In this document: piece by piece, positions 1 to 64,000 of the stretch
How the letters are laid out: the number at the start of each line of letters is the position of its first letter
Numbering within the stretch: the stretch's first letter is position 1
From: Streptomyces sp. NBC_00683
GTDB taxonomy: Bacteria > Actinomycetota > Actinomycetes > Streptomycetales > Streptomycetaceae
Assembly (NCBI RefSeq): GCF_036226745.1
Contig: NZ_CP109013.1
Location: forward strand, 4,340,001 to 4,404,000
Length of the DNA stretch: 64,000 nt
Reading direction: 5' to 3'
Made by a program: the position numbers and the translations under genes
Notes under the pieces: generated by a model
The model's database searches: none
What the model saw: the letters and a program-made list of their open reading frames with translations, nothing else
Told to the model about the DNA's origin: nothing

Positions 1-880
1 GCGGAATGCTCGTCCGCAGCACCTCCTTGCCGAAGTGAGTACGGACCTCCTCCGCCACCTGCGAAGCAAGCCGGGTCCTGCCGTCGTACATGGTCAGCAG
101 GATCGTCGACACATGAAGATCCGGGTTGAGATGGCCCCGTACCAAGTCAACATTTCGCAGCAACTGACCAAGACCCTCCAGCGCGTAGTACTCGCACTGA
201 ATAGGGATGAGCACCTCGGCTCCGGCAACGAGCGCGTTGACCGTCAGCAGACCGAGCGAAGGCGGGCAATCGATGAGGATGTAGTCCAGCGGCTGCTCGT
301 ACGCCTGGATCGCCCGCTGCAGTCGACTCTCCCGTGCCACCAGTGACACCAGCTCGATCTCCGCACCGGCGAGATCGATGGTGGCCGGGGCACAGAAGAG
401 ACCTTCGACGTCCGGGACGGGCTGAACCACTTCGGAGAGCGGCATGCTCTCCACCAGGACGTCATAGATAGAGGGAACTTCGGCGTGATGGTCGATCCCC
501 AGAGCCGTGGAGGCGTTGCCCTGCGGGTCGAGGTCCACCACCAGGACACGTGCGCCATGGAGCGCGAGCGAAGCAGCAAGGTTGACCGTCGAGGTCGTCT
601 TACCCACTCCACCCTTCTGGTTGGCAACCACCATGACGCGCGTCTGGTCAGGCCGGGGCAGACCCTCGCCGGCGCGGCCGAGAGCCTCGACCGCCAGCTG
701 GGCCGCACGACCGATGGGTGTGTCGTCCATGGGCGGCAGTGTTTCACGTGAAACACCGTCCCCCGAGGACTCGGATCGGGGACCGGGGACCGGATCGGTC
801 ATCGGCCCCGCGATGTTGGCGTCGGACCGCAAGGATTCACTCTCCTCGACTTCAGGCTCGCAATGAACAGAGCCTGCCAT
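1..880 (-). CDS. parA: Chromosome-partitioning ATPase ParA (3' end outside window)
   Basis: This is the ParA/Soj Walker-type ATPase that works with ParB bound at parS to segregate and organise origin regions. The deviant Walker A motif KGGVGKTT follows VMVVANQ about 85 residues after the chosen ATG, and DLDPQG and IDCPPSLG follow it. The 3' end and the expected parB lie beyond position 1. The start at 880 reads MAGSVHCEPE. The frame stays open upstream to a GTG inside the parS at 1033, and a downstream ATG (MDDTPIG) sits close to the conserved core, so the start is uncertain. One parS lies inside the coding region, where it encodes VSRET. The N-terminal extension looks low in complexity. The position beside rsmG and oriC is the usual actinobacterial one. 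Confidence 0.93.
   Translation of the reverse strand, partial: MAGSVHCEPEVEESESLRSDANIAGPMTDPVPGPRSESSGDGVSRETLPPMDDTPIGRAAQLAVEALGRAGEGLPRPDQTRVMVVANQKGGVGKTTSTVNLAASLALHGARVLVVDLDPQGNASTALGIDHHAEVPSIYDVLVESMPLSEVVQPVPDVEGLFCAPATIDLAGAEIELVSLVARESRLQRAIQAYEQPLDYILIDCPPSLGLLTVNALVAGAEVLIPIQCEYYALEGLGQLLRNVDLVRGHLNPDLHVSTILLTMYDGRTRLASQVAEEVRTHFGKEVLRTSIP
741..754. promoter_or_regulatory. parS site 1 (ParB binding palindrome)
   Basis: Perfect 14-bp palindrome GTTTCACGTGAAAC, the bacterial parS consensus, inside the 5' part of parA. It should nucleate ParB loading for origin segregation, and may also influence parA expression (inference). Confidence 0.95.
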
Positions 881-916
881 GCTTTCGGGGTCGTGAACCA
901 GCGAGGCCGACTGTTC

Positions 917-943
917 TGTGGATGAATCCACTTCTGTGGACAA
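917..943. promoter_or_regulatory. DnaA-box pair upstream of the parA start
   Basis: Positions 935-943 read TGTGGACAA, the reverse complement of the optimal box TTGTCCACA. Positions 917-925 (TGTGGATGA) are a one-mismatch copy. They lie just upstream of the chosen parA ATG, or inside parA if a longer start is used. This could link DnaA level to parAB expression; that is inference. Confidence 0.55.
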
Positions 944-1026
944 CTCGGTAGCCCGTACGGGCTTGCGGCCGCGCGGTGTGGCAGCCGCACGACCGCGGCC
1001 GATAATTCCCTGCAGCAGAGAGCGAC

Positions 1027-1040
1027 GTTTCACGTGAAAC
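1027..1040. promoter_or_regulatory. parS site 2
   Basis: Second perfect GTTTCACGTGAAAC, 286 bp from the first. It contains an in-frame GTG that could serve as an alternative parA start. Clusters of parS near oriC are typical of Streptomyces. Confidence 0.95.
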
Positions 1041-1183
1041 ACGATGCATGCGCAGCGCAGCAGCGGACTCCCGACACTCCGCAGCAGTCACATATCACTG
1101 CTTTCACGGAGCATCACCCATAAACAGCCCACTTACCGAAAAGCGTCCGAAATCGCCACCTGTGACAACGGGCGCAGAGCGGA

Positions 1184-1900
1184 TCAACGGCGTCGGCGCG
1201 CCCTGCCCGCCCTCGCCGCCTTGGCCCTCTTTGCGGCGAACCTCACACCGCCCGGGCTCTCCCCGACGACCACACGCACCACGGTGGACAACGGATCAAC
1301 GATGCCTTCACCGGCATGCAGCACTTCGGTCTCCACCACGCCGAGCTTGCTCAGGGCAGCACGAGCCCCCTGAATCTCCTCCTCGGCCGTGCCTCCCTTG
1401 AGCGCCAGCATCTCCCCGTAGGGACGCAGCAGGGGCACCCCCCAGCCGGCGAGGCGGTCCAGGGGAGCCACCGCCCGGGCGGTCACCACATGTACAGGCT
1501 GCAGAGTCCCGAGCACTTCCTCGGCCCGGCCGCGGACGACCGTCACATGATCCAGGCCCAGCAGCTCGACGACCTCCTGAAGGAAGTTGGTCCGCCTCAG
1601 AAGCGGCTCGAGCAGCGTGATCTTCAGATCGGGGCGCACCAGAGCCAGCGGAATACCGGGAAGCCCGGCCCCGGACCCCACGTCGCACACCGTGACGCCC
1701 TCCGGAACCACCTCGGAGAGCACCGCACAGTTCAGCAGGTGGCGCTCCCACAGTCGCGGGACCTCGCGAGGACCGATCAGACCCCGCTTGACCCCCGCAT
1801 CCGCAAGCATCTCCGCGTACCGGACAGCCTCTGGGAGGAACTCACCGAATACCGCCTGCGCCTCCATGGGCGCCTGAGGGAGTTCTGCTGCCTCCGTCAC
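1184..1900 (-). CDS. rsmG: 16S rRNA (guanine-N7) methyltransferase RsmG (GidB)
   Basis: SAM-dependent methyltransferase that makes m7G in the 530 loop of 16S rRNA; loss of function is a known route to low-level streptomycin resistance. The SAM-binding motif [17 protein letters not shown] is followed by [12 protein letters not shown] and the typical RAVAPLDRL segment. I place the start at the GTG at 1900 (MTEAAELP, 238 aa) because GGAAGGA lies about 10 nt upstream; a further GTG at 1924 would add eight residues without a better ribosome site. The C-terminus is an Arg/Ala-rich tail. It lies between jag and parA, as in other actinobacteria. Confidence 0.95.
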
Positions 1901-1964
1901 GGGGACCGTCCTTCCGTACCGCACTAACGCACTGTGGGTGGCTGACTATCAGGCTGACAAAGAT

Positions 1965-1992
1965 CGGCCCCGCCTGCGAACAGACGGGGCCG
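1965..1992. terminator. Hairpin between jag and rsmG
   Basis: Arms CGGCCCCG and CGGGGCCG around a 12-nt loop. It lies just after jag and upstream of rsmG, so it may end or attenuate the rpmH-to-jag transcript. There is no strong U-run. Confidence 0.5.
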
Positions 1993-2008
1993 ACAGTACA
2001 AGGATCCC

Positions 2009-2518
2009 TCAGGCAGGGAGTACGACGACGAAGCGCTGCGGCTCCTCGCCCTCGGACTCGCTGCGCAGACCTGCGGCCGCGATCGCGTCGTGCACGACCT
2101 TGCGCTCGAAGGGTGTCATCGGGTCCAGCTTCACCGGTTCACCGGAGCTCTTGACCTCATCTGCGGCCTTGGCACCCAGAGCGGCAAGAACTTCCCGCTT
2201 CTTGGCACGGAAGCCGGCAATGTCCAGCATCAGACGGCTACGGTCACCGGTCTCCCGGTGAACGGCCAGGCGCGTCAGCTCCTGAAGCGCCTCCAGCACC
2301 TCACCGTCGCGGCCCACAAGCTTCTGCAGTTCGCGCGCCGAGTCGCTGATGATCGAGACCGCAGCCCGGTCCGCCTCGACATCCATGTCGATGTCGCCGT
2401 CGAGGTCGGCGATGTCGAGCAGGCCTTCGAGATAGTCGGCCGCGATCTCCCCTTCCTGCTCCAGGCGGGTCAGAGTGTCGCTGCCCTCAGCGGCCGTGGT
2501 GGTGGTGCCTTCCGTCAC
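2009..2518 (-). CDS. jag: Jag/KhpB-type KH-R3H RNA-binding protein
   Basis: 169-aa RNA-binding protein with a KH-like domain (around residues 55-105, including LVGRDGEVLEALQ) followed by a C-terminal R3H domain (FERKVVHDAIAA, around 135-165). The N-terminal Jag_N domain of Firmicutes homologues is missing; a short acidic leader (DLDGDIDMDVEAD) stands in its place, as is usual in actinobacteria. The family binds RNA and is linked to cell-envelope control. GTG start. It sits 14 bp after yidC and is surely in the rpmH-rnpA-yidD-yidC-jag operon. Confidence 0.92.
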   Translation of the reverse strand: MTEGTTTTAAEGSDTLTRLEQEGEIAADYLEGLLDIADLDGDIDMDVEADRAAVSIISDSARELQKLVGRDGEVLEALQELTRLAVHRETGDRSRLMLDIAGFRAKKREVLAALGAKAADEVKSSGEPVKLDPMTPFERKVVHDAIAAAGLRSESEGEEPQRFVVVLPA

Positions 2519-2532
2519 GGATGGACTCCTTC

Positions 2533-3786
2533 TTACTTCTTGGACGGGTGCTTGGGCCGCTGCGGGCCCTTGCGCTGTCCGGACTTGGCTTGGCGTGAGG
2601 AGCCGGACGCGGGCTTGCCCGCGGGCTTCGGCTTGTCGTCCTGCTTCTCGAGCGACGTCTTGGGTTCCGGCTCGGCGGAACCGGAGTCCTTGGCCGCACC
2701 CGGATGCGTTGCAGCGGTCTGGCGCTTCGCCTTCGTCTGGCGCTTGGGCTGCTGCCGCTTCGCCGCAGCACCGCCCTCGGCTTCGGCAACAGCGGTTTCG
2801 CTCTTCGCCACCGTCCCGTCCTCCTGGGCCGCGAGACCCAGCTTGGCCAGACCGGTGATGAACTTGCGCTCGATGTCGTTGCGGTCAGGGCCCTTGACGA
2901 CGATCCGCTTCACGGTGTTGCGCCTCGTCCTGCCGCGCACCTGCCCATGAGCGGTCACGCTCTTCAGCAGACGGCCCAGGTACTGGTCCTGCGCCTTGCT
3001 GCCCGGCGTCGGGTTCTGGTTGATCACGTACATCTGCTGACCCATGGTCCAGACGTTGGTGGTCAGCCAGTACACGAGGACACCGACGGGGAAGTTGATG
3101 CCCATGACGGCGAAGATCAGCGGGAAGATGTACATCAGCATCTTCTGCTGCTGCATGTACGGGGTCTTCACCGTCAGGTCGACGTTCTTCGTCATCAGCT
3201 GGCGCTGGGTGAAGAACTGCGAGGCCGACATCATCACGATCATGATCGCGGTGACGACTCGGACATCAGCCAGCGAGGCGCCGAGCGCCTGGACCTTCTC
3301 TTCGCTGTCCATGAACTTCGCGGCCAGCGGAGCGCCGAAGATGTGCGCCTGACGGGCGCTGTCGAGCAGCGGCTGGTCGATCACACCGATCGTCTTGCCC
3401 GAGGCGATGGACGACAGCACGTGGTACAGGGCGAAGAAGAACGGCGACTGCGCCAGGATGGGCAAGCACGAGGAGAGCGGGTTGGTACCCGTCTCCTTGT
3501 ACAGCTTCATCATCTCTTCGGACTGACGCTGCTTGTCGTTCTTGTAGCGCTCCTGGATCGCCTTCATCTTCGGCTGGAGCACCTGCATGTTCCGGGTCGA
3601 CTTGATCTGCTTAACAAAAAGCGGGATCAGACAGATCCGGATCAGAACCACCAGGGACACGATGGACAGGCCCCAGGCCCAGCCCGTGTCGTCGCCGAAG
3701 AGCGCCCCGTACAACTTGTGGAACTGGACGATGACCCACGAAACAGGTGTGGTGATAAAGCTGAACAGACTGGCAATCGTGTCCAC
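2533..3786 (-). CDS. yidC: Membrane protein insertase YidC
   Basis: 417-aa YidC/Oxa1/Alb3 insertase that folds membrane proteins alone or with SecYEG. A first membrane segment near residues 10-30 is followed by the conserved core ([16 protein letters not shown], with the Arg of the hydrophilic groove). The family segment [23 protein letters not shown] and two to three later helices, including [20 protein letters not shown], complete it. The C-terminal third is a long cytoplasmic tail rich in Lys, Arg, Ala and Gln, a common actinobacterial extension probably for ribosome contact. GTG start, 3 nt after yidD. Confidence 0.96.
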
Positions 3787-3789
3787 TAA

Positions 3790-4149
3790 TCAGGCTCCTT
3801 GAGCTTTGGGCGAGGTCTCTGTGGCCGGGCTCAGGGGTTCGGAGACCGACCCCCCGGAAGGCACAACGGCGGCGGAGTCCCCGCCCTTGCCACCACGCAC
3901 ATGGCTGCGCAGCAGTTCGTGCCAACGCGGACGTTTGCGTGGCGGTACGTGATCCACGCCGCCGGGTGACCACGGATTGCAACGGAGAATGCGCCATGCC
4001 GTCAGCGCAGTTCCCTTGATCGCACCGTGCCGGTCGATCGCCGTATATCCATAGTGGGAACACGACGGGTAGTAGCGGCAGACAGGCCCGAGGAGTGGGC
4101 TGATCGTCCACTGGTACAGCTTGATGAGAGCCAGCAGCGGGTACTTCAT
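3790..4149 (-). CDS. yidD: Membrane protein insertion efficiency factor YidD
   Basis: 119-aa YidD-family protein, a small amphipathic membrane-associated factor that helps YidC-dependent insertion. The diagnostic segments are [22 protein letters not shown] and the downstream [12 protein letters not shown]. About 45 C-terminal residues beyond the usual domain are Ser/Pro-rich and poorly conserved in character. The ATG overlaps the rnpA stop as ATGA, which indicates translational coupling. Confidence 0.95.
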
Positions 4150-4517
4150 CGCGCGCCCCCTCCCAGCAGCCGCTCCAGAGCGGCATCCAGGTCTCGGGCC
4201 AGCTGTGCATGGTCGGCGTCACCCGATCCGGGCAGCGCTCGTACGACAACAAGGCTACCGGGGGGCAGCTGAGCCAGCCGATCGCGGACCAGATGGCGAA
4301 GCTTCCGCTTCACCGAGGTGCGCACGACCGCTCCACCCACTGCTTTGCTGACAACGAAACCCGCACGTGGCGGGGAAGCACTCTCCCCAGTCACGTGCGG
4401 GTCCGTGGCACCGCTGCGTAGATGTACGACGAGTAGCGGGCGTCCGGCCCGACGTCCTCGGCGTACCGCGGTCGCGAAGTCCTCGCGCCGCCTCAGCCGA
4501 TTCTCGGTAGGCAGCAC
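4146..4517 (-). CDS. rnpA: Ribonuclease P protein component
   Basis: 123-aa protein subunit of RNase P, which cleaves 5' leaders from tRNA precursors. It begins [14 protein letters not shown] and carries the RNA-binding R-box [13 protein letters not shown] near residues 68-80. An insert around residues 37-50 ([15 protein letters not shown]) is longer than in many homologues but typical of Streptomyces. GTG start, 18 bp after rpmH, and overlapping yidD. Confidence 0.96.
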
Positions 4518-4535
4518 GTCATGACCTGGCCGCGA

Positions 4536-4673
4536 TCAGGCGGACAGGTTGGTGCGACCCTTGCCACGGCGGTTCGCGAGAATCGCGCGGCCGGCACGGG
4601 TACGCATGCGAAGCCGGAAGCCGTGGGTCTTGGCGCGACGACGGTTGTTCGGCTGGAAGGTGCGCTTGCTCAC
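4536..4673 (-). CDS. rpmH: 50S ribosomal protein L34
   Basis: 45-aa L34 found by direct translation of the minus strand. It starts [20 protein letters not shown] and ends [11 protein letters not shown], which match the family throughout. GTG start with CTGGAG about 11 nt upstream. First gene of the minus-strand rpmH-rnpA-yidD-yidC-jag operon, divergent from dnaA. Confidence 0.97.
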
Positions 4674-5055
4674 TCGGGGGCTCCAGAAATGATTCGTGTG
4701 TTGGCGGGACATCGCCTGGCTGTCACCGTGCGCCCACGAGGAACTCGCGTAAACGCCTTAGTGCACCGCTTCACAATCACAGATCGTGATCTTTGCCCAT
4801 CGGAGGCAGGCGGCAGCAGCCATCGACAACTCGACCTGGTCACGGTACGCGCGGCTACGCCATCCGGTCAAACCGGCTCCGCGCCACCCCCTGTCTATAC
4901 ACAGCCTGTGGACAACAACTTGAACCGTGCGGGTCGCCCTGACTACCGTGGCTGAACTCCGGTTCCTTTCCTTCCCACCTGCCGGGCCTCACCCGACCCG
5001 ACCCATCCCGTCCCGAGAACCACACATTCGTGGGACATGCGAGAGAGCGTGCCTT
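4674..5055. promoter_or_regulatory. Divergent rpmH/dnaA promoter region with DnaA boxes
   Basis: 382 bp between the two divergent starts. Positions 4907-4915 read TGTGGACAA, an exact inverted DnaA box. A weaker, oppositely oriented 9-mer CTATACACA lies at 4895-4903. A pair of opposed boxes in the dnaA promoter fits known DnaA autoregulation in Streptomyces. I cannot assign -10/-35 elements with confidence. Confidence 0.7.
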
Positions 5056-6852
5056 GTGGCTGACGTACCTGCCGATCTTGCCGCAGTGTGGCCACGAGTG
5101 CTGGAACAACTCCTCGGGGAGGGCCAGCAGGGCATCGAGCCGAAGGACAAGCAGTGGATCGAGCGCTGCCAGCCGCTGGCACTCGTCGCTGACACCGCAC
5201 TACTGGCCGTACCCAACGAATGGGGCAAGCGCGTCCTGGAGGGCCGGCTCGCGCCGCTCATCAGCGAGACGCTCACCCGGGAGTGCGGCCGGCCGATCCG
5301 GATCGCGATCACCGTCGACGACTCCGCGGGCGAACCCCCCGCCCCGCCCGCACCTCCGATGCACCAGTCGCACCAAGGCCAGCAGTCCCACCGCTACCAA
5401 GGGCCACAGCGCGACGACCCCTCGCACAACGACGGGTACGACAACTACGGCCACCGCCCCTCCGACGACGGCATGCCGACAGCCCGTCCCGCCTACCCGG
5501 ACTACCAGCAGCAGCGCCCGGAGCCCGGCGCCTGGCCACGCTCCCAGGAGGACCTCTCCTGGCAGCAGCCCCGGCACGGCGGATACCAGGACCGCGATCC
5601 GTACGCGAGCCCCCGGCCCCAGCAGCCTCAGCACGACTACCGGCCGCAGCCGCCGGAGCGCCAGGGCTACGAGCAGCAGCGGGACGCGCGCGACCGTCAT
5701 GATCTGCAGGACCAGCAGCCCCAGCACCGTCAGGGCGGTCCCGGCACCGGACGTACCGGTGGCGGCGGCCCCGGCCCCATGGGTGCCCAGCCCGCACCCG
5801 CACCCGGTCCCGGTGAGCCGCACGCCAGGCTGAACCCCAAGTACCTCTTCGACACCTTCGTCATCGGCGCTTCCAACCGCTTCGCGCACGCGGCGGCGGT
5901 AGCCGTGGCGGAGGCGCCGGCGAAGGCGTACAACCCCCTCTTCATCTATGGGGAGTCGGGGCTCGGCAAGACCCACCTGCTCCATGCCATCGGGCACTAC
6001 GCGCGGAGCCTCTACCCGGGTACCCGCGTGCGGTACGTGAGCTCCGAGGAGTTCACCAACGAGTTCATCAACTCGATCCGCGACGGCAAGGGCGACACCT
6101 TCCGCAAGCGGTACCGCGACGTGGACATCCTTCTGGTCGACGACATCCAGTTCCTGGCGAGCAAGGAGTCGACGCAGGAGGAGTTCTTCCACACCTTCAA
6201 TACGCTCCACAACGCCAACAAGCAGATCGTGCTGTCCTCGGACCGGCCGCCGAAGCAGCTGGTGACGCTGGAGGACCGGCTGCGCAACCGCTTCGAGTGG
6301 GGCCTCACCACCGACGTGCAGCCGCCCGAGCTGGAGACGCGTATCGCGATCCTGCGCAAGAAGGCGGTACAGGAGCAGCTCAACGCACCGCCCGAGGTAC
6401 TCGAGTTCATCGCCTCCCGCATCTCGCGCAACATTCGCGAGCTGGAGGGTGCGCTGATCCGCGTGACCGCCTTCGCCAGCCTCAACCGGCAGCCCGTGGA
6501 TCTCGGTCTGACCGAGATCGTCCTCAAGGACCTCATCCCGGGCGGCGAGGACTCGGCGCCCGAGATCACCGCGCCGGCCATCATGGCGGCCACCGCCGAC
6601 TACTTCGGTCTCACGGTGGAGGATCTCTGCGGATCCTCCCGCAGCCGCGTGCTGGTGACGGCGCGCCAGATCGCCATGTACCTGTGCCGCGAGCTGACGG
6701 ACCTCTCGCTGCCCAAGATCGGTGCTCAGTTCGGCGGACGCGACCACACCACGGTGATGCACGCCGACCGGAAGATCCGTGCACTCATGGCGGAGCGGCG
6801 TTCCATCTACAACCAGGTCACCGAGCTCACCAACCGCATCAAGAACGGCTGA
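5056..6852 (+). CDS. dnaA: Chromosomal replication initiator DnaA
   Basis: 598-aa initiator ATPase that binds 9-mer boxes in oriC and melts the origin. Domain I covers about residues 1-90 ([10 protein letters not shown] to [17 protein letters not shown]). It is followed by a very long Pro/Gln/Arg/Tyr-rich domain II (about 90-255), the Streptomyces hallmark. The AAA+ domain has Walker [10 protein letters not shown] near residue 299 and Walker [13 protein letters not shown] near 356. The C-terminal DNA-binding domain has the signature [15 protein letters not shown]. The start is the GTG at 5056 ([11 protein letters not shown]), where the conserved domain begins; the frame is open upstream but that part is unrelated to the family. 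Confidence 0.98.
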
Positions 6853-7910
6853 CGAGCCGGCCCTCCGCAGCGCGAACCCGGGGCGCCCCGCAAGGACCAC
6901 AAGGAGTCCTCGCGGGGCGCTTTTCGTCATCCGGAGGCCTGACCACGGCTGCCGTAAGAGGGCGCCGGACCGGCAGGTGCTGCGGAAAACGGGACCGCAG
7001 AGCTTCGCCAGGAAGCTGTGAGAAGCCGCCCGGAGTCCGTCGGAAGAGACGCATGGGCCTCCGCGGAGGCCCTCCCGGACGTCCGTCCGACCCGCGCACA
7101 GCACGTTCCGAGCCACTCCGCACCCTCGCGAGACACCCCGAGTGTTCGAATACGGCCCGCGAACATGCCCTTCTCCACAGATCCATGAGGAAATGGGCAT
7201 CCACAGCCTGGGGACTATGAAGTTGTCCAGATTGCATCCACAGGGCCCGCTGTCGATACTCCATCAGGCCAGGTCACATGCCTGGGGATTTGTGGTCAAC
7301 GATGATCCACAGCCTGTGGACAGAATTTTCGTCCACAGGGGCTCGATGATGTTGTCCACCGTCGGCCCACAGGCTGGGCCCTGTTGTCCCCAGCTTCTCC
7401 ACACCCCTGTCCACTGTTCGGCAACTCAACACCCGCTTTCACTGCCGAGAGTGAAAGGCGTCACACCAAGGAGCTCGGTTGGGCTGTGGGGAACCTGGGT
7501 AAAGCTGGGGACAGCCCTGGGGAGAAGTAACCCCCACCTGTGCATCGGGTGTGCAGAACTTTCGGGTGTCCACAGAAACACCAAGTTGTCCACCGGTGCC
7601 GCCCACAGGGTCGGTGGACAAAAAACGGGCACTGACCTGCGGAAACGACGTTATCCACGGTTTCCACAGGCCCTACTACTACTGCCACTCAGAGTTAGCC
7701 AGGAATCCGCTTCGAAGTGGGGCCTGTGCACAACTTGGGCCGGGACCTCCGAGGACCGCTTGTCGCGACTTGACCCCGAGCAGCAACGAGTGTCGGTGCC
7801 GTACGTCAGACTGGACCCCGGCGTCCTCCCCTCAGCCCCTCGGCAGGGAGACCCCGAACCAGACGACGAAGGCCAGCAGGGCGAGCGAGCAACAGCAGGA
7901 GGCGGTTCCG
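6853..7910. other. oriC: Origin of chromosomal replication, oriC
   Basis: The 1058-bp dnaA-dnaN gap is a Streptomyces-type oriC. Between 7171 and 7668 I count four 9-mers that fit (T/C)(T/C)(G/A/C)TCCACA exactly: 7171-7179, 7315-7323 (inverted), 7329-7337 and 7395-7403. About fourteen more have one mismatch, including 7197, 7223, 7234, 7291, 7303, 7352, 7384, 7407, 7485, 7506, 7566, 7586, 7613 and 7651. Both orientations occur, with forward boxes dominant. No long AT-rich block is obvious, as expected for this genus. The first 300 bp after dnaA hold the dnaA terminator and few boxes. Confidence 0.95.
6883..6924 (+). terminator. dnaA terminator
   Basis: Arms GCGCCCCGC and GCGGGGCGC around a 20-nt loop, followed by TTTT. 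It lies 30 bp after the dnaA stop and separates dnaA transcription from oriC. Confidence 0.85.
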
Positions 7911-9041
7911 GTGAAGATCCGGGTGGAGCGCGATGTACTCGCGGAGGCGGTGGCCTGGGTGGCCCGCAGCCTCCCGGCCCGTCCGCCGGCGCCCGTTCTT
8001 GCGGGCCTTCTGCTGAAGGCCGGTGACGGAGCCCTCAGCTTCTCGAGCTTCGACTACGAGGTCTCGGCCAAGGTCTCGGTGGACGCCGAGATCGAGGAGG
8101 AAGGCACGGTGCTCGTCTCCGGCCGGCTCCTCGCCGACATCTGCCGCGCCCTGCCGAACCGACCGGTGGAGATTTCCACCGACGGTGTGCGGGCCACCGT
8201 GGCGTGCGGCTCCTCTCGATTCACACTCCACACACTGCCTGTGGAGGAGTACCCGGCACTGCCGCAGATGCCGACCGCGACCGGCACCGTCCCGGGTGAG
8301 GTCTTCGCCTCGGCCGCGGCCCAGGTCGCCATCGCCGCCGGCCGTGACGACACGCTGCCCGTCCTCACGGGTGTCCGGATCGAGATCGAGGGCGACACCG
8401 TCACCCTCGCCTCGACCGACCGCTACCGCTTCGCGGTCCGTGAGTTCCTGTGGAAGCCCGAGAACCCGGACGCCTCTGCCGTCGCCCTGGTGCCCGCCAA
8501 GACGCTCCTGGACACCGCCAAGGCGCTGACCAGCGGTGACACGGTGACGCTGGCGCTGTCGAGCTCGGGTGCCGGTGAAGGCCTCATCGGTTTCGAGGGT
8601 GCGGGCCGTCGCACGACGACGCGCCTCCTCGAGGGCGACCTGCCGAAGTACCGGACGCTCTTCCCCACCGAGTTCAACTCGGTCGCGGTCATCGAGACCG
8701 CCCCGTTCGTGGAGGCCGTCAAGCGTGTGGCCCTCGTCGCCGAGCGGAACACCCCGGTGCGGCTCAGCTTCGAGCAGGGTGTGCTGATCCTGGAGGCGGG
8801 TTCCAGCGACGATGCACAGGCTGTGGAGCGCGTCGACGCCGTGCTCGAGGGTGACGACATCTCGATCGCCTTCAACCCGACGTTCCTGCTGGACGGGCTC
8901 AGCGCGATCGACTCCCCGGTCGCCCAGCTCTCCTTCACGACGTCCACCAAGCCCGCCCTGCTCAGCGGCCGTCCCGCCGTCGACGCCGAGGCGGACGACG
9001 CGTACAAGTACCTGATCATGCCGGTCCGCCTCTCCGGCTGA
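7911..9041 (+). CDS. dnaN: DNA polymerase III sliding clamp (beta subunit)
   Basis: 376-aa ring-forming clamp that tethers polymerase III to DNA. It starts MKIRVERDVLAEAVAWVARSL and ends YKYLIMPVRLSG, the conserved C-terminus that carries the P/M-R-L residues of the partner-binding pocket. Three clamp domains of about 120 residues can be followed (GRDDTLPVLTGVRIE opens the second, and AERNTPVRLSF lies in the third). The GTG at 7911 is preceded by AGGAGG at 7897-7902. An upstream open frame crosses oriC and is not coding. Confidence 0.98.
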   Translation: MKIRVERDVLAEAVAWVARSLPARPPAPVLAGLLLKAGDGALSFSSFDYEVSAKVSVDAEIEEEGTVLVSGRLLADICRALPNRPVEISTDGVRATVACGSSRFTLHTLPVEEYPALPQMPTATGTVPGEVFASAAAQVAIAAGRDDTLPVLTGVRIEIEGDTVTLASTDRYRFAVREFLWKPENPDASAVALVPAKTLLDTAKALTSGDTVTLALSSSGAGEGLIGFEGAGRRTTTRLLEGDLPKYRTLFPTEFNSVAVIETAPFVEAVKRVALVAERNTPVRLSFEQGVLILEAGSSDDAQAVERVDAVLEGDDISIAFNPTFLLDGLSAIDSPVAQLSFTTSTKPALLSGRPAVDAEADDAYKYLIMPVRLSG

Positions 9042-9172
9042 TCCGGCGATCGTTCCTGTCACGGCAGCTTCCGGCGGGCACGCTCAGCGCTGAGCAGGCC
9101 CGCCGCGCTGTCCCCGGCCGGGCGTAGGCTCGGTCCCGGGTACGAATCGGCACAACGCTTAAGGAATCTCTG

Positions 9173-10051
9173 ATGGAGCTCGGTCTCGTCGGCCTCGGCA
9201 AGATGGGCGGCAACATGCGCGAGCGCATCCGCCGCGCAGGCCACACCGTCATCGGTTACGACCGCAACCCGGACGTCGCCGATGTCCACAGCCTCGAAGA
9301 GCTTGTGGGCAAGCTCAAGGGTCCGCGCGTCGTCTGGGTGATGGTTCCGGCGGGTGCCGCGACCCAGTCCACCATTGATGAGCTGGCCGAGCTGCTCTCC
9401 CCGGGCGACATCGTCGTGGACGGCGGGAACTCCCGCTGGACCGACGACGAGAAGCACGCCGTGGAGCTGGGCATCAAGGGCATCGGCTTCGTCGACTGCG
9501 GTGTCTCCGGTGGCGTCTGGGGCCTGGAGAACGGCTACGCCCTGATGTACGGCGGCGACGCCGCGAACGTGGCGAAGGTGCAGCCGGTCTTCGACGCGCT
9601 CAAGCCCGAGGGTGACTTCGGCTCCGTCCACGCGGGCAAGGTCGGTGCCGGCCACTTCGCGAAGATGGTTCACAACGGCATCGAGTACGCCATGATGCAG
9701 GCCTACGCCGAGGGCTGGGAGCTCCTGGAGAAGGTCGACTCCGTCACGGACGTGCGTGAGGTCTTCCGCTCCTGGCAGGAGGGCACGGTCATCCGTTCCT
9801 GGCTGCTCGACCTGGCGGTCAACGCGCTGGACGACGACGAGCACCTCGACAAGCTCCGTGGGTTCGCCGCGGACTCCGGTGAGGGCCGGTGGACGGTCGA
9901 GGCCGCCATCGACAACGCGGTGCCGCTGCCCGCGATCACGGCGTCCCTGTTCGCCCGGTTCGCCTCGCGGCAGGACGACTCCCCGCAGATGAAGATGATC
10001 GCCGCGCTGCGCAACCAGTTCGGCGGGCACGCGGTCGAGAACAAGAAGTAG
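9173..10051 (+). CDS. gnd: 6-phosphogluconate dehydrogenase, short (GndA-like) form
   Basis: 292-aa decarboxylating 6-phosphogluconate dehydrogenase of the short bacterial type, converting 6-phosphogluconate to ribulose 5-phosphate. The Rossmann motif [12 protein letters not shown] opens the protein. VVDGGNSRW, the substrate loop [12 protein letters not shown] and the catalytic lysine segment [13 protein letters not shown] follow. It is much shorter than the roughly 470-aa E. coli enzyme. It sits between dnaN and recF, a conserved Streptomyces arrangement, and is probably expressed with them. Confidence 0.93.
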
Positions 10052-10104
10052 TAGTACGCAGCACGGCAGAACGCAGAGCACGAAGTCGGAAAGGGTCGGC
10101 GAAC

Positions 10105-11235
10105 ATGCACGTCACGCATCTCTCGCTGGCCGACTTCCGCTCGTACGCCCGGGTCGAGGTCCCTCTCGACCCGGGCGTCACCGCGTTCGTGGGGGCCAAC
10201 GGCCAGGGCAAGACCAATCTGGTGGAGGCCGTCGGCTACCTCTCGACGCTCGGCAGCCATCGGGTGTCGTCCGATGCCCCTCTGGTGCGGATGGGCGCGG
10301 AGCGTGCTGTCGTCCGGGCCGCGGTCACTCAGGGCGAGCGGTCGCAGCTCATTGAGCTCGAGCTCAATCCGGGCCGTGCGAATCGAGCCCGCATCAATCG
10401 GTCGTCGCAGGTCAGGCCGCGTGACGTGCTGGGGATAGTGCGGACCGTGCTGTTCGCTCCCGAGGATCTGGCCCTGGTGAAGGGCGACCCGGGTGAGCGT
10501 CGGCGCTTCCTGGACGAGCTGATCACGGCGCGTTCGCCGCGGATGGCGGGCGTCCGGTCCGATTACGAGCGGGTGCTGAAGCAGCGCAACACCCTGCTGA
10601 AGTCCGCGGCGATGGCCCGCCGGCACGGCGGCCGGTCGATGGATCTGTCCACGCTGGACGTGTGGGACCAGCATCTGGGCCAGGTCGGGGCGGAGCTGCT
10701 GGCCCAGCGCCTGGACCTGATCGCGACGCTGCAGCCGCTGGCGGACAAGGCGTACGCGGACGTGGCGCCGGGCGGTGGCCCGGTGACGCTGGAGTACCGC
10801 AGCTCGGTCGGTGCCGACGTGGAGCCCGCGCGCACCCGCGAGGAGCTGTACGAGCAGGTGATGGCGGCGCTCGTCCAGGCCCGTAAGCAGGAGATCGAGC
10901 GGGGCGTGACACTGGTCGGTCCGCATCGTGACGATCTGGTGCTGGGGCTGCGCGGGATGCCTGCGAAGGGGTACGCGAGCCACGGGGAGTCCTGGTCGTA
11001 CGCGTTGGCGCTGCGGCTGGCCTCGTACGACCTGTTGCGCTCCGAGGGCAATGAACCGGTGCTCGTGCTGGACGACGTGTTCGCCGAGCTCGACGCGCGG
11101 CGTCGTGAGCGGCTGGCGGAGCTGGTGGCCCCGGGTGAGCAGGTGCTGGTCACGGCGGCGGTCGACGACGACGTCCCGGGTGTGCTGGCGGGTGCCCGGT
11201 ACGCGGTGTCCGCGGGTGAGGTGGAGCGGCTGTGA
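10105..11235 (+). CDS. recF: DNA replication/repair protein RecF
   Basis: 376-aa SMC-like ATPase that helps load RecA at single-strand gaps. It starts [19 protein letters not shown], with Walker A GANGQGKT at residues 30-37. The ABC signature region ([15 protein letters not shown]) and the Walker B segment [11 protein letters not shown] follow. The ATG at 10105 begins the conserved N-terminus. The stop overlaps the GTG of the next gene as GTGA. Confidence 0.97.
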
Positions 11236-11810
11236 GCGGCCGGGGAGAGAACGGCGGGCGGGCGCTGCCGGATCCGGTGAGCGGTGCCGCGGCGAAGCAG
11301 CCCGAGGTGTCGGGTGTCGATCTGGCGCGGGTGGCGCTGCGTGCGGCGAAGGAGCAGGCCCGTGCCCGCGGTGATGCGGCGCAGCAGAAGAAGCAGGCCA
11401 GGCGTGGTGGTGGGCTGAGGTCGGGTGCGCGGTCCGACGGCCGTGATCCGTTGGCGCTGGGGTCGGCGATCAACCGGTTGATCACGGAGCGGGGCTGGGA
11501 GACCCCGGCGGCCGTGGGCGGTGTGATGGGGCGGTGGTCGCAGATCGTGGGCGACGATCTGGCCAATCACTGTGTGCCGCTGCGGTACGACGAGGATCCG
11601 GCCGAGCGGGTGCTGACGGTGCAGTGCGATTCGACGGCGTGGGCGACTCAGCTGCGGCTGCTGGCGCCGCAGCTGGTGGCCAGGCTGAACACGGATCTGG
11701 GCCATGGCACGGTGAGAATGATCAAGGTGCTGGGGCCTGGCGGTCCGCAGCGCAAATTCGGTCCGCTGCGGGCGCCGGGGAGTACGGGCCCGGGGGACAC
11801 ATACGGCTGA
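11232..11810 (+). CDS. DciA-like (DUF721) protein
   Basis: 192-aa DUF721 protein. The family includes DciA, the helicase operator that replaces DnaC/DnaI in most bacteria and is thought to deliver DnaB to the origin. The DUF721 core runs from about residue 75 ([15 protein letters not shown]) through [13 protein letters not shown] to [19 protein letters not shown]. The N-terminal 70 residues are charged and Ala-rich, probably disordered. It overlaps recF by 4 nt, so it is translationally coupled in the replication gene cluster. Confidence 0.88.
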
Positions 11811-14283
<2,473 letters not shown>

Positions 14284-14329
14284 GTCGGCCGTACAAGCAA
14301 GCCGCAGCTCGAAAGGACTTTGACCAGCA

Positions 14330-16957
14330 ATGGCCGACGAGAACACCCCTGTGACACCCGAAGAGGAGCCCGCGATCGCGGGTGTGGGCATGCGTGTCGA
14401 GCCCGTGGGGCTCGAGACGGAGATGCAGCGCTCCTACCTCGACTACGCGATGTCCGTCATCGTGTCGCGTGCGCTGCCCGACGTGCGGGACGGTCTCAAG
14501 CCCGTCCACCGCCGGGTGCTGTACGCGATGTACGACGGCGGCTACCGGCCCGAGAAGGGCTTCTACAAGTGCGCCCGTGTCGTCGGTGACGTCATGGGTA
14601 CGTACCACCCGCACGGCGACTCCTCGATCTACGACGCGCTCGTGCGACTGGCGCAGCACTGGTCGATGCGCATGCCGCTGGTGGACTCCAACGGCAACTT
14701 CGGTTCTCCGGGCAACGACCCGGCCGCGGCGATGCGGTACACCGAGTGCAAGATGATGCCGCTGTCCATGGAGATGGTCCGGGACATCGACGAGGAGACC
14801 GTCGATTTCAAGGACAACTACGACGGCCGCAACCAGGAGCCGGTGGTTCTCCCGGCGCGCTTCCCGAACCTGCTGATCAACGGTTCGGCGGGCATCGCGG
14901 TCGGTATGGCCACCAACATCCCGCCGCACAACCTCCGCGAGGTCGCGGCCGGTGCGCAGTGGTACCTGGAGCACCCGGAGGCTTCGCACGAGGAGCTCCT
15001 GGACGCGCTGCTCGAGCGCATCAAGGGCCCGGACTTCCCCACGGGTGCGCTCGTCGTGGGCCGCAAGGGCATCGAGGACGCGTACCGCACGGGCCGCGGC
15101 TCCATCACGATGCGTGCGGTCGTGGCGGTCGAGGAGATCCAGGGGCGTCAGTGCCTGGTGGTCACGGAGCTTCCGTACCAGACCAACCCCGACAACCTCG
15201 CGCAGAAGATCGCCGACCTGGTGAAGGACGGCAAGGTCGGCGGCATCGCGGACGTCCGTGACGAGACGTCCTCGCGCACCGGCCAGCGCCTGGTGGTCGT
15301 GCTGAAGCGTGACGCGGTCGCCAAGGTCGTGCTGAACAACCTGTACAAGCACACCGATCTGCAGACGAACTTCGGCGCGAACATGCTGGCGCTCGTCGAC
15401 GGGGTGCCGCGCACGCTGTCGATCGACGCGTTCATCCGGCACTGGGTGACGCACCAGATCGAGGTCATCGTCCGGCGTACGAAGTTCCGTCTGCGCAAGG
15501 CGGAGGAGCGGGCGCACATCCTGCGCGGTCTGCTCAAGGCGCTGGACGCGATCGACGAGGTCATCGCACTCATCCGTCGCAGCAACACGGTGGAGATCGC
15601 ACGCGAGGGCCTGATGGGCCTGCTGGAGATCGACGAGATCCAGGCGAACGCGATCCTGGAGATGCAGCTGCGCCGGCTGGCCGCGCTGGAGCACCAGAAG
15701 ATCACCGCCGAGCACGACGAGCTCCAGGCGAAGATCAACGAGTACAACGCGATCCTGGTGTCGCCCGAGCGGCAGCGTCAGATCGTCAGCGAGGAGCTGG
15801 CGGCGATCGTCGAGAAGTTCGGCGACGACCGGCGTTCCAAGCTGGTGCCCTTCGACGGTGACATGTCCATCGAGGACCTGATCGCCGAGGAGGACATCGT
15901 CGTCACGATCTCCCGCGGCGGCTACGTGAAGCGCACGAAGACGGACGACTACCGTTCGCAGAAGCGCGGCGGCAAGGGCGTGCGCGGGACGAAGCTCAAG
16001 GAAGACGACATCGTCGACCACTTCTTCGTGTCGACGACGCACCACTGGCTGCTGTTCTTCACGAACAAGGGCCGGGTGTACCGGGCGAAGGCGTACGAGC
16101 TGCCCGATGCCGGCCGGGACGCGCGTGGTCAGCACGTGGCGAACCTGCTGGCGTTCCAGCCGGACGAGCAGATCGCGCAGATCCTGGCGATCCGTGACTA
16201 CGACGCGGCGCCCTACCTGATCCTGGCCACCAAGGGCGGCCTGGTGAAGAAGACGTCGCTGAAGGACTACGACTCTCCGCGTTCCGGTGGTGTCATCGCC
16301 ATCAACCTTCGTGAGACGGAGAGCGGTGCGGACGATGAGCTGATCGGTGCGGAGCTGGTGTCGGCCGAGGACGACCTGCTGCTCATCAGCAGGAAGGCCC
16401 AGTCGATCAGGTTCACTGCGACGGACGATGCGCTGCGCCCGATGGGCCGTGCCACTTCGGGTGTGAAGGGCATGAGTTTCCGTGCAGGCGACGAACTGCT
16501 CTCGATGAATGTTGTCCGGCCCGGTACGTTCGTGTTCACTGCGACCGACGGTGGTTACGCGAAGCGGACCGCTGTCGACGAGTACCGCGTCCAGGGTCGT
16601 GGTGGTCTGGGTATCAAGGCCGCCAAGATCGTGGAGGACCGCGGTTCGCTCGTCGGGGCGCTGGTGGTGGAGGAGACGGACGAGATCCTCGCCATCACGC
16701 TCGGAGGTGGTGTGATTCGTACGCGAGTCAATGAAGTCAGGGAGACGGGCCGTGACACCATGGGCGTCCAACTGATCAATCTGGGCAAGCGCGATGCCGT
16801 CGTCGGTATCGCGCGCAACGCCGAGGCCGGTCGTGAGGCCGAAGAGGTCGACGGGACCGACGAAGCCGAAGGCAACACGGTCGAGGCCCATGCCGAGAGC
16901 GTGGTTGAGGGCACTGTCGAGGGCACGGAGCCCTCGGCCGGGGAGCACGAGGAGTAG
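14330..16957 (+). CDS. gyrA: DNA gyrase subunit A
   Basis: 875-aa breakage-reunion subunit. The catalytic tyrosine is Tyr137 in AAMRYTE. The quinolone-determining segment reads [10 protein letters not shown], with Ser98 and Asp102 at the E. coli Ser83 and Asp87 positions, so no obvious target resistance substitution. The C-terminal beta-pinwheel carries the GyrA-box QKRGGKG, essential for wrapping DNA. The last 50 residues are an acidic tail, common in actinobacterial GyrA. Near-overlap with the next gene (3 nt apart) suggests one transcript. Confidence 0.98.
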
Positions 16958-16960
16958 AGC

Positions 16961-17647
16961 GTGAGTGGAGCCACGGGCGCCGGTTCGGCCTCTTCCGGAG
17001 CTGGAGCGAGCGGTGCCCGTGGCCCTGCCACGGACTCCCAAGGGGGAACTGTGACGGACACTCGGGGACCTCAGCCCCAGTACGAGGGGTACGCGACCGG
17101 GCCGTTGCCCGGTGAGCGTGAGCCCGCACCGGGCCAGGCGGGGCCCTATCACCCGCCGCAGGCGTACCCGTCCCCCGCGGGCGGTACGCAGGGTGGCGGC
17201 ACACAGGGCGGTGCGCAGGGCGTGGGCGGCGTACAGGCGACGCGTCGGCCCCGGACCGGGGCGCGGACCACTCCGCGTACCCGTAAGGCCCGCCTGCGGG
17301 TGGCCAAGGCCGATCCGTGGTCGGTGATGAAGGTCAGCTTCCTGCTGTCCATCGCACTGGGGATCTGCACGGTGGTCGCTGCGGCGGTCCTGTGGATGGT
17401 GATGGACGCCATGGGCGTCTTCTCCACCGTGGGCGGCACGATCAGTGAGGCCACCGGCTCGAACGAGAGCAACGGCTTCGATCTGCAGTCGTTCCTGTCG
17501 CTGCCGCGCGTCCTCATCTTCACCTCGGTCATCGCGGTGATCGATGTGGTGCTGGCCACTGCGCTGGCGACGCTGGGTGCCTTCATCTACAACTTGTCGG
17601 CCGGCTTCGTGGGTGGCGTGGAGCTCACTCTGGCCGAGGACGAGTAG
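16961..17647 (+). CDS. DUF3566 transmembrane protein
   Basis: 228-aa protein with about 110 N-terminal residues of disordered Gly/Ala/Pro/Gln sequence (including a GGTQGGGTQGGAQG stretch). A basic segment (RKARLRVAKADPWSVMKVSFLL) and two membrane helices near residues 125-150 and 185-210 follow. This is the actinobacterial DUF3566 family, regularly found directly after gyrA; its role is unknown. GTG start at 16961. A second in-frame GTG (VTDTRGPQ) lies after GGGGGA and could be the true start. Confidence 0.85.
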   Translation: MSGATGAGSASSGAGASGARGPATDSQGGTVTDTRGPQPQYEGYATGPLPGEREPAPGQAGPYHPPQAYPSPAGGTQGGGTQGGAQGVGGVQATRRPRTGARTTPRTRKARLRVAKADPWSVMKVSFLLSIALGICTVVAAAVLWMVMDAMGVFSTVGGTISEATGSNESNGFDLQSFLSLPRVLIFTSVIAVIDVVLATALATLGAFIYNLSAGFVGGVELTLAEDE

Positions 17648-17664
17648 GGCACCGGGTATCGATT

Positions 17665-17693
17665 TTGGGACTGGCCCCGACGTGCGCTAATCT
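17665..17693 (+). promoter_or_regulatory. Putative promoter of tRNA-Ile
   Basis: TTGGGA (17665-17670) and TAATCT (17688-17693), spaced 17 bp, lie 24 bp before the tRNA. This fits a principal-sigma (HrdB) promoter. Confidence 0.55.
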
Positions 17694-17717
17694 TCAGAAG
17701 TCAGCGCACAGCGCGGC

Positions 17718-17791
17718 GGGGCTATAGCTCAGTTGGTTAGAGCGCATCCCTGATAAGGATGAGGCCACAGGTTCAAATCCTGTTAGCCCCA
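17718..17791 (+). tRNA. tRNA-Ile(GAT)
   Basis: 74-nt cloverleaf with acceptor GGGGCTA/TAGCCCC, D-loop AGCTCAGTTGGTTAGAGC, anticodon GAT in CTGATAA, and T-arm ACAGGTTCAAATCCTGT. The CCA end is not encoded. A strong terminator follows at once. Confidence 0.98.
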
Positions 17792-17797
17792 CAAGCA

Positions 17798-17833
17798 AGA
17801 AGGCCCCCGGTCCACACGGACCGGGGGCCTTCT
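17798..17833 (+). terminator. Terminator of tRNA-Ile
   Basis: Perfect 16-bp stem (AGAAGGCCCCCGGTCC and its complement) with a 4-nt ACAC loop, 6 nt after the tRNA. Confidence 0.92.
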
Positions 17834-18085
17834 GCGTTGCGGTTGCCGGCCGGATCGGATGTCTTCCGGATCCGGTCTCCCGTGGAGGGCCGCGGTTCCC
17901 GGATCCGGCCTCCCGGGGGTGTGTCCTGCCGGGCTCCTGCGGCAGTGGGGCCCTGGGCGTGACTCCTGGGTGACGCCTGGCGGGTCGTTGCTGCCCGCGG
18001 TTCCTCGGCTCCGGGATTGCTCGGGGAGTGCCTGTCCTGGGTGTGTACGTGCGGACGGGCGCCGCTCAGGGGCGCGCGCACGGGA
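17834..18085. other. Gene-free stretch after tRNA-Ile
   Basis: No convincing gene on either strand. It contains a 17-bp imperfect direct repeat (CCGGATCCGGNCTCCCG at 17866-17882 and 17899-17915). Confidence 0.5.
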
Positions 18086-18122
18086 AAGGCCCCCGTCCGG
18101 TGTGAACCGGACCAGGGGCCCT
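18086..18122. terminator. Terminator downstream of the small secreted protein gene
   Basis: Stem GGCCCCCGTCCGGT paired with ACCGGACCAGGGGCC around GTGA, 20 bp after the stop of the minus-strand gene that ends at 18143. Confidence 0.8.
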
Positions 18123-18142
18123 GTGTGTCGTCCGAGGCGCTC

Positions 18143-18517
18143 TCAGGGCGGTAGCGGGGACGAGTCCCCGGCAGGTGTGCCGCCGTGGGTGGAGCGGGTG
18201 CTGTTCGTCGCGTGCGCGGCGTCCGTGGTGTCTGCGGACAGCTGGCGGGTGGCCGGTGAGGAACCGTGGGCCTCGGCGCGGATGCGCTGCTTCATCGTGG
18301 GTGGCAGCGCCCTGTCACGCGGAAGGGTCCATCGCACCGACGGGGTGGTCGCGGTTGCCGCGGTCGCACCCGTGTGCTCCTGGGTCGTGGTCGTGGGCTC
18401 CGCGGCCGTGGCCTGCGCGGCCGTGGCCTGCGCCGTGGCGAGGCCCAGCGAGGCGAGGAGTGCGAAGAAGGCGGTGATGAAGGCGGTCCAGATGCTCTTG
18501 ACCCTGAAGGTGCTCAT
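18143..18517 (-). CDS. Small secreted or anchored protein of unknown function (DUF6344-like)
   Basis: 124-aa protein with a hydrophobic N-terminal segment (residues 8-30, TAFITAFFALLASLGLATAQ) that reads as a signal peptide or anchor. Thr/Ala/Ser-rich sequence and a short conserved-looking patch (VRWTLPRDRALPPTMKQRIRAEA) follow. I associate it with Streptomyces DUF6344 proteins, but this is from memory and weak. The ATG is preceded by GAGGGG. It is transcribed alone and bracketed by terminators. Confidence 0.7.
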   Translation of the reverse strand: MSTFRVKSIWTAFITAFFALLASLGLATAQATAAQATAAEPTTTTQEHTGATAATATTPSVRWTLPRDRALPPTMKQRIRAEAHGSSPATRQLSADTTDAAHATNSTRSTHGGTPAGDSSPLPP

Positions 18518-18811
18518 GGCCCCTCGCTTTCAGGTGGTCCGGTTTGCTTACCTTTCTGATGATGTGGATGTGGCTGCCGAATTCCTGGACCGACGCCCCC
18601 GCTGCGCCGATCTTCTGATGAACACCACTCTTATGGTTCAACCGGTCCGGAAAAGCGTCTTCCGGGGGTGGTGAGCGGTCCGGAAGATGCCCGGACGAGT
18701 GCCGGGAGCGGTGCGGCGGTTGGGTTCCAGGGAGGTCACCGATCGGTATCGGCCGGTGTGTATAGTCGGGCGGCAGAAGTCCCTTACGTCAAGGAAAGAC
18801 GAGGTCGCGCG

Positions 18812-18946
18812 GTGAAGAAGCTTCTCCTGGTCGCACTGGCTGCCATCGGCGGGCTCCTCGTGTACCGCCAGATCCAGGCGGATCGCGCCGAGCAGGATCT
18901 GTGGACGGAGGCGACCGACTCCGTGCCCGCAGGTTCGGGTGTGTGA
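18812..18946 (+). CDS. DLW-39 family small protein
   Basis: 44-aa protein, MKKLLLVALAAIGGLLVYRQ followed by a short polar tail containing EQDLWTEATDSV. It has one N-terminal membrane segment. The motif and length fit the actinobacterial DLW-39 family, conserved near gyrA; the role is unknown. GTG start, with a terminator 19 bp after the stop. It is too short for many gene finders. Confidence 0.85.
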   Translation: MKKLLLVALAAIGGLLVYRQIQADRAEQDLWTEATDSVPAGSGV

Positions 18947-18964
18947 GACGGAACAGCCTGCTGT

Positions 18965-18993
18965 GAGCCCCGGTCGCTGAGCGACCGGGGCTC
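18965..18993 (+). terminator. Terminator of the DLW-39 gene
   Basis: GAGCCCCGGTCGC and GCGACCGGGGCTC around a TGA loop, a perfect 13-bp stem. Confidence 0.88.
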
Positions 18994-19121
18994 CTTGCTG
19001 TCCGGGGCCGCTGTTGCGGGACCGTGACACCTGTGCCCTTGAGTTCACCTACGCAAATCAATAGGTTGCGAGAGCAAAGCAGCCGGGGTTTCAGGTGGAT
19101 TTCAGGTCGAGGGGGGCTTCC

Positions 19122-21059
19122 ATGGGGGCACGGACAAGGGCGGGAACCCGTAGCCGTACGGCAACGGCGGGGGCATTGGCCGGGGTGCTGTTCGCACTCG
19201 TGGCGGGGGGAATGCCCGCTGCGGCTTCCGTACCCGCAGGGCCGGGTGCTCAGGACGGCTCGAGCAGCCTGGTGATGGTGCTCGACTCCTCCGGCTCCAT
19301 GGGGGACGACGACGGCACGGGCAGGACCCGGATGGAGAGTGCCCGTACGGCCGTGGGCACAGTGGTCGACGCGCTGCCCGACGGCTATCCGGCCGGCCTT
19401 CGCGTGTACGGCGCCGACCGGCCCCGCGGTTGCACCGACACCCGCCTCGTACGGCCGGTGCGGAAACTCGACAGGGCCGCCATGAAGAGCGCCGTGGCAG
19501 GTGTGCGGCCCAGAGGGGACACCCCCATCGGGCTTTCCCTGCAGAAGGCGGCGAAAGACCTGCCCGAGCCACGGAACGGTGCCGTCGGGACGCGCACGAT
19601 CCTCCTGGTCTCCGACGGCGAGGACAACTGCGGAACGCCTCAGCCCTGCGAGGTCGCCGAGCAGCTCGGCAAGGAGGGCGTAGGGCTGCGGATCGACACC
19701 GTGGGCTTCCAGGTGAAGGGATCCGCCCGCAAGCAGCTCGAGTGCATCGCGGAGGCGGGCAACGGGCGCTACTACGACGCACCGGATGCGGAGGCGCTCG
19801 CCAGACAGCTGCAGCGGTCGGCGCAGCTCTCCGCCGACGGCTACCGGTTGAAGGGTGAGCGGGTCCGAGGAGCGACGGCTACGGACAAGGCCCCCGCGAT
19901 CGCTCCCGGGCAGTACCTGGACACCATCGGACCGGGCGAGAAGCGGTACTACGCGGTCGACCTCGACGCGGTGTCCACCGCCGACTTCTCGGTGACCGCG
20001 GTTCCGCAGCCCGGTGCGGCCGTCGACAGCCTCGACGCCCTGAGCACCGGCCTCGCCCACGGCGCCGGTGACTCCCTCTGCGGTTCGCACACCGAGCACT
20101 TCTTCCAGAAGGAGGGAGCGACCCCGCTGACCTCGGCCGTCTCACGGATCCGTTCCGAGGGCGGCAGCCGCAGCTGCGACGAGGCGGGCCGCTACTGGCT
20201 GGTGGTCGAACGGCAGAGCAAGAAGGGTTCCGATTCCGCCCGTTGGCCCCTGGAGCTGCTGTACGGGGTCGAGACGCCCCTGGCCGACGGGGTCACCCCC
20301 GCCCAGTCCCGGCCGGAGTACGGGGACGGCGGGAAGGAGGCCGCACTGCCGTCGGGTGATCCGCGTGAGGTCCGTGGCGGAAGCGGGTTCAACGACGCCA
20401 GGGAGCTCGGCCGGGGGGTGTGGCGGGACCGGATCCTGCCCTCGCAGACCCTTTGGTACAAGGTTCCGGCCGACTGGGGCCAGCAGGTGCGCTACGACGT
20501 GGAGTTCGCGAACGAGCCGACCGTTAAGGGCGTCTCCTCCACGTACTCCTACGGCGGGACGCGGTTGTTCACTCCGGCCAGGTTCCCGGTCGCCGGCGGT
20601 GGTGAGTTCAGTTCGACAGCGATGTACAACGGGCGGCCCGCCGCGATCAGGATGGGGTCGGTCCCGGTCGCCTGGACCAACCGCTACGAGTCCCGGTCCG
20701 AGGTCCAGCCGGTGCACGCAGGGGGCGACTTCTACATCGCGGTGACCTTGGGGGCGAAGGTCGCGGAGATCGCCGAGAACCCCCGGATCGGCGTGGTGCT
20801 GCGCGTGGCGGTCCTCGGCGACGCGCTCGCGGGCCCCCAGCACGGAGCCCCCGTGTCGACCAGGAAGTCCGGCGACACGAAGGCGGACGATGACGGCAAA
20901 TCGCCTGTGGCCGCAGACAGCAGTGGTTCGGGCGGGGCAGGATGGACCGGCATCGCGACCGCTGCAGGGGCGGGCGCCGTGGTCGCTCTGATCGCGGGGC
21001 TCGTGTGCGTACGCAGCCGTCGCAGGCCGGGCCGGCGGACGACAAGGGGAAGTGCGTGA
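19122..21059 (+). CDS. VWA-domain surface protein with C-terminal membrane anchor
   Basis: 645-aa exported protein. A signal peptide (about 1-36, ALAGVLFALVAGGMPAAA) precedes a von Willebrand A domain. Its MIDAS motif is Asp55-x-Ser57-x-Ser59 in LDSSGSM, with the threonine segment GDTPIG and LLVSDGEDNCG downstream. Two beta-sandwich-like modules follow, recognisable by PGQYLDTIGPGEKRYYAVDL and LPSQTLWYKVPADWGQQVRY. A Ser/Asp linker, one transmembrane helix and a basic tail (RSRRRPGRRTTRG) finish the protein. Start at ATG 19122, after GAGGGGGG. Its stop overlaps the next start (GTGA). The function is unknown; metal-dependent binding to a surface ligand is plausible. Confidence 0.85.
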   Translation: MGARTRAGTRSRTATAGALAGVLFALVAGGMPAAASVPAGPGAQDGSSSLVMVLDSSGSMGDDDGTGRTRMESARTAVGTVVDALPDGYPAGLRVYGADRPRGCTDTRLVRPVRKLDRAAMKSAVAGVRPRGDTPIGLSLQKAAKDLPEPRNGAVGTRTILLVSDGEDNCGTPQPCEVAEQLGKEGVGLRIDTVGFQVKGSARKQLECIAEAGNGRYYDAPDAEALARQLQRSAQLSADGYRLKGERVRGATATDKAPAIAPGQYLDTIGPGEKRYYAVDLDAVSTADFSVTAVPQPGAAVDSLDALSTGLAHGAGDSLCGSHTEHFFQKEGATPLTSAVSRIRSEGGSRSCDEAGRYWLVVERQSKKGSDSARWPLELLYGVETPLADGVTPAQSRPEYGDGGKEAALPSGDPREVRGGSGFNDARELGRGVWRDRILPSQTLWYKVPADWGQQVRYDVEFANEPTVKGVSSTYSYGGTRLFTPARFPVAGGGEFSSTAMYNGRPAAIRMGSVPVAWTNRYESRSEVQPVHAGGDFYIAVTLGAKVAEIAENPRIGVVLRVAVLGDALAGPQHGAPVSTRKSGDTKADDDGKSPVAADSSGSGGAGWTGIATAAGAGAVVALIAGLVCVRSRRRPGRRTTRGSA

Positions 21060-22393
21060 ACAGGCAGCGCAACAGGGGCCGGGTGATCCTGGCATCGCTC
21101 GCGGCTATGTGCGCCGTGGCGGTGCTGCCGGGACAGGCGCACGCGGCCGACGGTCCCGCGTCGTACGCCTTCGATCCCGCCGCGACAGCGGTCAAGGGTA
21201 CGGAGACGAACGCCGACGCTGCGGAACTGAAGCCGGGGTCGGTCTACAGGAGTTCGATTCAGCGGGGCCAGAAGCTCTACTACCGCCTGGAACTCGACAC
21301 GAGGACCAACGCGTACGTCTCCGCGGTGGTCGTGCCGAGGAAGGCCGGCAAGGTCGCCTACGGGGACGGCGTCACGGTCAGCATCAGGGACCTCGACGAC
21401 ACCCAGTGCAGTTCCGAGCAAGCGAACTTCGCGTCGGCGGAATTCCCGCGCCCGATCGCCGCGTACGCCCACCGGACCGTGGAGGACAGCGAGGCCACGT
21501 GCAGTGCGGCCGGCACCTACAACGTGCTGATCGAGCGGGAGAGCAAGGCGACGTCGGCCCCGGACGAGTGGGACCTGGAGCTGCGGTACGACACGGAGCC
21601 CGCACTGAAGGACGCCGGCTCGGTGCCGACCGAGGCGCCGGAGAACTGGTCGTCCGCCTCGCCCGCTCCGCCCGCCGGCAAGCAGAAGCGGGCCGGTGGC
21701 AGCAGCTACTACGACGCCACCAGTGTGAAGTCCGGCGAGTGGGTGGACAGCATCGCGCCCGGACAGACGCGCTTCTACCGTGTGCCGGTCGACTGGGGCC
21801 AGCGGATCTTCGCGTCGGCCTCGCTCAGCAACAACAACGCCTCGACCGAGTACCTGGGCAACGCCTTGGCGCTGTCGCTGGACAATCCGGCGCGCGGCCA
21901 TGTCGACGACGCGACGCTGTCCTACTCCGGGGCGCCCGTCTCGGGCGCCCTGGACCCGTTGCCCGCGGTCGCCTACGAGAACCGCTACGCCTCGAGTTCG
22001 AAGGCCGCAGCCATGCGGTTCGCGGGCTGGTACTACCTGTCGGTGACGCTCACCCCGGAGGCCGCCAAGCACTACGGGGACACGGGTATCGGGCTGACGC
22101 TCAGGATCAATGTCCGTGACGAGGCAGGTCCGACGCCGTACAAGGGAGACGCGGGGATCTTCGGCGTCACCGATGACGACAAGGACATGGCCGAGACCGG
22201 GCAGAGTGCGCCGCAGGCCCGCGAGAGCGACACCATGAAGATGGTGGCCGCAGCGGGGATCGGCGCGGGTGCCGTGCTGGTGCTCGGGCTCGGGGTGTGG
22301 ACGCTGGTGGCCAGGCGCCGTGCCGTTCCGGCCGCTGTGCCCCCGGGAGCGGGCGGGCAGTCGCCGTTCGGCGGACCGCCTCAGGCCTGGTAG
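21056..22393 (+). CDS. Membrane-anchored surface protein, partner of the VWA protein
   Basis: 445-aa exported protein with a signal peptide (about 1-28, ASLAAMCAVAVLPGQAHA), two beta-rich modules, one transmembrane helix near residues 400-425 (VAAAGIGAGAVLVLGLGVW) and a Pro/Gly tail. The modules resemble those of the preceding VWA protein: SSIQRGQKLYYRLELD in the first, and DSIAPGQTRFYRVPVDWGQR in the second. There is no VWA domain. The GTG overlaps the upstream stop, so the two are co-translated and probably act as a pair at the cell surface. Unknown function. Confidence 0.82.
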   Translation: MNRQRNRGRVILASLAAMCAVAVLPGQAHAADGPASYAFDPAATAVKGTETNADAAELKPGSVYRSSIQRGQKLYYRLELDTRTNAYVSAVVVPRKAGKVAYGDGVTVSIRDLDDTQCSSEQANFASAEFPRPIAAYAHRTVEDSEATCSAAGTYNVLIERESKATSAPDEWDLELRYDTEPALKDAGSVPTEAPENWSSASPAPPAGKQKRAGGSSYYDATSVKSGEWVDSIAPGQTRFYRVPVDWGQRIFASASLSNNNASTEYLGNALALSLDNPARGHVDDATLSYSGAPVSGALDPLPAVAYENRYASSSKAAAMRFAGWYYLSVTLTPEAAKHYGDTGIGLTLRINVRDEAGPTPYKGDAGIFGVTDDDKDMAETGQSAPQARESDTMKMVAAAGIGAGAVLVLGLGVWTLVARRRAVPAAVPPGAGGQSPFGGPPQAW

Positions 22394-22418
22394 GCCCGCG
22401 CCGGGGCCGGCCGGACCG

Positions 22419-23801
22419 TCAGGCCTGGGTCAGCGCCCAGATGCCCACCGCGAAACAGATCAGAGCGACGAGCAGAACCGGGACCGCCACCTTCGGGGGC
22501 GGTCCCGGCCGCGTTCGGGGAGCGGTCGGGGCATGCGGGGCGTTCCCGGGGACGGGGTGCCCGGCGGCCGGGGGGACAACTGCCGCGCCGGGGTGCGGAA
22601 CCTGAGGGTGCTGGGCGGTGTATGCACGAGTAGGAAACGAATCGTGCTGCACCGCTGCCGTCGGGGCCTGGGCGAGGTCCGGTGCGGAAGCGGGGGAAGG
22701 GGAGGCCGCGTGCGCCGGGAACGGAGTGGGGGGCGTGTTCGGCTGTGCCTGTTGAGGGGGCGGGGCGAGGTGGAAGCTGCCCGTCTCCGACATCGAGGCG
22801 TGCGGCTGGGCGTAGGGCTGCTGTACGGGGGCCTGTTGTGCTGCCTGATGAGGCAGCTGCTGCCCGCCCGTCGGGGCCTGTGTGGGCGCCTGAAGGCCGT
22901 TTGCGCGGCCCTGAGGGCCGTTTACGGGCCCGTCGGGGCCGAATCCGCCCGGCAGGGGGCCGATCTGGTCGAAGACTTCCACTGGCTCGTTGTCATCGCC
23001 GGTCTCGGGCAGCATCTCGACCGCCGCCGCGAGGGCCTTGCGGGCACCCGTGGCGGTCCGGAAGCGGGCCTGGGGATCGGGCTGCAGCAGGCCGGCCAGG
23101 ACCTGCCACAAGGGCTCGGGGATGCCCTGAGGTGCGCCTGGAGTGCCGTGTGCGGCGAAGTGCTCGATGAGCGCCTGGGCGTCGGGCTTCTGGCCCTGCA
23201 GCAGGTAGAGCGCGACCAGACCGACGGCGAACAGGTCCGCGGGGAAGTCGGGCTCTGCTCCCATCATCTGTTCCGGCGCGAAGTAACCAGGCGTGCCGAC
23301 CACATAGTTGGTCTCGGTCAGGCGCGGCTCGCCCTTGCGCATGGAGATACCGAAGTCGGAGAGCCGCAGATGCGGCCGGCCGGTTCCGGTGGCCTCCATC
23401 AGGATGTTGGCCGGCTTGATGTCCCTGTGCACGACGCCCTCGGCATGCACCGTCGACAGCCCGGACAGCAACTGGTCGAGCAGGAGGCAGACGAAGCGCG
23501 GGGGCAGCGGGCCGTAGTCACCGATGACATGGGCCAGCGATCCGCCGCTGACCAGGTCCATGGTGAACAGGACCTTGTCGTCGTCGGCGGCCCAGCTCGC
23601 GGGCGCGAGGACATGGGGGTGCTCGATCCGCAGGGCCTGCTCACGGACGAAGCGCAGCAGCGTGTGCGCGTCGCTCTGCTGCAGGACCTTGGCCGCCACA
23701 TACCTGCGGCGCCGGTGGTCCCAGGCGCGCCAGACGGCGCCGACCCCACCACGTCCGATCGGATCGATCAGTTCGTACCGACCAGCGAAGACCTCACCCA
23801 T
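22419..23801 (-). CDS. Serine/threonine protein kinase
   Basis: 460-aa Hanks-type kinase. The Gly-rich loop GRGGVGAVW (16-24), Lys38, HRDIKPAN with Asp127, DFG at 149-151 and the APE-like segment FAPEQM are all present, so it should be active. The region after about residue 270 is a long Pro/Gln/Ala-rich linker, followed by a C-terminal transmembrane helix (VAVPVLLVALICFAVGIWAL) with almost no extracellular part, so no sensor domain is evident. I start at ATG 23801 (MGEVFAGRYEL), where the kinase domain begins; the frame is open further upstream. It is convergent with the VWA operon, only 25 bp away. Confidence 0.9.
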   Translation of the reverse strand: MGEVFAGRYELIDPIGRGGVGAVWRAWDHRRRRYVAAKVLQQSDAHTLLRFVREQALRIEHPHVLAPASWAADDDKVLFTMDLVSGGSLAHVIGDYGPLPPRFVCLLLDQLLSGLSTVHAEGVVHRDIKPANILMEATGTGRPHLRLSDFGISMRKGEPRLTETNYVVGTPGYFAPEQMMGAEPDFPADLFAVGLVALYLLQGQKPDAQALIEHFAAHGTPGAPQGIPEPLWQVLAGLLQPDPQARFRTATGARKALAAAVEMLPETGDDNEPVEVFDQIGPLPGGFGPDGPVNGPQGRANGLQAPTQAPTGGQQLPHQAAQQAPVQQPYAQPHASMSETGSFHLAPPPQQAQPNTPPTPFPAHAASPSPASAPDLAQAPTAAVQHDSFPTRAYTAQHPQVPHPGAAVVPPAAGHPVPGNAPHAPTAPRTRPGPPPKVAVPVLLVALICFAVGIWALTQA

Positions 23802-23907
23802 TGCGCTGCGCCCGCTCCCCGTTCCAGTTCCGGCTGTGTCCCGGGCCGTCGGGATCATGCCAGGGTCCCGACGGGCGGGACCCTGCTCCCTGGGCCTCAG
23901 GGTCTGT

Positions 23908-24456
23908 CTAGCTCTGGTGGCCTTCGTAGTGCGCGACCGCGTCGGCGGTGCGCCCTGCTCCGTACACCCTGAGGAACTCTGCCAGTTCGGGGTGGGTCGG
24001 GGCGAGGGAGTCCGCGGCATCGATGATGTCGCCGGCCGCGGCGACGGACCGCAGCAGCGACTGGATCTCGCGGACCACGCGGCGGACGGTGGGCGCCCCG
24101 CCGGTGGTCGTGGTCTGGCCGGTGTTGGTCAGGACGGAGCCGCCCTGCGACTTCTTGATCTCTTCCATCCGGTCGGTGGCCTCTCCCGCGCTGACACTGC
24201 CGTCGGCGACCTGACTGGCGAGTTCCTGAAGGGCCTGGACGCGCTGGACGACCGCGGGGTTGCCGATCTTGGCCCGCTGGCCGCTCATCAGCTGGGAGAG
24301 CATGGGTGCGGACAGTCCGAGCACCGCGGCGAGCCGGGCCTGGTTCAGGCCGAGATCATCGATCAGCCTGCGGAAGAGCGCCCCCAGCGGCTCTCCGTAC
24401 CAGCTGCGCTGGAGCTCCCGGGCTCTAGCCGTTGCCTCTTGCTGCGCGGCGTCCAT
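23908..24456 (-). CDS. Helix-turn-helix DNA-binding protein
   Basis: 182-aa cytoplasmic protein with an XRE-like HTH near residues 34-62 (GLNQARLAAVLGLSAPMLSQLMSG). A linker with a TTTTGG stretch and an alpha-helical C-terminus (RRVVREIQSLLRSVAAAG) follow. It lies 107 bp upstream of the kinase gene on the same strand, so they may share a transcript. Targets are unknown. Confidence 0.8.
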   Translation of the reverse strand: MDAAQQEATARARELQRSWYGEPLGALFRRLIDDLGLNQARLAAVLGLSAPMLSQLMSGQRAKIGNPAVVQRVQALQELASQVADGSVSAGEATDRMEEIKKSQGGSVLTNTGQTTTTGGAPTVRRVVREIQSLLRSVAAAGDIIDAADSLAPTHPELAEFLRVYGAGRTADAVAHYEGHQS

Positions 24457-24544
24457 TGCGTCTCCCCTTCGCTGCGGCTTCGCTGCTGCGAACCTCGTCG
24501 TGCATCTTACGGAGAGCGGTTGCAGACCGGGAGTCCCAATCCTT

Positions 24545-24575
24545 TTGCAAGATTCAGGGGGTCACCCGGTACTCT
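24545..24575 (+). promoter_or_regulatory. Possible promoter of tRNA-Ala
   Basis: TTGCAA (24545-24550) and TACTCT (24570-24575), with a long 19-bp spacer, lie 51 bp before the tRNA. A tentative call. Confidence 0.3.
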
Positions 24576-24626
24576 GGTCTGCGGCGGACGTCGTGACACG
24601 CAAGTGTCCGGTGCTGTCCCCTTTCC

Positions 24627-24699
24627 GGGGCCTTAGCTCAGTTGGTAGAGCGCTGCCTTTGCAAGGCAGATGTCAGGAGTTCGAATCTCCTAGGCTCCA
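24627..24699 (+). tRNA. tRNA-Ala(TGC)
   Basis: 73-nt cloverleaf with acceptor GGGGCCT/AGGCTCC (one G-U pair), anticodon TGC in TTTGCAA, and T-arm AGGAGTTCGAATCTCCT. CCA is not encoded. A terminator hairpin follows 5 nt later. Confidence 0.98.
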
Positions 24700-24704
24700 C
24701 AGTC

Positions 24705-24749
24705 AAAATGCCCCCTGACCTGCGGTAACGCAGGGCCAGGGGGCATTTT
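24705..24749 (+). terminator. Terminator of tRNA-Ala
   Basis: Arms AAAATGCCCCCTG and CAGGGGGCATTTT with an inner ACCTGCG/CGCAGG stem, ending in a T-run. Confidence 0.9.
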
Positions 24750-24897
24750 CGTGCCATCGGTGGGGCCGCCGAAGCCCGAGGGGCGTTGCGCGCCCGGGCG
24801 GTTGCAGGCGGGGTGGTGGCTCCCACGGTGTGCGGGGAACCCCCTCGGACGCGTGGTCCGATCACTGTGATCTCCGGCTCAGTGCCGACTCGTGGCG

Positions 24898-24952
24898 CAG
24901 TACGAGAGGGGCGCCGGAGACCTCACGGTCTTCCGGCGCCCCTCTCGTACTG
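24898..24952. terminator. Long hairpin after the DUF5324 gene
   Basis: 21-bp perfect stem: 24898-24918 pairs with 24932-24952 (arm begins CAGTACGAGAGGGGCGCCGG). It lies 17 bp after the minus-strand stop at 24969. Confidence 0.85.
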
Positions 24953-24968
24953 CGTACTGCACGTGTGC

Positions 24969-25694
24969 TCAGCGGCGGTCGTCGCGGTCCGTGCCGTCCG
25001 CTGTCTCCGAGCCGGCTTCGGCGTCGTCCTGCTTGGCCCGGACCTCCGGGTCGAGCACGGCCCCGCCACTGCCGTCGACCGAGGTCAGCGGGGTGCGGTC
25101 GTCGGGAACCTCGGTGGCGACCGGAGGCTCGACCAGCCAGTCGGGGTTGGCCTGCTTGTCCCACCACTTCCAGGCGGCGAAAGCGCCGCCCGCGAGGGCG
25201 CCCAGTACAAGGAGCCCCTTGGCCACCCGGCCGGCCTTGGCCCGTCGCTCGTGCTTCCTGATGAGCTTCTGGATCTCCTTGGCCGTCACCTGGCCGCGCA
25301 GCGCGGCGAGCGCGGCGGAGCTGCGGGCCGTGGCCTCCTCGGCGACGGGCTGGGCCGCGGCGACCGCCTGCTCGACCCGCGGAACGGTGTAGTCGGCTGC
25401 GCTGCGGGCCGCCTTGCGGGTCCGGACGGCCGCGCGGTGTGCGGCGTCGTCGACCTTGGGGGGCACGTGGGTCAGCGCCTGTTCGATACGTGGTGCCAGA
25501 TACGCGTCGTACTGGACACGGGCCTGCGCGGCTGCCTTCGACACCTTGGGCGCGAGCAGTGCGCGAGCCTCCTGCGCGTAGTGCGCGGCCTGTTCCTTGG
25601 CCGTGTCGGCGTAGGGCGCCACCACTTCCGCGGCGTGCTGCGCGCTGTCCTTCGCCGAGTAGGTTGCGGCGCGCACGCTGTCGATGCGGGTCAC
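24969..25694 (-). CDS. DUF5324 family membrane-associated protein
   Basis: 241-aa Ala-rich, largely helical protein. Residues 1-150 are heptad-like, with repeated SAKDSAQHAAEVVAPYAD-type segments resembling apolipoprotein or LEA-like amphipathic helices. A single transmembrane helix follows near residues 160-178 (AKGLLVLGALAGGAFAAWKWW), then an acidic tail. From memory this is the Streptomyces DUF5324 family that lies beside the cyclophilin gene. Function unknown; the predicted amphipathic helices suggest membrane or envelope association. Start at GTG 25694, just after AGGAGGA. Confidence 0.78.
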   Translation of the reverse strand: MTRIDSVRAATYSAKDSAQHAAEVVAPYADTAKEQAAHYAQEARALLAPKVSKAAAQARVQYDAYLAPRIEQALTHVPPKVDDAAHRAAVRTRKAARSAADYTVPRVEQAVAAAQPVAEEATARSSAALAALRGQVTAKEIQKLIRKHERRAKAGRVAKGLLVLGALAGGAFAAWKWWDKQANPDWLVEPPVATEVPDDRTPLTSVDGSGGAVLDPEVRAKQDDAEAGSETADGTDRDDRR

Positions 25695-26044
25695 GGGATC
25701 CTCCTCCTTGGTGGCGGGTAGGTACTCCGCCTATCCACCCATTTCGAAATCATGCCTGCTGGGGCCGTCCGCGCCATGCGGGACGGGCATCCGGGTCATG
25801 AGGGGCACTCTCGGTCAATGCGGTGCAAGGGGAGCGTGCCGATGACAATGCCACGGTTCGCGCCGGTGCGCGCCGCGTCGTCGCGCACTTGGCCGCATTA
25901 ATCCCGCCGGAGATGTCCGATGGGTGCCCGGAACGCGGGCAACAAGGTGAGTGCGGCCGGTTACCGGGGCGGCGACCGGGCGGCGAAGGGGGTGCTCCGT
26001 GCGAGTATCGGTGGTCGTCAGCGAAGACTTACGGAAGGCAGATC
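25695..26044. other. Divergent promoter region, DUF5324 gene / cyclophilin
   Basis: 350 bp between divergent genes. Part of it is open in the cyclophilin frame but shows no conserved sequence. No promoter hexamers or repeats stand out. Confidence 0.45.
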
Positions 26045-26572
26045 GTGGCCGAGCAGCTTTACGCCACCTTGAAGACCAGCCAAGGCGACATCGAGATCCG
26101 GCTCCTGCCGAACCACGCGCCCAAGACGGTCAAGAACTTCGTCGAGCTCGCCACGGGCGAGCGCGAGTGGACGAACCCGTCGACCGGTCAGAAGTCGACG
26201 GACAGGCTGTACGACGGCACCGTCTTCCACCGTGTCATCAGCGGCTTCATGATTCAGGGCGGCGACCCGCTGGGCAACGGCACGGGTGGCCCGGGGTACG
26301 AGTTCGGCGACGAGTTCCACCCGGACCTCGGCTTCACCAAGCCCTACCTGCTGGCGATGGCCAACGCGGGCCCGGGCACCAACGGTTCGCAGTTCTTCCT
26401 GACGGTGTCGCCCACCGCGTGGCTGACCGGCAAGCACACCATCTTCGGTGAGGTCGCGGACGAGGCCGGCAAGAAGGTCGTGGACGCCATCGCGGCGGCT
26501 CCGACCAACCCGCGCACCGACCGTCCGCTGCAGGACGTGGTGATCGAGTCGGTCGTCATCGAGAACCGCTGA
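26045..26572 (+). CDS. ppiA: Cyclophilin-type peptidyl-prolyl cis-trans isomerase
   Basis: 175-aa cytoplasmic cyclophilin that catalyses proline isomerisation. The active-site segments are FHRVISGFMIQGGDPLGNG, with catalytic Arg in FHRV, and NGSQFFLTVSPTAWLTGKHTIFG, with the His of the cyclosporin pocket and a Leu next to the usual Trp. There is no signal peptide. GTG start at 26045, preceded by GGAAGG. It is likely monocistronic, with rhomboid 189 bp downstream. Confidence 0.94.
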   Translation: MAEQLYATLKTSQGDIEIRLLPNHAPKTVKNFVELATGEREWTNPSTGQKSTDRLYDGTVFHRVISGFMIQGGDPLGNGTGGPGYEFGDEFHPDLGFTKPYLLAMANAGPGTNGSQFFLTVSPTAWLTGKHTIFGEVADEAGKKVVDAIAAAPTNPRTDRPLQDVVIESVVIENR

Positions 26573-26761
26573 CCAAGGCCGGCCGTCGGCCGCTGCCACG
26601 CGAAGGACCCGGAGTGGGAAACCTTGCGGGATCCCGTGGGGACCCGAGGGGCCCCTGGGGGGAACCAACCGCCCTGCTTGTCCGTACTGTTACATAACGG
26701 GCGAGCGGGGCGGTGGCATGTGCGCCGCCTCCACGGACGAGGACCGAAGGGGCCGTGACCG

Positions 26762-27673
26762 ATGGAGCAGCAGCAGCCGCCAGAAGGCCAGGACCCGTCA
26801 GCGGCCACGGAGGGCCCGCTCAGGTGCTACCGGCACCCGGGCAGGGAGACGGGGATCCGCTGTGTACGGTGCGAGCGGCCGATCTGCACCGAGTGCATGA
26901 TCAGCGCCTCGGTCGGCTTCCAGTGCCCCGAGTGCGTCCGTGAGGGCTCCGGTTCGGGGCACCACCCGGCTGCGAACCGGCCGCGCACCCTGGCGGGCGG
27001 CACCGTCGCGGAGGACCCGCGGCTGATCACCAAGATCCTGCTCGGGATCAATCTCGCGGTGTTCGTCGCCGTCTGGGTCACCGGCAGGTCCTGGCTGGTC
27101 GACGATCTCCTGCTGTTCGGCCGTGCCTATTCGGGCGATGCCGGGGCCGGTGTCGAGGGGGTCGCCGAGGGGCAGTGGTACCGCCTGGTGACGTCGATGT
27201 TCCTGCACCAGGAGGTGTGGCACATCGCCTTCAACATGATGGGCCTGTGGTGGCTCGGCGGGCCGCTGGAAGAGGCGCTGGGCCGTGCCCGGTACCTCGC
27301 GCTCTACCTGCTCTCCGGCCTTGCGGGCAGTGCGCTCACCTACTGGCTCTCCGATCCCGGGCAGGGTTCGCTCGGGGCTTCGGGCGCCATCTTCGGTCTG
27401 CTCGGTGCCACTGCCGTGCTGATGCGCCGGATGAACTACGACATGCGGCCGGTGATCGCGCTCCTCGTGGTGAACCTGATCTTCACCTTCAACCCATGGG
27501 GCGGCATCGCCTGGCAGGCGCACGTCGGCGGACTGGTCGCCGGCACCCTGATCGCGATCGCCATGGTGCACGCACCGCGCGAACACCGGAATCTCGTGCA
27601 GTACGGAGCCTGTGCACTGGTCCTGGTGGCGGTCGTCGGGATCGTCCTCGCCAGGACCGCAGCGATCATCTGA
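26762..27673 (+). CDS. Rhomboid family intramembrane serine protease with N-terminal zinc finger
   Basis: 303-aa protein. Residues 20-60 form a B-box-like zinc-binding region (CYRHPGRETGIRCVRCERPICTEC, then CPEC). The six- to seven-helix rhomboid domain has the nucleophile Ser207 in GASGAIFG and the catalytic His254 in QAHVGG. The WR-like loop (LGRARYLALYLLSG) is also present. It should cut membrane protein substrates, none of which can be named. It is convergent with crgA. Confidence 0.92.
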   Translation: MEQQQPPEGQDPSAATEGPLRCYRHPGRETGIRCVRCERPICTECMISASVGFQCPECVREGSGSGHHPAANRPRTLAGGTVAEDPRLITKILLGINLAVFVAVWVTGRSWLVDDLLLFGRAYSGDAGAGVEGVAEGQWYRLVTSMFLHQEVWHIAFNMMGLWWLGGPLEEALGRARYLALYLLSGLAGSALTYWLSDPGQGSLGASGAIFGLLGATAVLMRRMNYDMRPVIALLVVNLIFTFNPWGGIAWQAHVGGLVAGTLIAIAMVHAPREHRNLVQYGACALVLVAVVGIVLARTAAII

Positions 27674-27711
27674 GCGGAATCAGGTGTTCAGGGGCTGAGC
27701 CAAGGGCTGAG

Positions 27712-27914
27712 TTGTCCACAGAGTGTGCCGGATCTTGTGCATGACGTGGGGAACAGGTGTGCCCCTTGTCGCTGAACTGGGTTTTTCCAGTCAGGACAAG
27801 GGGCGTACCCTCCCGCGATGCGAGAGTCTGCAGTCACACCGGCGTCAACTTCGACGGAAGTTATCCACAGATCGTCTGACCTTTTCCCCTGTCTGTGGAT
27901 AACTCTGTGGGTAA
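27712..27914. promoter_or_regulatory. DnaA-box cluster outside oriC, between convergent genes
   Basis: Three exact boxes (27712-27720 TTGTCCACA; 27861-27869 TTATCCACA; 27894-27902 TGTGGATAA) and a one-mismatch copy at 27906-27914 lie between the 3' ends of rhomboid and crgA. No promoter is expected between convergent genes, so a DnaA-titration or chromosome-architecture role is more likely than transcription control. DnaA-box clusters outside oriC that affect initiation have been described in S. coelicolor; I cannot confirm this is the equivalent locus. Confidence 0.65.
27762..27803 (+). terminator. Hairpin after the rhomboid gene
   Basis: CCCCTTGTC pairs with GACAAGGGG, and an inner CTGAACTGG/CCAGTCAG stem encloses a GTTTTT loop. 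It lies about 90 bp after the rhomboid stop, inside the DnaA-box cluster. Confidence 0.6.
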
Positions 27915-27927
27915 CTTCAGGGCAGGG

Positions 27928-28182
27928 CTACTTCCACTGGGTGGAGACGCCGAAGCCGCCGGCGATGAAGCCGAAGCCGACCACGATGTTCCAGTTGCCC
28001 AGGGCGTCGATCGGCAGGTCACCCTCGGTGACGTAGAACACCACGATCCAGGCCAGACCGATCAGGAAGAGCGCCAGCATGACCGGCGCCACCCAACTGC
28101 GGTTGGTCAGCTTTATGTTGGTTGCCTGCTTCGCCGGGGGAGGCGTGAAGTCGGCCTTCTTGCGGATACGTGACTTCGGCAC
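27928..28182 (-). CDS. crgA: Cell division inhibitor/coordinator CrgA
   Basis: 84-aa actinobacterial CrgA. It has a basic N-terminus ([16 protein letters not shown]) and two membrane helices (about 31-52 and 66-80) joined by a short outside loop with [12 protein letters not shown]. CrgA interacts with FtsZ/FtsI partners and coordinates septation with aerial growth in Streptomyces. GTG start at 28182 with GGAGAG upstream. Divergent from the DUF881 gene. Confidence 0.96.
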
Positions 28183-28319
28183 GAGGGGCTCTCCTGTCGA
28201 TGCGCTGCGTGACCGCGCAGGGATCTGTGGCTGGCGCCGGGGGCGCAAGGGGGAATGCTGCCTCCCCGGGGCGTCCGTTAGCGTAGTGCTTCCGTGGCGC
28301 CTAAGGAGATAAGGGTACG

Positions 28320-29087
28320 TTGAGCAATTCTGCCGACTCTCCTCAATCGCCGGTCCGGCGCATGTCCCGATGGCCGGTCCGGGCGCTCACCGCTGCCGTT
28401 TTCGCGCTGGCCGGACTGATCTTCGTCACCAGTGCAAACACGGCCAAGGGTACCGATATCCGCACGGACTCCTCCCTGCTGAAGCTCTCCGACCTCATCC
28501 AGCAGCGCAGCGAGCACAACGCCGAGCTGGACGAATCGACCGCGTCCGTGCGTGCGGACATCGACGCACTCGCCCAGCGTGACGACGGGAGCACCAGGGC
28601 GCAGGACGCGAAGCTCGCCGCCCTGGAGCGGGCCGCCGGCACCAAGAAGCTCACCGGCGCGGCCGTCGGCGTCACCCTGAACGACGCCCCGCCGGACGCC
28701 ACGGCCAATCCCGGCTACCCCGAGCCGCAACCCAATGACCTGGTCATTCACCAGCAGGATCTGCAGGCCGTGGTCAACGCGCTCTGGGAGGGCGGGGCCC
28801 GCGGTATCCAGGTGATGGACCAGCGGCTGATCTCGACGAGCGCGGTCCGCTGCGTCGGCAACACGCTGATCCTTCAGGGCAGGGTCTACTCGCCGCCGTA
28901 CAAGGTCACGGCCGTGGGCGACCAGGACAAGCTCAGGCAGGCGCTGAACGACTCCCCGGCGATCCAGAACTACCAGCTGTACGTGAAGGCGTACGGCCTG
29001 GGCTGGAAGGTCGACGAGTACGACAGGACGACCCTTCCCGGCTACTCGGGCACGATCGATCTCCACTACGCACAGCCTGTGGAGTGA
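28320..29087 (+). CDS. DUF881 family membrane-anchored protein
   Basis: 255-aa protein with one N-terminal transmembrane helix (about residues 20-40, [17 protein letters not shown]). A coiled-coil-like stretch near 55-100 and the DUF881 domain ([41 protein letters not shown]) follow. The family lies beside crgA in many actinobacteria and is thought to be envelope or division linked; the role is unproven. The start is a rare TTG at 28320, supported by TAAGGAG 15 nt upstream and no nearby ATG/GTG before the helix. Confidence 0.87.
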
Positions 29088-29230
29088 CCGCCCGCCCCGC
29101 CCGCCCCGAGTGCGTCCGGACGCGGCGCCGCACAGCCTGTGCCGGACAGTGAGCCGAAAGCTTTCCACAGCTGACCCCCGCCTGTGCCCGGGCCCTTTAG
29201 TCTGGTGCCGTACCGAATGGAGGCGACAGC

Positions 29231-29419
29231 ATGTACGGCTGGATCTGGCGGCATCTGCCGGGCAACACATGGGTGCGGGGCTTCATCTCGCTCGTGCTCG
29301 TCCTGGCCGTTGTCTACGCGCTCTTCCAGTACGTCTTCCCCTGGGCGGAGCCTCTGCTCCCGTTCGGTGATGTGACGGTGGACGGCGACAGCACCGGCGG
29401 AGCGGGGACCGGTCAGTGA
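29231..29419 (+). CDS. Small single-pass membrane protein
   Basis: 62-aa protein, one helix near residues 18-38 (FISLVLVLAVVYALFQYVFP) with a short polar tail. ATG after AATGGAGG. Its stop overlaps the pabA start, so the two are coupled. Conserved in position in Streptomyces, to my recollection; function unknown. Confidence 0.8.
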   Translation: MYGWIWRHLPGNTWVRGFISLVLVLAVVYALFQYVFPWAEPLLPFGDVTVDGDSTGGAGTGQ

Positions 29420-30054
29420 GCGCACGCATTCTCGTCGTCGACAACTACGACAGCTTTGTCTTCAACCTCGTCCAGTACCTCTACCAGCTCGGTGCCGAGT
29501 GCGAGGTCGTGCGCAACGACGAGGTGACCACGGGGCACGCCCAGGACGGCTTCGACGGCGTCCTGCTGTCTCCCGGTCCCGGCACGCCCGAACAGGCGGG
29601 CATCTGTATCGACATGGTGCATCACTGCGCGCGGAGCGGCGTTCCGGTCTTCGGCGTCTGCCTGGGGATGCAGTCGATGGCGGTCGCGTACGGCGGCGTG
29701 GTGGACCGTGCGCCTGAGCTGCTGCACGGCAAGACCTCCCCCGTGATCCACGAGGGCAAGGGAGTCTTCGCCGGGCTGCCGTCGCCCTTCACCGCGACGC
29801 GCTACCACTCGCTCGCCGCGGAGCCGGATACCGTTCCGCCCGAGCTCGAGGTCACGGCGCGCACCGCCGACGGCATCATCATGGGGCTGCGCCACCGCGA
29901 ACTGGCGGTGGAAGGTGTGCAGTTCCACCCGGAGTCGGTGCTCACGGAACACGGTCACCTGATGCTCGCCAACTGGCTGGAGCAGTGCGGCGATGCGGGG
30001 GCGGTCGCGAGGTCGGCGGGGCTTGCCCCGGTGGTGGGCAAGGCCGCCGCGTGA
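29416..30054 (+). CDS. pabA: Glutamine amidotransferase, aminodeoxychorismate/anthranilate synthase component II
   Basis: 212-aa class I glutamine amidotransferase that supplies ammonia for p-aminobenzoate or anthranilate synthesis. The nucleophile Cys is in GVCLGMQ, the oxyanion segment is LSPGPGTPEQAG, and the His/Glu pair is in VQFHPESVLTEHG. This location (beside crgA and pknB) holds trpG/pabA in actinobacteria generally. Which pathway it mainly serves cannot be told from sequence. It overlaps its neighbours at both ends by 4 nt. Confidence 0.92.
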   Translation: MSARILVVDNYDSFVFNLVQYLYQLGAECEVVRNDEVTTGHAQDGFDGVLLSPGPGTPEQAGICIDMVHHCARSGVPVFGVCLGMQSMAVAYGGVVDRAPELLHGKTSPVIHEGKGVFAGLPSPFTATRYHSLAAEPDTVPPELEVTARTADGIIMGLRHRELAVEGVQFHPESVLTEHGHLMLANWLEQCGDAGAVARSAGLAPVVGKAAA

Positions 30055-31370
30055 CCCCACTCCGCCCCGAACCCGATGCCGGGCAGGAAGGCCCGTACGC
30101 GCAGGGAGCGTACGAGGGCGACGGCATGTTCGAGGCGGCGGTGGACGGGCTTGCGGACCCGCTGAACGATCCGCTTCCGGGGCAGCACGCGTCGCCCTGG
30201 TTCCGGGCGGAGGGCGTGCCGGCGGGCGGTGCCGCCCGACCGGAGCCCCCGGTGGAGGCTCAGCAGGCGTCACAGCAGCCCCAGCAGCCCCCCAGGGAGT
30301 GGTACGACCCCGAGGGGTATCAACGGGACTGGTACGGGCAGCAGGGGCCGCAGGAACCGGCTCCTCAGCCGGTTCCCGCCCCTCGCGAGGCCGTGATCCC
30401 CGATCCTGGTCCGCCCGCACAGGCCGGCGCCTCCGCTCCCCCGGTTCCGAACGACGAGACCGTCGCCCTGCGGACAGCCGATACACGGCGGGCGGAGCGG
30501 ACGCCCGAAGGCGATGAGCCGGTGGCCGGCGACGTGGCCGACCCTCCCGCGACCGGAGGGCGGGCCGAGCGCAGACGGGCGGCCAAGGGGCGCGGAAGAC
30601 GGCGCGGAGAGCCCGTGCGCGAGGCGGGAGCGGGCACGGAGAAGCCGGCCGTCCCGATGTCGCGGCTGGAGGCCCGGCGCGCGGCCCGTGCCGCCAAGGA
30701 CAGCCCGGCTGTCGTCGCCAGCAGGGTCGTCGGCGAAGTGTTCATCACCTTCGGTGTGCTGATGCTGCTGTTCGTCACGTATCAGCTGTGGTGGACCAAC
30801 ATCAGGGCCGACCAGATCGCCGGCCGGGAGACGAACAAGATCCAGGACGAATGGGCGAACGGCGAGCGCACACCGGGTGCGTTCGAGCCCGGCAAGGGCT
30901 TTGCCATCATGCACATCCCGAAGCTGGACGTGGTCGCTCCGATCGCCGAGGGCATCAGCAAGGACAAGGTGCTCGACCGGGGCATGGTCGGTCACTACGG
31001 CGAGGGCAAGCTGAAGACCGCGATGCCGTCGGCCAAGCAGGGGAACTTCGCGGTGGCGGGTCACCGCAACACCCATGGCGAACCGTTTCGCTACATCAAC
31101 AAGCTGAAGCCGGGCGACCCGATCGTGGTCGAGACGCAGGACGCGTACTACACCTACGAGATGTTCAGCATCCTTCCCCAGACGTCTCCGTCCAACGTCT
31201 CGGTGATCGGCGAGGTGCCGCCGGGTTCCGGTTTCACCGGCCCGGGCAGGTACATCACGCTGACGACGTGTACGCCGGAATTCACGAGTACGTACCGAAT
31301 GATCGTGTGGGGCAAGATGGTCGAGGAACGACCGCGCAGCAAGGGCAAGCCCGACGCGCTCGTCGGCTGA
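30051..31370 (+). CDS. srtE: Class E sortase with long disordered N-terminus
   Basis: 439-aa sortase, a cysteine transpeptidase that attaches proteins to the cell wall. About 220 N-terminal residues are Pro/Gln/Arg-rich and disordered. A transmembrane helix follows near 226-246 (VFITFGVLMLLFVTYQLWW), then the sortase domain with His338 (AGHRNTHG), Cys407 (TLTTCTPEF) and Arg416. In S. coelicolor two adjacent class E sortases at this locus anchor long chaplins and are needed for aerial development; these two look orthologous. The GTG overlaps the pabA stop. Confidence 0.92.
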   Translation: MTPLRPEPDAGQEGPYAQGAYEGDGMFEAAVDGLADPLNDPLPGQHASPWFRAEGVPAGGAARPEPPVEAQQASQQPQQPPREWYDPEGYQRDWYGQQGPQEPAPQPVPAPREAVIPDPGPPAQAGASAPPVPNDETVALRTADTRRAERTPEGDEPVAGDVADPPATGGRAERRRAAKGRGRRRGEPVREAGAGTEKPAVPMSRLEARRAARAAKDSPAVVASRVVGEVFITFGVLMLLFVTYQLWWTNIRADQIAGRETNKIQDEWANGERTPGAFEPGKGFAIMHIPKLDVVAPIAEGISKDKVLDRGMVGHYGEGKLKTAMPSAKQGNFAVAGHRNTHGEPFRYINKLKPGDPIVVETQDAYYTYEMFSILPQTSPSNVSVIGEVPPGSGFTGPGRYITLTTCTPEFTSTYRMIVWGKMVEERPRSKGKPDALVG

Positions 31371-31396
31371 ACATCATCACGACAGGGACGGGTGCG

Positions 31397-32128
31397 GTGG
31401 CAGCGAGGACCGAGCACGAAGAGCGCGCCGACGAGTCGGCGCCACCGGTGCGACGCAGCAGTACCCGCCATCCCGTCGCGGCGGCCGTCAGCGTCTTCGG
31501 TGAGCTGCTGATCACCGCCGGCCTGGTACTCGGGCTCTTCGTCGTCTACTCGCTGTGGTGGACCAACGTGCTCGCCGACCGCGAGGCCGACAAACAGGGC
31601 AACACCATCCGCGACCGCTGGGCAGGCGGACCGGGAGCCCTGGACACCGGGGACGGGATCGGCTTCCTCCACGTGCCCGCCATGAAGAACGGCGAGGTGC
31701 TGGTCAAGAAGGGAACCGACCCCAAGACCCTCAACAACGGCATCGCCGGCTACTACACGGACCCGGTGAAGTCGGCCCTGCCCGCGGACGAGCAGGGCAA
31801 CTTCACGCTGGCCGCGCACCGGGACGGACACGGTGCCAAGTTCCACAACATAGACAAGGTGAAGAAGGGCGACGCGGTCGTCTTCGAGACCAAGGACACC
31901 TGGTACGTCTACAAGGTCTTCGCGGAGCTCCCCGAGACGTCGAAGTTCAACGTCGACGCGATCGCACCGGTCCCGAAGGGGGCGGGCGTGAAGAAGCCCG
32001 GCCGCTACATCACGCTGACCACGTGCACACCGGTCTACACGTCGAAGTACCGCTACATCGTGTGGGGCGAGCTGGTGCGGACCGAGAAGGTCGACCGGGA
32101 CAGGACGAAGCCGGCGGAGCTGCGCTGA
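31397..32128 (+). CDS. srtE: Class E sortase, second copy
   Basis: 243-aa sortase with a short cytoplasmic leader, a transmembrane helix near residues 30-53 (SVFGELLITAGLVLGLFVVYSLWW), and catalytic His141 (AAHRDGHG), Cys210 (TLTTCTP) and Arg219 (SKYRYIVWG). It is a close paralogue of the preceding sortase but lacks its 200-residue disordered leader. GTG start at 31397, 27 bp after the first sortase, so they are co-transcribed. Confidence 0.92.
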   Translation: MAARTEHEERADESAPPVRRSSTRHPVAAAVSVFGELLITAGLVLGLFVVYSLWWTNVLADREADKQGNTIRDRWAGGPGALDTGDGIGFLHVPAMKNGEVLVKKGTDPKTLNNGIAGYYTDPVKSALPADEQGNFTLAAHRDGHGAKFHNIDKVKKGDAVVFETKDTWYVYKVFAELPETSKFNVDAIAPVPKGAGVKKPGRYITLTTCTPVYTSKYRYIVWGELVRTEKVDRDRTKPAELR

Positions 32129-32492
32129 GGCGGCTGCCCTCCTTGGAGGGGGGCAGTTGCGAGGTGTCGGTACGAGCCGGGTCTGAACCCGCAACTTGCT
32201 GTTGCAGCATCGGGCCCTTCGGCATGTCCTGCGGCTGACGCAGATCTGCAGCGTCTTCGTGTCGACGAACTTCTGCATCTCACCGCTGCCCACCGACGGT
32301 ACGGAGCGGCGCTCTTGCACCGGACGACCAGCCGATGGACGTAGGCGGTGAACCCCGTGACGTCCCCGCTGCTGCCGTGGATCCCGACGTCGCTACAGCC
32401 GTCCCGGCGGGTGGTCCGGTGAGGAGTGCACAGCAAAGGGCCCCGCTCACCTCGAGGTGAGCGGGGCCCTTTGCTGTGCCGTGTTCTGCGGG
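32129..32492. other. Sortase-pknB intergenic region
   Basis: 364 bp between convergent genes. Open frames here are short and show no family features. The segment near 32180-32200 (minus strand GGGTTCAGACCC) resembles a tRNA T-arm, but no cloverleaf forms. The base composition is slightly less GC-biased than the genes, so decayed foreign DNA is possible but not shown. Confidence 0.4.
32429..32478. terminator. 50-bp perfect palindromic terminator
   Basis: 25-bp arms with no spacer: the left arm begins CACAGCAAAGGGCCCCGCTC and the right arm is its exact complement. It lies 15 bp after the pknB stop and serves both convergent transcripts. Confidence 0.88.
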
Positions 32493-34478
32493 TCAGTCCG
32501 CCGCGCCGGACGGGCCGCCGAAGATGTTGCCGTCTCCGCCGCCGTTGCCCGGCAGGGTCTGTACGTTGACGGCGCTGTTCTTGGCGACCATCTGACCCAC
32601 CCCGGGCTGGAAGCCGACGACCCTCGCCGCGTCATCGTTGGGGCCCTGCACGTTGCCCAGTTGCAGGCCGGCCTGGGCCAGGGCGGCCTTGGCGTCGGCG
32701 AGTGTCTTGCCCTGCAGGTCGGGGACCGCGACCTGTTCCGGCTGTGCGGGGCCCTTGGAGACCTTGAGGACGATCTGGACGTCCTTGGCCTGCTTGCTGT
32801 TCGCCTCCGGGGTCTGCTCGACGACAGTGCCCAGGGGCTCCTGGGAGTCGACGTCGGTCCTGGAGACGTTGGCGAAGCCCACGCCCTTCAGCTGTGCCTC
32901 GGCGTCCGTGAACTGCCTGCCGACCACGGAGGGCACGTTCTGCGTGGCCTCCTTGGCCACGGTGATCGTGACCTCGGACTCCTTCTCGGCCTTCGTGCCG
33001 CCTTCAGGGTCCTGCTTGGTCACCGTGCCCGCGGTCGCCTCGGACTCGACCGCCTTGACGGTCACCGTGAAGCCCTTGTCCTCCAGCTCCTTGCGGGCGG
33101 TCTCCTCGGTCTTCTCGACGACGCTGGGGACCTCGACCTTCGGAGCACCGGTGGAAACGACGACGGTGACGGTGCCGCCGACCTCCAGCGTGCCGCCCTC
33201 CGGGGACTGGCTGCAGATCTTGTCCTTCTCCTGGGTCTCGCAGGGTTCCTTCGCTCCGACCTTGAGGACGAGTTCGGAATTCTGCGCGAGTTTCTGCGCG
33301 TCCTCCAGCGTCGAGCCGACCATGTTCGGGACGTCGGCCTTGCCGCTGCCCCCGTCGGTGGAGCTGAAGACCTCACGGCCGATGAGGATCGCCCCGATGA
33401 GCACCAGGATGCCTGCGACGACCAGCAGGATCGTCGAGGTGTTGCTCTTCTTCTGGCGCCGGCGGTCAGGGCGGTCGTCGTAGCCGTAGCCGCCGTCGTC
33501 CGGGTTGACCGGAGGCAGCATGGACGTCTGGGCGCCGCCCGGGTCCGTCTGGCGCAGGGCAGTGGTGGGCTGGTCGTTGCCGTAGGCGTCGTAGCCGCCG
33601 TAGCCCGCCGCGCCCATCGCCGCCGTGGCCGCGACCGGCTGGCCGTCGAGGCAGGCCTCGATGTCGGCGCGCATCTCGTCGGCCGACTGGTAGCGGTAGT
33701 CGGGGTCCTTGGTGAGGGCCTTCAACACGATCGCGTCCATCTCGGGCGTGATCTCGGGGTCGAAGTTGCTCGGCGGCTGAGGCTCTTCCCGTACGTGCTG
33801 GTAGGCGACCGCGACGGGCGAGTCCCCGACGAACGGGGGCCGGACCGCCAGGAGTTCGTAGAGCAGGCAGCCGGTGGAGTACAGGTCGGAGCGTGCGTCG
33901 ACCTGCTCGCCCTTGGCCTGTTCCGGGGAGAGGTACTGGGCGGTGCCGATGACCGCCGCGGTCTGCGTCATCGTCATGCCGGAGTCGCCCATGGCGCGGG
34001 CGATGCCGAAGTCCATGACCTTGACCTGGCCGGTACGCGTCAGCATGACGTTCGCCGGCTTGATGTCGCGGTGGACGATCTGGGCGCGGTGCGAGTACTC
34101 CAGGGCCTGGAGGATGCCGACCGTCATTTCGAGAGTGCGCTCGGGCAGCAGCTTGCGGCCGGAGTGCAGAAGTTCTCTGAGGGTCGACCCGTCGACGTAC
34201 TCCATCACGATGTACGGGATGGAGACCCCGTCGACGTAGTCCTCGCCGGTGTCGTAGACAGCGACGATCGCGGGGTGGTTGAGCGAGGCGGCCGACTGGG
34301 CCTCACGGCGGAACCGGGCCTGGAAGGACGGGTCGCGGGCGAGATCCGCCCGCAGCGTCTTCACAGCGACGGTGCGGCCGAGCCGGGTGTCGTGCGCGAG
34401 GTAGACCTCGGCCATGCCACCACGGCCGAGCACCGAGCCCAGCTCGTACCGGCCGCCGAGGCGACGCGGCTCTTCCAT
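32493..34478 (-). CDS. pknB: PASTA-domain serine/threonine kinase PknB
   Basis: 661-aa membrane kinase that senses peptidoglycan and controls growth and division. The kinase domain (about 10-275) has Lys40, HRDIKPAN with Asp138 and DFG at 156-158. Activation-loop Thr171 and Thr173 match the M. tuberculosis PknB phospho-sites in number. A Gly/Tyr/Asp linker and a transmembrane helix (ILLVVAGILVLIGAILIG) lead to four extracellular PASTA repeats, beginning ADVPNMVG, VEVPSVVE, QNVPSVVG and VAVPDLQG, and a Gly-rich end. ATG at 34478 (MEEPRRLGGRYEL). Last gene of the fhaA-to-pknB set. Confidence 0.97.
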   Translation of the reverse strand: MEEPRRLGGRYELGSVLGRGGMAEVYLAHDTRLGRTVAVKTLRADLARDPSFQARFRREAQSAASLNHPAIVAVYDTGEDYVDGVSIPYIVMEYVDGSTLRELLHSGRKLLPERTLEMTVGILQALEYSHRAQIVHRDIKPANVMLTRTGQVKVMDFGIARAMGDSGMTMTQTAAVIGTAQYLSPEQAKGEQVDARSDLYSTGCLLYELLAVRPPFVGDSPVAVAYQHVREEPQPPSNFDPEITPEMDAIVLKALTKDPDYRYQSADEMRADIEACLDGQPVAATAAMGAAGYGGYDAYGNDQPTTALRQTDPGGAQTSMLPPVNPDDGGYGYDDRPDRRRQKKSNTSTILLVVAGILVLIGAILIGREVFSSTDGGSGKADVPNMVGSTLEDAQKLAQNSELVLKVGAKEPCETQEKDKICSQSPEGGTLEVGGTVTVVVSTGAPKVEVPSVVEKTEETARKELEDKGFTVTVKAVESEATAGTVTKQDPEGGTKAEKESEVTITVAKEATQNVPSVVGRQFTDAEAQLKGVGFANVSRTDVDSQEPLGTVVEQTPEANSKQAKDVQIVLKVSKGPAQPEQVAVPDLQGKTLADAKAALAQAGLQLGNVQGPNDDAARVVGFQPGVGQMVAKNSAVNVQTLPGNGGGDGNIFGGPSGAAD

Positions 34479-34649
34479 AACTGATCCAGCCCTCTCCGTC
34501 AGTCCCGACCGCACCCGTGTGTGGTCCGGCGGTGCGCTGTTCGCGCATACGCTACCGGGCACTCCCGGCGTGATCAGCCCGCACCCGTCACCTGATATCC
34601 GACCGGTATCCCAATGTGCTGGTGTTGACGGATGTTGTGACCGGTCTCA

Positions 34650-36104
34650 CTACTTTCCGTCCAGAACCGCCTGCATCACACTCTTGGCGATCGGTGCGGC
34701 CAGACCGCCGCCGGAGATGTCGTCCCGGTTGGCATTGCCGTCCTCGACGACCACGGCGACGGCAACGGGTGAGCCGCTGTCGGTCTTGGCGTACGAGATG
34801 AACCAGGCGTAGGGCTTCTCGCTGTTGTTGAGCCCGTGCTGGGCGGTTCCGGTCTTGCCACCGACTGTGACGCCGTCGATCTGCGCGTTGGTTCCCGTGC
34901 CGTTCTTGACCACGGTCTCCATCATCTGCTGCAGCTTCTGGGCGTTCTCACCCGAGAGGGGCTGGCTGAGCTGCTCCTTCTCGTGGGTGTAGACGGGGTC
35001 CAGATTGGGGGCCTGCCGCTGGGCGACCATGTACGGCTGCATGAGCTTGCCGTCATTGGCGATCGCGGACGCCACCATCGCCATCTGGAGCGGTGTGGTG
35101 CGGTTGGACGCCTGGCCGATGCCCGCCATGGCGTTCTGCGGCCGGTTGTCCTTCGGGTAGATGCTGGCGTCGGCGCGGACGGGAGTGAAGACTTCCTCGT
35201 TGAAGCCGAACTTGTCGGCCTGCTCGATCATCTTGTCGTTGCCGAGGTCGTCGCTCATCTTGCCGAAGACGGTGTTGCAGGACCAGCGCAGGGCCTCCCG
35301 GAGCGAGGCGTTCTTGCAGGGGATGTTCCCCTCGTTCTGCAGCAGGTTGGTCGACTGCGGGAGCCGCCAGGGCAGCGGGGAGTCCGTCTTCGCGTCGATG
35401 TCCGTGTAGAGGCCGTTCTCCAGTGCCGCTGCGGCCGTGACGACCTTGAACGTCGAGCCGGGCGGGTAGGTCTCCCGCAGCGCCCGGTTCAGCATCGGCT
35501 TGTCCTTGTCCTTCAGGAGCTTCTGCCGGGCGTCCGAGTCCTTGAGGCTGTTGCCCGCGAAGACCGAGGGGTCGTACGAGGGGGTGCTGGCCAGGGCAAG
35601 GATGGCGCCGGTCTGCGGGTCGAGCGCGGCGACGGCGCCCTTCCTGCTGCCGAGCCCTTCGAAGGCGGCCTTCTGGGCGGCGCCGTTCAGGGTGGTGACG
35701 ATGTTCCCGCCGGTCTTCTTGTCGCCGGTGAACATCGAGAGCGTTCGGTCGAAGAACAGCTGGTCGTCGTTGCCGGTGAGGATGCCGTCCTCGAGGCTCT
35801 CCAGCTGGGAGGCGTCGAAGGCCTGCGAGGAATAACCGGTGACGGGCGCCCACATGGGGCCGTTCTTCCAGACGCGCTTGTACTTGAAGTCGCTTCCGGT
35901 GGTCTCGACGGAGCCGGTGACCGGCTCCCCGTCGACGATGATGTTGCCGCGCTCGTGGGCGTAGCGCTCGATCTGGACGCGGCGGTTGTGCTCGTTGGAG
36001 TTGAGCTCGTCGGCGCGGACGTACTGGAGGTAGTTGGTGCGGATCAGCAGGGCCAGGACGAGGATCCCGCAGAAGATCGCGATCCGGCGGAGGGGCTTGT
36101 TCAC
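34650..36104 (-). CDS. pbpA: Class B penicillin-binding protein PbpA
   Basis: 484-aa transpeptidase that cross-links peptidoglycan with its partner SEDS protein. A membrane anchor near residues 8-26 precedes the dimerisation region and the catalytic domain, with Ser217-Thr-Phe-Lys220, Ser275-Cys-Asn277 and Lys417-Thr-Gly. It is shorter than FtsI because the N-terminal module is compact, as in the actinobacterial PbpA group. GTG start, overlapping the rodA/ftsW stop by 4 nt. Confidence 0.96.
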   Translation of the reverse strand: MNKPLRRIAIFCGILVLALLIRTNYLQYVRADELNSNEHNRRVQIERYAHERGNIIVDGEPVTGSVETTGSDFKYKRVWKNGPMWAPVTGYSSQAFDASQLESLEDGILTGNDDQLFFDRTLSMFTGDKKTGGNIVTTLNGAAQKAAFEGLGSRKGAVAALDPQTGAILALASTPSYDPSVFAGNSLKDSDARQKLLKDKDKPMLNRALRETYPPGSTFKVVTAAAALENGLYTDIDAKTDSPLPWRLPQSTNLLQNEGNIPCKNASLREALRWSCNTVFGKMSDDLGNDKMIEQADKFGFNEEVFTPVRADASIYPKDNRPQNAMAGIGQASNRTTPLQMAMVASAIANDGKLMQPYMVAQRQAPNLDPVYTHEKEQLSQPLSGENAQKLQQMMETVVKNGTGTNAQIDGVTVGGKTGTAQHGLNNSEKPYAWFISYAKTDSGSPVAVAVVVEDGNANRDDISGGGLAAPIAKSVMQAVLDGK

Positions 36105-37501
36105 GGTCGGACCACCTGGGTCATCTCGGCGTCCGGGGATGGGGCGGGGGCCGGCGCCGGACGGCGTGCGGTGTCGCTGATTCTGATCAGGATGCCGATC
36201 AGGGCCCAGTTGGCGATGACGGACGAACCACCGGCCGCGAGGAACGGCATGGTCATACCGGTCAGCGGGATGAGACCCATGACACCGCCGGCGACGACGA
36301 AGACCTGGATCGCGAAGGAGCCGGAGAGGCCGATCGCCAGGAGCTTGCCGAAGGGGTCACGGGCGGCGAGCGCGGTGCGGACACCGCGTTCGACGATCAG
36401 ACCGTAGACGAGCAGGACGGCCATCATTCCGGCGAGCCCGAGTTCCTCGCCGACGGTGGCGAGGATGAAGTCGGAGTTGGCGGCGAAGCCGATCAGGTCG
36501 GAGTTGCCCTGGCCGAGGCCGGTGCCGAGGGTTCCGCCGGAACCGAACGCCATCAGGGACAGGGCCATCTGCTCGCTGGCCGCCTCCTTGCCCCATCCCG
36601 CGAACGGGTCGAGCCAGGCGGTGACGCGGTCCTGGACGTGCGGCTCGAAGGTGGCCACACCGACGGCTCCTGCCGCGGACATCAGCAGACCGAAGACGAT
36701 CCAGCTGGTGCGCTCGGTGGCGACGTACAGCATGACGACGAACATGCCGAAGAACAGCAGCGAGGAGCCGAGGTCGGTCTCGAAGACCAGGATGAGGATC
36801 GAGAAGGCCCAGACCATGAGGATCGGACCGAGGTCGCGGCCGCGCGGCAGGTAGAGCCCCATGAAGCGGCGGCTGGCCAGGGCCAGGGCGTCGCGCTTGA
36901 CCATGAGGTAGCCGGCGAAGAACACCGCGATGATGATCTTGGCGAACTCTCCGGGCTGGATCGTTCCGACACCGGGGATCTTGATCCAGATCTTGGCGCC
37001 GTTCACCGCGGGGAAGAACATCGGAAGGATCAGCAGGAACAGCGCCACCAGCATGGAGATGTAGGTGTAGCGCTGCAGGATGCGGTGGTCCTTCAACGCG
37101 ACCAGGACGACGACCAGGAGCGCGACGCCCACTGCCGAGAACAGCAGCTGCTTGGAGGCGGCGGCCACGAAGTTCTCGGTCTGCTGGAACCGCTCCGACT
37201 GGTCCAGCCGCCAGATGAGGGCCAGACCCAGACCGTTCAGCAGGGTCGCCAGTGGCAGCAGCAGCGGGTCCGCGTACGCGGCGAACCTGCGGACGGCGAG
37301 GTGCGCCACGCCGCCGAGCAGGGCGAGGCCGAGCCCGTAACCGAGCATGCCGGAGGGCAGCTCGCCGTTGAGGGCGAGGCCGACGTTGGCGTACGCGTAC
37401 ACCGAGATGAGAACGGCGAAGACAACCAGCGCCAGTTCGGTGTTGCGGCGGCTCGGCGCATCGATCGCGCCGATGGTGGTGGTGTTGGTGACAACGCTCA
37501 T
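36101..37501 (-). CDS. rodA: SEDS-family peptidoglycan glycosyltransferase (RodA/FtsW)
   Basis: 466-aa polytopic protein with 11-12 predicted helices. It polymerises lipid II glycan strands with PbpA. Conserved features include KIWIKIPGVGTIQPGEFAKI, FETDLGSSLLFFG, and the C-terminal PLTGMTMPFLAAGGSSVIANW. Located between pbpA and pstP, as in mycobacteria where it is called rodA; FtsW-like annotations are equally common. Confidence 0.95.
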   Translation of the reverse strand: MSVVTNTTTIGAIDAPSRRNTELALVVFAVLISVYAYANVGLALNGELPSGMLGYGLGLALLGGVAHLAVRRFAAYADPLLLPLATLLNGLGLALIWRLDQSERFQQTENFVAAASKQLLFSAVGVALLVVVLVALKDHRILQRYTYISMLVALFLLILPMFFPAVNGAKIWIKIPGVGTIQPGEFAKIIIAVFFAGYLMVKRDALALASRRFMGLYLPRGRDLGPILMVWAFSILILVFETDLGSSLLFFGMFVVMLYVATERTSWIVFGLLMSAAGAVGVATFEPHVQDRVTAWLDPFAGWGKEAASEQMALSLMAFGSGGTLGTGLGQGNSDLIGFAANSDFILATVGEELGLAGMMAVLLVYGLIVERGVRTALAARDPFGKLLAIGLSGSFAIQVFVVAGGVMGLIPLTGMTMPFLAAGGSSVIANWALIGILIRISDTARRPAPAPAPSPDAEMTQVVRP

Positions 37502-37524
37502 GGTGCTGAAGGCCCCCTACGGCT

Positions 37525-39018
37525 TTACTGCTTACCGCACTGCGGGACCAGCTTCTTCTCTTCCTCCGAGAGGCTGGGGCCGGGAGTGGGAGTCGCGGTC
37601 GTCTTGGTCCCCTTGGCGGAGGATGTCCTGGCGGCGGGGGCACCGGCGGTGCCGCCTGCCTCGCCCTGTCCCGTGGCGGCATTGCTGTCCGCCTCGGCTG
37701 CGCGGCGCTGCGCGTCCTTCTTGCAGGCGGAGGCCTGCGCTTCGAGCTCACTGACCTTCTTGCGGGCATCGGCGAGGTTGCCCTCGGCGATGGTCGCCTC
37801 GACCTGCTTGCGCTGGTAGGGCGGGAGGTACTTGAGTTCGATCTTGGTGCTCTCCTCGACCTCCGAGAGCGAGACCCAGGCGAGGTCCTGGCTGATGCCG
37901 CGGAACAGTGCGACGTTCTCGTCCTTGGCGCCCACGTAGAACTGGGTCTGGGTCCACCGGTAACCGCCGTACACGCCGCCGCCGATGACGGCCAGCGCGA
38001 GGACGATGTAGAAGGACCGCTTCAGCCACCTGCGGCCGCCGCGGGGCTTGACGAAGTCGTCGTCGCTGTAGGAGTTGAAGGCGCCGTCCGGACCGGAGCC
38101 GTAGCCCATGTCGTCACCGCTGCCGGGCGGGCCGAAGCCTCCGGAGGGCGGCGGGACGGGACGGCCGAGGCCGGCCGCGCGTCCTGCGGGCGTTTCCATG
38201 GCCCGGCTGTCGCCCTGCTGGGCGGCCTGGTTCTCGGCGACCGCCCCGACGATGACCGGGGTGTCGTTGAGCTGCCCGGCCAGGGTGTCGTTGCTGTCGA
38301 CGTCCAGGACGTCGGCGACGATGCAGGTGATGTTGTCGGGGCCACCGCCGCGCAGGGCGAGCTGGATGAGCTCCTGAATGGTCTCCTGAGGGCCCTGGTA
38401 GCTGGCCAGGGTCTCTTCCATCGTCTGGTGAGAAACGACACCGGAGAGCCCGTCCGAGCAGATCAGGTAGCGGTCACCGGCGCGGACCTCACGGATGGAG
38501 AGGTCGGGCTCGACGTGGTCGCCGCTGCCCAGGGCCCGCATCAGCAAGGAGCGCTGCGGGTGGGTGGTTGCCTCTTCCTCGGTGATCCTGCCCTCGTCGA
38601 CGAGACGCTGCACCCAGGTGTGGTCCTGGGTGATCTGCGTCAGGACGCCGTCGCGCAGCAGGTAGGCGCGGGAGTCGCCGACGTGGACGAGGCCGAGGCG
38701 CTGGCCGGTCCAGAGCAGGGCCGTGAGCGTGGTGCCCATGCCCTCCAGCTGGGGGTCCTCCTCGACCATGACACGCAGCTGGTCGTTGGCCCGCTGGACC
38801 GCCGTACCGAGCGAGGTGAGGATGTCGGAGCCAGGTACGTCGTCGTCGAGCTGGACGAGCGTGGAGATCACCTCTGAGCTGGCGACCTCACCGGCCGCCT
38901 GGCCGCCCATGCCGTCGGCGATGGCGAGAAGGCGGGGACCGGCGTAGCCGGAGTCCTCGTTCCCTTCCCGGATCATGCCCTTGTGCGATCCGGCGGCGAA
39001 GCGCAGCGACAAGCTCAT
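37525..39018 (-). CDS. pstP: PP2C-type Ser/Thr phosphatase PstP
   Basis: 497-aa membrane phosphatase that reverses PknB-type phosphorylation. The PP2C domain (about 1-235) has EGNEDS, ADGMGG with Asp35, GDSRAYL, ICSDGLSG and GGPDNIT, which supply the metal-binding acids. A Gly/Pro linker, a transmembrane helix (SFYIVLALAVIGGGVYGGY), and an external domain rich in Lys/Ala/Ser and ending CGKQ follow. The ATG at 39018 has GAGGTG upstream; a longer GTG start (39072) is less likely. Confidence 0.95.
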   Translation of the reverse strand: MSLSLRFAAGSHKGMIREGNEDSGYAGPRLLAIADGMGGQAAGEVASSEVISTLVQLDDDVPGSDILTSLGTAVQRANDQLRVMVEEDPQLEGMGTTLTALLWTGQRLGLVHVGDSRAYLLRDGVLTQITQDHTWVQRLVDEGRITEEEATTHPQRSLLMRALGSGDHVEPDLSIREVRAGDRYLICSDGLSGVVSHQTMEETLASYQGPQETIQELIQLALRGGGPDNITCIVADVLDVDSNDTLAGQLNDTPVIVGAVAENQAAQQGDSRAMETPAGRAAGLGRPVPPPSGGFGPPGSGDDMGYGSGPDGAFNSYSDDDFVKPRGGRRWLKRSFYIVLALAVIGGGVYGGYRWTQTQFYVGAKDENVALFRGISQDLAWVSLSEVEESTKIELKYLPPYQRKQVEATIAEGNLADARKKVSELEAQASACKKDAQRRAAEADSNAATGQGEAGGTAGAPAARTSSAKGTKTTATPTPGPSLSEEEKKLVPQCGKQ

Positions 39019-39147
39019 GCGCACCTCGCCCGTCGGCTCGGGGTACAGCCGGTCTCGAGCCACACTGCCCACCCTCCGGTCGGGAGCCGGGCCGGGTCCG
39101 TTGTCAGGACCGCCGCGGCTCGCTCGCTCCGCTCGCTCATTGTCGTA

Positions 39148-39663
39148 CTACTTCCGCAGCTCGATGACGGTCTTGCCGATGCGGATCGGCGCGCCCAGCG
39201 GAACAGGTGTCGGGGTGGTGAGCCGGGTCCGGTCGAGATAGGTGCCGTTGGTGGACCCAAGATCCTCGACGATCCACTGGCCGTCACGGTCCGGGTAGAT
39301 CCTGGCATGCCTGCTGGACGCGTAGTCGTCGTCCAGCACGATCGTTGAGTCGTGCGCCCGGCCCAGGGTGATGGTCTGGCCCTGGAGGGCGACGGTGGTG
39401 CCGGTGAGCGTGCCTTCGGAGACGACCAGCTTGGTGGGTGCCCCGCGCCGCTGGCGACCGGGCTGCTGGCGCTGCTGAGGCGGCGCTGCCTGCTGTTGGC
39501 GAGCCTGTTGCGGGCGCGCGTCGGCTGCAGTGCGGCGTGAGCCGCGCTGCGTGACGCGCGTTCCGAACAGGTCGCTGCGAATGACCTGCACGGCCACGAT
39601 TACGAATAGCCACAGAACAGCTAGGAAACCTAGCCGCATGACCGTCAGGGTCAGCTCTGACAT
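39148..39663 (-). CDS. fhaB: FHA-domain protein FhaB (FipA-like)
   Basis: 171-aa protein with an N-terminal membrane helix (residues 8-26, VMRLGFLAVLWLFVIVAVQV), a Gln/Arg-rich linker, and a C-terminal FHA domain. The FHA core includes LGRAHDSTIVLDDDYASSRHA and LGSTNGTYL, which hold the phospho-Thr-binding Arg and Ser/His. It binds phosphorylated partners of PknB and links to division in mycobacteria. ATG start, 10 bp from fhaA. Confidence 0.94.
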   Translation of the reverse strand: MSELTLTVMRLGFLAVLWLFVIVAVQVIRSDLFGTRVTQRGSRRTAADARPQQARQQQAAPPQQRQQPGRQRRGAPTKLVVSEGTLTGTTVALQGQTITLGRAHDSTIVLDDDYASSRHARIYPDRDGQWIVEDLGSTNGTYLDRTRLTTPTPVPLGAPIRIGKTVIELRK

Positions 39664-39673
39664 TGCCCCCGCT

Positions 39674-40534
39674 TCACCCTTCGGCTTGCCGGTAAACGAT
39701 GGTGGTGCTGCCCACGACGATCCGCGAGCCGTCGCGGAGCGTAGCGCGGGTGGTGTGCTGCCCGTCTACCACGATGCCGTTGGTAGACCCGAGATCCTGG
39801 ATCGTCGAGGGCGTTCCGGTCCGGATCTCACAGTGCCGGCGCGATACGCCGGGGTCGTCGATCCGCACGTCGGCGTCGGTGCTTCGTCCCATCACCAACG
39901 TCGGGCGGGAGATCTGATGGCGGTTGCCGTTGATCTCGATCCAGCGCCGCACCTGCGCGTCGGGCGCGGGCCCGGACGCGGCCGGCGGGCGCCAGTCGCT
40001 GGAAGGGCCTCCCGGGCGCCCGGAACCCGGCGGCGGGGCCGCGGGCATGGGCGGGGGGGAGGTCGGGGGGTAGCCGTAGCCGCCCGGCGCCTGTGGGGCC
40101 GCGGGACGGTTCGGCTGGGCGTGGGGTGCGGGCCCGCCGTGCTGGCCCTGCTGTGACGAACTCGACGCCAGGGTCCGGCTGCGTACCCGGTAGAGCCCCG
40201 TGTCGAGGTCGTCCGCCTTCTCCAGATGGACCTTGATGGGTCCCATGAAGGTGTACCGCTGCTGCTTGGCGTAGTCCCTGACCAGGCCGGACAGCTCGTC
40301 GCCGAGCTGACCCGAGTACGGGCTGAGCCGCTCGTAGTCGGGGGTGCTGAGCTCGACGATGAAGTCGTTGGGCACGACCGTCCGCTCGCGGTTCCAGATC
40401 TGTGCGTTGTTGTCGCACTCGCGCTGGAGGGCTCCCGCGATCTCGACCGGCTGCACCTCGGACTTGAAGACCTTGGCGAAGGTGCCATTGACCAGACCTT
40501 CGAGACGCTGCTCGAAACGCTTCATGACTCCCAT
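39674..40534 (-). CDS. fhaA: FHA-domain protein FhaA (DUF3662-FHA)
   Basis: 286-aa cytoplasmic protein with an N-terminal DUF3662 domain (about 1-120, MKRFEQRLEGLVNGTFAKVF) and a Pro/Gly-rich linker. The C-terminal FHA domain contains LVMGRSTDADVRIDDPGVSRRH and LGSTNGIVVDG. In mycobacteria FhaA binds phospho-MviN and restrains peptidoglycan synthesis. A GGAGGTG ribosome site lies directly before the ATG. First gene of the fhaA-fhaB-pstP-rodA-pbpA-pknB set. Confidence 0.95.
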   Translation of the reverse strand: MGVMKRFEQRLEGLVNGTFAKVFKSEVQPVEIAGALQRECDNNAQIWNRERTVVPNDFIVELSTPDYERLSPYSGQLGDELSGLVRDYAKQQRYTFMGPIKVHLEKADDLDTGLYRVRSRTLASSSSQQGQHGGPAPHAQPNRPAAPQAPGGYGYPPTSPPPMPAAPPPGSGRPGGPSSDWRPPAASGPAPDAQVRRWIEINGNRHQISRPTLVMGRSTDADVRIDDPGVSRRHCEIRTGTPSTIQDLGSTNGIVVDGQHTTRATLRDGSRIVVGSTTIVYRQAEG

Positions 40535-40849
40535 GGGGCACCTCCTCCGGTGTCGTCGTCCCTGTACTGCTTACTGATCGTATCCACGCGTCGGGAAATC
40601 GGCTGGTTCCCCTTGTCTGCACAGTGGATGAGTGTCACCTCTCACACGGATCGTAGAGGTGGCCTCCTGACAGTGTCCCGCACTCCGGGTGCACTCAGGA
40701 GGAGTGGGGGCGTCGGCCCCGCGTTCCCGGTTCCCTCCGTGCGTTCGGTGAAACAACGGATGTGAATCCACCCTGTCCACCGTGCTAATCTTCCGGATGT
40801 CGCCAGGCGCTCGCACCACTCGGTGGGAGAGTCTGAAAACACCACTCAT
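40535..40849. other. fhaA / tRNA-Leu divergent intergenic region
   Basis: 315 bp without a gene. A TAATCT hexamer at 40786-40791 could be the tRNA-Leu -10 element (the same hexamer occurs before tRNA-Ile), but no good -35 is seen. Confidence 0.4.
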
Positions 40850-40932
40850 GCGCGAGTGGCGGAACGGCAGACGCGCTGGCTTCAGGTGCCAGTGTCCTTA
40901 GGGACGTGGGGGTTCAAATCCCCCCTCGCGCA
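40850..40932 (+). tRNA. tRNA-Leu(CAG)
   Basis: 83-nt class II tRNA with acceptor GCGCGAG/CTCGCGC, anticodon CAG in CTTCAGGT, a long variable arm (TGTCCTTAGGGACG), and T-arm GGGGGTTCAAATCCCCC. Confidence 0.98.
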
Positions 40933-40970
40933 CAACGGGCAGTTGCTTGCAGCTGCCGGGTTGGTTCGAC

Positions 40971-41008
40971 AGAACCCCCGCTCAGGAGAGATCCGGAGCG
41001 GGGGTTCT
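40971..41008 (+). terminator. Terminator of tRNA-Leu
   Basis: AGAACCCCCGCTC and GAGCGGGGGTTCT, 13-bp perfect stem, 12-nt loop, T-rich end. Confidence 0.9.
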
Positions 41009-41049
41009 TCGTTGTGCGGAGCCACTGGTTTGTTCGGAGACCGTGTGGT

Positions 41050-41144
41050 GCGGATCCATCGGGCGGTCGTGGATCCACCTGCCGGTGGCGGATCCTTCTG
41101 CCGGTGGTGGATCCATCGGGCGGTTGCGGATCCTTCTGCCCGGC
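41050..41144 (+). repeat. Five 19-bp imperfect tandem repeats
   Basis: Units at 41050, 41069, 41088, 41107 and 41126, each based on G(C/T)GGATCC followed by a variable 11-bp half. Units 1 and 4 share ATCGGGCGG; units 3 and 5 share TTCTGCC. They lie directly upstream of the sensor kinase start. The 19-bp period is not a multiple of three, so the array is probably not coding. It could be a binding array or replication slippage. Confidence 0.85.
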
Positions 41145-41148
41145 TAGC

Positions 41149-42810
41149 GTGATCCGCGTGAAATCCACCCTCGTCGGCTCGGTCCTGCTGTGGGCGGCAC
41201 TCAACGTTCCGGCCGTCGCCCTCGTCCCCGGATCCGGACTCGACGGGAGCCGGCGGTGGGAGACCCTCTTCGGCGCCGTCGCCATCGGCATCGCTGTCGC
41301 GGTGCGGCGTACGTGGCCGCTGGTGTCCCTGGCCCTGTGTGCGGGGCTGTGGTGGACTCTCGCGCTGCTGCTCGACGATGTCGACTCCGTCGCAGTCATG
41401 GCCTGTCTTCCGGCCGTCTGTGTCATGAGTTACGCCGTGGGACGGCTGCAGGTGGACCGGCGGGCGGCGCTGCGGGTGCTGGGTCCGGTGAGTGTCGCGG
41501 CGGTGGTTGGCGGTGTCCGGTCGGGGCTGACGGTGCCCATGTGGGCGGTGCTGGCGTCCGGGCTGATCTTCGCCGGGCTGCTCCCCTGGCTGCTGGGCCG
41601 GTACACGCGCCAGAGATACGAGCTTCAGGTGGCCGGCTGGGAGCATGCGAGGCAACTGGAGCTCCAGCAGCGCAGCAGAGTCCAGCAGGCGCGGCTGCGG
41701 GAGCGGGCACGTATCGCGGAGGACATGCACGATTCCCTGGGGCACGAGCTGAATCTGATCGCTCTGCGGGCCGGGGCTCTGCAGATCGCTCCGGACCTGG
41801 GGGACCACCATCGGGAGACGGCCGCGGGACTTCGCGCGGGTGCGGCCGAGGCGATGGAGCGGCTGCGGGACATCATCGGAGTCCTGCGCGAGGACGGTGC
41901 GCCGCCGCCGTTGGAGGCTTCGCATGCCGGTGTGGGGGTGCTGGTGGACCGGGCGCGTGCCTCCGGCGCGGGGGTGGAGCTCCAATGCACCGGAGAGGCC
42001 GGTGACCTGCCGGGCATGACGGACAAGGCTGTGTACCGGGTGGTGCAGGAGTCGTTGACCAATGTGATGAAGCACGCTCCCGGGGCGGCGGTGACCGTGC
42101 GACTGGATCACAATCAGCTCGACGTCACCGTTGCCGTACGGAACAGCCCGCCGGTCCGGGACCCGCTGGAGAACCGCGCGCAGGGCGGTCGCGGGCTGAT
42201 AGGGCTGCAGGAGCGGACCCGGCTGGCGGGCGGTGAATTCCGGGCGGGCGTGCTGCCTGACGGTGGGTTCGAGGTGTTCGCGCGGCTCCCGCGCGTACCG
42301 GGCCGGGCAGGTGCCGGGGCCGGTACGGACGGGGCGGCGGTCGGCGTCCCGGAGGCAATTCCGGCCGGGGCGCCGCTTGCTGGAGCTTCGCCGGTCGGTT
42401 CGGGGCAAGGACCAGCCTTCGGTGGACTCCTACGTGCCACGGCGGGCCTGCGGCGGCGATTCGTCGTCGCGGTCGGCCTTCCGCTCGGTCTGTTCGCCTG
42501 CCTCGCCGTCGTGATGCTGGGCTATTACGCGTACGGGGCCGCAACATCGGTGCTTCCGCCGTCCGCGTATGCGCAATTGGAGATCGGTGCACCCGCGGAC
42601 GCGGTCGGCCGGCTGCTTCCGTCCAGGGAAATGAGCGACGCCCCTTCCGAGCACCGGCCCGAGCCGCCCGGAGCCACCTGCAGTTATTACCGGGCCAGTG
42701 CCGATCTGTTCGTCACCGTCGACGTGTACCGCCTGTGCTTTGCCCACGACCGGCTGGTCGACAAGACCGAGCTGACGGCCGAATCACGCCTCCAGGCGGA
42801 TCGCGGCTGA
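41149..42810 (+). CDS. NarL-type sensor histidine kinase with C-terminal membrane helix and extra domain
   Basis: About 553 aa. Several N-terminal membrane helices (1-150) precede a HisKA_3 domain with phospho-acceptor His194 in EDMHDSLGHELN. An ATPase domain (QESLTNVMKHAP, GRGLIGLQER) follows. Unusually, a Gly/Ala linker then leads to another membrane helix (VAVGLPLGLFACLAVVMLGYY) and a roughly 90-aa outside domain (LEIGAPADAVGRLLP, ATCSYY). The start is unclear: GTG at 41149 or 41158, neither with a good ribosome site. The likely partner is the response regulator at 43.6-44.3 kb. Confidence 0.85.
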   Translation: MIRVKSTLVGSVLLWAALNVPAVALVPGSGLDGSRRWETLFGAVAIGIAVAVRRTWPLVSLALCAGLWWTLALLLDDVDSVAVMACLPAVCVMSYAVGRLQVDRRAALRVLGPVSVAAVVGGVRSGLTVPMWAVLASGLIFAGLLPWLLGRYTRQRYELQVAGWEHARQLELQQRSRVQQARLRERARIAEDMHDSLGHELNLIALRAGALQIAPDLGDHHRETAAGLRAGAAEAMERLRDIIGVLREDGAPPPLEASHAGVGVLVDRARASGAGVELQCTGEAGDLPGMTDKAVYRVVQESLTNVMKHAPGAAVTVRLDHNQLDVTVAVRNSPPVRDPLENRAQGGRGLIGLQERTRLAGGEFRAGVLPDGGFEVFARLPRVPGRAGAGAGTDGAAVGVPEAIPAGAPLAGASPVGSGQGPAFGGLLRATAGLRRRFVVAVGLPLGLFACLAVVMLGYYAYGAATSVLPPSAYAQLEIGAPADAVGRLLPSREMSDAPSEHRPEPPGATCSYYRASADLFVTVDVYRLCFAHDRLVDKTELTAESRLQADRG

Positions 42811-42957
42811 CGTCGTGGGATGCCGAAGGTCGTTCCACGGCATGACGAAAGTGGGGGTGATGGCTTGCTTTCGCGGGATGTGGCCGTACCCGGCCGGAAC
42901 CTACGTTCCAGATGACATGGAGACGCGGGAATCGGCGTACGGAGAGCGACACCGAGT

Positions 42958-43599
42958 ATGTACAAAAACGTGGTTAAGCCGGAAGACATGGTCCGCTCGG
43001 CCAAGGCGGGTCCGGAGTACGGGGTCGGCGTGTACCGCGACATCACGGAATGGGCCGCCGGCACGCCTGGGTGGGTGCAGAGGCTGGGTGAATTGGTCAC
43101 CGAGGGCGGAATTCTCGTGTTCGTCGTTCTCTTCCTGGTCCAGTGGTGGAGGGCTCGCACGCGCGACAACAGAGCGATGGCCCACGCTCTGCTCGCCCCG
43201 CTCGTTGTCGCCGTGGTCTACGTCGTCAGCGAGATCGTCAAAGTCTGGCTTCATGAGGAGCGCCCCTGCCGGGACATCCCCGGAGTCAGACCGATCGCCT
43301 CGTGCCCGGCGCCGGGCGACTGGTCCTTTCCCAGCAACCATGCCGTCATCGCTGCTGCGTCGGCCATGACTCTCTTGCTTACGTGGCGCCTGGTCGGTCT
43401 GCTGGTCCTGCCCCTGGCGGTGCTGGTCGCCCTGTCCCGCGTCTACGTGGGCGTTCACTATCTGCACGATGTGGCGGCCGGTCTGCTGCTTGGAGCGCTG
43501 GTTGCCCCACTGCTGGTCGGGGTTCTGGCGGCGCCCGGAAGCTGGGTAGTGGGCCGGTTGCGGGGGCAGAGGGGTCTGGTGCCCGTCCTGGGGCGCTGA
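42958..43599 (+). CDS. PAP2-family membrane phosphatase
   Basis: 213-aa polytopic protein with the full phosphatase signature: Lys95-X6-Arg102-Pro103, PSNH at 125-128 and Ser160-Arg-X5-His167 with Asp171. Five to six helices. Probable role: dephosphorylation of undecaprenyl pyrophosphate or another lipid phosphate. The ATG at 42958 is preceded by GGAGAG. It lies between the sensor kinase and the response regulator; any link is unknown. Confidence 0.88.
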   Translation: MYKNVVKPEDMVRSAKAGPEYGVGVYRDITEWAAGTPGWVQRLGELVTEGGILVFVVLFLVQWWRARTRDNRAMAHALLAPLVVAVVYVVSEIVKVWLHEERPCRDIPGVRPIASCPAPGDWSFPSNHAVIAAASAMTLLLTWRLVGLLVLPLAVLVALSRVYVGVHYLHDVAAGLLLGALVAPLLVGVLAAPGSWVVGRLRGQRGLVPVLGR

Positions 43600-43634
43600 G
43601 CGGCGTTCTGGCGGCGATGGAGGGCCGGTCAGAT

Positions 43635-44273
43635 TCAGGCGTCGCCGTCGATCAGCCCGGTCTCGTAGGCGACGATCGCGGCCTGGACCCGGTTGCGTAC
43701 GCCCAGCGCGGAGAAGACCGACCCCACGTAGCTCTTGACCGTGCCCTCCACGACGTGGAGCCGCTGCCCGATCTCCGCATTGGACAGCCCGCTGCCGAGC
43801 AGGACGAGCACCTGCCGTTCCCGCTCGGTCAGCGCGTCCACCCGCGCGCCCAGTGCGGTGCTGCGCGCGTTGGCCTGCGTGCCGGCGCCTCGGTTCAGTT
43901 CCGCGATGACGTGCTGTGCCACTTTCGCGGAGAGATGGGAGGCGCCGGCTGCCGCGGTGTGCACGCCCGCGAGCAACTCGCGTGGGTCCCCCGACTTGAG
44001 CATGAAGCCGCTGGCCCCACCGCTGAGAGCCCTGCTGACGTACTCGTCTTCGGAGAATGTGGTGAGGACGAGGACGGAAATTCCGGTGGAAGCGCGCTTG
44101 ATTTCCTCAGTTGCCGTGAGTCCGTCCATGACCGGCATGCGGATGTCCATGAGGACGACGTCGGGGCGGTGTTCAAGGGCCAGCGCGACGGCTTCACGGC
44201 CGTCGGCAGCCTCGGCCACGACTTCGATCTCGGGATCTCCGGAGAGGATGGCGCGGATTCCGGCGCGGATCAT
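43635..44273 (-). CDS. LuxR/NarL-family response regulator (N-terminus may begin further upstream)
   Basis: From the first usual start (ATG 44273) it encodes 212 aa, with the phospho-acceptor Asp43 in LMDIRMP, a receiver Lys in GFMLKSGDP, and a C-terminal LuxR HTH (LTERERQVLVLLGSGLSNAEIG). However, the sequence just upstream is in frame and encodes IPTIRIVLADDEA, the first strand and acidic pair every receiver needs. No in-frame ATG, GTG or TTG precedes it. An ATC at 44339 begins ITEREAET, where ATG would be expected. So the true protein probably starts near 44339 with a rare codon, or there is a base error. Confidence 0.82.
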   Translation of the reverse strand: MIRAGIRAILSGDPEIEVVAEAADGREAVALALEHRPDVVLMDIRMPVMDGLTATEEIKRASTGISVLVLTTFSEDEYVSRALSGGASGFMLKSGDPRELLAGVHTAAAGASHLSAKVAQHVIAELNRGAGTQANARSTALGARVDALTERERQVLVLLGSGLSNAEIGQRLHVVEGTVKSYVGSVFSALGVRNRVQAAIVAYETGLIDGDA

Positions 44274-44391
44274 CGCCTCGTCGTCGGCCAGAACGATTCG
44301 GATGGTGGGGATGGCTGTCTCCGCTTCCCGCTCGGTGATGAATAGGGGCCAGCGGATGACCGTAACGGGATGGCGGCTGGATGCGGCCGTT

Positions 44392-44405
44392 GTTTCACGT
44401 GAAAC
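44392..44405. promoter_or_regulatory. parS site 3
   Basis: Perfect GTTTCACGTGAAAC about 43 kb from the first two sites and on the other side of oriC. It lies between the response regulator and the azoreductase gene, in an otherwise gene-free 279 bp. Confidence 0.93.
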
Positions 44406-44552
44406 GTCGGATCCGCACCGTAGGGGAGTCGTACCGGACGTGTGCAGGCGCCCGTCCAGGAGCCGCGCGGAGAGGAAATCAGGGCCACGAAGCGCTGGTC
44501 TGCTCCGTGGCCCCGGCCGTGCTGCCCGGTTGCCCCGGATGTTTCCGGTCGC

Positions 44553-45164
44553 TCAGGCGGCGAGACGTGCCGCGAGGGCCTTGGCCTTCTCTGTGGCGTC
44601 GGTGAATGCCTGGGCGCGGGAGGCATCGGCGAGCGGAATGAGTTCCGCCATCTCGGGCTTCGAGTGTGCCAGCGTCAACTCCGGGACGATGAAATCGACT
44701 TCGACGCCGAACATGCCGGTCAGTACCTTCTCCAGGTAATTCTGGACGAACTCGAACTCCTCGCGAGGAGTGCCGGGGGCGTACGAACCGCCCCGACTGG
44801 CGACGACGGTGACAGGGGTGCCGGTGACCGGGCTGTCGGCGCCGACGTTGTGTCCGACGATGATCACCTGATCCAGCCACGCCTTCAGGGTGGACGGGAT
44901 CGAGAAGTTGTACATCGGAGCGCCGATCAGCACGGCGTCCGCGCCTGCCAGTTCGGCGGCCAACTGGCCGCGCAGCGCGTCGTCGGCACCGGCGGAAACG
45001 GCCGTGGCATCCAGGTGGGGCAAGGGGTCGGCGGCGAGATCGCGGTACACCACCTGGCCGTCGGGGTGTTGCTCCCGCCAGGTCTCGACGAATACGGCAG
45101 CGATCGCGCGAGACGCGGAGCCCTGGGGGAATACAGCGGAGTCGAGGTGCAGGAGCGTGGCCAT
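44553..45164 (-). CDS. azoR: FMN-dependent NADH-azoreductase (flavodoxin-like)
   Basis: 203-aa AzoR/AcpD-type quinone/azo reductase. The flavodoxin fold is shown by the FMN loop PMYNFSIPSTLKAWLDQVI and by ASRGGSYAPGTPREE. It reduces quinones and azo compounds with NAD(P)H, often against electrophile stress. The ATG at 45164 (MATLLHLDS) has GGAGAT upstream. A HxlR regulator gene starts 158 bp away on the other strand and probably controls it. Confidence 0.92.
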   Translation of the reverse strand: MATLLHLDSAVFPQGSASRAIAAVFVETWREQHPDGQVVYRDLAADPLPHLDATAVSAGADDALRGQLAAELAGADAVLIGAPMYNFSIPSTLKAWLDQVIIVGHNVGADSPVTGTPVTVVASRGGSYAPGTPREEFEFVQNYLEKVLTGMFGVEVDFIVPELTLAHSKPEMAELIPLADASRAQAFTDATEKAKALAARLAA

Positions 45165-45322
45165 GGGGATCTCCACAGGGAGTCGGGTGGGCGGAGCTCG
45201 GTTCCGGAGTCACGGACGCGCCGTGAGGGGCCCGAGGGGAGCCCGTGTTTCGTACGTACCTATTGATAACATAGTCGCTTACTTTTCATAAGTCCCTCAC
45301 GGTGACGCAGTACTCTGGAGCC

Positions 45323-45667
45323 ATGGCAGATCACGACGCACAGGCCTGTCGGCGGGTGGATGTGGGCATCAGCCGCGTCTTCGAGCTGTTCGGGAAGCGG
45401 TGGACGGGCCCGATCGTCTCGGTGCTGATGCAGCAGCCGGTGCACTTCGCGGATCTGCGGCGGGCGATTCCGGGCATCAGTGAGCGCATGCTCTCGGACC
45501 GGCTCTCCGAGCTGGGGGCTGCGGGTCTCGTCGTGCGCGAGGTCGACGAGGGGCCCCCGCTGCGCGTCTCGTACCGCTTGACGGAGGCCGGTGCCGCGAT
45601 GGGGCCGGCGCTCAAGGAGCTGGGGCAGTGGGCCGACACGTATCTGATCGATTCGGGCGGCTGCTGA
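45323..45667 (+). CDS. HxlR-family transcriptional regulator
   Basis: 114-aa winged-helix regulator with the HxlR signature: an N-terminal Cys (AQACRRV), FELFGKRWTGPIVSVL, FADLRRAIPGISERMLSDRL and a C-terminal YRLTEAGAAM. The single Cys near residue 7 is typical of redox or electrophile-sensing members. ATG at 45323 with GGAG upstream; GTG 45302 is an alternative. Divergent from the azoreductase, its likely target. Confidence 0.9.
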   Translation: MADHDAQACRRVDVGISRVFELFGKRWTGPIVSVLMQQPVHFADLRRAIPGISERMLSDRLSELGAAGLVVREVDEGPPLRVSYRLTEAGAAMGPALKELGQWADTYLIDSGGC

Positions 45668-45736
45668 CCTGTCCGCCGGGAGGCCGGTGGTGCGCGTGAT
45701 CACCTGGCGGGGTGGGCCGGTGGTGCGGGTGAACGT

Positions 45737-46189
45737 CTACTGCGGTGTGTCGCCGTCGCCGGTCGTGTTGTAGCGCAGCAGGTACTCCGCAAACTGCGCC
45801 AGATCATCCGCTGTCCACTCGGAGAGGCGCTCCCGGTAGGCCGCGCGGCGGCTTGCCTGGGTCGAGGCGAGTGCCTGAGTGCCCGTGGCGGTGGGGTGCA
45901 GCACCTGGATGCGGTGATCGTCCGGATCCGGATGGCGCTCGACCAGGCCGAGCTTCTCCAGGGCGGCAACCTGTCGGCTGACCGTCGACTTGTCCAGCAT
46001 GTAGTGCGCCGCCAGGTCGGTTGCGCGGCAGCCGTGCCGGTGGTCGATGTGGGCAAGCAGTGTGTACGAGACCAGGGGCAGCTCCGGGTGGAGGCGTGCT
46101 GCGGCTGAGCGTGCACGGCGTGCGAAGGCGGTCAGTTCGCGCTGGATGACATCCAGCGACTCCTCGCGTTCCCGGGGGGCGCCTGCCAC
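45737..46189 (-). CDS. MarR-family transcriptional regulator
   Basis: 150-aa winged-helix repressor. The DNA-binding segment is AAHYMLDKSTVSRQVAALEKLGLVER, followed by the wing DPDDHRIQVLHPTATG. GTG start at 46189 with AAAGGTG upstream. It is divergent from the membrane protein at 46269, and a palindrome sits in the 79-bp gap, so it likely represses that gene and itself. Confidence 0.9.
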   Translation of the reverse strand: MAGAPREREESLDVIQRELTAFARRARSAAARLHPELPLVSYTLLAHIDHRHGCRATDLAAHYMLDKSTVSRQVAALEKLGLVERHPDPDDHRIQVLHPTATGTQALASTQASRRAAYRERLSEWTADDLAQFAEYLLRYNTTGDGDTPQ

Positions 46190-46221
46190 GGAGTCACCTT
46201 TCTCGAAATCTAGATGTATGC

Positions 46222-46242
46222 TACAACGAATTAGAGGTTGTA
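46222..46242. promoter_or_regulatory. Probable MarR operator
   Basis: Inverted repeat TACAAC-N9-GTTGTA in the 79-bp divergent region, in an AT-rich patch unlike the surroundings. It lies 27 bp upstream of the membrane protein start. Confidence 0.65.
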
Positions 46243-46268
46243 AAAGCCAACGACTGGAGGTTGCTCGA

Positions 46269-47342
46269 ATGTCCGCAGGTCCGAGTGCGCCGTCCGGCTC
46301 CACTGCCGGTGCGCTGCGTCATGTACTCAGCCATCTCGTTACGCCGCTGCTGATGTGCGTCGGCATGGGGCTCGCTTACCTGGGTGCTTTTCACGCTCCG
46401 GAACCGCACGACCTGAGGGTGGACGTCGTCGGCTCGGGGGCGAGTGCCGACGTGCTCGCACAGACCTTGCAGGACAGGGGTGACGGTGCATTGAGTGTGC
46501 GTACGGTAGCCGACCGCGACACCGCGGTGAACCACCTGCGGACACAGCAGAGCTACGGTGCCTACCTGCCGGGGAGCAGCCCCGAACTGATTGTGGCCAC
46601 CGCCTCGTCGGACACCAGCGCGACGGTGGTGCAGAAGGTCTTCACCGACGTCGCCGCCGAGCAGGGGGCGCCCCTCAAGGTGACGAACGCCGAGCCGACC
46701 GCGGACGGCGATCCGACCGGGCAGGGGATCTTCTTCCTGCTGGTGGCCGTCAGCATCGGGTCGTACGCCTCGGTCGCGGTGATCGGTGGCGCGGGCGCGG
46801 TGCTGGCGCTGCGGATCAGGGCGGCGCTCGCCGTCGGCGCCTCGCTCGTGGTGAGCGTGATCGGTGCGGTGTTCGCAGGGCCGTTGTTCGGCCTCGTGGA
46901 CCACGGGCTCGGCGGGCTCTGGGCCATGGCGTGGCTCTACTCGGCGGGGATACTGCTGATCGGTGTCGGGCTGCACACCTTCCTCAAGCGGTGGACCACG
47001 CTCGGCGTGATGGTGCTCTTCGTCATGCTCAACTTCACCAGCTCGGGCGGCATCTTCCGGCCCGAGCTCCAGCCGGGATTCTTCGGCTCGCTCCATGCCT
47101 TCTGGAACGGTGCGGGCTTCGTCGAAGGTGTCCGCAGCCATGTGTACTTCGGCGGCCACTCACTGGGCGGCCATGTGCTGGTGCTCGCGCTGTGGTTCGT
47201 GGCGGGACTGGCCGTCGTGGGTGTGGCCGGTGCTGCCGAGGCGAAGGGGCGTCGGGCGGCTTCCGAGCTGTCCCGCGCCGAAGCCCTCGCCGCGTCGAGT
47301 GCGGGGGCCGAGGAGGAGATGGAGGAAGCGGTCGCGGTCTGA
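46269..47342 (+). CDS. Membrane protein, ABC-2/YhgE-like
   Basis: 357-aa protein with one N-terminal helix (about 20-40), an external domain of about 110 residues (VDVVGSGASADVLAQTLQDR), and five to six C-terminal helices. A polar tail with EEEMEEAVAV follows. The plan (one helix, large outside domain, helix bundle) fits YhgE/Pip or DUF3533 proteins, relatives of ABC-2 permeases; no ATPase is beside it. The ATG at 46269 has GGAGG upstream. Divergent MarR control suggests a role in stress or compound efflux (inference). Confidence 0.75.
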   Translation: MSAGPSAPSGSTAGALRHVLSHLVTPLLMCVGMGLAYLGAFHAPEPHDLRVDVVGSGASADVLAQTLQDRGDGALSVRTVADRDTAVNHLRTQQSYGAYLPGSSPELIVATASSDTSATVVQKVFTDVAAEQGAPLKVTNAEPTADGDPTGQGIFFLLVAVSIGSYASVAVIGGAGAVLALRIRAALAVGASLVVSVIGAVFAGPLFGLVDHGLGGLWAMAWLYSAGILLIGVGLHTFLKRWTTLGVMVLFVMLNFTSSGGIFRPELQPGFFGSLHAFWNGAGFVEGVRSHVYFGGHSLGGHVLVLALWFVAGLAVVGVAGAAEAKGRRAASELSRAEALAASSAGAEEEMEEAVAV

Positions 47343-47364
47343 GCCGTTGGAGACCGCCCTGGAG

Positions 47365-47397
47365 TTGTCCACAGGCCGGTTCCCGGAGTTGTCCACA
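47365..47397 (+). promoter_or_regulatory. Pair of exact DnaA boxes
   Basis: TTGTCCACA at 47365-47373 and again at 47389-47397, same orientation, 24 bp apart, in the 144-bp gap before the DUF2252 gene. Confidence 0.6.
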
Positions 47398-47486
47398 GGG
47401 GCAGACGGCCGTCGCGGGACAGCTGTACCGTCGTCCGCAGTTGATGTTGGACGAACGGGTCGACAAGGCGGGGGAGGCGGCGCTCC

Positions 47487-48944
47487 ATGAGTGAAATCGA
47501 TGCGACGGTGCCGGTACAGCGGGCGGCAGCGGCAGGTGCGCGCATTCCGGTCGTGCCCGGGTTTGCGCAGCGTGTGGCGACAGGTGCCTCGTCGGCGTCG
47601 GACGGGGAATCTCCGAAGGCTGCGGGCAAGGCGCTGCGGGCCACGGTTCCGCGGGCCTCGCACAGCTCCCTGGTCCTTCCGGCCGGCCGGCCGGACGCGG
47701 TGCAGGCGGTCGAGGAGTCGAACCGCGGCAGGGTGCCCGGCCTCACGCCGATCCGGGTGGGGCGGATGGCCGCCACACCGTTCGCCTTCATGCGCGGCTC
47801 GGCCGGGCTGATGGCCCACGACCTCATGGGTACACCGGTCACGGGTGTGGGCGCACAGCTCTGCGGCGACGCGCATGCGGCCAACTTCGGGCTGTACGGC
47901 GATGCCCGCGGCAGCCTCGTCATCGATCTGAACGACTTCGACGAGACCGTCTTCGGCCCGTGGGAGTGGGACCTCAAGCGGCTTGCCACCTCGCTGGTGC
48001 TCGCGGGCCGCGAAGCCGGTGCGGACGAGGACACCTGCCGTCAGGGCGCGTACGACACGGTGGGTGCCTACCGTCGCACCATGCGCCTGCTGGCCGCGCT
48101 GCCCGCACTCGACGCCTGGAACGCCATCGCGGACGAGGAGCTCGTCTCGCACACCGATGCCCGGGACCTGCTCGGGACGCTGGAGCGGGTCTCGGCGAAG
48201 GCCCGTAACAACACGAGTGCCCGCTTCGCCGCCAGGTCCACGGAGGACTCCGAGGACGGCGGACGGCGCTTCGTCGACGCGCCGCCGGTGCTGCGCCGGG
48301 TGCCGGACGCGGAGGCCGCCGCGGTCGCGGCGGGCCTGCACGATTACCTCGGCACGATTTCGGAGGACCGCGTTCCGCTGCTGGCCCGGTACGCGATCCA
48401 CGATGTGGCGTTCCGGGTGGTGGGGACGGGCAGCGTGGGCACCCGGTCGTACGTGGTGCTGCTGCTGGATCACCGGGGTGAGCCGCTGGTCCTGCAGGTC
48501 AAGGAGGCCCGGCCCTCCGCGTTGGCGCCCTATCTCCCGCAGGCCGGCTTCGATGTGCCGGACGTGGTGCACGAGGGGCGCCGGGTGGTGCTCGGGCAGA
48601 AGCGGATGCAGGTCGTCAGCGACATATTGCTCGGTTGGACAGAGGTCGACGGCAGGCCCTTCCAGGTACGGCAGTTCAGGAATCGCAAGGGCAGCGTGGA
48701 CCCGGCCGCTCTCGCCGCGGACCAGGTCGACGACTACGGACGGATGACGGGCGCGCTGCTGGCCAGGGCCCATGCGCACAGTGCCGATCCCCGTCTGCTC
48801 GCTGGCTACTGCGGGAAGAACGCAGAGCTGGACGAGGCGGTGGCCGATTTCGCGGTGACGTACGCGGACAGGACCGAGGCGGACCACGCCGAGCTCGTAC
48901 GGGCCGTCGGGGCCGGGCGGATAGCCGCCGAGCTCGGCGTATGA
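47487..48944 (+). CDS. DUF2252 family protein
   Basis: 485-aa soluble protein of the DUF2252 family, with distant kinase-like features. It contains GRMAATPFAFMRGSAGLMAHDL, the motif CGDAHAANFGLYGD, which resembles a catalytic loop, and VIDLNDFDETVFGPWEWDLKR, which resembles a metal-binding DFD. A K-containing strand (LVLQVKEARPSAL) follows. This fits an aminoglycoside-phosphotransferase/CotH-like fold, but the substrate is unknown. ATG at 47487 after GGGGAGG. Confidence 0.88.
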   Translation: MSEIDATVPVQRAAAAGARIPVVPGFAQRVATGASSASDGESPKAAGKALRATVPRASHSSLVLPAGRPDAVQAVEESNRGRVPGLTPIRVGRMAATPFAFMRGSAGLMAHDLMGTPVTGVGAQLCGDAHAANFGLYGDARGSLVIDLNDFDETVFGPWEWDLKRLATSLVLAGREAGADEDTCRQGAYDTVGAYRRTMRLLAALPALDAWNAIADEELVSHTDARDLLGTLERVSAKARNNTSARFAARSTEDSEDGGRRFVDAPPVLRRVPDAEAAAVAAGLHDYLGTISEDRVPLLARYAIHDVAFRVVGTGSVGTRSYVVLLLDHRGEPLVLQVKEARPSALAPYLPQAGFDVPDVVHEGRRVVLGQKRMQVVSDILLGWTEVDGRPFQVRQFRNRKGSVDPAALAADQVDDYGRMTGALLARAHAHSADPRLLAGYCGKNAELDEAVADFAVTYADRTEADHAELVRAVGAGRIAAELGV

Positions 48945-49002
48945 GGGGCTTGCAGACGACCGCGGGTCCTCGGTGTGCGGGCCGTGGCCATACGCTGGAC
49001 GG

Positions 49003-50028
49003 GTGACCGACGAAGCCGCCGGGGTGCCGACCACCCGGAACGACGAAGACCGGCAGAACCACGCCCGGCAGGACGAGCCGTATGCCGCGCCCGACACGTC
49101 GCAGGGCGGCCTGCAGGGTGATGCGTACGACGCACCGCAGGCCGATCAGCACGATGCCGGCACGGCTGACTCCGACGCGAGTAATTCCGGTGAGGCTGAT
49201 TCCGGTGCGGCTGGTTCCAGCGCGGCCGGTGACGCGGCGGATGCAGCCGGTGCGCCCCGGCCCGAGGAGCGGCTTGCCAAAGCCGTCCGGGTGGCCGAGC
49301 AGGCGCTGATCGAGTTCGAGATCGCGGTGGAGACCTTCCGGGTGGAGGTCGAGAACTTCTCCCGGCTGCATCACCAGAAGCTCGGCCCGATGTACGCGCG
49401 CCTGGACGAGCTCGATGCGCAGATCGCGGAGGCGCGGGCCGCGAAGTCCGGTGATCCGGAGGATCTGCGCAAGGCTCAGGAGGCCCGGGCGATCGTCATG
49501 CCGATGCCGGGGGTCGACGAGCTGTTCCACGACTGGATGGACTCCGACGGTCTTTCACCCGAGGCCGCGGCCATGCTCACGGAGCAGCCGGTCCGGCCTC
49601 CGAAGCGGGTCAGGCCAAGCGAGGAGGCGCGCAAGCTCTATCGCGAGCTGGCCCGCAAGGCGCACCCGGATCTGGCACCGGACGAGAAGGAGCGGGCACG
49701 CCGCGATGAGTTCATCGCCCGCGTCAACGCTGCCTACGGCCGTGGAGATGTGGAGCTGCTGAAGGAGCTGGCCGGGGAATGGGCGGCGGGTCCGGTGGCA
49801 CCTGAGCTCCGGCTCAGCGAGAGCGAGGAGCTCTACGCCCGTCTGGACTGGCTCAGCAGGCGTAAGGAACTGCTCACGGTTCTTGCCAGGGAGCTGGAGG
49901 ACAGCGCGATCGGTTCGATGCTGCGGATGGCTCCGGACGATCCCGACCGGCTTCTCGAGGACATCGGCGAGAAGCTGCTGGGCGAGGTGTCCCAGCGTGA
50001 GGCCGAGCTGGCGGGCCTGGTGCAGTAG
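49003..50028 (+). CDS. J-domain-like protein with coiled coil
   Basis: 341-aa protein. The first 85 residues are disordered and rich in Asp/Ala/Gln. A helical coiled-coil-like region (about 85-165) precedes a J-domain-like segment with RKLYRELARKAHPDLAPDEKERA, including the HPD motif, and FIARVNAAYGRGD. A C-terminal helical part follows. The J-like segment is internal, not N-terminal, so this is not a classical DnaJ and has no Gly/Phe or zinc region. It may recruit DnaK locally. GTG start at 49003. Confidence 0.8.
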   Translation: MTDEAAGVPTTRNDEDRQNHARQDEPYAAPDTSQGGLQGDAYDAPQADQHDAGTADSDASNSGEADSGAAGSSAAGDAADAAGAPRPEERLAKAVRVAEQALIEFEIAVETFRVEVENFSRLHHQKLGPMYARLDELDAQIAEARAAKSGDPEDLRKAQEARAIVMPMPGVDELFHDWMDSDGLSPEAAAMLTEQPVRPPKRVRPSEEARKLYRELARKAHPDLAPDEKERARRDEFIARVNAAYGRGDVELLKELAGEWAAGPVAPELRLSESEELYARLDWLSRRKELLTVLARELEDSAIGSMLRMAPDDPDRLLEDIGEKLLGEVSQREAELAGLVQ

Positions 50029-50074
50029 CGTTTCCGGTAACTCTGGCGCGTTTGTACGAGAGAAGGCATGACCC

Positions 50075-50419
50075 ATGAATTTCGCCCCACTGCCCTCTGT
50101 GGATATCGCGGCAGTGCCGTCGGACGGCTTCGTGCTGGACGTCCGGGAGGACGACGAGTGGTCGGCCGGGCATGTCGAGGGTGCGCTGCACATTCCCATG
50201 AGTGACTTCGTGGCCCGGTTCGGTGAGCTGACCGAGGCGGCCGACGACGGGCGGCGCGTGCATGTGATGTGCCGGGTCGGCGGCCGGTCCGCACAGGTCA
50301 CCCAGTACTTGGTGCAGCAGGGGATCGACGCGGTGAACATCGACGGCGGAATGCTCGCCTGGGACGGCGCGGGGCGGCCGATGGTCACCGACAACGGCAC
50401 CGCGGCCTTCGTTCTCTGA
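50075..50419 (+). CDS. Single-domain rhodanese-like protein
   Basis: 114-aa rhodanese with active-site Cys in MCRVGGRS and the entry motif VLDVREDDEWSAGHVEGALHIP. It handles persulfide sulfur; the physiological acceptor is unknown. ATG start; the 46-bp gap from the J-domain-like gene allows co-transcription. A strong hairpin follows. Confidence 0.93.
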   Translation: MNFAPLPSVDIAAVPSDGFVLDVREDDEWSAGHVEGALHIPMSDFVARFGELTEAADDGRRVHVMCRVGGRSAQVTQYLVQQGIDAVNIDGGMLAWDGAGRPMVTDNGTAAFVL

Positions 50420-50460
50420 GGCCCCTTCTCCGACGTTCCCTGAACGCTCTCCAGCTGTTT

Positions 50461-50506
50461 GTGAATGAGGACCGAGCGGCCGGTGGGCTGCTCGGTCCTC
50501 ATTCAC
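50461..50506. terminator. Bidirectional terminator, rhodanese / paaE
   Basis: 16-bp perfect stem, GTGAATGAGGACCGAG with its complement, and a 14-nt loop, between the 3' ends of the convergent genes. Confidence 0.85.
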
Positions 50507-50615
50507 GTTCTGGCCTGACGGCTCTGGTTCAGCGGTTCGCGTTGCTGCGGTACAGCGGGCAGGTAGTTCAGTCGGCAGGCAGTTCAGCCGGTAAGAGGCT
50601 CAGCACGGCAGAGCC

Positions 50616-51677
50616 TCAGCGGTCGAAGTCGAGCTCGACCTTCGGGGTTAGCGGGTGCGACTGGCAGGCCAGCACGAACCCCGCCCCGGTCTCCTCCGGC
50701 TCCAGCGCGAAATTGCGGTCCATCCTCACTTCGCCCGAGACCAGGAAGGCCCGGCAGGTGCCGCACACTCCGCCCTTGCAGGCATAGGGGGCGTCCGAGC
50801 GGCTCCGCAGGACCGTCTCCAGGAGTGATTCGCCGTCCTGCACGGGCCAGCTGCCCGAGCGGCCGTCGAGGGTCGCCGTGAGCGTGCTGTCAGCCGGTGT
50901 GGTGGCCCGGGTGACGGACGGTGTCGCCGTTCCCTCGTCGGCGACGTGGAAGATCTCCTGGTGGATACGGGCCCGGTCGACGCCGAGCTCCCGCAGCGCA
51001 CCTTCCGCGCCACGGACCAGGCCGAACGGACCGCACAGGAACCAGCCGTCCACGTCGGGCACCGAGAGGACCGCGGGCAGCAGCCCGGTGAGCCGCTCGC
51101 GGTCCAGCCGGCCGGAGGGGAGCCCGGCCGCCTGCTCCTCCCGGGACAGCGCCGTCACCAGGTGGAAGCGGTCCGGATAACGGTCCTTGAGGTCGGCCAC
51201 CTCGTCCAGGAACATCGTCGACGCCGCCGTACGGTCACTGCGGATCAGGCAGAAGCGCGCAGCGGGTTCCCTGGCCAGCAGCGTCGCCGCGATCGACAGC
51301 ACCGGTGTAATGCCGCTGCCGCCGACGATCGCCGCGAAGTTGCCGGGGCGCGGGTCGAGCACGAAGCGGCCCATCGGGGCCATCGCCTCCACCTGGTCCC
51401 CGACGGCCAGTTCCTTGAGCGCGTACGTGGAGAAGGCACCACCGTCGACCATGCGGATGCCCACCCGGAGCACCGGTTCGCCAGGCTCCTGGACGGCCGG
51501 TGCGCAGATCGAGTACGACCGGCGGATCTCCTCGCCGTCGGCGCTGTAGCGCACGTTGAGGTGCTGGCCGGGGCTGTGACGGAAGGTCTCGCGCAGCTCG
51601 GGCGGCACGGCGAAGGTGACAGCCACCGCATCGTCCGTGATCCGTTCGATGGCGCTGACCCGGAGCGGATGGAACAT
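50616..51677 (-). CDS. paaE: Phenylacetyl-CoA epoxidase reductase subunit PaaE
   Basis: 353-aa NAD(P)H:ferredoxin-type reductase that passes electrons to the PaaA di-iron site. The FAD domain has RRSYSICAP, the NAD domain has GGSGITPVLSIAATLLA, and a C-terminal plant-type [2Fe-2S] domain has CKGGVCGTC plus a distal Cys (VLACQ). Final gene of paaABCDE; its ATG lies directly after the paaD stop. Confidence 0.95.
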   Translation of the reverse strand: MFHPLRVSAIERITDDAVAVTFAVPPELRETFRHSPGQHLNVRYSADGEEIRRSYSICAPAVQEPGEPVLRVGIRMVDGGAFSTYALKELAVGDQVEAMAPMGRFVLDPRPGNFAAIVGGSGITPVLSIAATLLAREPAARFCLIRSDRTAASTMFLDEVADLKDRYPDRFHLVTALSREEQAAGLPSGRLDRERLTGLLPAVLSVPDVDGWFLCGPFGLVRGAEGALRELGVDRARIHQEIFHVADEGTATPSVTRATTPADSTLTATLDGRSGSWPVQDGESLLETVLRSRSDAPYACKGGVCGTCRAFLVSGEVRMDRNFALEPEETGAGFVLACQSHPLTPKVELDFDR

Positions 51678-52175
51678 CTACAACTCCTTGAAGTGGTCGA
51701 ACGGTTCGCGGCAGTCGACGCAGCGGCGCAGTGCCTTGCACGCGGTGGAGGAGAAGCGGCTCAGCAGTTCCGTATCGGTGGAACCGCAGTGCGGGCAGCG
51801 CACCGCGAGGGTCAGCGGCACCGGTCCGCCCGGCCCGCCTCCGGGTCGGGGTGGCGCGATGCCGAACTCGGCGAGCTTGCGCCGGCCCTCGTCGCTGATG
51901 TCGTCCGTCGACCAGGCCGGGGCGAGGACGGTCACCACGGAGACCTCGGCCACGCCGTGCTCGTGAAGCACTCGCTCGATATCGGCGGACATCGCCTCGA
52001 TCGCCGGGCAGCCGGTATAGGTCGGAGTGAGCTGCACGGTGACGCTGTCCGGGCCGTCCATCCGCACGCCGCGGAGCACACCGAGCTCGTCCAGGGTGAT
52101 GACCGGCAGCTCGGGGTCGGGCACGGAGCCCGCGAGCCGGTGGAGCTCCGCCTCCAGCAGGGTCTCGGTCACCAT
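51678..52175 (-). CDS. paaD: Phenylacetyl-CoA epoxidase subunit PaaD
   Basis: 165-aa protein with the DUF59/MIP18-like domain (VPDPELPVITLDELG, YTGCPAIEAM), related to Fe-S assembly factors. A C-terminal zinc ribbon (CPHCGSTDT, CKALRRCVDC) follows. It is needed for epoxidase maturation but is not part of the purified complex. ATG 52175 or GTG 52172, both overlapping the paaC stop. Confidence 0.94.
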   Translation of the reverse strand: MVTETLLEAELHRLAGSVPDPELPVITLDELGVLRGVRMDGPDSVTVQLTPTYTGCPAIEAMSADIERVLHEHGVAEVSVVTVLAPAWSTDDISDEGRRKLAEFGIAPPRPGGGPGGPVPLTLAVRCPHCGSTDTELLSRFSSTACKALRRCVDCREPFDHFKEL

Positions 52176-52870
52176 GACGCCCCCGGGTGGCTGCGGTGCA
52201 GGTGCTGCATCTCGGCGAGCATCCGCCCGAACGGCTCGGTGTGCAGACCTTGCCGGCCCGCTCCCGCCGTCCACGCTCCGGACTGCGGGCCGGACGGGAG
52301 CGTCAGCGTGGCCCGCTCGACCACGGAGGTGATGGCCGACAGCCAGCTGCTCTGCAGGGCCTCCCAGTCGGCATCGACTCCCTCGACGGGCTGGAACAGC
52401 TCACCGGTGAACCGCCACAGCGTGTCCAGGCCGCGCTGCATGCGCTCATGGCTCTCCGCCGTGCCGTCGCCGAGCCGCAGGACCCACTGCTCCGCGTGGT
52501 CGCGGTGGTAGGCGACCTCCTTGACGGCCTTCGCCGCGAGGTCCGCGAACTCGCCCCCGCCCGCGGCCAGCTGCTCGTAGAGCAGGTGCTGGTAGACGGA
52601 GAAGTAGAGCTGGCGGGCGATGGTGTGGGCGAAGTCGCCGTTCGGCTGCTCGACGAGCTGGAGGTTGCGGAAGGAGCGCTCCTCGCGGAGAAAGGCCAGC
52701 TCGTCCTCGTCGCCGACGAACGAGAGCAGCAGTCTGGCCTGCCCCAACAGGTCCAGGGCGATGTTGGCCAGGGCTACTTCCTCCTCCAGGACGGGGGCAT
52801 GCCCCGCCCACTCCCCCAGCCGGTGCGAGAGCACCAGCGCGTCGTCGCCGAGGGCGAGAGCCGCGGTCAC
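52169..52870 (-). CDS. paaC: Phenylacetyl-CoA epoxidase structural subunit PaaC
   Basis: 233-aa ferritin-like subunit that pairs with PaaA but lacks the di-iron ligand set. Typical segments are LSHRLGEWAGHAPVLEEEVALANIALDLLGQARLL and VKEVAYHRDHAEQWVLRLGDGT. GTG at 52870 overlaps paaB as GTGA. The frame is open upstream but there it only shadows paaB. Confidence 0.95.
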   Translation of the reverse strand: MTAALALGDDALVLSHRLGEWAGHAPVLEEEVALANIALDLLGQARLLLSFVGDEDELAFLREERSFRNLQLVEQPNGDFAHTIARQLYFSVYQHLLYEQLAAGGGEFADLAAKAVKEVAYHRDHAEQWVLRLGDGTAESHERMQRGLDTLWRFTGELFQPVEGVDADWEALQSSWLSAITSVVERATLTLPSGPQSGAWTAGAGRQGLHTEPFGRMLAEMQHLHRSHPGASW

Positions 52871-53157
52871 AGGTGCTTCACCCCTTCGGGGATCTCGTAG
52901 AACGTGGGGTGGCGGTAGGGCTTGTCCCCGGCGGGTTCGAAGAAAGAGTCCTTCTCGTCCGGCGAGGAAGCGGTGATCTCGGTCGAGGGAACTACCCAGA
53001 TGGAGACGCCCTCCGAGCGGCGTGTGTACAGATCGCGTGCGTTGCGCAGGGCCATCTCCGCGTCCGGCGCGTGCAGGCTGCCTGCGTGGGTGTGGGAGAG
53101 CCCGCGGCGTGAGCGCACGAACACCTCCCACAGCGGCCAGTCGGTCGAGCTGCTCAT
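52867..53157 (-). CDS. paaB: Phenylacetyl-CoA epoxidase subunit PaaB
   Basis: 96-aa small subunit that bridges PaaAC dimers. [20 protein letters not shown] and the closing [13 protein letters not shown] match the family over the full length. ATG overlaps the paaA stop (ATGA). Confidence 0.95.
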
Positions 53158-54173
53158 GCTGTTGCCTCCCCGGGCTCTGCGCTTGCTCCGGATGCCCCGG
53201 GCTTTGCTGCGTGCTTGTCTGCGTATGCCGCTGCCGCGTCCCGGACCCAGGCGCCCTCTTCGTGGGCCGTGCGTCGCTGGGCGAGCCGTTCTTCGTTGCA
53301 GGGGCCGTTGCCCTTGAGGACCTCCTGGAACTCCGTCCAGTCGATCGCTCCGTAGTCGTGCTGTCCGAGCTCCTCGTTCCACCGGATGTCGGGGTCCGGG
53401 AGGGTGAGGCCCAACGCCTGTGCCTGCGGGACGCAGATGTCCACGAAGCGCCGGCGCAGCTCGTCGTTGGAGTGCCGCTTGATCTTCCAGGCCATCGACT
53501 GTTCCGAGTGCGCCGAGGCGTCATCGGGCGGGCCGAACATCATCAGTGAGGGCCACCACCAGCGGTTCACCGCGTCCTGGGCCATCTCGTGCTGGGCGGC
53601 GGTGCCCCGGCTGAGGGCGAGGAGCAGCTCGTACCCCTGGCGCTGGTGGAAGGACTCCTCCTTGCAGATCCGGACCATCGCCCGCGCATACGGGCCGTAG
53701 GAGCAGCGGCACAGCGGGACCTGGTTGGTGATTGCGGCGCCGTCGACCAGCCAGCCGATCGCACCGACGTCGGCCCAGGTCAGCGTCGGGTAGTTGAAGA
53801 TCGACGAGTATCGCTGGCGGCCCGCATGGAGTTTGTCGAGCAGCTCCTCGCGGCTGGTGCCGAGCGTCTCGGCGGCGCTGTACAGGTACAGCCCGTGGCC
53901 GGCCTCGTCCTGCACCTTTGCCATCAGGATCGCCTTGCGGCGCAGCGAGGGTGCGCGGGTGATCCAGTTGGCCTCGGGCTGCATGCCGATGATTTCGGAG
54001 TGCGCGTGCTGGGCCATCTGGCGGACCAGTGAGGCCCTGTAGGCGTCCGGCATCCAGTCCCGCGGCTCGATCCGGTCGTCGGCTGCCACCGCGGCGTCGA
54101 ATGCCGCGGCGCGCGCCGCGTCCGCCGTGCCTGCCGTCCCCTGCGTCGTCTGGTCCGCAGTCACTGCCGCCAT
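53154..54173 (-). CDS. paaA: Phenylacetyl-CoA epoxidase catalytic subunit PaaA
   Basis: 339-aa di-iron monooxygenase that forms the ring 1,2-epoxide of phenylacetyl-CoA. Ferritin-like helices carry the ligands in [15 protein letters not shown] and [14 protein letters not shown]. The first 35 residues are an Ala/Thr-rich leader. ATG at 54173 after GGAG. It heads paaABCDE. A TetR-type palindrome lies 17-30 bp upstream of the start. Confidence 0.96.
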
Positions 54174-54189
54174 CCCGCACTCCCTACCG

Positions 54190-54203
54190 ACCGATCGTTC
54201 GGT
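54190..54203. promoter_or_regulatory. PaaR-type operator at paaA
   Basis: ACCGATCGTTCGGT, the reverse complement of ACCGAACGATCGGT found at the paaN/tetR promoter. It fits the actinobacterial PaaR half-sites ACCG..CGGT and lies in the paaA leader. Confidence 0.8.
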
Positions 54204-54248
54204 TCATTGACTTCAATGGTGAGTCGGAGGCCCGTAGGGTGTCAACCC

Positions 54249-54257
54249 TGTGGATAA
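54249..54257 (-). promoter_or_regulatory. Exact DnaA-box-like 9-mer
   Basis: TGTGGATAA (inverted TTATCCACA) in the divergent paaA/DUF5819 promoter region. Confidence 0.5.
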
Positions 54258-54288
54258 CTGAGTGGTGATCGATGGCGATCGGGGCGGG

Positions 54289-55284
54289 ATGGATTCGGAC
54301 CACGGTGGGCACGCCGGAAGCGAGAAGAAGCTCGCCTGGCCGGAGGCGGTGGGTCATCCGGAAACCGGTCCGGACGGGGAGCCGTACGCCGCCGCCACGC
54401 ACCCCGACAGCGGGGACGAAGACGCGGGTGCCGGATCGGCGGAGATACCCGGCACCGGGGCAGGCCGCCCGCCGAACACGGCGGTGGATGGCGCACCCGG
54501 TGCAGCCCCCGCACCCGGCACCGCGCCCGCCGTCGCACCCGGCGCGGATCCCGAGCCGGCACCCGGCACCGCCTTCGCAGTCGGTGCGGATCCGGGGCAG
54601 CCTCCCAGGCCGAGCGGCGGAATAGCCGCGCTCTCGCTTCCGTACCAGGTCACCGCAGCACTGGCACTGTCCGTCATCGGGCTCCTGGCCGTCGGACACC
54701 TGGCCATGGTGTTCCTGCACGTCGCACCGTCCAACACGCTGACGAAGCAGCACGGCGAGACGGTCGACGACTGGGTCTACCCGGAGTTCGAGCAGAACTG
54801 GAAGCTGTTCGCTCCCAATCCGCTCCAGCAGAACGTCGCCGTGCACGTACGGGCCGAGATCGCCGGCGCCGACGGCCGACGCACCACGCGCTGGATGAGC
54901 CTTTCCGGCGAGGACGGCGAGGCGATACGCGGAAACCCCCTCCCCAGTCACGTCCACCAGAACGAGCTCCGCCGTGCCTGGGACTTCTACGTGGGATCCC
55001 ACGACAACGAGAACCGTCCCAACGGTCTGCGCGGCGAGCTCTCCGAGCGCTACATCCGCCGGATCGTGATGCTGCGCCTCATCGACGACAACTACGCAGG
55101 CACGGTCGAACGCATCCAGGTGCGGTCCGCCGTGCGTTCCGTCGGGGCGCCGCCGTGGAGCAACGAGAAGATCAGCACCAAGCCGAACTACCGGGTGCTC
55201 CCATGGTGGACAGTCACCTCGGACGATCTCCCCGAGTCGGACACAGCTGACCGGGCAGCACAGGGCGAGGAGGCGGAGAAGTGA
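54289..55284 (+). CDS. DUF5819 family membrane protein
   Basis: 331-aa protein with about 110 disordered Ala/Pro/Gly residues (repeats of PGTAPAVAPGADPEPAPGT type), one transmembrane helix near 120-142 (LALSVIGLLAVGHLAMVFLH), and a conserved outside domain. The motif FEQNWKLFAPNPLQQN and the closing YRVLPWWTV are typical. It is co-translated with an HTTM protein (GTGA overlap), a partnership seen widely in actinobacteria; the process is unknown. ATG 54289 or GTG 54262. Confidence 0.82.
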   Translation: MDSDHGGHAGSEKKLAWPEAVGHPETGPDGEPYAAATHPDSGDEDAGAGSAEIPGTGAGRPPNTAVDGAPGAAPAPGTAPAVAPGADPEPAPGTAFAVGADPGQPPRPSGGIAALSLPYQVTAALALSVIGLLAVGHLAMVFLHVAPSNTLTKQHGETVDDWVYPEFEQNWKLFAPNPLQQNVAVHVRAEIAGADGRRTTRWMSLSGEDGEAIRGNPLPSHVHQNELRRAWDFYVGSHDNENRPNGLRGELSERYIRRIVMLRLIDDNYAGTVERIQVRSAVRSVGAPPWSNEKISTKPNYRVLPWWTVTSDDLPESDTADRAAQGEEAEK

Positions 55285-56552
55285 GCGCACCCACCTCTCG
55301 GATCCGGAAGAACGCAGGGGATGCCGACCGTCTCGCCCGTGGCATCCAGCGGGTCACCGCTTCGCCCCTCGGCGCGTACCAGAGCGCCGTCGTCCGGATC
55401 GGTGTCTCCGCCACATATCTGCTGTTCCTGCTGCGTGAGCTGCCGCACCGCCAAGAGCTGTACGGCCCCGACGGCCCCTGGCGCTGGGACATGGCCCGGC
55501 AGCTCATCGACAGCAACGAAGCCTTCACCGTCCTCATGTGGTCCGACAGCGCGCTCTGGTTCGAGTCCGTGTACGCGCTCACGCTGCTGTCGGCCGCGCT
55601 CCTGATGATCGGGTGGCGCACCCGCGTCACGTCCGTCCTCTTCATGGTCGGGGTCCTCTCGCTGCAGAACCGCAGCATCTTCATGGGCGACGGCGGCGAC
55701 AACGTCATCCACCTGATGGCCGTCTATCTGGTGCTGACGCGCTGTGCGCGCGTCTGGTCGCTGGATGCGCGCCGTGCGGCACGGAACGCCGCCCGGGCCG
55801 CGGAGGGCCGCACTCCGGTCCGGGACGTGGCGGGTCCGGTCCTCTGGGCCGCGGCCGGCCCCGTCCTGCTCGTGGCCTCGTTGATGGACGGTTTCGGCGG
55901 CACGTGGTGGCTGCAGTCGCTCCTGTGGGTGCTGTGGCTCGGGAACGCCGGCTGGTGGCTGGTGAACCGCTACGCACCCGACCGTGAGCTGCGCACGCTG
56001 CTCGACGTCGTGGCCAACCTCGCCCACAGCGCCGCCCTCGTCGTGATCATGGCCGAGGTCTGCCTGATCTACGCGACCGCCGGCTGGTACAAGATCCAGG
56101 GCTCGCGCTGGCAGGACGGCACCGCGCTCTACTACCCGCTCAAGCTCGACTACTTCACGCCGTGGCCAGAACTGTCGGGTCTTCTCGCGTCCAATGCCCT
56201 GGCCGTCATGGTGCTGACGTACGCCACGGTCATCGTGCAGGTCGCCTTCCCCTTCACCTTGTTCAACCGCCGGGTCAAGAACGTCCTGCTGGTGGTCATG
56301 ATCGGTGAGCACGCCGGCATCGCCGTCCTGCTGGGCCTGCCGTTCTTCTCGATGGCGATGATCGCGGCGGACGCCGTCTTCCTGCCGACCGTCTTCCTGG
56401 TGTGGCTGGGAGCCAGGGTGACGCGCGGCCGGCAGCGGCTGTTCTCGCGCCCGGCGGGCACGCCCGTGCTGCCCGGGCAGCGGCAGCCGGGCGGTCAGGA
56501 GCAGGAGGCCCCGCAGCACGGCGGTGGCGGTGGCCATACGCTCGTCGGGTGA
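55281..56552 (+). CDS. HTTM-domain membrane protein
   Basis: 423-aa polytopic protein with the horizontally transferred transmembrane (HTTM) domain related to vitamin K-dependent gamma-carboxylase. Segments include RIGVSATYLLFLLRELPHR, QNRSIFMGDGGDNVIHLMA and the core YATAGWYKIQGSRWQDGTALYY. About eight helices. The carboxylase activity of bacterial members is unproven. It overlaps both neighbours by 4 nt. Confidence 0.88.
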   Translation: MSAPTSRIRKNAGDADRLARGIQRVTASPLGAYQSAVVRIGVSATYLLFLLRELPHRQELYGPDGPWRWDMARQLIDSNEAFTVLMWSDSALWFESVYALTLLSAALLMIGWRTRVTSVLFMVGVLSLQNRSIFMGDGGDNVIHLMAVYLVLTRCARVWSLDARRAARNAARAAEGRTPVRDVAGPVLWAAAGPVLLVASLMDGFGGTWWLQSLLWVLWLGNAGWWLVNRYAPDRELRTLLDVVANLAHSAALVVIMAEVCLIYATAGWYKIQGSRWQDGTALYYPLKLDYFTPWPELSGLLASNALAVMVLTYATVIVQVAFPFTLFNRRVKNVLLVVMIGEHAGIAVLLGLPFFSMAMIAADAVFLPTVFLVWLGARVTRGRQRLFSRPAGTPVLPGQRQPGGQEQEAPQHGGGGGHTLVG

Positions 56553-57259
56553 GCAGCGAGACCGGTAGTACACAAGAGCCCCAGGCGGACACGGCACCCG
56601 ACCCGTCCGCCGAACCGATCCAGTACGACGACGGCTACGGCACGGAGATCGGCGTCGGCCCCCACCCGCAGCCCTGGCCCGAGGGGGAGCGGTACGACCC
56701 CGAGCTGCTCGCCCAGGGGGACAGGCGCAACGTGGGCGACTCCTACCGGTACTGGACGAGGGAGGCGATCGTCGCCGATCTCGATCTGCGGCGGCACGAC
56801 TTTCATGTGGCGGTGGAGAACTGGGGGCACGATTTCAATATCGGCTCGGTGGTGCGCACCGCCAACGCCTTCCTCGCCAAGGAGATCCACATCGTGGGCC
56901 GGCGGCGCTGGAACCGTCGGGGGGCGATGGTCACCGACCGCTACCAGCACGTGAGGCACCACCCCGACACCGCGGACCTGACCGCCTGGGCGGCGGCCGA
57001 GGGGCTGCCGATCATCGGGATCGACAATCTTCCCGGGGCTGTGCCGCTGGAGCGTACGGAGTTGCCGCGACGGTGCGTGCTGTTGTTCGGGCAGGAAGGG
57101 CCCGGGCTGACGGAGGACGCGCGCAAGCACGCGTCGATGGTGTGCTCGATCGCGCAGTTCGGCTCGACGCGGTCGATCAACGCCGGTGCGGCAGCGGCCA
57201 TCGCGATGCACGCGTGGGTGCAGCGGTACGCGGACATTCCGGACCCGCGGGTCCAGTAG
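56549..57259 (+). CDS. TrmH/SpoU-family RNA 2'-O-methyltransferase
   Basis: 236-aa SPOUT methyltransferase. The three family motifs are NWGHDFNIGSVVRTANAF, CVLLFGQEGPGLTEDA and IAQFGSTRSINAGAAAAIAMH. About 60 N-terminal residues are acidic and disordered. The RNA target (tRNA or rRNA) cannot be told. GTG start at 56549 overlapping the HTTM stop. Confidence 0.92.
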   Translation: MSSETGSTQEPQADTAPDPSAEPIQYDDGYGTEIGVGPHPQPWPEGERYDPELLAQGDRRNVGDSYRYWTREAIVADLDLRRHDFHVAVENWGHDFNIGSVVRTANAFLAKEIHIVGRRRWNRRGAMVTDRYQHVRHHPDTADLTAWAAAEGLPIIGIDNLPGAVPLERTELPRRCVLLFGQEGPGLTEDARKHASMVCSIAQFGSTRSINAGAAAAIAMHAWVQRYADIPDPRVQ

Positions 57260-57302
57260 CCGGTGGAGCGGGGCAGGTGTCGTGCTCTCCCCGCTCCACC
57301 GG
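57260..57302. terminator. Bidirectional terminator, trmH-like / paaN
   Basis: CCGGTGGAGCGGGG and CCCCGCTCCACCGG, 14-bp perfect stem between convergent genes. Confidence 0.85.
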
Positions 57303-57346
57303 ACACCGGGAGCACCGGCCGTCCGACGCAGGCCGGCGACGGATCC

Positions 57347-59047
57347 CTATGCCTGGCGGCGGACCTCCACCACCCGGAAACGGTTGGAGACGAAGGCTCC
57401 GTCGCACAGGGCCGCGTTGGCCGCGGGGTTGCCGCCCGAACCGTGGAAGTCGGAGAACGCCGCGGTCTGGTTGACGTACACCCCGCCCGTCAGATTCAGC
57501 GAGAGCTGGGCGGATTCGTCGAGGCAGACGTCCTCCACCGCACGCTCCACGTCCGGGGACGTGGTGTACGCGCCGACCGTCATCGCGCCCTTCTCCCGAA
57601 TGGTGCGGCGCAGGAGCTCCAGCGCGCCGGAGGTCGAGTCGACCGCGACCGCGAACGACACGGGGCCGAAGCACTCCGAGAGATAGGCCGCCCCCTCGTC
57701 GGGCTTGGTGCCGTCGAGCTTGACGATGACCGGCGTGCGGACCACCGCGTCGGGGAAGTCGGGATTGGCCACGGCGCGCGAGGCCAGGGCGACGTCACCC
57801 AGTGAAGCCGCCGCCTCCAGGCGGCCCTTGACGTCGGGATTCACGAGGGCGCCGAGCAGCCCGTTGGCCCGGGCGTCGTCACCGAGGAGCCCGTTGACGG
57901 CTTCAGCGATGTCCGTGACGACGTCCTCGTACGACTTGGCACCCGCGTCGGTCGTGATGCCGTCCCGTGGGATGAGCAGGTTCTGCGGGGTGGTGCACAT
58001 CTGGCCGCTGTAGAGCGAGAGCGAGAAGGCCAGGTTGGCGAGCATGCCCCGGTAGTTGTCGGTGGAGTCGACGACGATCGTGTTGACGCCGGCCTTCTCC
58101 GTGTAGACCTGGGCCTGCCTGGCGTTGGCCTCCAGCCAGTCGCCGAATGCGGAGGAACCCGTGTAGTCGATGATCTTGATCTCGGGGCGTACCGCGAGGG
58201 TCTTGGCGATGCCCTCGCCGGGCCTCTCGGCCGCCAGCGCGATCAGATTCGGGTCGAAGCCCGCCTCGGACAGCACCTCGCGTGCCAGCTGGACGGTCAG
58301 CGCGAGCGGCAGGACCGCCCTGGGGTGCGGCTTCACCAGGACCGGGTTGCCGGTCGCCAGCGAGGCGAAGAGGCCCGGATAGCCGTTCCACGTGGGGAAC
58401 GTGTTGCAGCCGATCAGCAGCGAGATGCCGCGGCCGGCGGCCGTGTACGACTTGTGCAGCTGGAGCGGGTCGCGCTTGCCCTGGGGCTTGGACCAGTCGG
58501 CGGTCAGGGGCGTGCGGATCTGCTCCGCGTACGCGTAGGCCACCGCTTCCAGGCCGCGGTCCTGAGCGTGCGGGCCGCCTGCCTGGAACGCCATCATGAA
58601 GGCCTGCCCGCTCGTGTGCATCACGGCGTGGGCGAGCTCGTGGGTGCGGGCGCTGATCCGGGCGAGGATCTCCAGGCAGACCAGGGCCCTGGTCTCCGGT
58701 CCGGCCGCGCGCCAGGCACCCGACCCGGCGGTCATCGCCGGGAGCAGGACGTCCGGATCGGCGTGGGGATACTCGACGCCGAGCTCCGGCCCGTAGGGCG
58801 AGACCTCCCCGCCGGTCCAGCCGTCGGTCCCGGGCTGGCCGAGATCGAGTTTGGTGTTCAGCACCGCGTCGAAAGCGGCCTTGCCCTCGGCCGCGCCCAG
58901 GCTGCCGGGGAGGCCGCCCTCTCCGTAGGCCTTCGGGTGCTCGGGGTGCGGGGACCAGTAGGCGCGCGTACGAATCGCGTCGAGGGCCTGGTCGAGCGTC
59001 GGGCGGTGGGTCTCGGACAGCTTCTCGGTGGAAAGCTCGGCGGCCAT
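57347..59047 (-). CDS. paaN: Phenylacetic acid degradation protein PaaN (aldehyde dehydrogenase)
   Basis: 566-aa aldehyde dehydrogenase-fold enzyme of the PaaN group. The substrate loop (IGCNTFPTWNGYPGLFASL), Glu in VYTEKAGVN and catalytic Cys in LYSGQMCTTPQN are visible. Unlike PaaZ, it has no C-terminal hydratase domain, so ring hydrolysis would need a separate hydratase, not in this window. It is separated from paaABCDE by the DUF5819-HTTM-trmH genes. Divergent from a TetR regulator with a shared operator. Confidence 0.93.
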   Translation of the reverse strand: MAAELSTEKLSETHRPTLDQALDAIRTRAYWSPHPEHPKAYGEGGLPGSLGAAEGKAAFDAVLNTKLDLGQPGTDGWTGGEVSPYGPELGVEYPHADPDVLLPAMTAGSGAWRAAGPETRALVCLEILARISARTHELAHAVMHTSGQAFMMAFQAGGPHAQDRGLEAVAYAYAEQIRTPLTADWSKPQGKRDPLQLHKSYTAAGRGISLLIGCNTFPTWNGYPGLFASLATGNPVLVKPHPRAVLPLALTVQLAREVLSEAGFDPNLIALAAERPGEGIAKTLAVRPEIKIIDYTGSSAFGDWLEANARQAQVYTEKAGVNTIVVDSTDNYRGMLANLAFSLSLYSGQMCTTPQNLLIPRDGITTDAGAKSYEDVVTDIAEAVNGLLGDDARANGLLGALVNPDVKGRLEAAASLGDVALASRAVANPDFPDAVVRTPVIVKLDGTKPDEGAAYLSECFGPVSFAVAVDSTSGALELLRRTIREKGAMTVGAYTTSPDVERAVEDVCLDESAQLSLNLTGGVYVNQTAAFSDFHGSGGNPAANAALCDGAFVSNRFRVVEVRRQA

Positions 59048-59101
59048 GACGGACCAACTCCTCGTCGAGCTGGGCAGGGATGTGCGGACGGAGTTAGAGT
59101 A

Positions 59102-59115
59102 ACCGAACGATCGGT
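59102..59115. promoter_or_regulatory. PaaR-type operator at paaN/tetR
   Basis: ACCGAACGATCGGT, an imperfect palindrome in the 123-bp divergent gap, 55 bp from the paaN start and 56 bp from tetR. This suggests auto- and co-regulation. Confidence 0.8.
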
Positions 59116-59139
59116 CGGGACAAGGGGCCCCAAGAAACC

Positions 59140-59148
59140 TGTGGACAA
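59140..59148 (-). promoter_or_regulatory. Exact DnaA-box-like 9-mer
   Basis: TGTGGACAA (inverted TTGTCCACA) 23 bp before the tetR start and 25 bp from the operator. Confidence 0.5.
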
Positions 59149-59170
59149 CTCATGGGGGAGGATCGCGTTC

Positions 59171-59764
59171 ATGACCACGGCCAAGCGGGACACGTACACC
59201 CCGGAGACACTCCTCACCGTTGCCGTCCGTGTCTTCAACGAGCGCGGTTACGACGGCACGTCCATGGAGCACCTCTCCAAGGCGGCGGGCATCTCCAAAT
59301 CGTCGATCTACCACCATGTGACCGGCAAGGAAGAGCTGCTGCGGCGCGCGGTGAGCCGGGCGCTCGACGGGCTGTTCGGGATTCTCGAGGAGCCGGGCGC
59401 GACGCGCGGGCGGGCGATCGAGCGGGTCGAGTACGTGACACGCCGCACCGTCGAGGTGCTGATGGACGAATTGCCGTACGTCACGCTGCTGCTGCGCGTG
59501 CGCGGCAACACAGCGACCGAGCGCTTGGCCCTGGAGCGGCGGCGCGAGTTCGACCAGCGGGTGTCGGAGCTCCTCAAGGCCGCCGTGGCGGACGGTGACC
59601 TGCGTGCCGACGTGGACATACGCATGGCCACACGGCTGCTCTTCGGGATGGTGAACTCCCTGGTCGAGTGGTACCGCCCGCAACCGGGTGGCTCGGCCGA
59701 GCGGGAGCAGCTGGCCGACACCGTTGTCCAGCTGGCATTCGAGGGGATGCGGGCCAGCCGCTGA
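59171..59764 (+). CDS. paaR: TetR-family regulator, PaaR-like
   Basis: 197-aa repressor with an N-terminal TetR HTH (VFNERGYDGTSMEHLSKAAGISKSSIYHHVTGKEELL) and a helical ligand-binding domain. Its place opposite paaN and the matching palindromes at paaN and paaA point to PaaR, which responds to phenylacetyl-CoA in actinobacteria. ATG at 59171 after GGGGAGGA. Confidence 0.88.
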   Translation: MTTAKRDTYTPETLLTVAVRVFNERGYDGTSMEHLSKAAGISKSSIYHHVTGKEELLRRAVSRALDGLFGILEEPGATRGRAIERVEYVTRRTVEVLMDELPYVTLLLRVRGNTATERLALERRREFDQRVSELLKAAVADGDLRADVDIRMATRLLFGMVNSLVEWYRPQPGGSAEREQLADTVVQLAFEGMRASR

Positions 59765-59789
59765 GCCTGCCTGATCCGGGCGGAGGACC

Positions 59790-60311
59790 CTAGGTGAGCT
59801 CCGCCGTGCGGTCCGGGCGGGGGCCCAGGTCGGTCTCCTCGAACACCAGCAGGGTGCGGGTGGAGAGCACCTCAGGTATGGACTGGATCCTGGTCAGGAC
59901 CAGTTCGCGCAGCGCCCGGTTGTCCGGGGTGTGGACCAGGAGCAGGACATCGAAGTCGCCGCTGACCAGGGCGATGTGGGTGGCTCCCGGCAAGGCCTGG
60001 AGCTGTTCGCGCACGGTGCGCCAGGAGTTCTGGACGATCTTGAGCGTGATGTACGCGGAGGCGCCCTGCCCCGCCCGCTCGTGATTCACCCGTGCGCTGA
60101 AGCCGCGGATGACGCCGTCCTCGACGAGGCGGTTGATCCGTGCGTAGGCGTTGGCCCGCGACACGTGGACGCGTTCGGCGACAGCCCGTACGGATGCGCG
60201 GCCGTCCGTCTGCAGGATGCGGAGGATGTCGCGGTCGATGGCGTCCAGCGGCCGCGCGGGCGGAACCTGGCCGGCGCCCTCGCCCCTGTCGGCCATTTGT
60301 TCAGCTGCCAT
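59790..60311 (-). CDS. Lrp/AsnC-family transcriptional regulator
   Basis: 173-aa regulator with an N-terminal HTH (DAIDRDILRILQTDGRASVRAVAERVHVSRANAYARINRL) and a C-terminal RAM domain (VSGDFDVLLLVHTPDNRALRELV). It is divergent from the bkd-type operon and so likely senses branched-chain amino or keto acids, like BkdR. ATG at 60311 after GGGAGG; a later ATG (MADRGEG) is possible. Confidence 0.9.
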   Translation of the reverse strand: MAAEQMADRGEGAGQVPPARPLDAIDRDILRILQTDGRASVRAVAERVHVSRANAYARINRLVEDGVIRGFSARVNHERAGQGASAYITLKIVQNSWRTVREQLQALPGATHIALVSGDFDVLLLVHTPDNRALRELVLTRIQSIPEVLSTRTLLVFEETDLGPRPDRTAELT

Positions 60312-60356
60312 CTGCCCGTGCCTCCCTGTTGTGGACGACCTGTCTCTATCCCAGGC

Positions 60357-60378
60357 TGTGGAGAACCGTTTGTCCACA
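60357..60378. promoter_or_regulatory. Two DnaA-box-like 9-mers, inverted
   Basis: TGTGGAGAA (60357-60365) and TTGTCCACA (60370-60378), pointing away from each other, in the lrp/bkdA divergent region. Confidence 0.5.
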
Positions 60379-60412
60379 GGCTGACGGTGCCTGTAGCCAA
60401 AATGCGCCCACG

Positions 60413-60426
60413 ACCGAACAATCGGT
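60413..60426. promoter_or_regulatory. Degenerate PaaR-type operator before bkdA
   Basis: ACCGAACAATCGGT, one base different from the paaN/tetR palindrome. It lies 37 bp upstream of a perfect TTGACA (60463-60468) and 98 bp before the bkdA start. Confidence 0.6.
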
Positions 60427-60523
60427 AGGTGAGGCACACCACACCGGTGCCCCGCCTATTCCTTGACATTCCTGAAGATTTCGAACACCCCTCGATGTAT
60501 CTCGATGCCAGGAGGTGCTTGTC

Positions 60524-61678
60524 ATGACGGTCCAAGAGCTGCCCGGCGCAGCCGCCTACAGGCCCACGCCGCCCCCGGCCTGGAAGCCGCTCACCGACCC
60601 CGCGCCGCTGCTCCCGGACCCCGAGCCGTACCGCGTGCTCGGTACGGACGCCGCGGCCGACGTGGACCCCGAGCTGCTGCTCCGGCTCTACGGGGAGCTG
60701 GTGCGAGGCCGCCGGTACAACACGCAGGCCACGGCTCTGACCAAGCAGGGCAGGCTCGCGGTGTATCCGTCGAGCACCGGTCAGGAGGCGTGCGAGATCG
60801 CGGCGGCGCTCGTGCTGGAGGAGCGTGACTGGCTGTTTCCCAGCTACCGGGACACGCTCGCCGCCGTGGCGCGCGGTCTCGACCCGGTGGAGGCGCTGAC
60901 CCTGCTGCGGGGGGACCGGCACACCGGTTACGACCCGCGTGAGCACCGCATCGCCCCGCTGTGCACCCCGCTGGCCACCCAGTTGCCGCATGCCGTGGGT
61001 CTGGCCCACGCGGCGCGGCTCAAGGGCGACGACGTGGTGGCGCTCGCCATGGTCGGTGACGGCGGGACGAGCGAGGGCGATTTCCACGAGGCGCTCAATT
61101 TCGCGGCAGTCTGGCGGGCGCCGGTCGTCTTCCTCGTGCAGAACAACGGCTTTGCCATCTCCGTGCCGCTGGCCAAGCAGACGGCGGCGCCGTCCCTGGC
61201 GCACAAGGCCGTGGGGTACGGCATGCCGGGCCGCCTGGTCGACGGAAACGACGCGGCAGCCGTGCACCAGGTCCTCGGCGAGGCGGTGGCGCGGGCCAGG
61301 CGTGGTGGAGGGCCGACGCTGGTCGAGGCCGTCACGTACCGCATGGAAGCCCATACGAACGCCGACGACGCCACCCGGTACCGCGTGGACAGCGAGGTGG
61401 AGGCGTGGCGTGCGCACGATCCGATCCGGCTGCTGGAGCGGGAGCTGACCGGGCGCGGGCTGCTGGACGAGGACGGTATCGGGACGGTGCGGGAGGCGGC
61501 GGAACGCATGGCGGCGGGATTGCGCGAGCAGATGAACGCTGATCCGGTGCTCGATCCGATGGACCTGTTCGCCCATGTCTACGAGGAACAGACCGAGCAG
61601 TTGCGTGAGCAGGCGGCCCGTTTGAGGGTCGAGCTGGACGCCGAGCACGGCGAGAGCGGCGCGGAGGAAGGTCGATGA
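60524..61678 (+). CDS. bkdA: 2-oxoacid dehydrogenase E1 alpha (branched-chain type)
   Basis: 384-aa thiamine-diphosphate subunit. The ThDP/Mg motif is GDGGTSEGDFHEALN...NNGFAI, and the phosphorylation-loop-like segment is RMEAHTNADDATRYR. It decarboxylates branched-chain 2-oxoacids, or possibly pyruvate. The separate alpha and beta E1 genes plus E2 and the Lrp regulator favour BkdA over PdhA, since streptomycete pyruvate dehydrogenase is usually AceE-type (established). ATG at 60524 with GGAGGT at 60511-60516. Confidence 0.88.
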   Translation: MTVQELPGAAAYRPTPPPAWKPLTDPAPLLPDPEPYRVLGTDAAADVDPELLLRLYGELVRGRRYNTQATALTKQGRLAVYPSSTGQEACEIAAALVLEERDWLFPSYRDTLAAVARGLDPVEALTLLRGDRHTGYDPREHRIAPLCTPLATQLPHAVGLAHAARLKGDDVVALAMVGDGGTSEGDFHEALNFAAVWRAPVVFLVQNNGFAISVPLAKQTAAPSLAHKAVGYGMPGRLVDGNDAAAVHQVLGEAVARARRGGGPTLVEAVTYRMEAHTNADDATRYRVDSEVEAWRAHDPIRLLERELTGRGLLDEDGIGTVREAAERMAAGLREQMNADPVLDPMDLFAHVYEEQTEQLREQAARLRVELDAEHGESGAEEGR

Positions 61679-62706
61679 CGACGGTGGCGACGATGGCCGG
61701 CGAGCGGGCGGGCACGGCCAAGCCGGCCACCATGGCGCAGGCGCTCGGCCGTGCGCTGCGTGACTCGATGGCCGAGGACCCGACCGTGCACGTGCTCGGT
61801 GAGGACGTCGGCACACTCGGCGGTGTCTTCCGAGTCACGGACGGTCTGGCGAAGGAGTTCGGCGACGACCGCTGTACGGATACGCCGCTGGCCGAGGCGG
61901 GAATCCTCGGCGCGGCGGTCGGTATGGCGATGTACGGGCTGCGGCCCGTCGTGGAGATGCAGTTCGACGCGTTCGCCTATCCGGCGTTCGAGCAGCTGAT
62001 CAGCCATGTCGCGAAGATGAGGAACCGGACCCGGGGAGCCATGCCGCTGCCGATCACGGTCCGGGTGCCGTACGGCGGCGGGATCGGCGGGGTCGAGCAC
62101 CACAGCGACTCCTCGGAGGCGTACTACATGGCGACGCCCGGTCTGCACGTCGTCATGCCGGCCACGGTCGAGGACGCGTACGGGCTGCTGAGGGAATCGA
62201 TCGCCTCCGACGATCCGGTGGTCTTCCTGGAGCCGAAGCGGCTCTACTGGTCGAAGGCCGCGTGGTCGCCGGATGCGCCTGCCGCGGTCGAGCCGATCGG
62301 GCGGGCCGTCGTCCGCCGCTCCGGGCGCAGCGCGACCTTGATCACGTACGGGCCGTCGCTGCCGGTGTGCATGGAAGCCGCGGAGGCCGCCACGGCCGAG
62401 GGCTGGGACCTCGAGGTCGTGGACCTGCGTTCGCTGGTGCCGTTCGACGACGAGACCGTCGCAGCTTCGGTACGGCGTACGGGCCGTGCTGTGGTCGTCC
62501 ACGAGTCCTCCGGTTTCGGCGGTCCGGGTGGAGAGATCGCAGCCCGGGTCACCGAGCGGTGCTTCCACCACCTGGAAGCGCCGGTGCTGAGGGTGGCCGG
62601 GTTCGACATCCCGTATCCGCCCCCCATGCAGGAGCGCCACCATCTGCCGGGCGTGGACCGGGTGCTCGACGCGGTGGCCCGTCTTCAGTGGGAGGCGGAC
62701 AACTGA
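61675..62706 (+). CDS. bkdB: 2-oxoacid dehydrogenase E1 beta (branched-chain type)
   Basis: 343-aa transketolase-like subunit. LGEDVGTLGGVFRVTDGL, DTPLAEAGILGAAVGMAMYG and VEMQFDAFAYPAFEQLISHVAKMRNR are typical. The C-terminal transketolase domain ends PYPPPMQERHHLPGVDRVL. It forms the alpha2beta2 E1 with BkdA. The ATG overlaps the bkdA stop. Confidence 0.9.
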   Translation: MTTVATMAGERAGTAKPATMAQALGRALRDSMAEDPTVHVLGEDVGTLGGVFRVTDGLAKEFGDDRCTDTPLAEAGILGAAVGMAMYGLRPVVEMQFDAFAYPAFEQLISHVAKMRNRTRGAMPLPITVRVPYGGGIGGVEHHSDSSEAYYMATPGLHVVMPATVEDAYGLLRESIASDDPVVFLEPKRLYWSKAAWSPDAPAAVEPIGRAVVRRSGRSATLITYGPSLPVCMEAAEAATAEGWDLEVVDLRSLVPFDDETVAASVRRTGRAVVVHESSGFGGPGGEIAARVTERCFHHLEAPVLRVAGFDIPYPPPMQERHHLPGVDRVLDAVARLQWEADN

Positions 62707-64000
62707 TGCCGCAGGTGTTCGAGTTCAGGCTTCCCGACCTCGGTGAGGGGCTGACCGAGGCGGAGATCGTGCGCTGGCTGGTGGAGGTCGGCGATGTCGT
62801 CGCCATCGACCAGCCGGTCGTCGAGGTCGAGACGGCCAAGGCGATGGTGGAGGTGCCGTGCCCCTACGGGGGTGTCGTGACGGCGAGGTTCGGCGAGGAG
62901 GGTGCGGAACTTCCGGTCGGTGCGCCGCTGCTGACGGTGGCCGTCGGCTCGCAGGAGCCGGTGACGGGACAGGACCCGGCTTCCGGTTCCTCGTCCGGAT
63001 CCCGTGGCGCGACGGAGACCGAGCCGGCGTCCGGCAACGATTCGGCGTCCGGCAATGTGCTCGTGGGCTACGGCACCGGCGCACCTGCCGCACGCCGCCG
63101 CCGGGTCCGGCCCGCGTCGTTCTCTGCCGCGGCCACGAGTACGGCCACAGCCACGGCTCCGGCTTCGGCTCCGGCCAAGGCTCCGGTTGAGCCTCCGGTT
63201 CCTGCCGCGGAGGAGGTGCGGGGGCCCGTGGCGGTCATCTCTCCTCTCGTTCGCAAGCTCGCGCGGCAGCACGGTCTCGATCTCCGGCTGGTGGCGGGTT
63301 CCGGGCGGGACGGGCTGATCCTGCGTACCGATGTCGAATCCGCGATCAAGGTTGCGGAGGAGGAGCAGGTTGCCGCTGAGGCTCCGGCGTCTCGTCCGGC
63401 GGCCGGTTCGGCGTCCCGTCAGGCGGGTGAGCGGATTGCGTTGCGCGGGGTCCGTGGTGCCGTCGCCGACAAGCTGGCGCGCAGTCGGCGCGAGATTCCC
63501 GATGCCACGTGCTGGGTCGACGCCGATGCCACCGAGTTGATGGCGGCGAGGGCCGCGATGAACAAGGCCGGTGGCTCCGCCGCGGCGCCCAAGGTGTCGG
63601 TGCTCGCCCTGCTGGCGCGCATCTGCACGGCGGCTCTGGCCCGGTTCCCCGAGCTCAACTCGACTGTGGACACCGAGGCCCGGGAGATCGTCCGGCTGTC
63701 CGAGGTCCATCTGGGTTTCGCTGCCCAGACCGAGCGGGGGCTCGTTGTTCCGGTCGTCCGGAACGCGCACTCCCGGAATGTGGAGTCGGTCGGCGCGGAG
63801 ATCTCCCGGCTGACCGAGGTGGCGCGGACGGGGAAGCTGACCCCGGCGGATCTGACCGGCGGGACGTTCACTCTGAACAACTACGGGGTGTTCGGCGTGG
63901 ACGGGTCGACACCGATCATCAACCACCCCGAGGCGGCCATGCTCGGGGTCGGCCGGATCGTGCCCAAGCCGTGGGTGCACCAGGGCGAGCTGGCGGTCCG
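62706..64000 (+). CDS. bkdC: 2-oxoacid dehydrogenase E2, dihydrolipoyl acyltransferase (3' end outside window)
   Basis: 431 residues are visible. One lipoyl domain carries Lys45 in VETAKAMVEVP. A Ser/Gly/Ala/Pro linker leads to a peripheral subunit-binding domain (SPLVRKLARQHGLDLRLVAGSGRDG). The catalytic domain begins RIALRGVRGAVADKL and continues to FTLNNYGVFGVDGSTPIINHP; the expected HxxxD motif near the C-terminus would be beyond 64000. Its ATG overlaps the bkdB stop by one base. Confidence 0.9.
   Translation, partial: MPQVFEFRLPDLGEGLTEAEIVRWLVEVGDVVAIDQPVVEVETAKAMVEVPCPYGGVVTARFGEEGAELPVGAPLLTVAVGSQEPVTGQDPASGSSSGSRGATETEPASGNDSASGNVLVGYGTGAPAARRRRVRPASFSAAATSTATATAPASAPAKAPVEPPVPAAEEVRGPVAVISPLVRKLARQHGLDLRLVAGSGRDGLILRTDVESAIKVAEEEQVAAEAPASRPAAGSASRQAGERIALRGVRGAVADKLARSRREIPDATCWVDADATELMAARAAMNKAGGSAAAPKVSVLALLARICTAALARFPELNSTVDTEAREIVRLSEVHLGFAAQTERGLVVPVVRNAHSRNVESVGAEISRLTEVARTGKLTPADLTGGTFTLNNYGVFGVDGSTPIINHPEAAMLGVGRIVPKPWVHQGELAV

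What the first reader, a model, noticed from the sequence alone, without database searches (positions are those of the whole stretch)
27674..27927. Extra-oriC DnaA-box cluster between convergent genes
Three exact optimal DnaA boxes and one near-match lie in 203 bp between the 3' ends of rhomboid and crgA, about 20 kb from oriC. From base composition alone (about 72% GC, my rough estimate) fewer than one exact box would be expected in the whole window. As no promoter is expected between converging genes, DnaA titration or initiation control fits better than transcription control. The neighbour crgA acts in septation, so a replication-division link is possible.
Basis: partly seen in the sequence, partly recalled or inferred. 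Interest (0 to 1): 0.72.

Follow-up and report, generated by a model that had tools for sequence, protein, structure and literature searches.

The report
Ancient DnaA-binding site beside crgA
A short non-coding stretch about 20 kb from a Streptomyces replication origin carries a cluster of binding sites for the replication-starter protein DnaA, and a similar cluster sits beside the same division gene in most of the related bacteria examined, which points to an old site that helps time chromosome copying.

Summary
In detail: 27674-27927 has three exact TTRTCCACA boxes and one near-match; none of 20,000 shuffles gave three. At least two exact boxes lie there in 98 of 100 Streptomyces loci and 40 of 40 other Streptomycetaceae loci. 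Within 300 bp of the crgA 3' end, boxes with at most one mismatch occur in 54 of 58 loci from other actinobacterial families (47 exact boxes; shuffles 0.08). Two features go beyond a passive cluster: a core of nearly fixed geometry, and an outer box whose distance to the core (82-191 bp) changes in steps of about 10.5 bp, whereas the flanking distances do not. Others found the crgA-side intergenic region to be one of five main DnaA-bound regions in M. tuberculosis (in vitro) and M. smegmatis (ChIP-seq), with 'no obvious correspondence' elsewhere (PMC7738170, section 9); this site is that correspondence. In S. coelicolor it is probably published cluster H69 (recalled; paper not held). Most likely role: a datA-like site that restrains re-initiation by holding, perhaps inactivating, DnaA. 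DnaA binding in this strain and the direction of the effect are inferred.

The parts
27674..27927 (.). Intergenic region between the converging 3' ends of rhomboid and crgA; GC 57% against 68.5% for the window
27711..27721 (+). Outer DnaA box (box 1), GTTGTCCACAG
   Evidence: an outer + box was found in 122 of 140 Streptomycetaceae loci
27756..27809 (.). Long stem-loop in the spacer between box 1 and the core (z -5.2), probably a terminator of the converging genes
   Evidence: (no T-tract terminator found); replaced or absent in several relatives (14 spacers folded)
27860..27870 (+). Core box 2, GTTATCCACAG, followed by the conserved AGATCKTC
27882..27890 (+). Weak core position TTTTCCCCT (TTTTCCCCA or TTATCCCCA in many relatives)
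   Evidence: alignment
27893..27903 (-). Core box 3, GTTATCCACAG on the minus strand
27905..27915 (-).
7171..7733 (.). oriC boxes (14 with one mismatch, none exact), for comparison

Best explanation
The region is a conserved extra-oriC DnaA-binding element. DnaA binds the core (box 2, weak position, boxes 3 and 4) and the outer box 1; because box 1 lies a near-integral number of helical turns from the core, the two sets of DnaA can meet on one face of the DNA and form a bent or looped complex. Lying about 20 kb from oriC, it is copied early after initiation, so the number of strong DnaA sites rises at once; this takes up, and perhaps inactivates, DnaA and restrains a second initiation (datA-like). 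Shown here: boxes, conservation, geometry, phasing, enrichment of strong boxes around oriC. Shown by others: DnaA binding at the mycobacterial equivalent. Inferred: binding in this strain, looping, and the negative sign of the effect.
For: Conservation: at least 2 exact boxes in 98 of 100 Streptomyces and 40 of 40 other Streptomycetaceae loci; reversed-pattern control at most 1 per locus (9 of 140 loci). Other families: 54 of 58 loci and 26 of 29 families with at most one mismatch; 47 exact boxes against 0.08 in shuffles and 0 for the reversed pattern. Phasing: 24 of 95 disjoint closest pairs differ in box 1-box 2 distance by 4 bp or more, mean cos at 10.5 bp 0.68, 0 of 20,000 nulls; flanking distances 0.07 and 0.05. 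81 of 243 other GTTRTCCACAG sites lie within 150 kb of crgA in ten genomes, 9.0 expected. oriC itself has only one-mismatch boxes. DnaA bound the crgA-side region of M. tuberculosis in IDAP-seq and EMSA, and its M. smegmatis homolog in ChIP-seq (PMC7738170). Reviews say S. coelicolor DnaA-box clusters near oriC repress untimely initiation (PMC5742627, PMC4585315, passages).
Against: No binding, looping or copy-number data for this strain. The reviews' statement concerns clusters whose map positions I could not read; by recall the deletion phenotype was shown for D78, not for H69. E. coli DARS sites, with the opposite effect, are DnaA-box clusters too. Exceptions: L053 has no box, L065 one, L089 no full core; 18 of 140 loci lack the outer box; families f3, f26 and f37 have none; genome G012 shows no origin enrichment. 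Off-phase spacings: 88, 143, 150, 161.
Confidence: 0.55

Rival explanations
1. Pure passive titration: the boxes are independent sinks, one part of an origin-proximal set of strong sites; geometry is incidental.
For: 81 of 243 strong 11-mers within 150 kb of crgA in ten genomes, 9.0 expected. E. coli also shows high box density near oriC and DnaA titration (PMC12371093, abstract and passages).
Against: Independent sinks need neither the fixed core spacings nor the 10.5-bp steps between box 1 and the core.
Confidence: 0.17
2. DARS-like site: the array promotes exchange of ADP for ATP on DnaA and so favours initiation.
For: A compact multi-box core of fixed geometry would fit a DARS (DARS core recalled, not tested). 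PMC7738170 itself leaves open negative titration or positive nucleotide exchange (passage).
Against: The reviews describe the Streptomyces clusters near oriC as repressing untimely initiation.
Confidence: 0.12
3. Architectural site: DnaA bound here bridges to oriC or to the other conserved cluster (pheA-serS in the own genome) and organises the origin domain.
For: The composite TCCACAGATCKTC(n)TGTGGA had 11 hits in ten genomes: 7 at crgA and 4 about 102-111 kb from crgA; two genomes had none; control 0. Long-range DnaA contacts through domain I and a long domain II have been proposed in Streptomyces (PMC13270200, passages).
Against: No contact data were available here; not exclusive with the best explanation.
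Confidence: 0.1
4. Transcriptional role: a DnaA roadblock or hairpin terminator between converging genes, or control of crgA.
For: A strong stem-loop lies in the spacer, and boxes 2 and 3 form an inverted repeat.
Against: No promoter-like or T-tract terminator match in 27600-28350. Of 277 box 2/minus-box pairs, 58 are A in box 2 against G in the minus box, which would break the stem, and only 1 is G with G, so box identity rather than pairing is kept. The hairpin differs or is missing among the 14 spacers folded. In M. tuberculosis neither flanking gene changed in dnaA mutants.
Confidence: 0.06

Closest known systems
S. coelicolor DnaA-box clusters H69, H24, D78 (Smulczyk-Krawczyszyn et al. 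2006, J Bacteriol; content recalled, paper not held)
   Same: Strong DnaA-box clusters outside oriC in the origin region. crgA is SCO3854 (PMC4416010, passage) and by recall lies on cosmid H69, so this locus is probably cluster H69.
   Different: Conservation through the family and class, the core geometry and the helical phasing are added here; I could not check how much of this the 2006 paper shows.
Mycobacterial DnaA site Rv0010c-Rv0011c (PMC7738170)
   Same: Intergenic, at the 3' side of crgA (crgA = rv0011c, PMC3989709), near oriC, box-like sequences including a palindrome; bound by DnaA in vitro and, in M. smegmatis, in vivo.
   Different: In the presumed Mycobacteriaceae loci (f4) the visible arrangement is + + then -, the mirror of the usual + then - -; the downstream gene is not rhomboid. 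The paper does not name Streptomyces or crgA.
E. coli datA
   Same: Non-coding cluster of DnaA boxes that restrains initiation (reviews).
   Different: datA works with IHF and stimulates ATP hydrolysis (recalled and PMC4585315 abstract); neither could be tested. No sequence relation was tested.
B. subtilis DnaA-box clusters (Okumura et al. 2012, as cited)
   Same: Clusters near oriC that repress untimely initiation.
   Different: Different phylum and gene context; no comparison was made here.

Membership tests
Extra-oriC, origin-proximal DnaA-box cluster | Several strong boxes within a few hundred bp, beyond chance | tested here: met
   3 exact boxes in 254 bp; 0 of 20,000 shuffles with three
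Extra-oriC, origin-proximal DnaA-box cluster | Outside oriC but close to it | tested here: met
   about 20 kb from the oriC boxes
Extra-oriC, origin-proximal DnaA-box cluster | Conserved between species | tested here: met
   138 of 140 Streptomycetaceae loci with at least two exact boxes; 54 of 58 other-family loci with at least one box of at most one mismatch
Extra-oriC, origin-proximal DnaA-box cluster | Bound by DnaA | not testable with these tools
   Published for the mycobacterial counterpart (PMC7738170); not for this strain
S. coelicolor cluster H69 | Same map position (crgA side) | tested here: inconclusive
   crgA = SCO3854; the cosmid assignment is recalled and the 2006 paper is not held
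datA-like site | Loss raises initiation; extra copies lower it | not testable with these tools
   Reviews state repression of untimely initiation for S. coelicolor clusters in general
datA (E. coli) | IHF-dependent stimulation of DnaA ATP hydrolysis | not testable with these tools
   Biochemical property
DARS-like site | Promotes ADP release from DnaA | not testable with these tools
   Biochemical property
Intrinsic terminator | GC-rich stem-loop followed by a T-tract | tested here: not met
   Stem-loop present but no stem plus T-tract match
Known structured RNA | Rfam match at the gathering score | tested here: not met
   27400-28400: one match, sroD, 19.4 bits against a gathering score of 50, inside crgA

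The most novel reading that the evidence does not exclude
The crgA-side site is one ancestral actinobacterial replication-control element, inherited from before the split of Streptomyces and Mycobacterium: a DnaA nucleoprotein complex with a conserved box core and, in Streptomycetaceae, a second DnaA site held in helical phase so that a DNA loop forms. It would be the class's own datA (or DARS), and the mycobacterial site said to have no obvious correspondence in other bacteria would be the same element.
Probability: 0.35. Interest if true: 0.82.

Novelty: new variant of a known kind. Interest (0 to 1): 0.66.

Why it matters
How actinobacteria keep chromosome copying in step with growth is poorly understood. 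A small conserved DNA element beside crgA gives a testable target in harmless Streptomyces laboratory strains, and it links two bodies of work, DnaA-box clusters in Streptomyces and a DnaA-bound region in mycobacteria, that the papers I saw do not connect. The helical phasing predicts a DnaA loop and gives a clean half-turn/full-turn test of structured complex against passive titration.

Tried and rejected
Hairpin or RNA element as the thing conserved: rejected, because the stem-loop turns over among relatives while the boxes stay, no Rfam family matches, and box 3/4 changes at the A/G position are not compensated in box 2. Box 2-box 3 distances of about 33 and about 43 bp first looked like phased indels (note); on alignment most proved to be box 3 against box 4 with box 3 degenerate, so I do not use them as phasing evidence. 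Phasing by distinct spacings alone (0 of 20,000) ignores common descent, so I rely on disjoint closest pairs with flank controls. In that test differences above 60 bp were dropped: 0 pairs for box 1-box 2, 9 for rhomboid-box 1, 13 for box 2-crgA and 22 for the intergenic length. Naming the distant families failed: the one genome-contig scan returned 78 Streptomyces loci, one Yinghuangia and one Frankiales MAG. The identity of family f4 as mycobacterial rests on its CrgA matching the PDB entries called Cell division protein CrgA and on recall. Paper searches for Streptomyces cluster names D78/H69 (none), helical phasing of DnaA boxes (none) and a joint treatment of the two sites found no paper that makes the link; the library lacks most subscription papers.

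Full report
What is there. The 254 bp between the converging rhomboid and crgA genes hold boxes at 27712 (+, TTGTCCACA), 27861 (+, TTATCCACA) and 27894 (-, TTATCCACA), and a near-match at 27906 (-, TTACCCACA). All four extend to GTTRYCCACAG. None of 20,000 dinucleotide shuffles of the region had three exact boxes; the mean was 0.006. The oriC boxes, 14 with one mismatch and none exact, lie at 7171-7733 between the dnaA and dnaN ORFs.

Genome setting. The own genome (8.52 Mb, one contig) has 32 exact GTTRTCCACAG against 2 for the reversed pattern; 15 of the 32 lie between 4.260 and 4.400 Mb, around oriC at about 4.347 Mb. In ten genomes for which I had full lists (G013), 81 of 243 sites other than those beside crgA lie within 150 kb of crgA, where 9.0 are expected; nine genomes are enriched and G012 (1 of 15) is not.

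Conservation in the family. CrgA was found in 120 of 121 Streptomyces genomes and 81 of 81 genomes of the family sample, 66 of them outside Streptomyces. I fetched 100 of the 120 and 40 of the 66, from all 16 other genera. Exact boxes per Streptomyces locus: none in 1, one in 1, two in 5, three in 74, four in 19; in the other genera two in 5, three in 10, four in 25. The reversed pattern gave 0 in 131 and 1 in 9 of the 140 loci. The two poor Streptomyces loci are L053 (rhomboid not found beside crgA) and L065. Of the 80 named loci (78 Streptomyces, one Yinghuangia, one Frankiales MAG), 79 have two or more exact boxes; L197, the Frankiales MAG, has one. Named and unnamed sets may share species.

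Core. In 137 of 140 loci (not L053, L065, L089) a core could be aligned: TCAAC, about 9 bp, GTTATCCACAG, then AGATCKTC, a weak + position (often TTTTCCCCA), box 3 on the minus strand, and box 4 on the minus strand 12-13 bp further on. The five commonest spacing pairs from box 2 to boxes 3 and 4, (31,43), (33,45), (32,44), (30,42) and (29,42), account for 84 of the 137.

Phasing. The outer box was found in 122 of 140 loci. Over 140 unnamed and 80 named loci, with identical spacers counted once and loci without core, outer box or rhomboid dropped, 191 distinct spacers remain, 82 to 191 bp long. 181 of the 191, and 30 of the 34 distinct lengths, lie within 2.6 bp of a whole number of 10.5-bp turns (half expected); the off-phase lengths are 88, 143, 150 and 161. 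To allow for descent I paired loci by a tree of the flanking coding sequence (95 disjoint closest pairs). 71 pairs differ by less than 4 bp; the other 24 differ by 6, 9-12, 19-23, 32-33, 45 or 51 bp, with mean cos at 10.5 bp 0.68, not reached in 20,000 nulls. The flanking distances of the same pairs give 0.07 and 0.05 and the whole intergenic length -0.04. An earlier version with 61 pairs gave 0.66 for 23 changed pairs, and at least 32 changes of length class on the tree. Two boxes in the same orientation, a near-integral number of turns apart, present DnaA on one face of the helix; a loop is the natural inference. Long-range contacts through DnaA domain I and a long domain II have been proposed for Streptomyces, and a domain I dimer is reported as conserved across Actinomycetes (PMC13270200, passages).

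Beyond the family. In the class sample CrgA was found in 112 of 118 genomes, 104 outside Streptomyces; I fetched 58 of the 104, from 29 families, choosing for family spread and contig length (two loci are cut at contig ends). In the 300 bp 3' of crgA there are 47 exact boxes and 137 with at most one mismatch in 17.4 kb, against 7 and 29 in 124.8 kb of the same loci further out, 0 and 9 for the reversed pattern, and 0.08 and 3.5 in shuffles. 54 of 58 loci and 26 of 29 families have a box with at most one mismatch; 37 loci and 17 families an exact one; families f3, f26 and f37 none. The commonest spacings are - - 12-13 bp (22 pairs), + - 10-11 bp (21) and + - 23-24 bp (20): a triad like boxes weak/3/4 of Streptomyces. 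In f4, presumed Mycobacteriaceae (its CrgA matches 2mmu and 9nm2, Cell division protein CrgA), the + boxes come first, which looks like the mirror arrangement.

Independent experiment. In M. tuberculosis, DnaA pulled down five regions above all others: oriC, rpmH-dnaA, upstream of dnaB, Rv3843c-RVnc0040 and Rv0010c-Rv0011c. M. smegmatis ChIP-seq found homologs of the same five, and EMSA confirmed binding to Rv0010c-Rv0011c (PMC7738170, section 9). rv0011c is crgA (PMC3989709, table passage). [quoted passage not shown] Streptomyces is not mentioned in the paper. The region studied here is that correspondence by position (3' side of crgA, near oriC) and by boxes. Whether the two are one inherited element or repeated gains is not proven; the spread over 26 of 29 families favours inheritance. 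Variants at the mycobacterial site gave longer cells, and neither neighbouring gene changed expression in dnaA mutants (passages).

What it does. Reviews state that DnaA-box clusters near oriC in S. coelicolor repress untimely initiation (PMC5742627, PMC4585315, passages), citing the 2006 paper, which is not held. From memory that paper names H69, H24 and D78 and shows a deletion phenotype for D78. The own genome has a second cluster 107 kb from crgA between a prephenate dehydratase gene and a seryl-tRNA synthetase gene; I believe it is D78. The two sites share TCCACAGATCKTC(n)TGTGGA: in ten genomes this composite had 11 hits, 7 beside crgA and 4 about 102-111 kb away, none elsewhere and none with the reversed control; G131 and G143 had none. 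Hence the commitment to a datA-like restraining site, about 0.55, with passive titration, DARS-like action, an architectural role and transcription as rivals.

Limits. Everything about binding and function in this strain is inference. Loci were chosen, not drawn at random. The rule of 300 bp for distant families was set before the last 20 loci were fetched; those 20 agree with the first 38.

Noticed in passing
L161:5421-5716 (own genome about 4260420-4260716): Second strong DnaA-box cluster, between genes for prephenate dehydratase and seryl-tRNA synthetase, sharing the TCCACAGATCTTC...CTGTGGATAAC composite with the crgA core; probably the published D78 (recalled).
   Followed up: partly
L161:16223-16276: A + box followed by two minus boxes (the last TGATCCACA) about 77 kb on the other side of oriC, in an arrangement like the crgA core.
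   Followed up: no
L162:1044-1132: Four DnaA boxes (two exact, two with one mismatch) within 90 bp, about 35 kb from oriC.
   Followed up: no
window 4906-4916: Exact GTTGTCCACAG (minus strand) just before the dnaA ORF, fitting DnaA autoregulation; in M. tuberculosis rpmH-dnaA is one of the five bound regions.
   Followed up: no
window 47364-47398: Two exact GTTGTCCACAG in the same orientation, 24 bp apart.
   Followed up: no
window 60330-60378: Cluster of two one-mismatch boxes and one exact box within 49 bp.
   Followed up: no
window 7171-7733: oriC holds 14 boxes with one mismatch and no exact TTRTCCACA, whereas the strong boxes lie outside oriC.
   Followed up: partly
genome G012: A Streptomyces genome without origin enrichment of the 11-mer (1 of 15 within 150 kb) although two boxes beside crgA remain.
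   Followed up: no
window 26762-27673: The rhomboid protein has a sub-threshold B-box zinc finger match at residues 20-48 (21.1 bits, cut-off 24.1).
   Followed up: no
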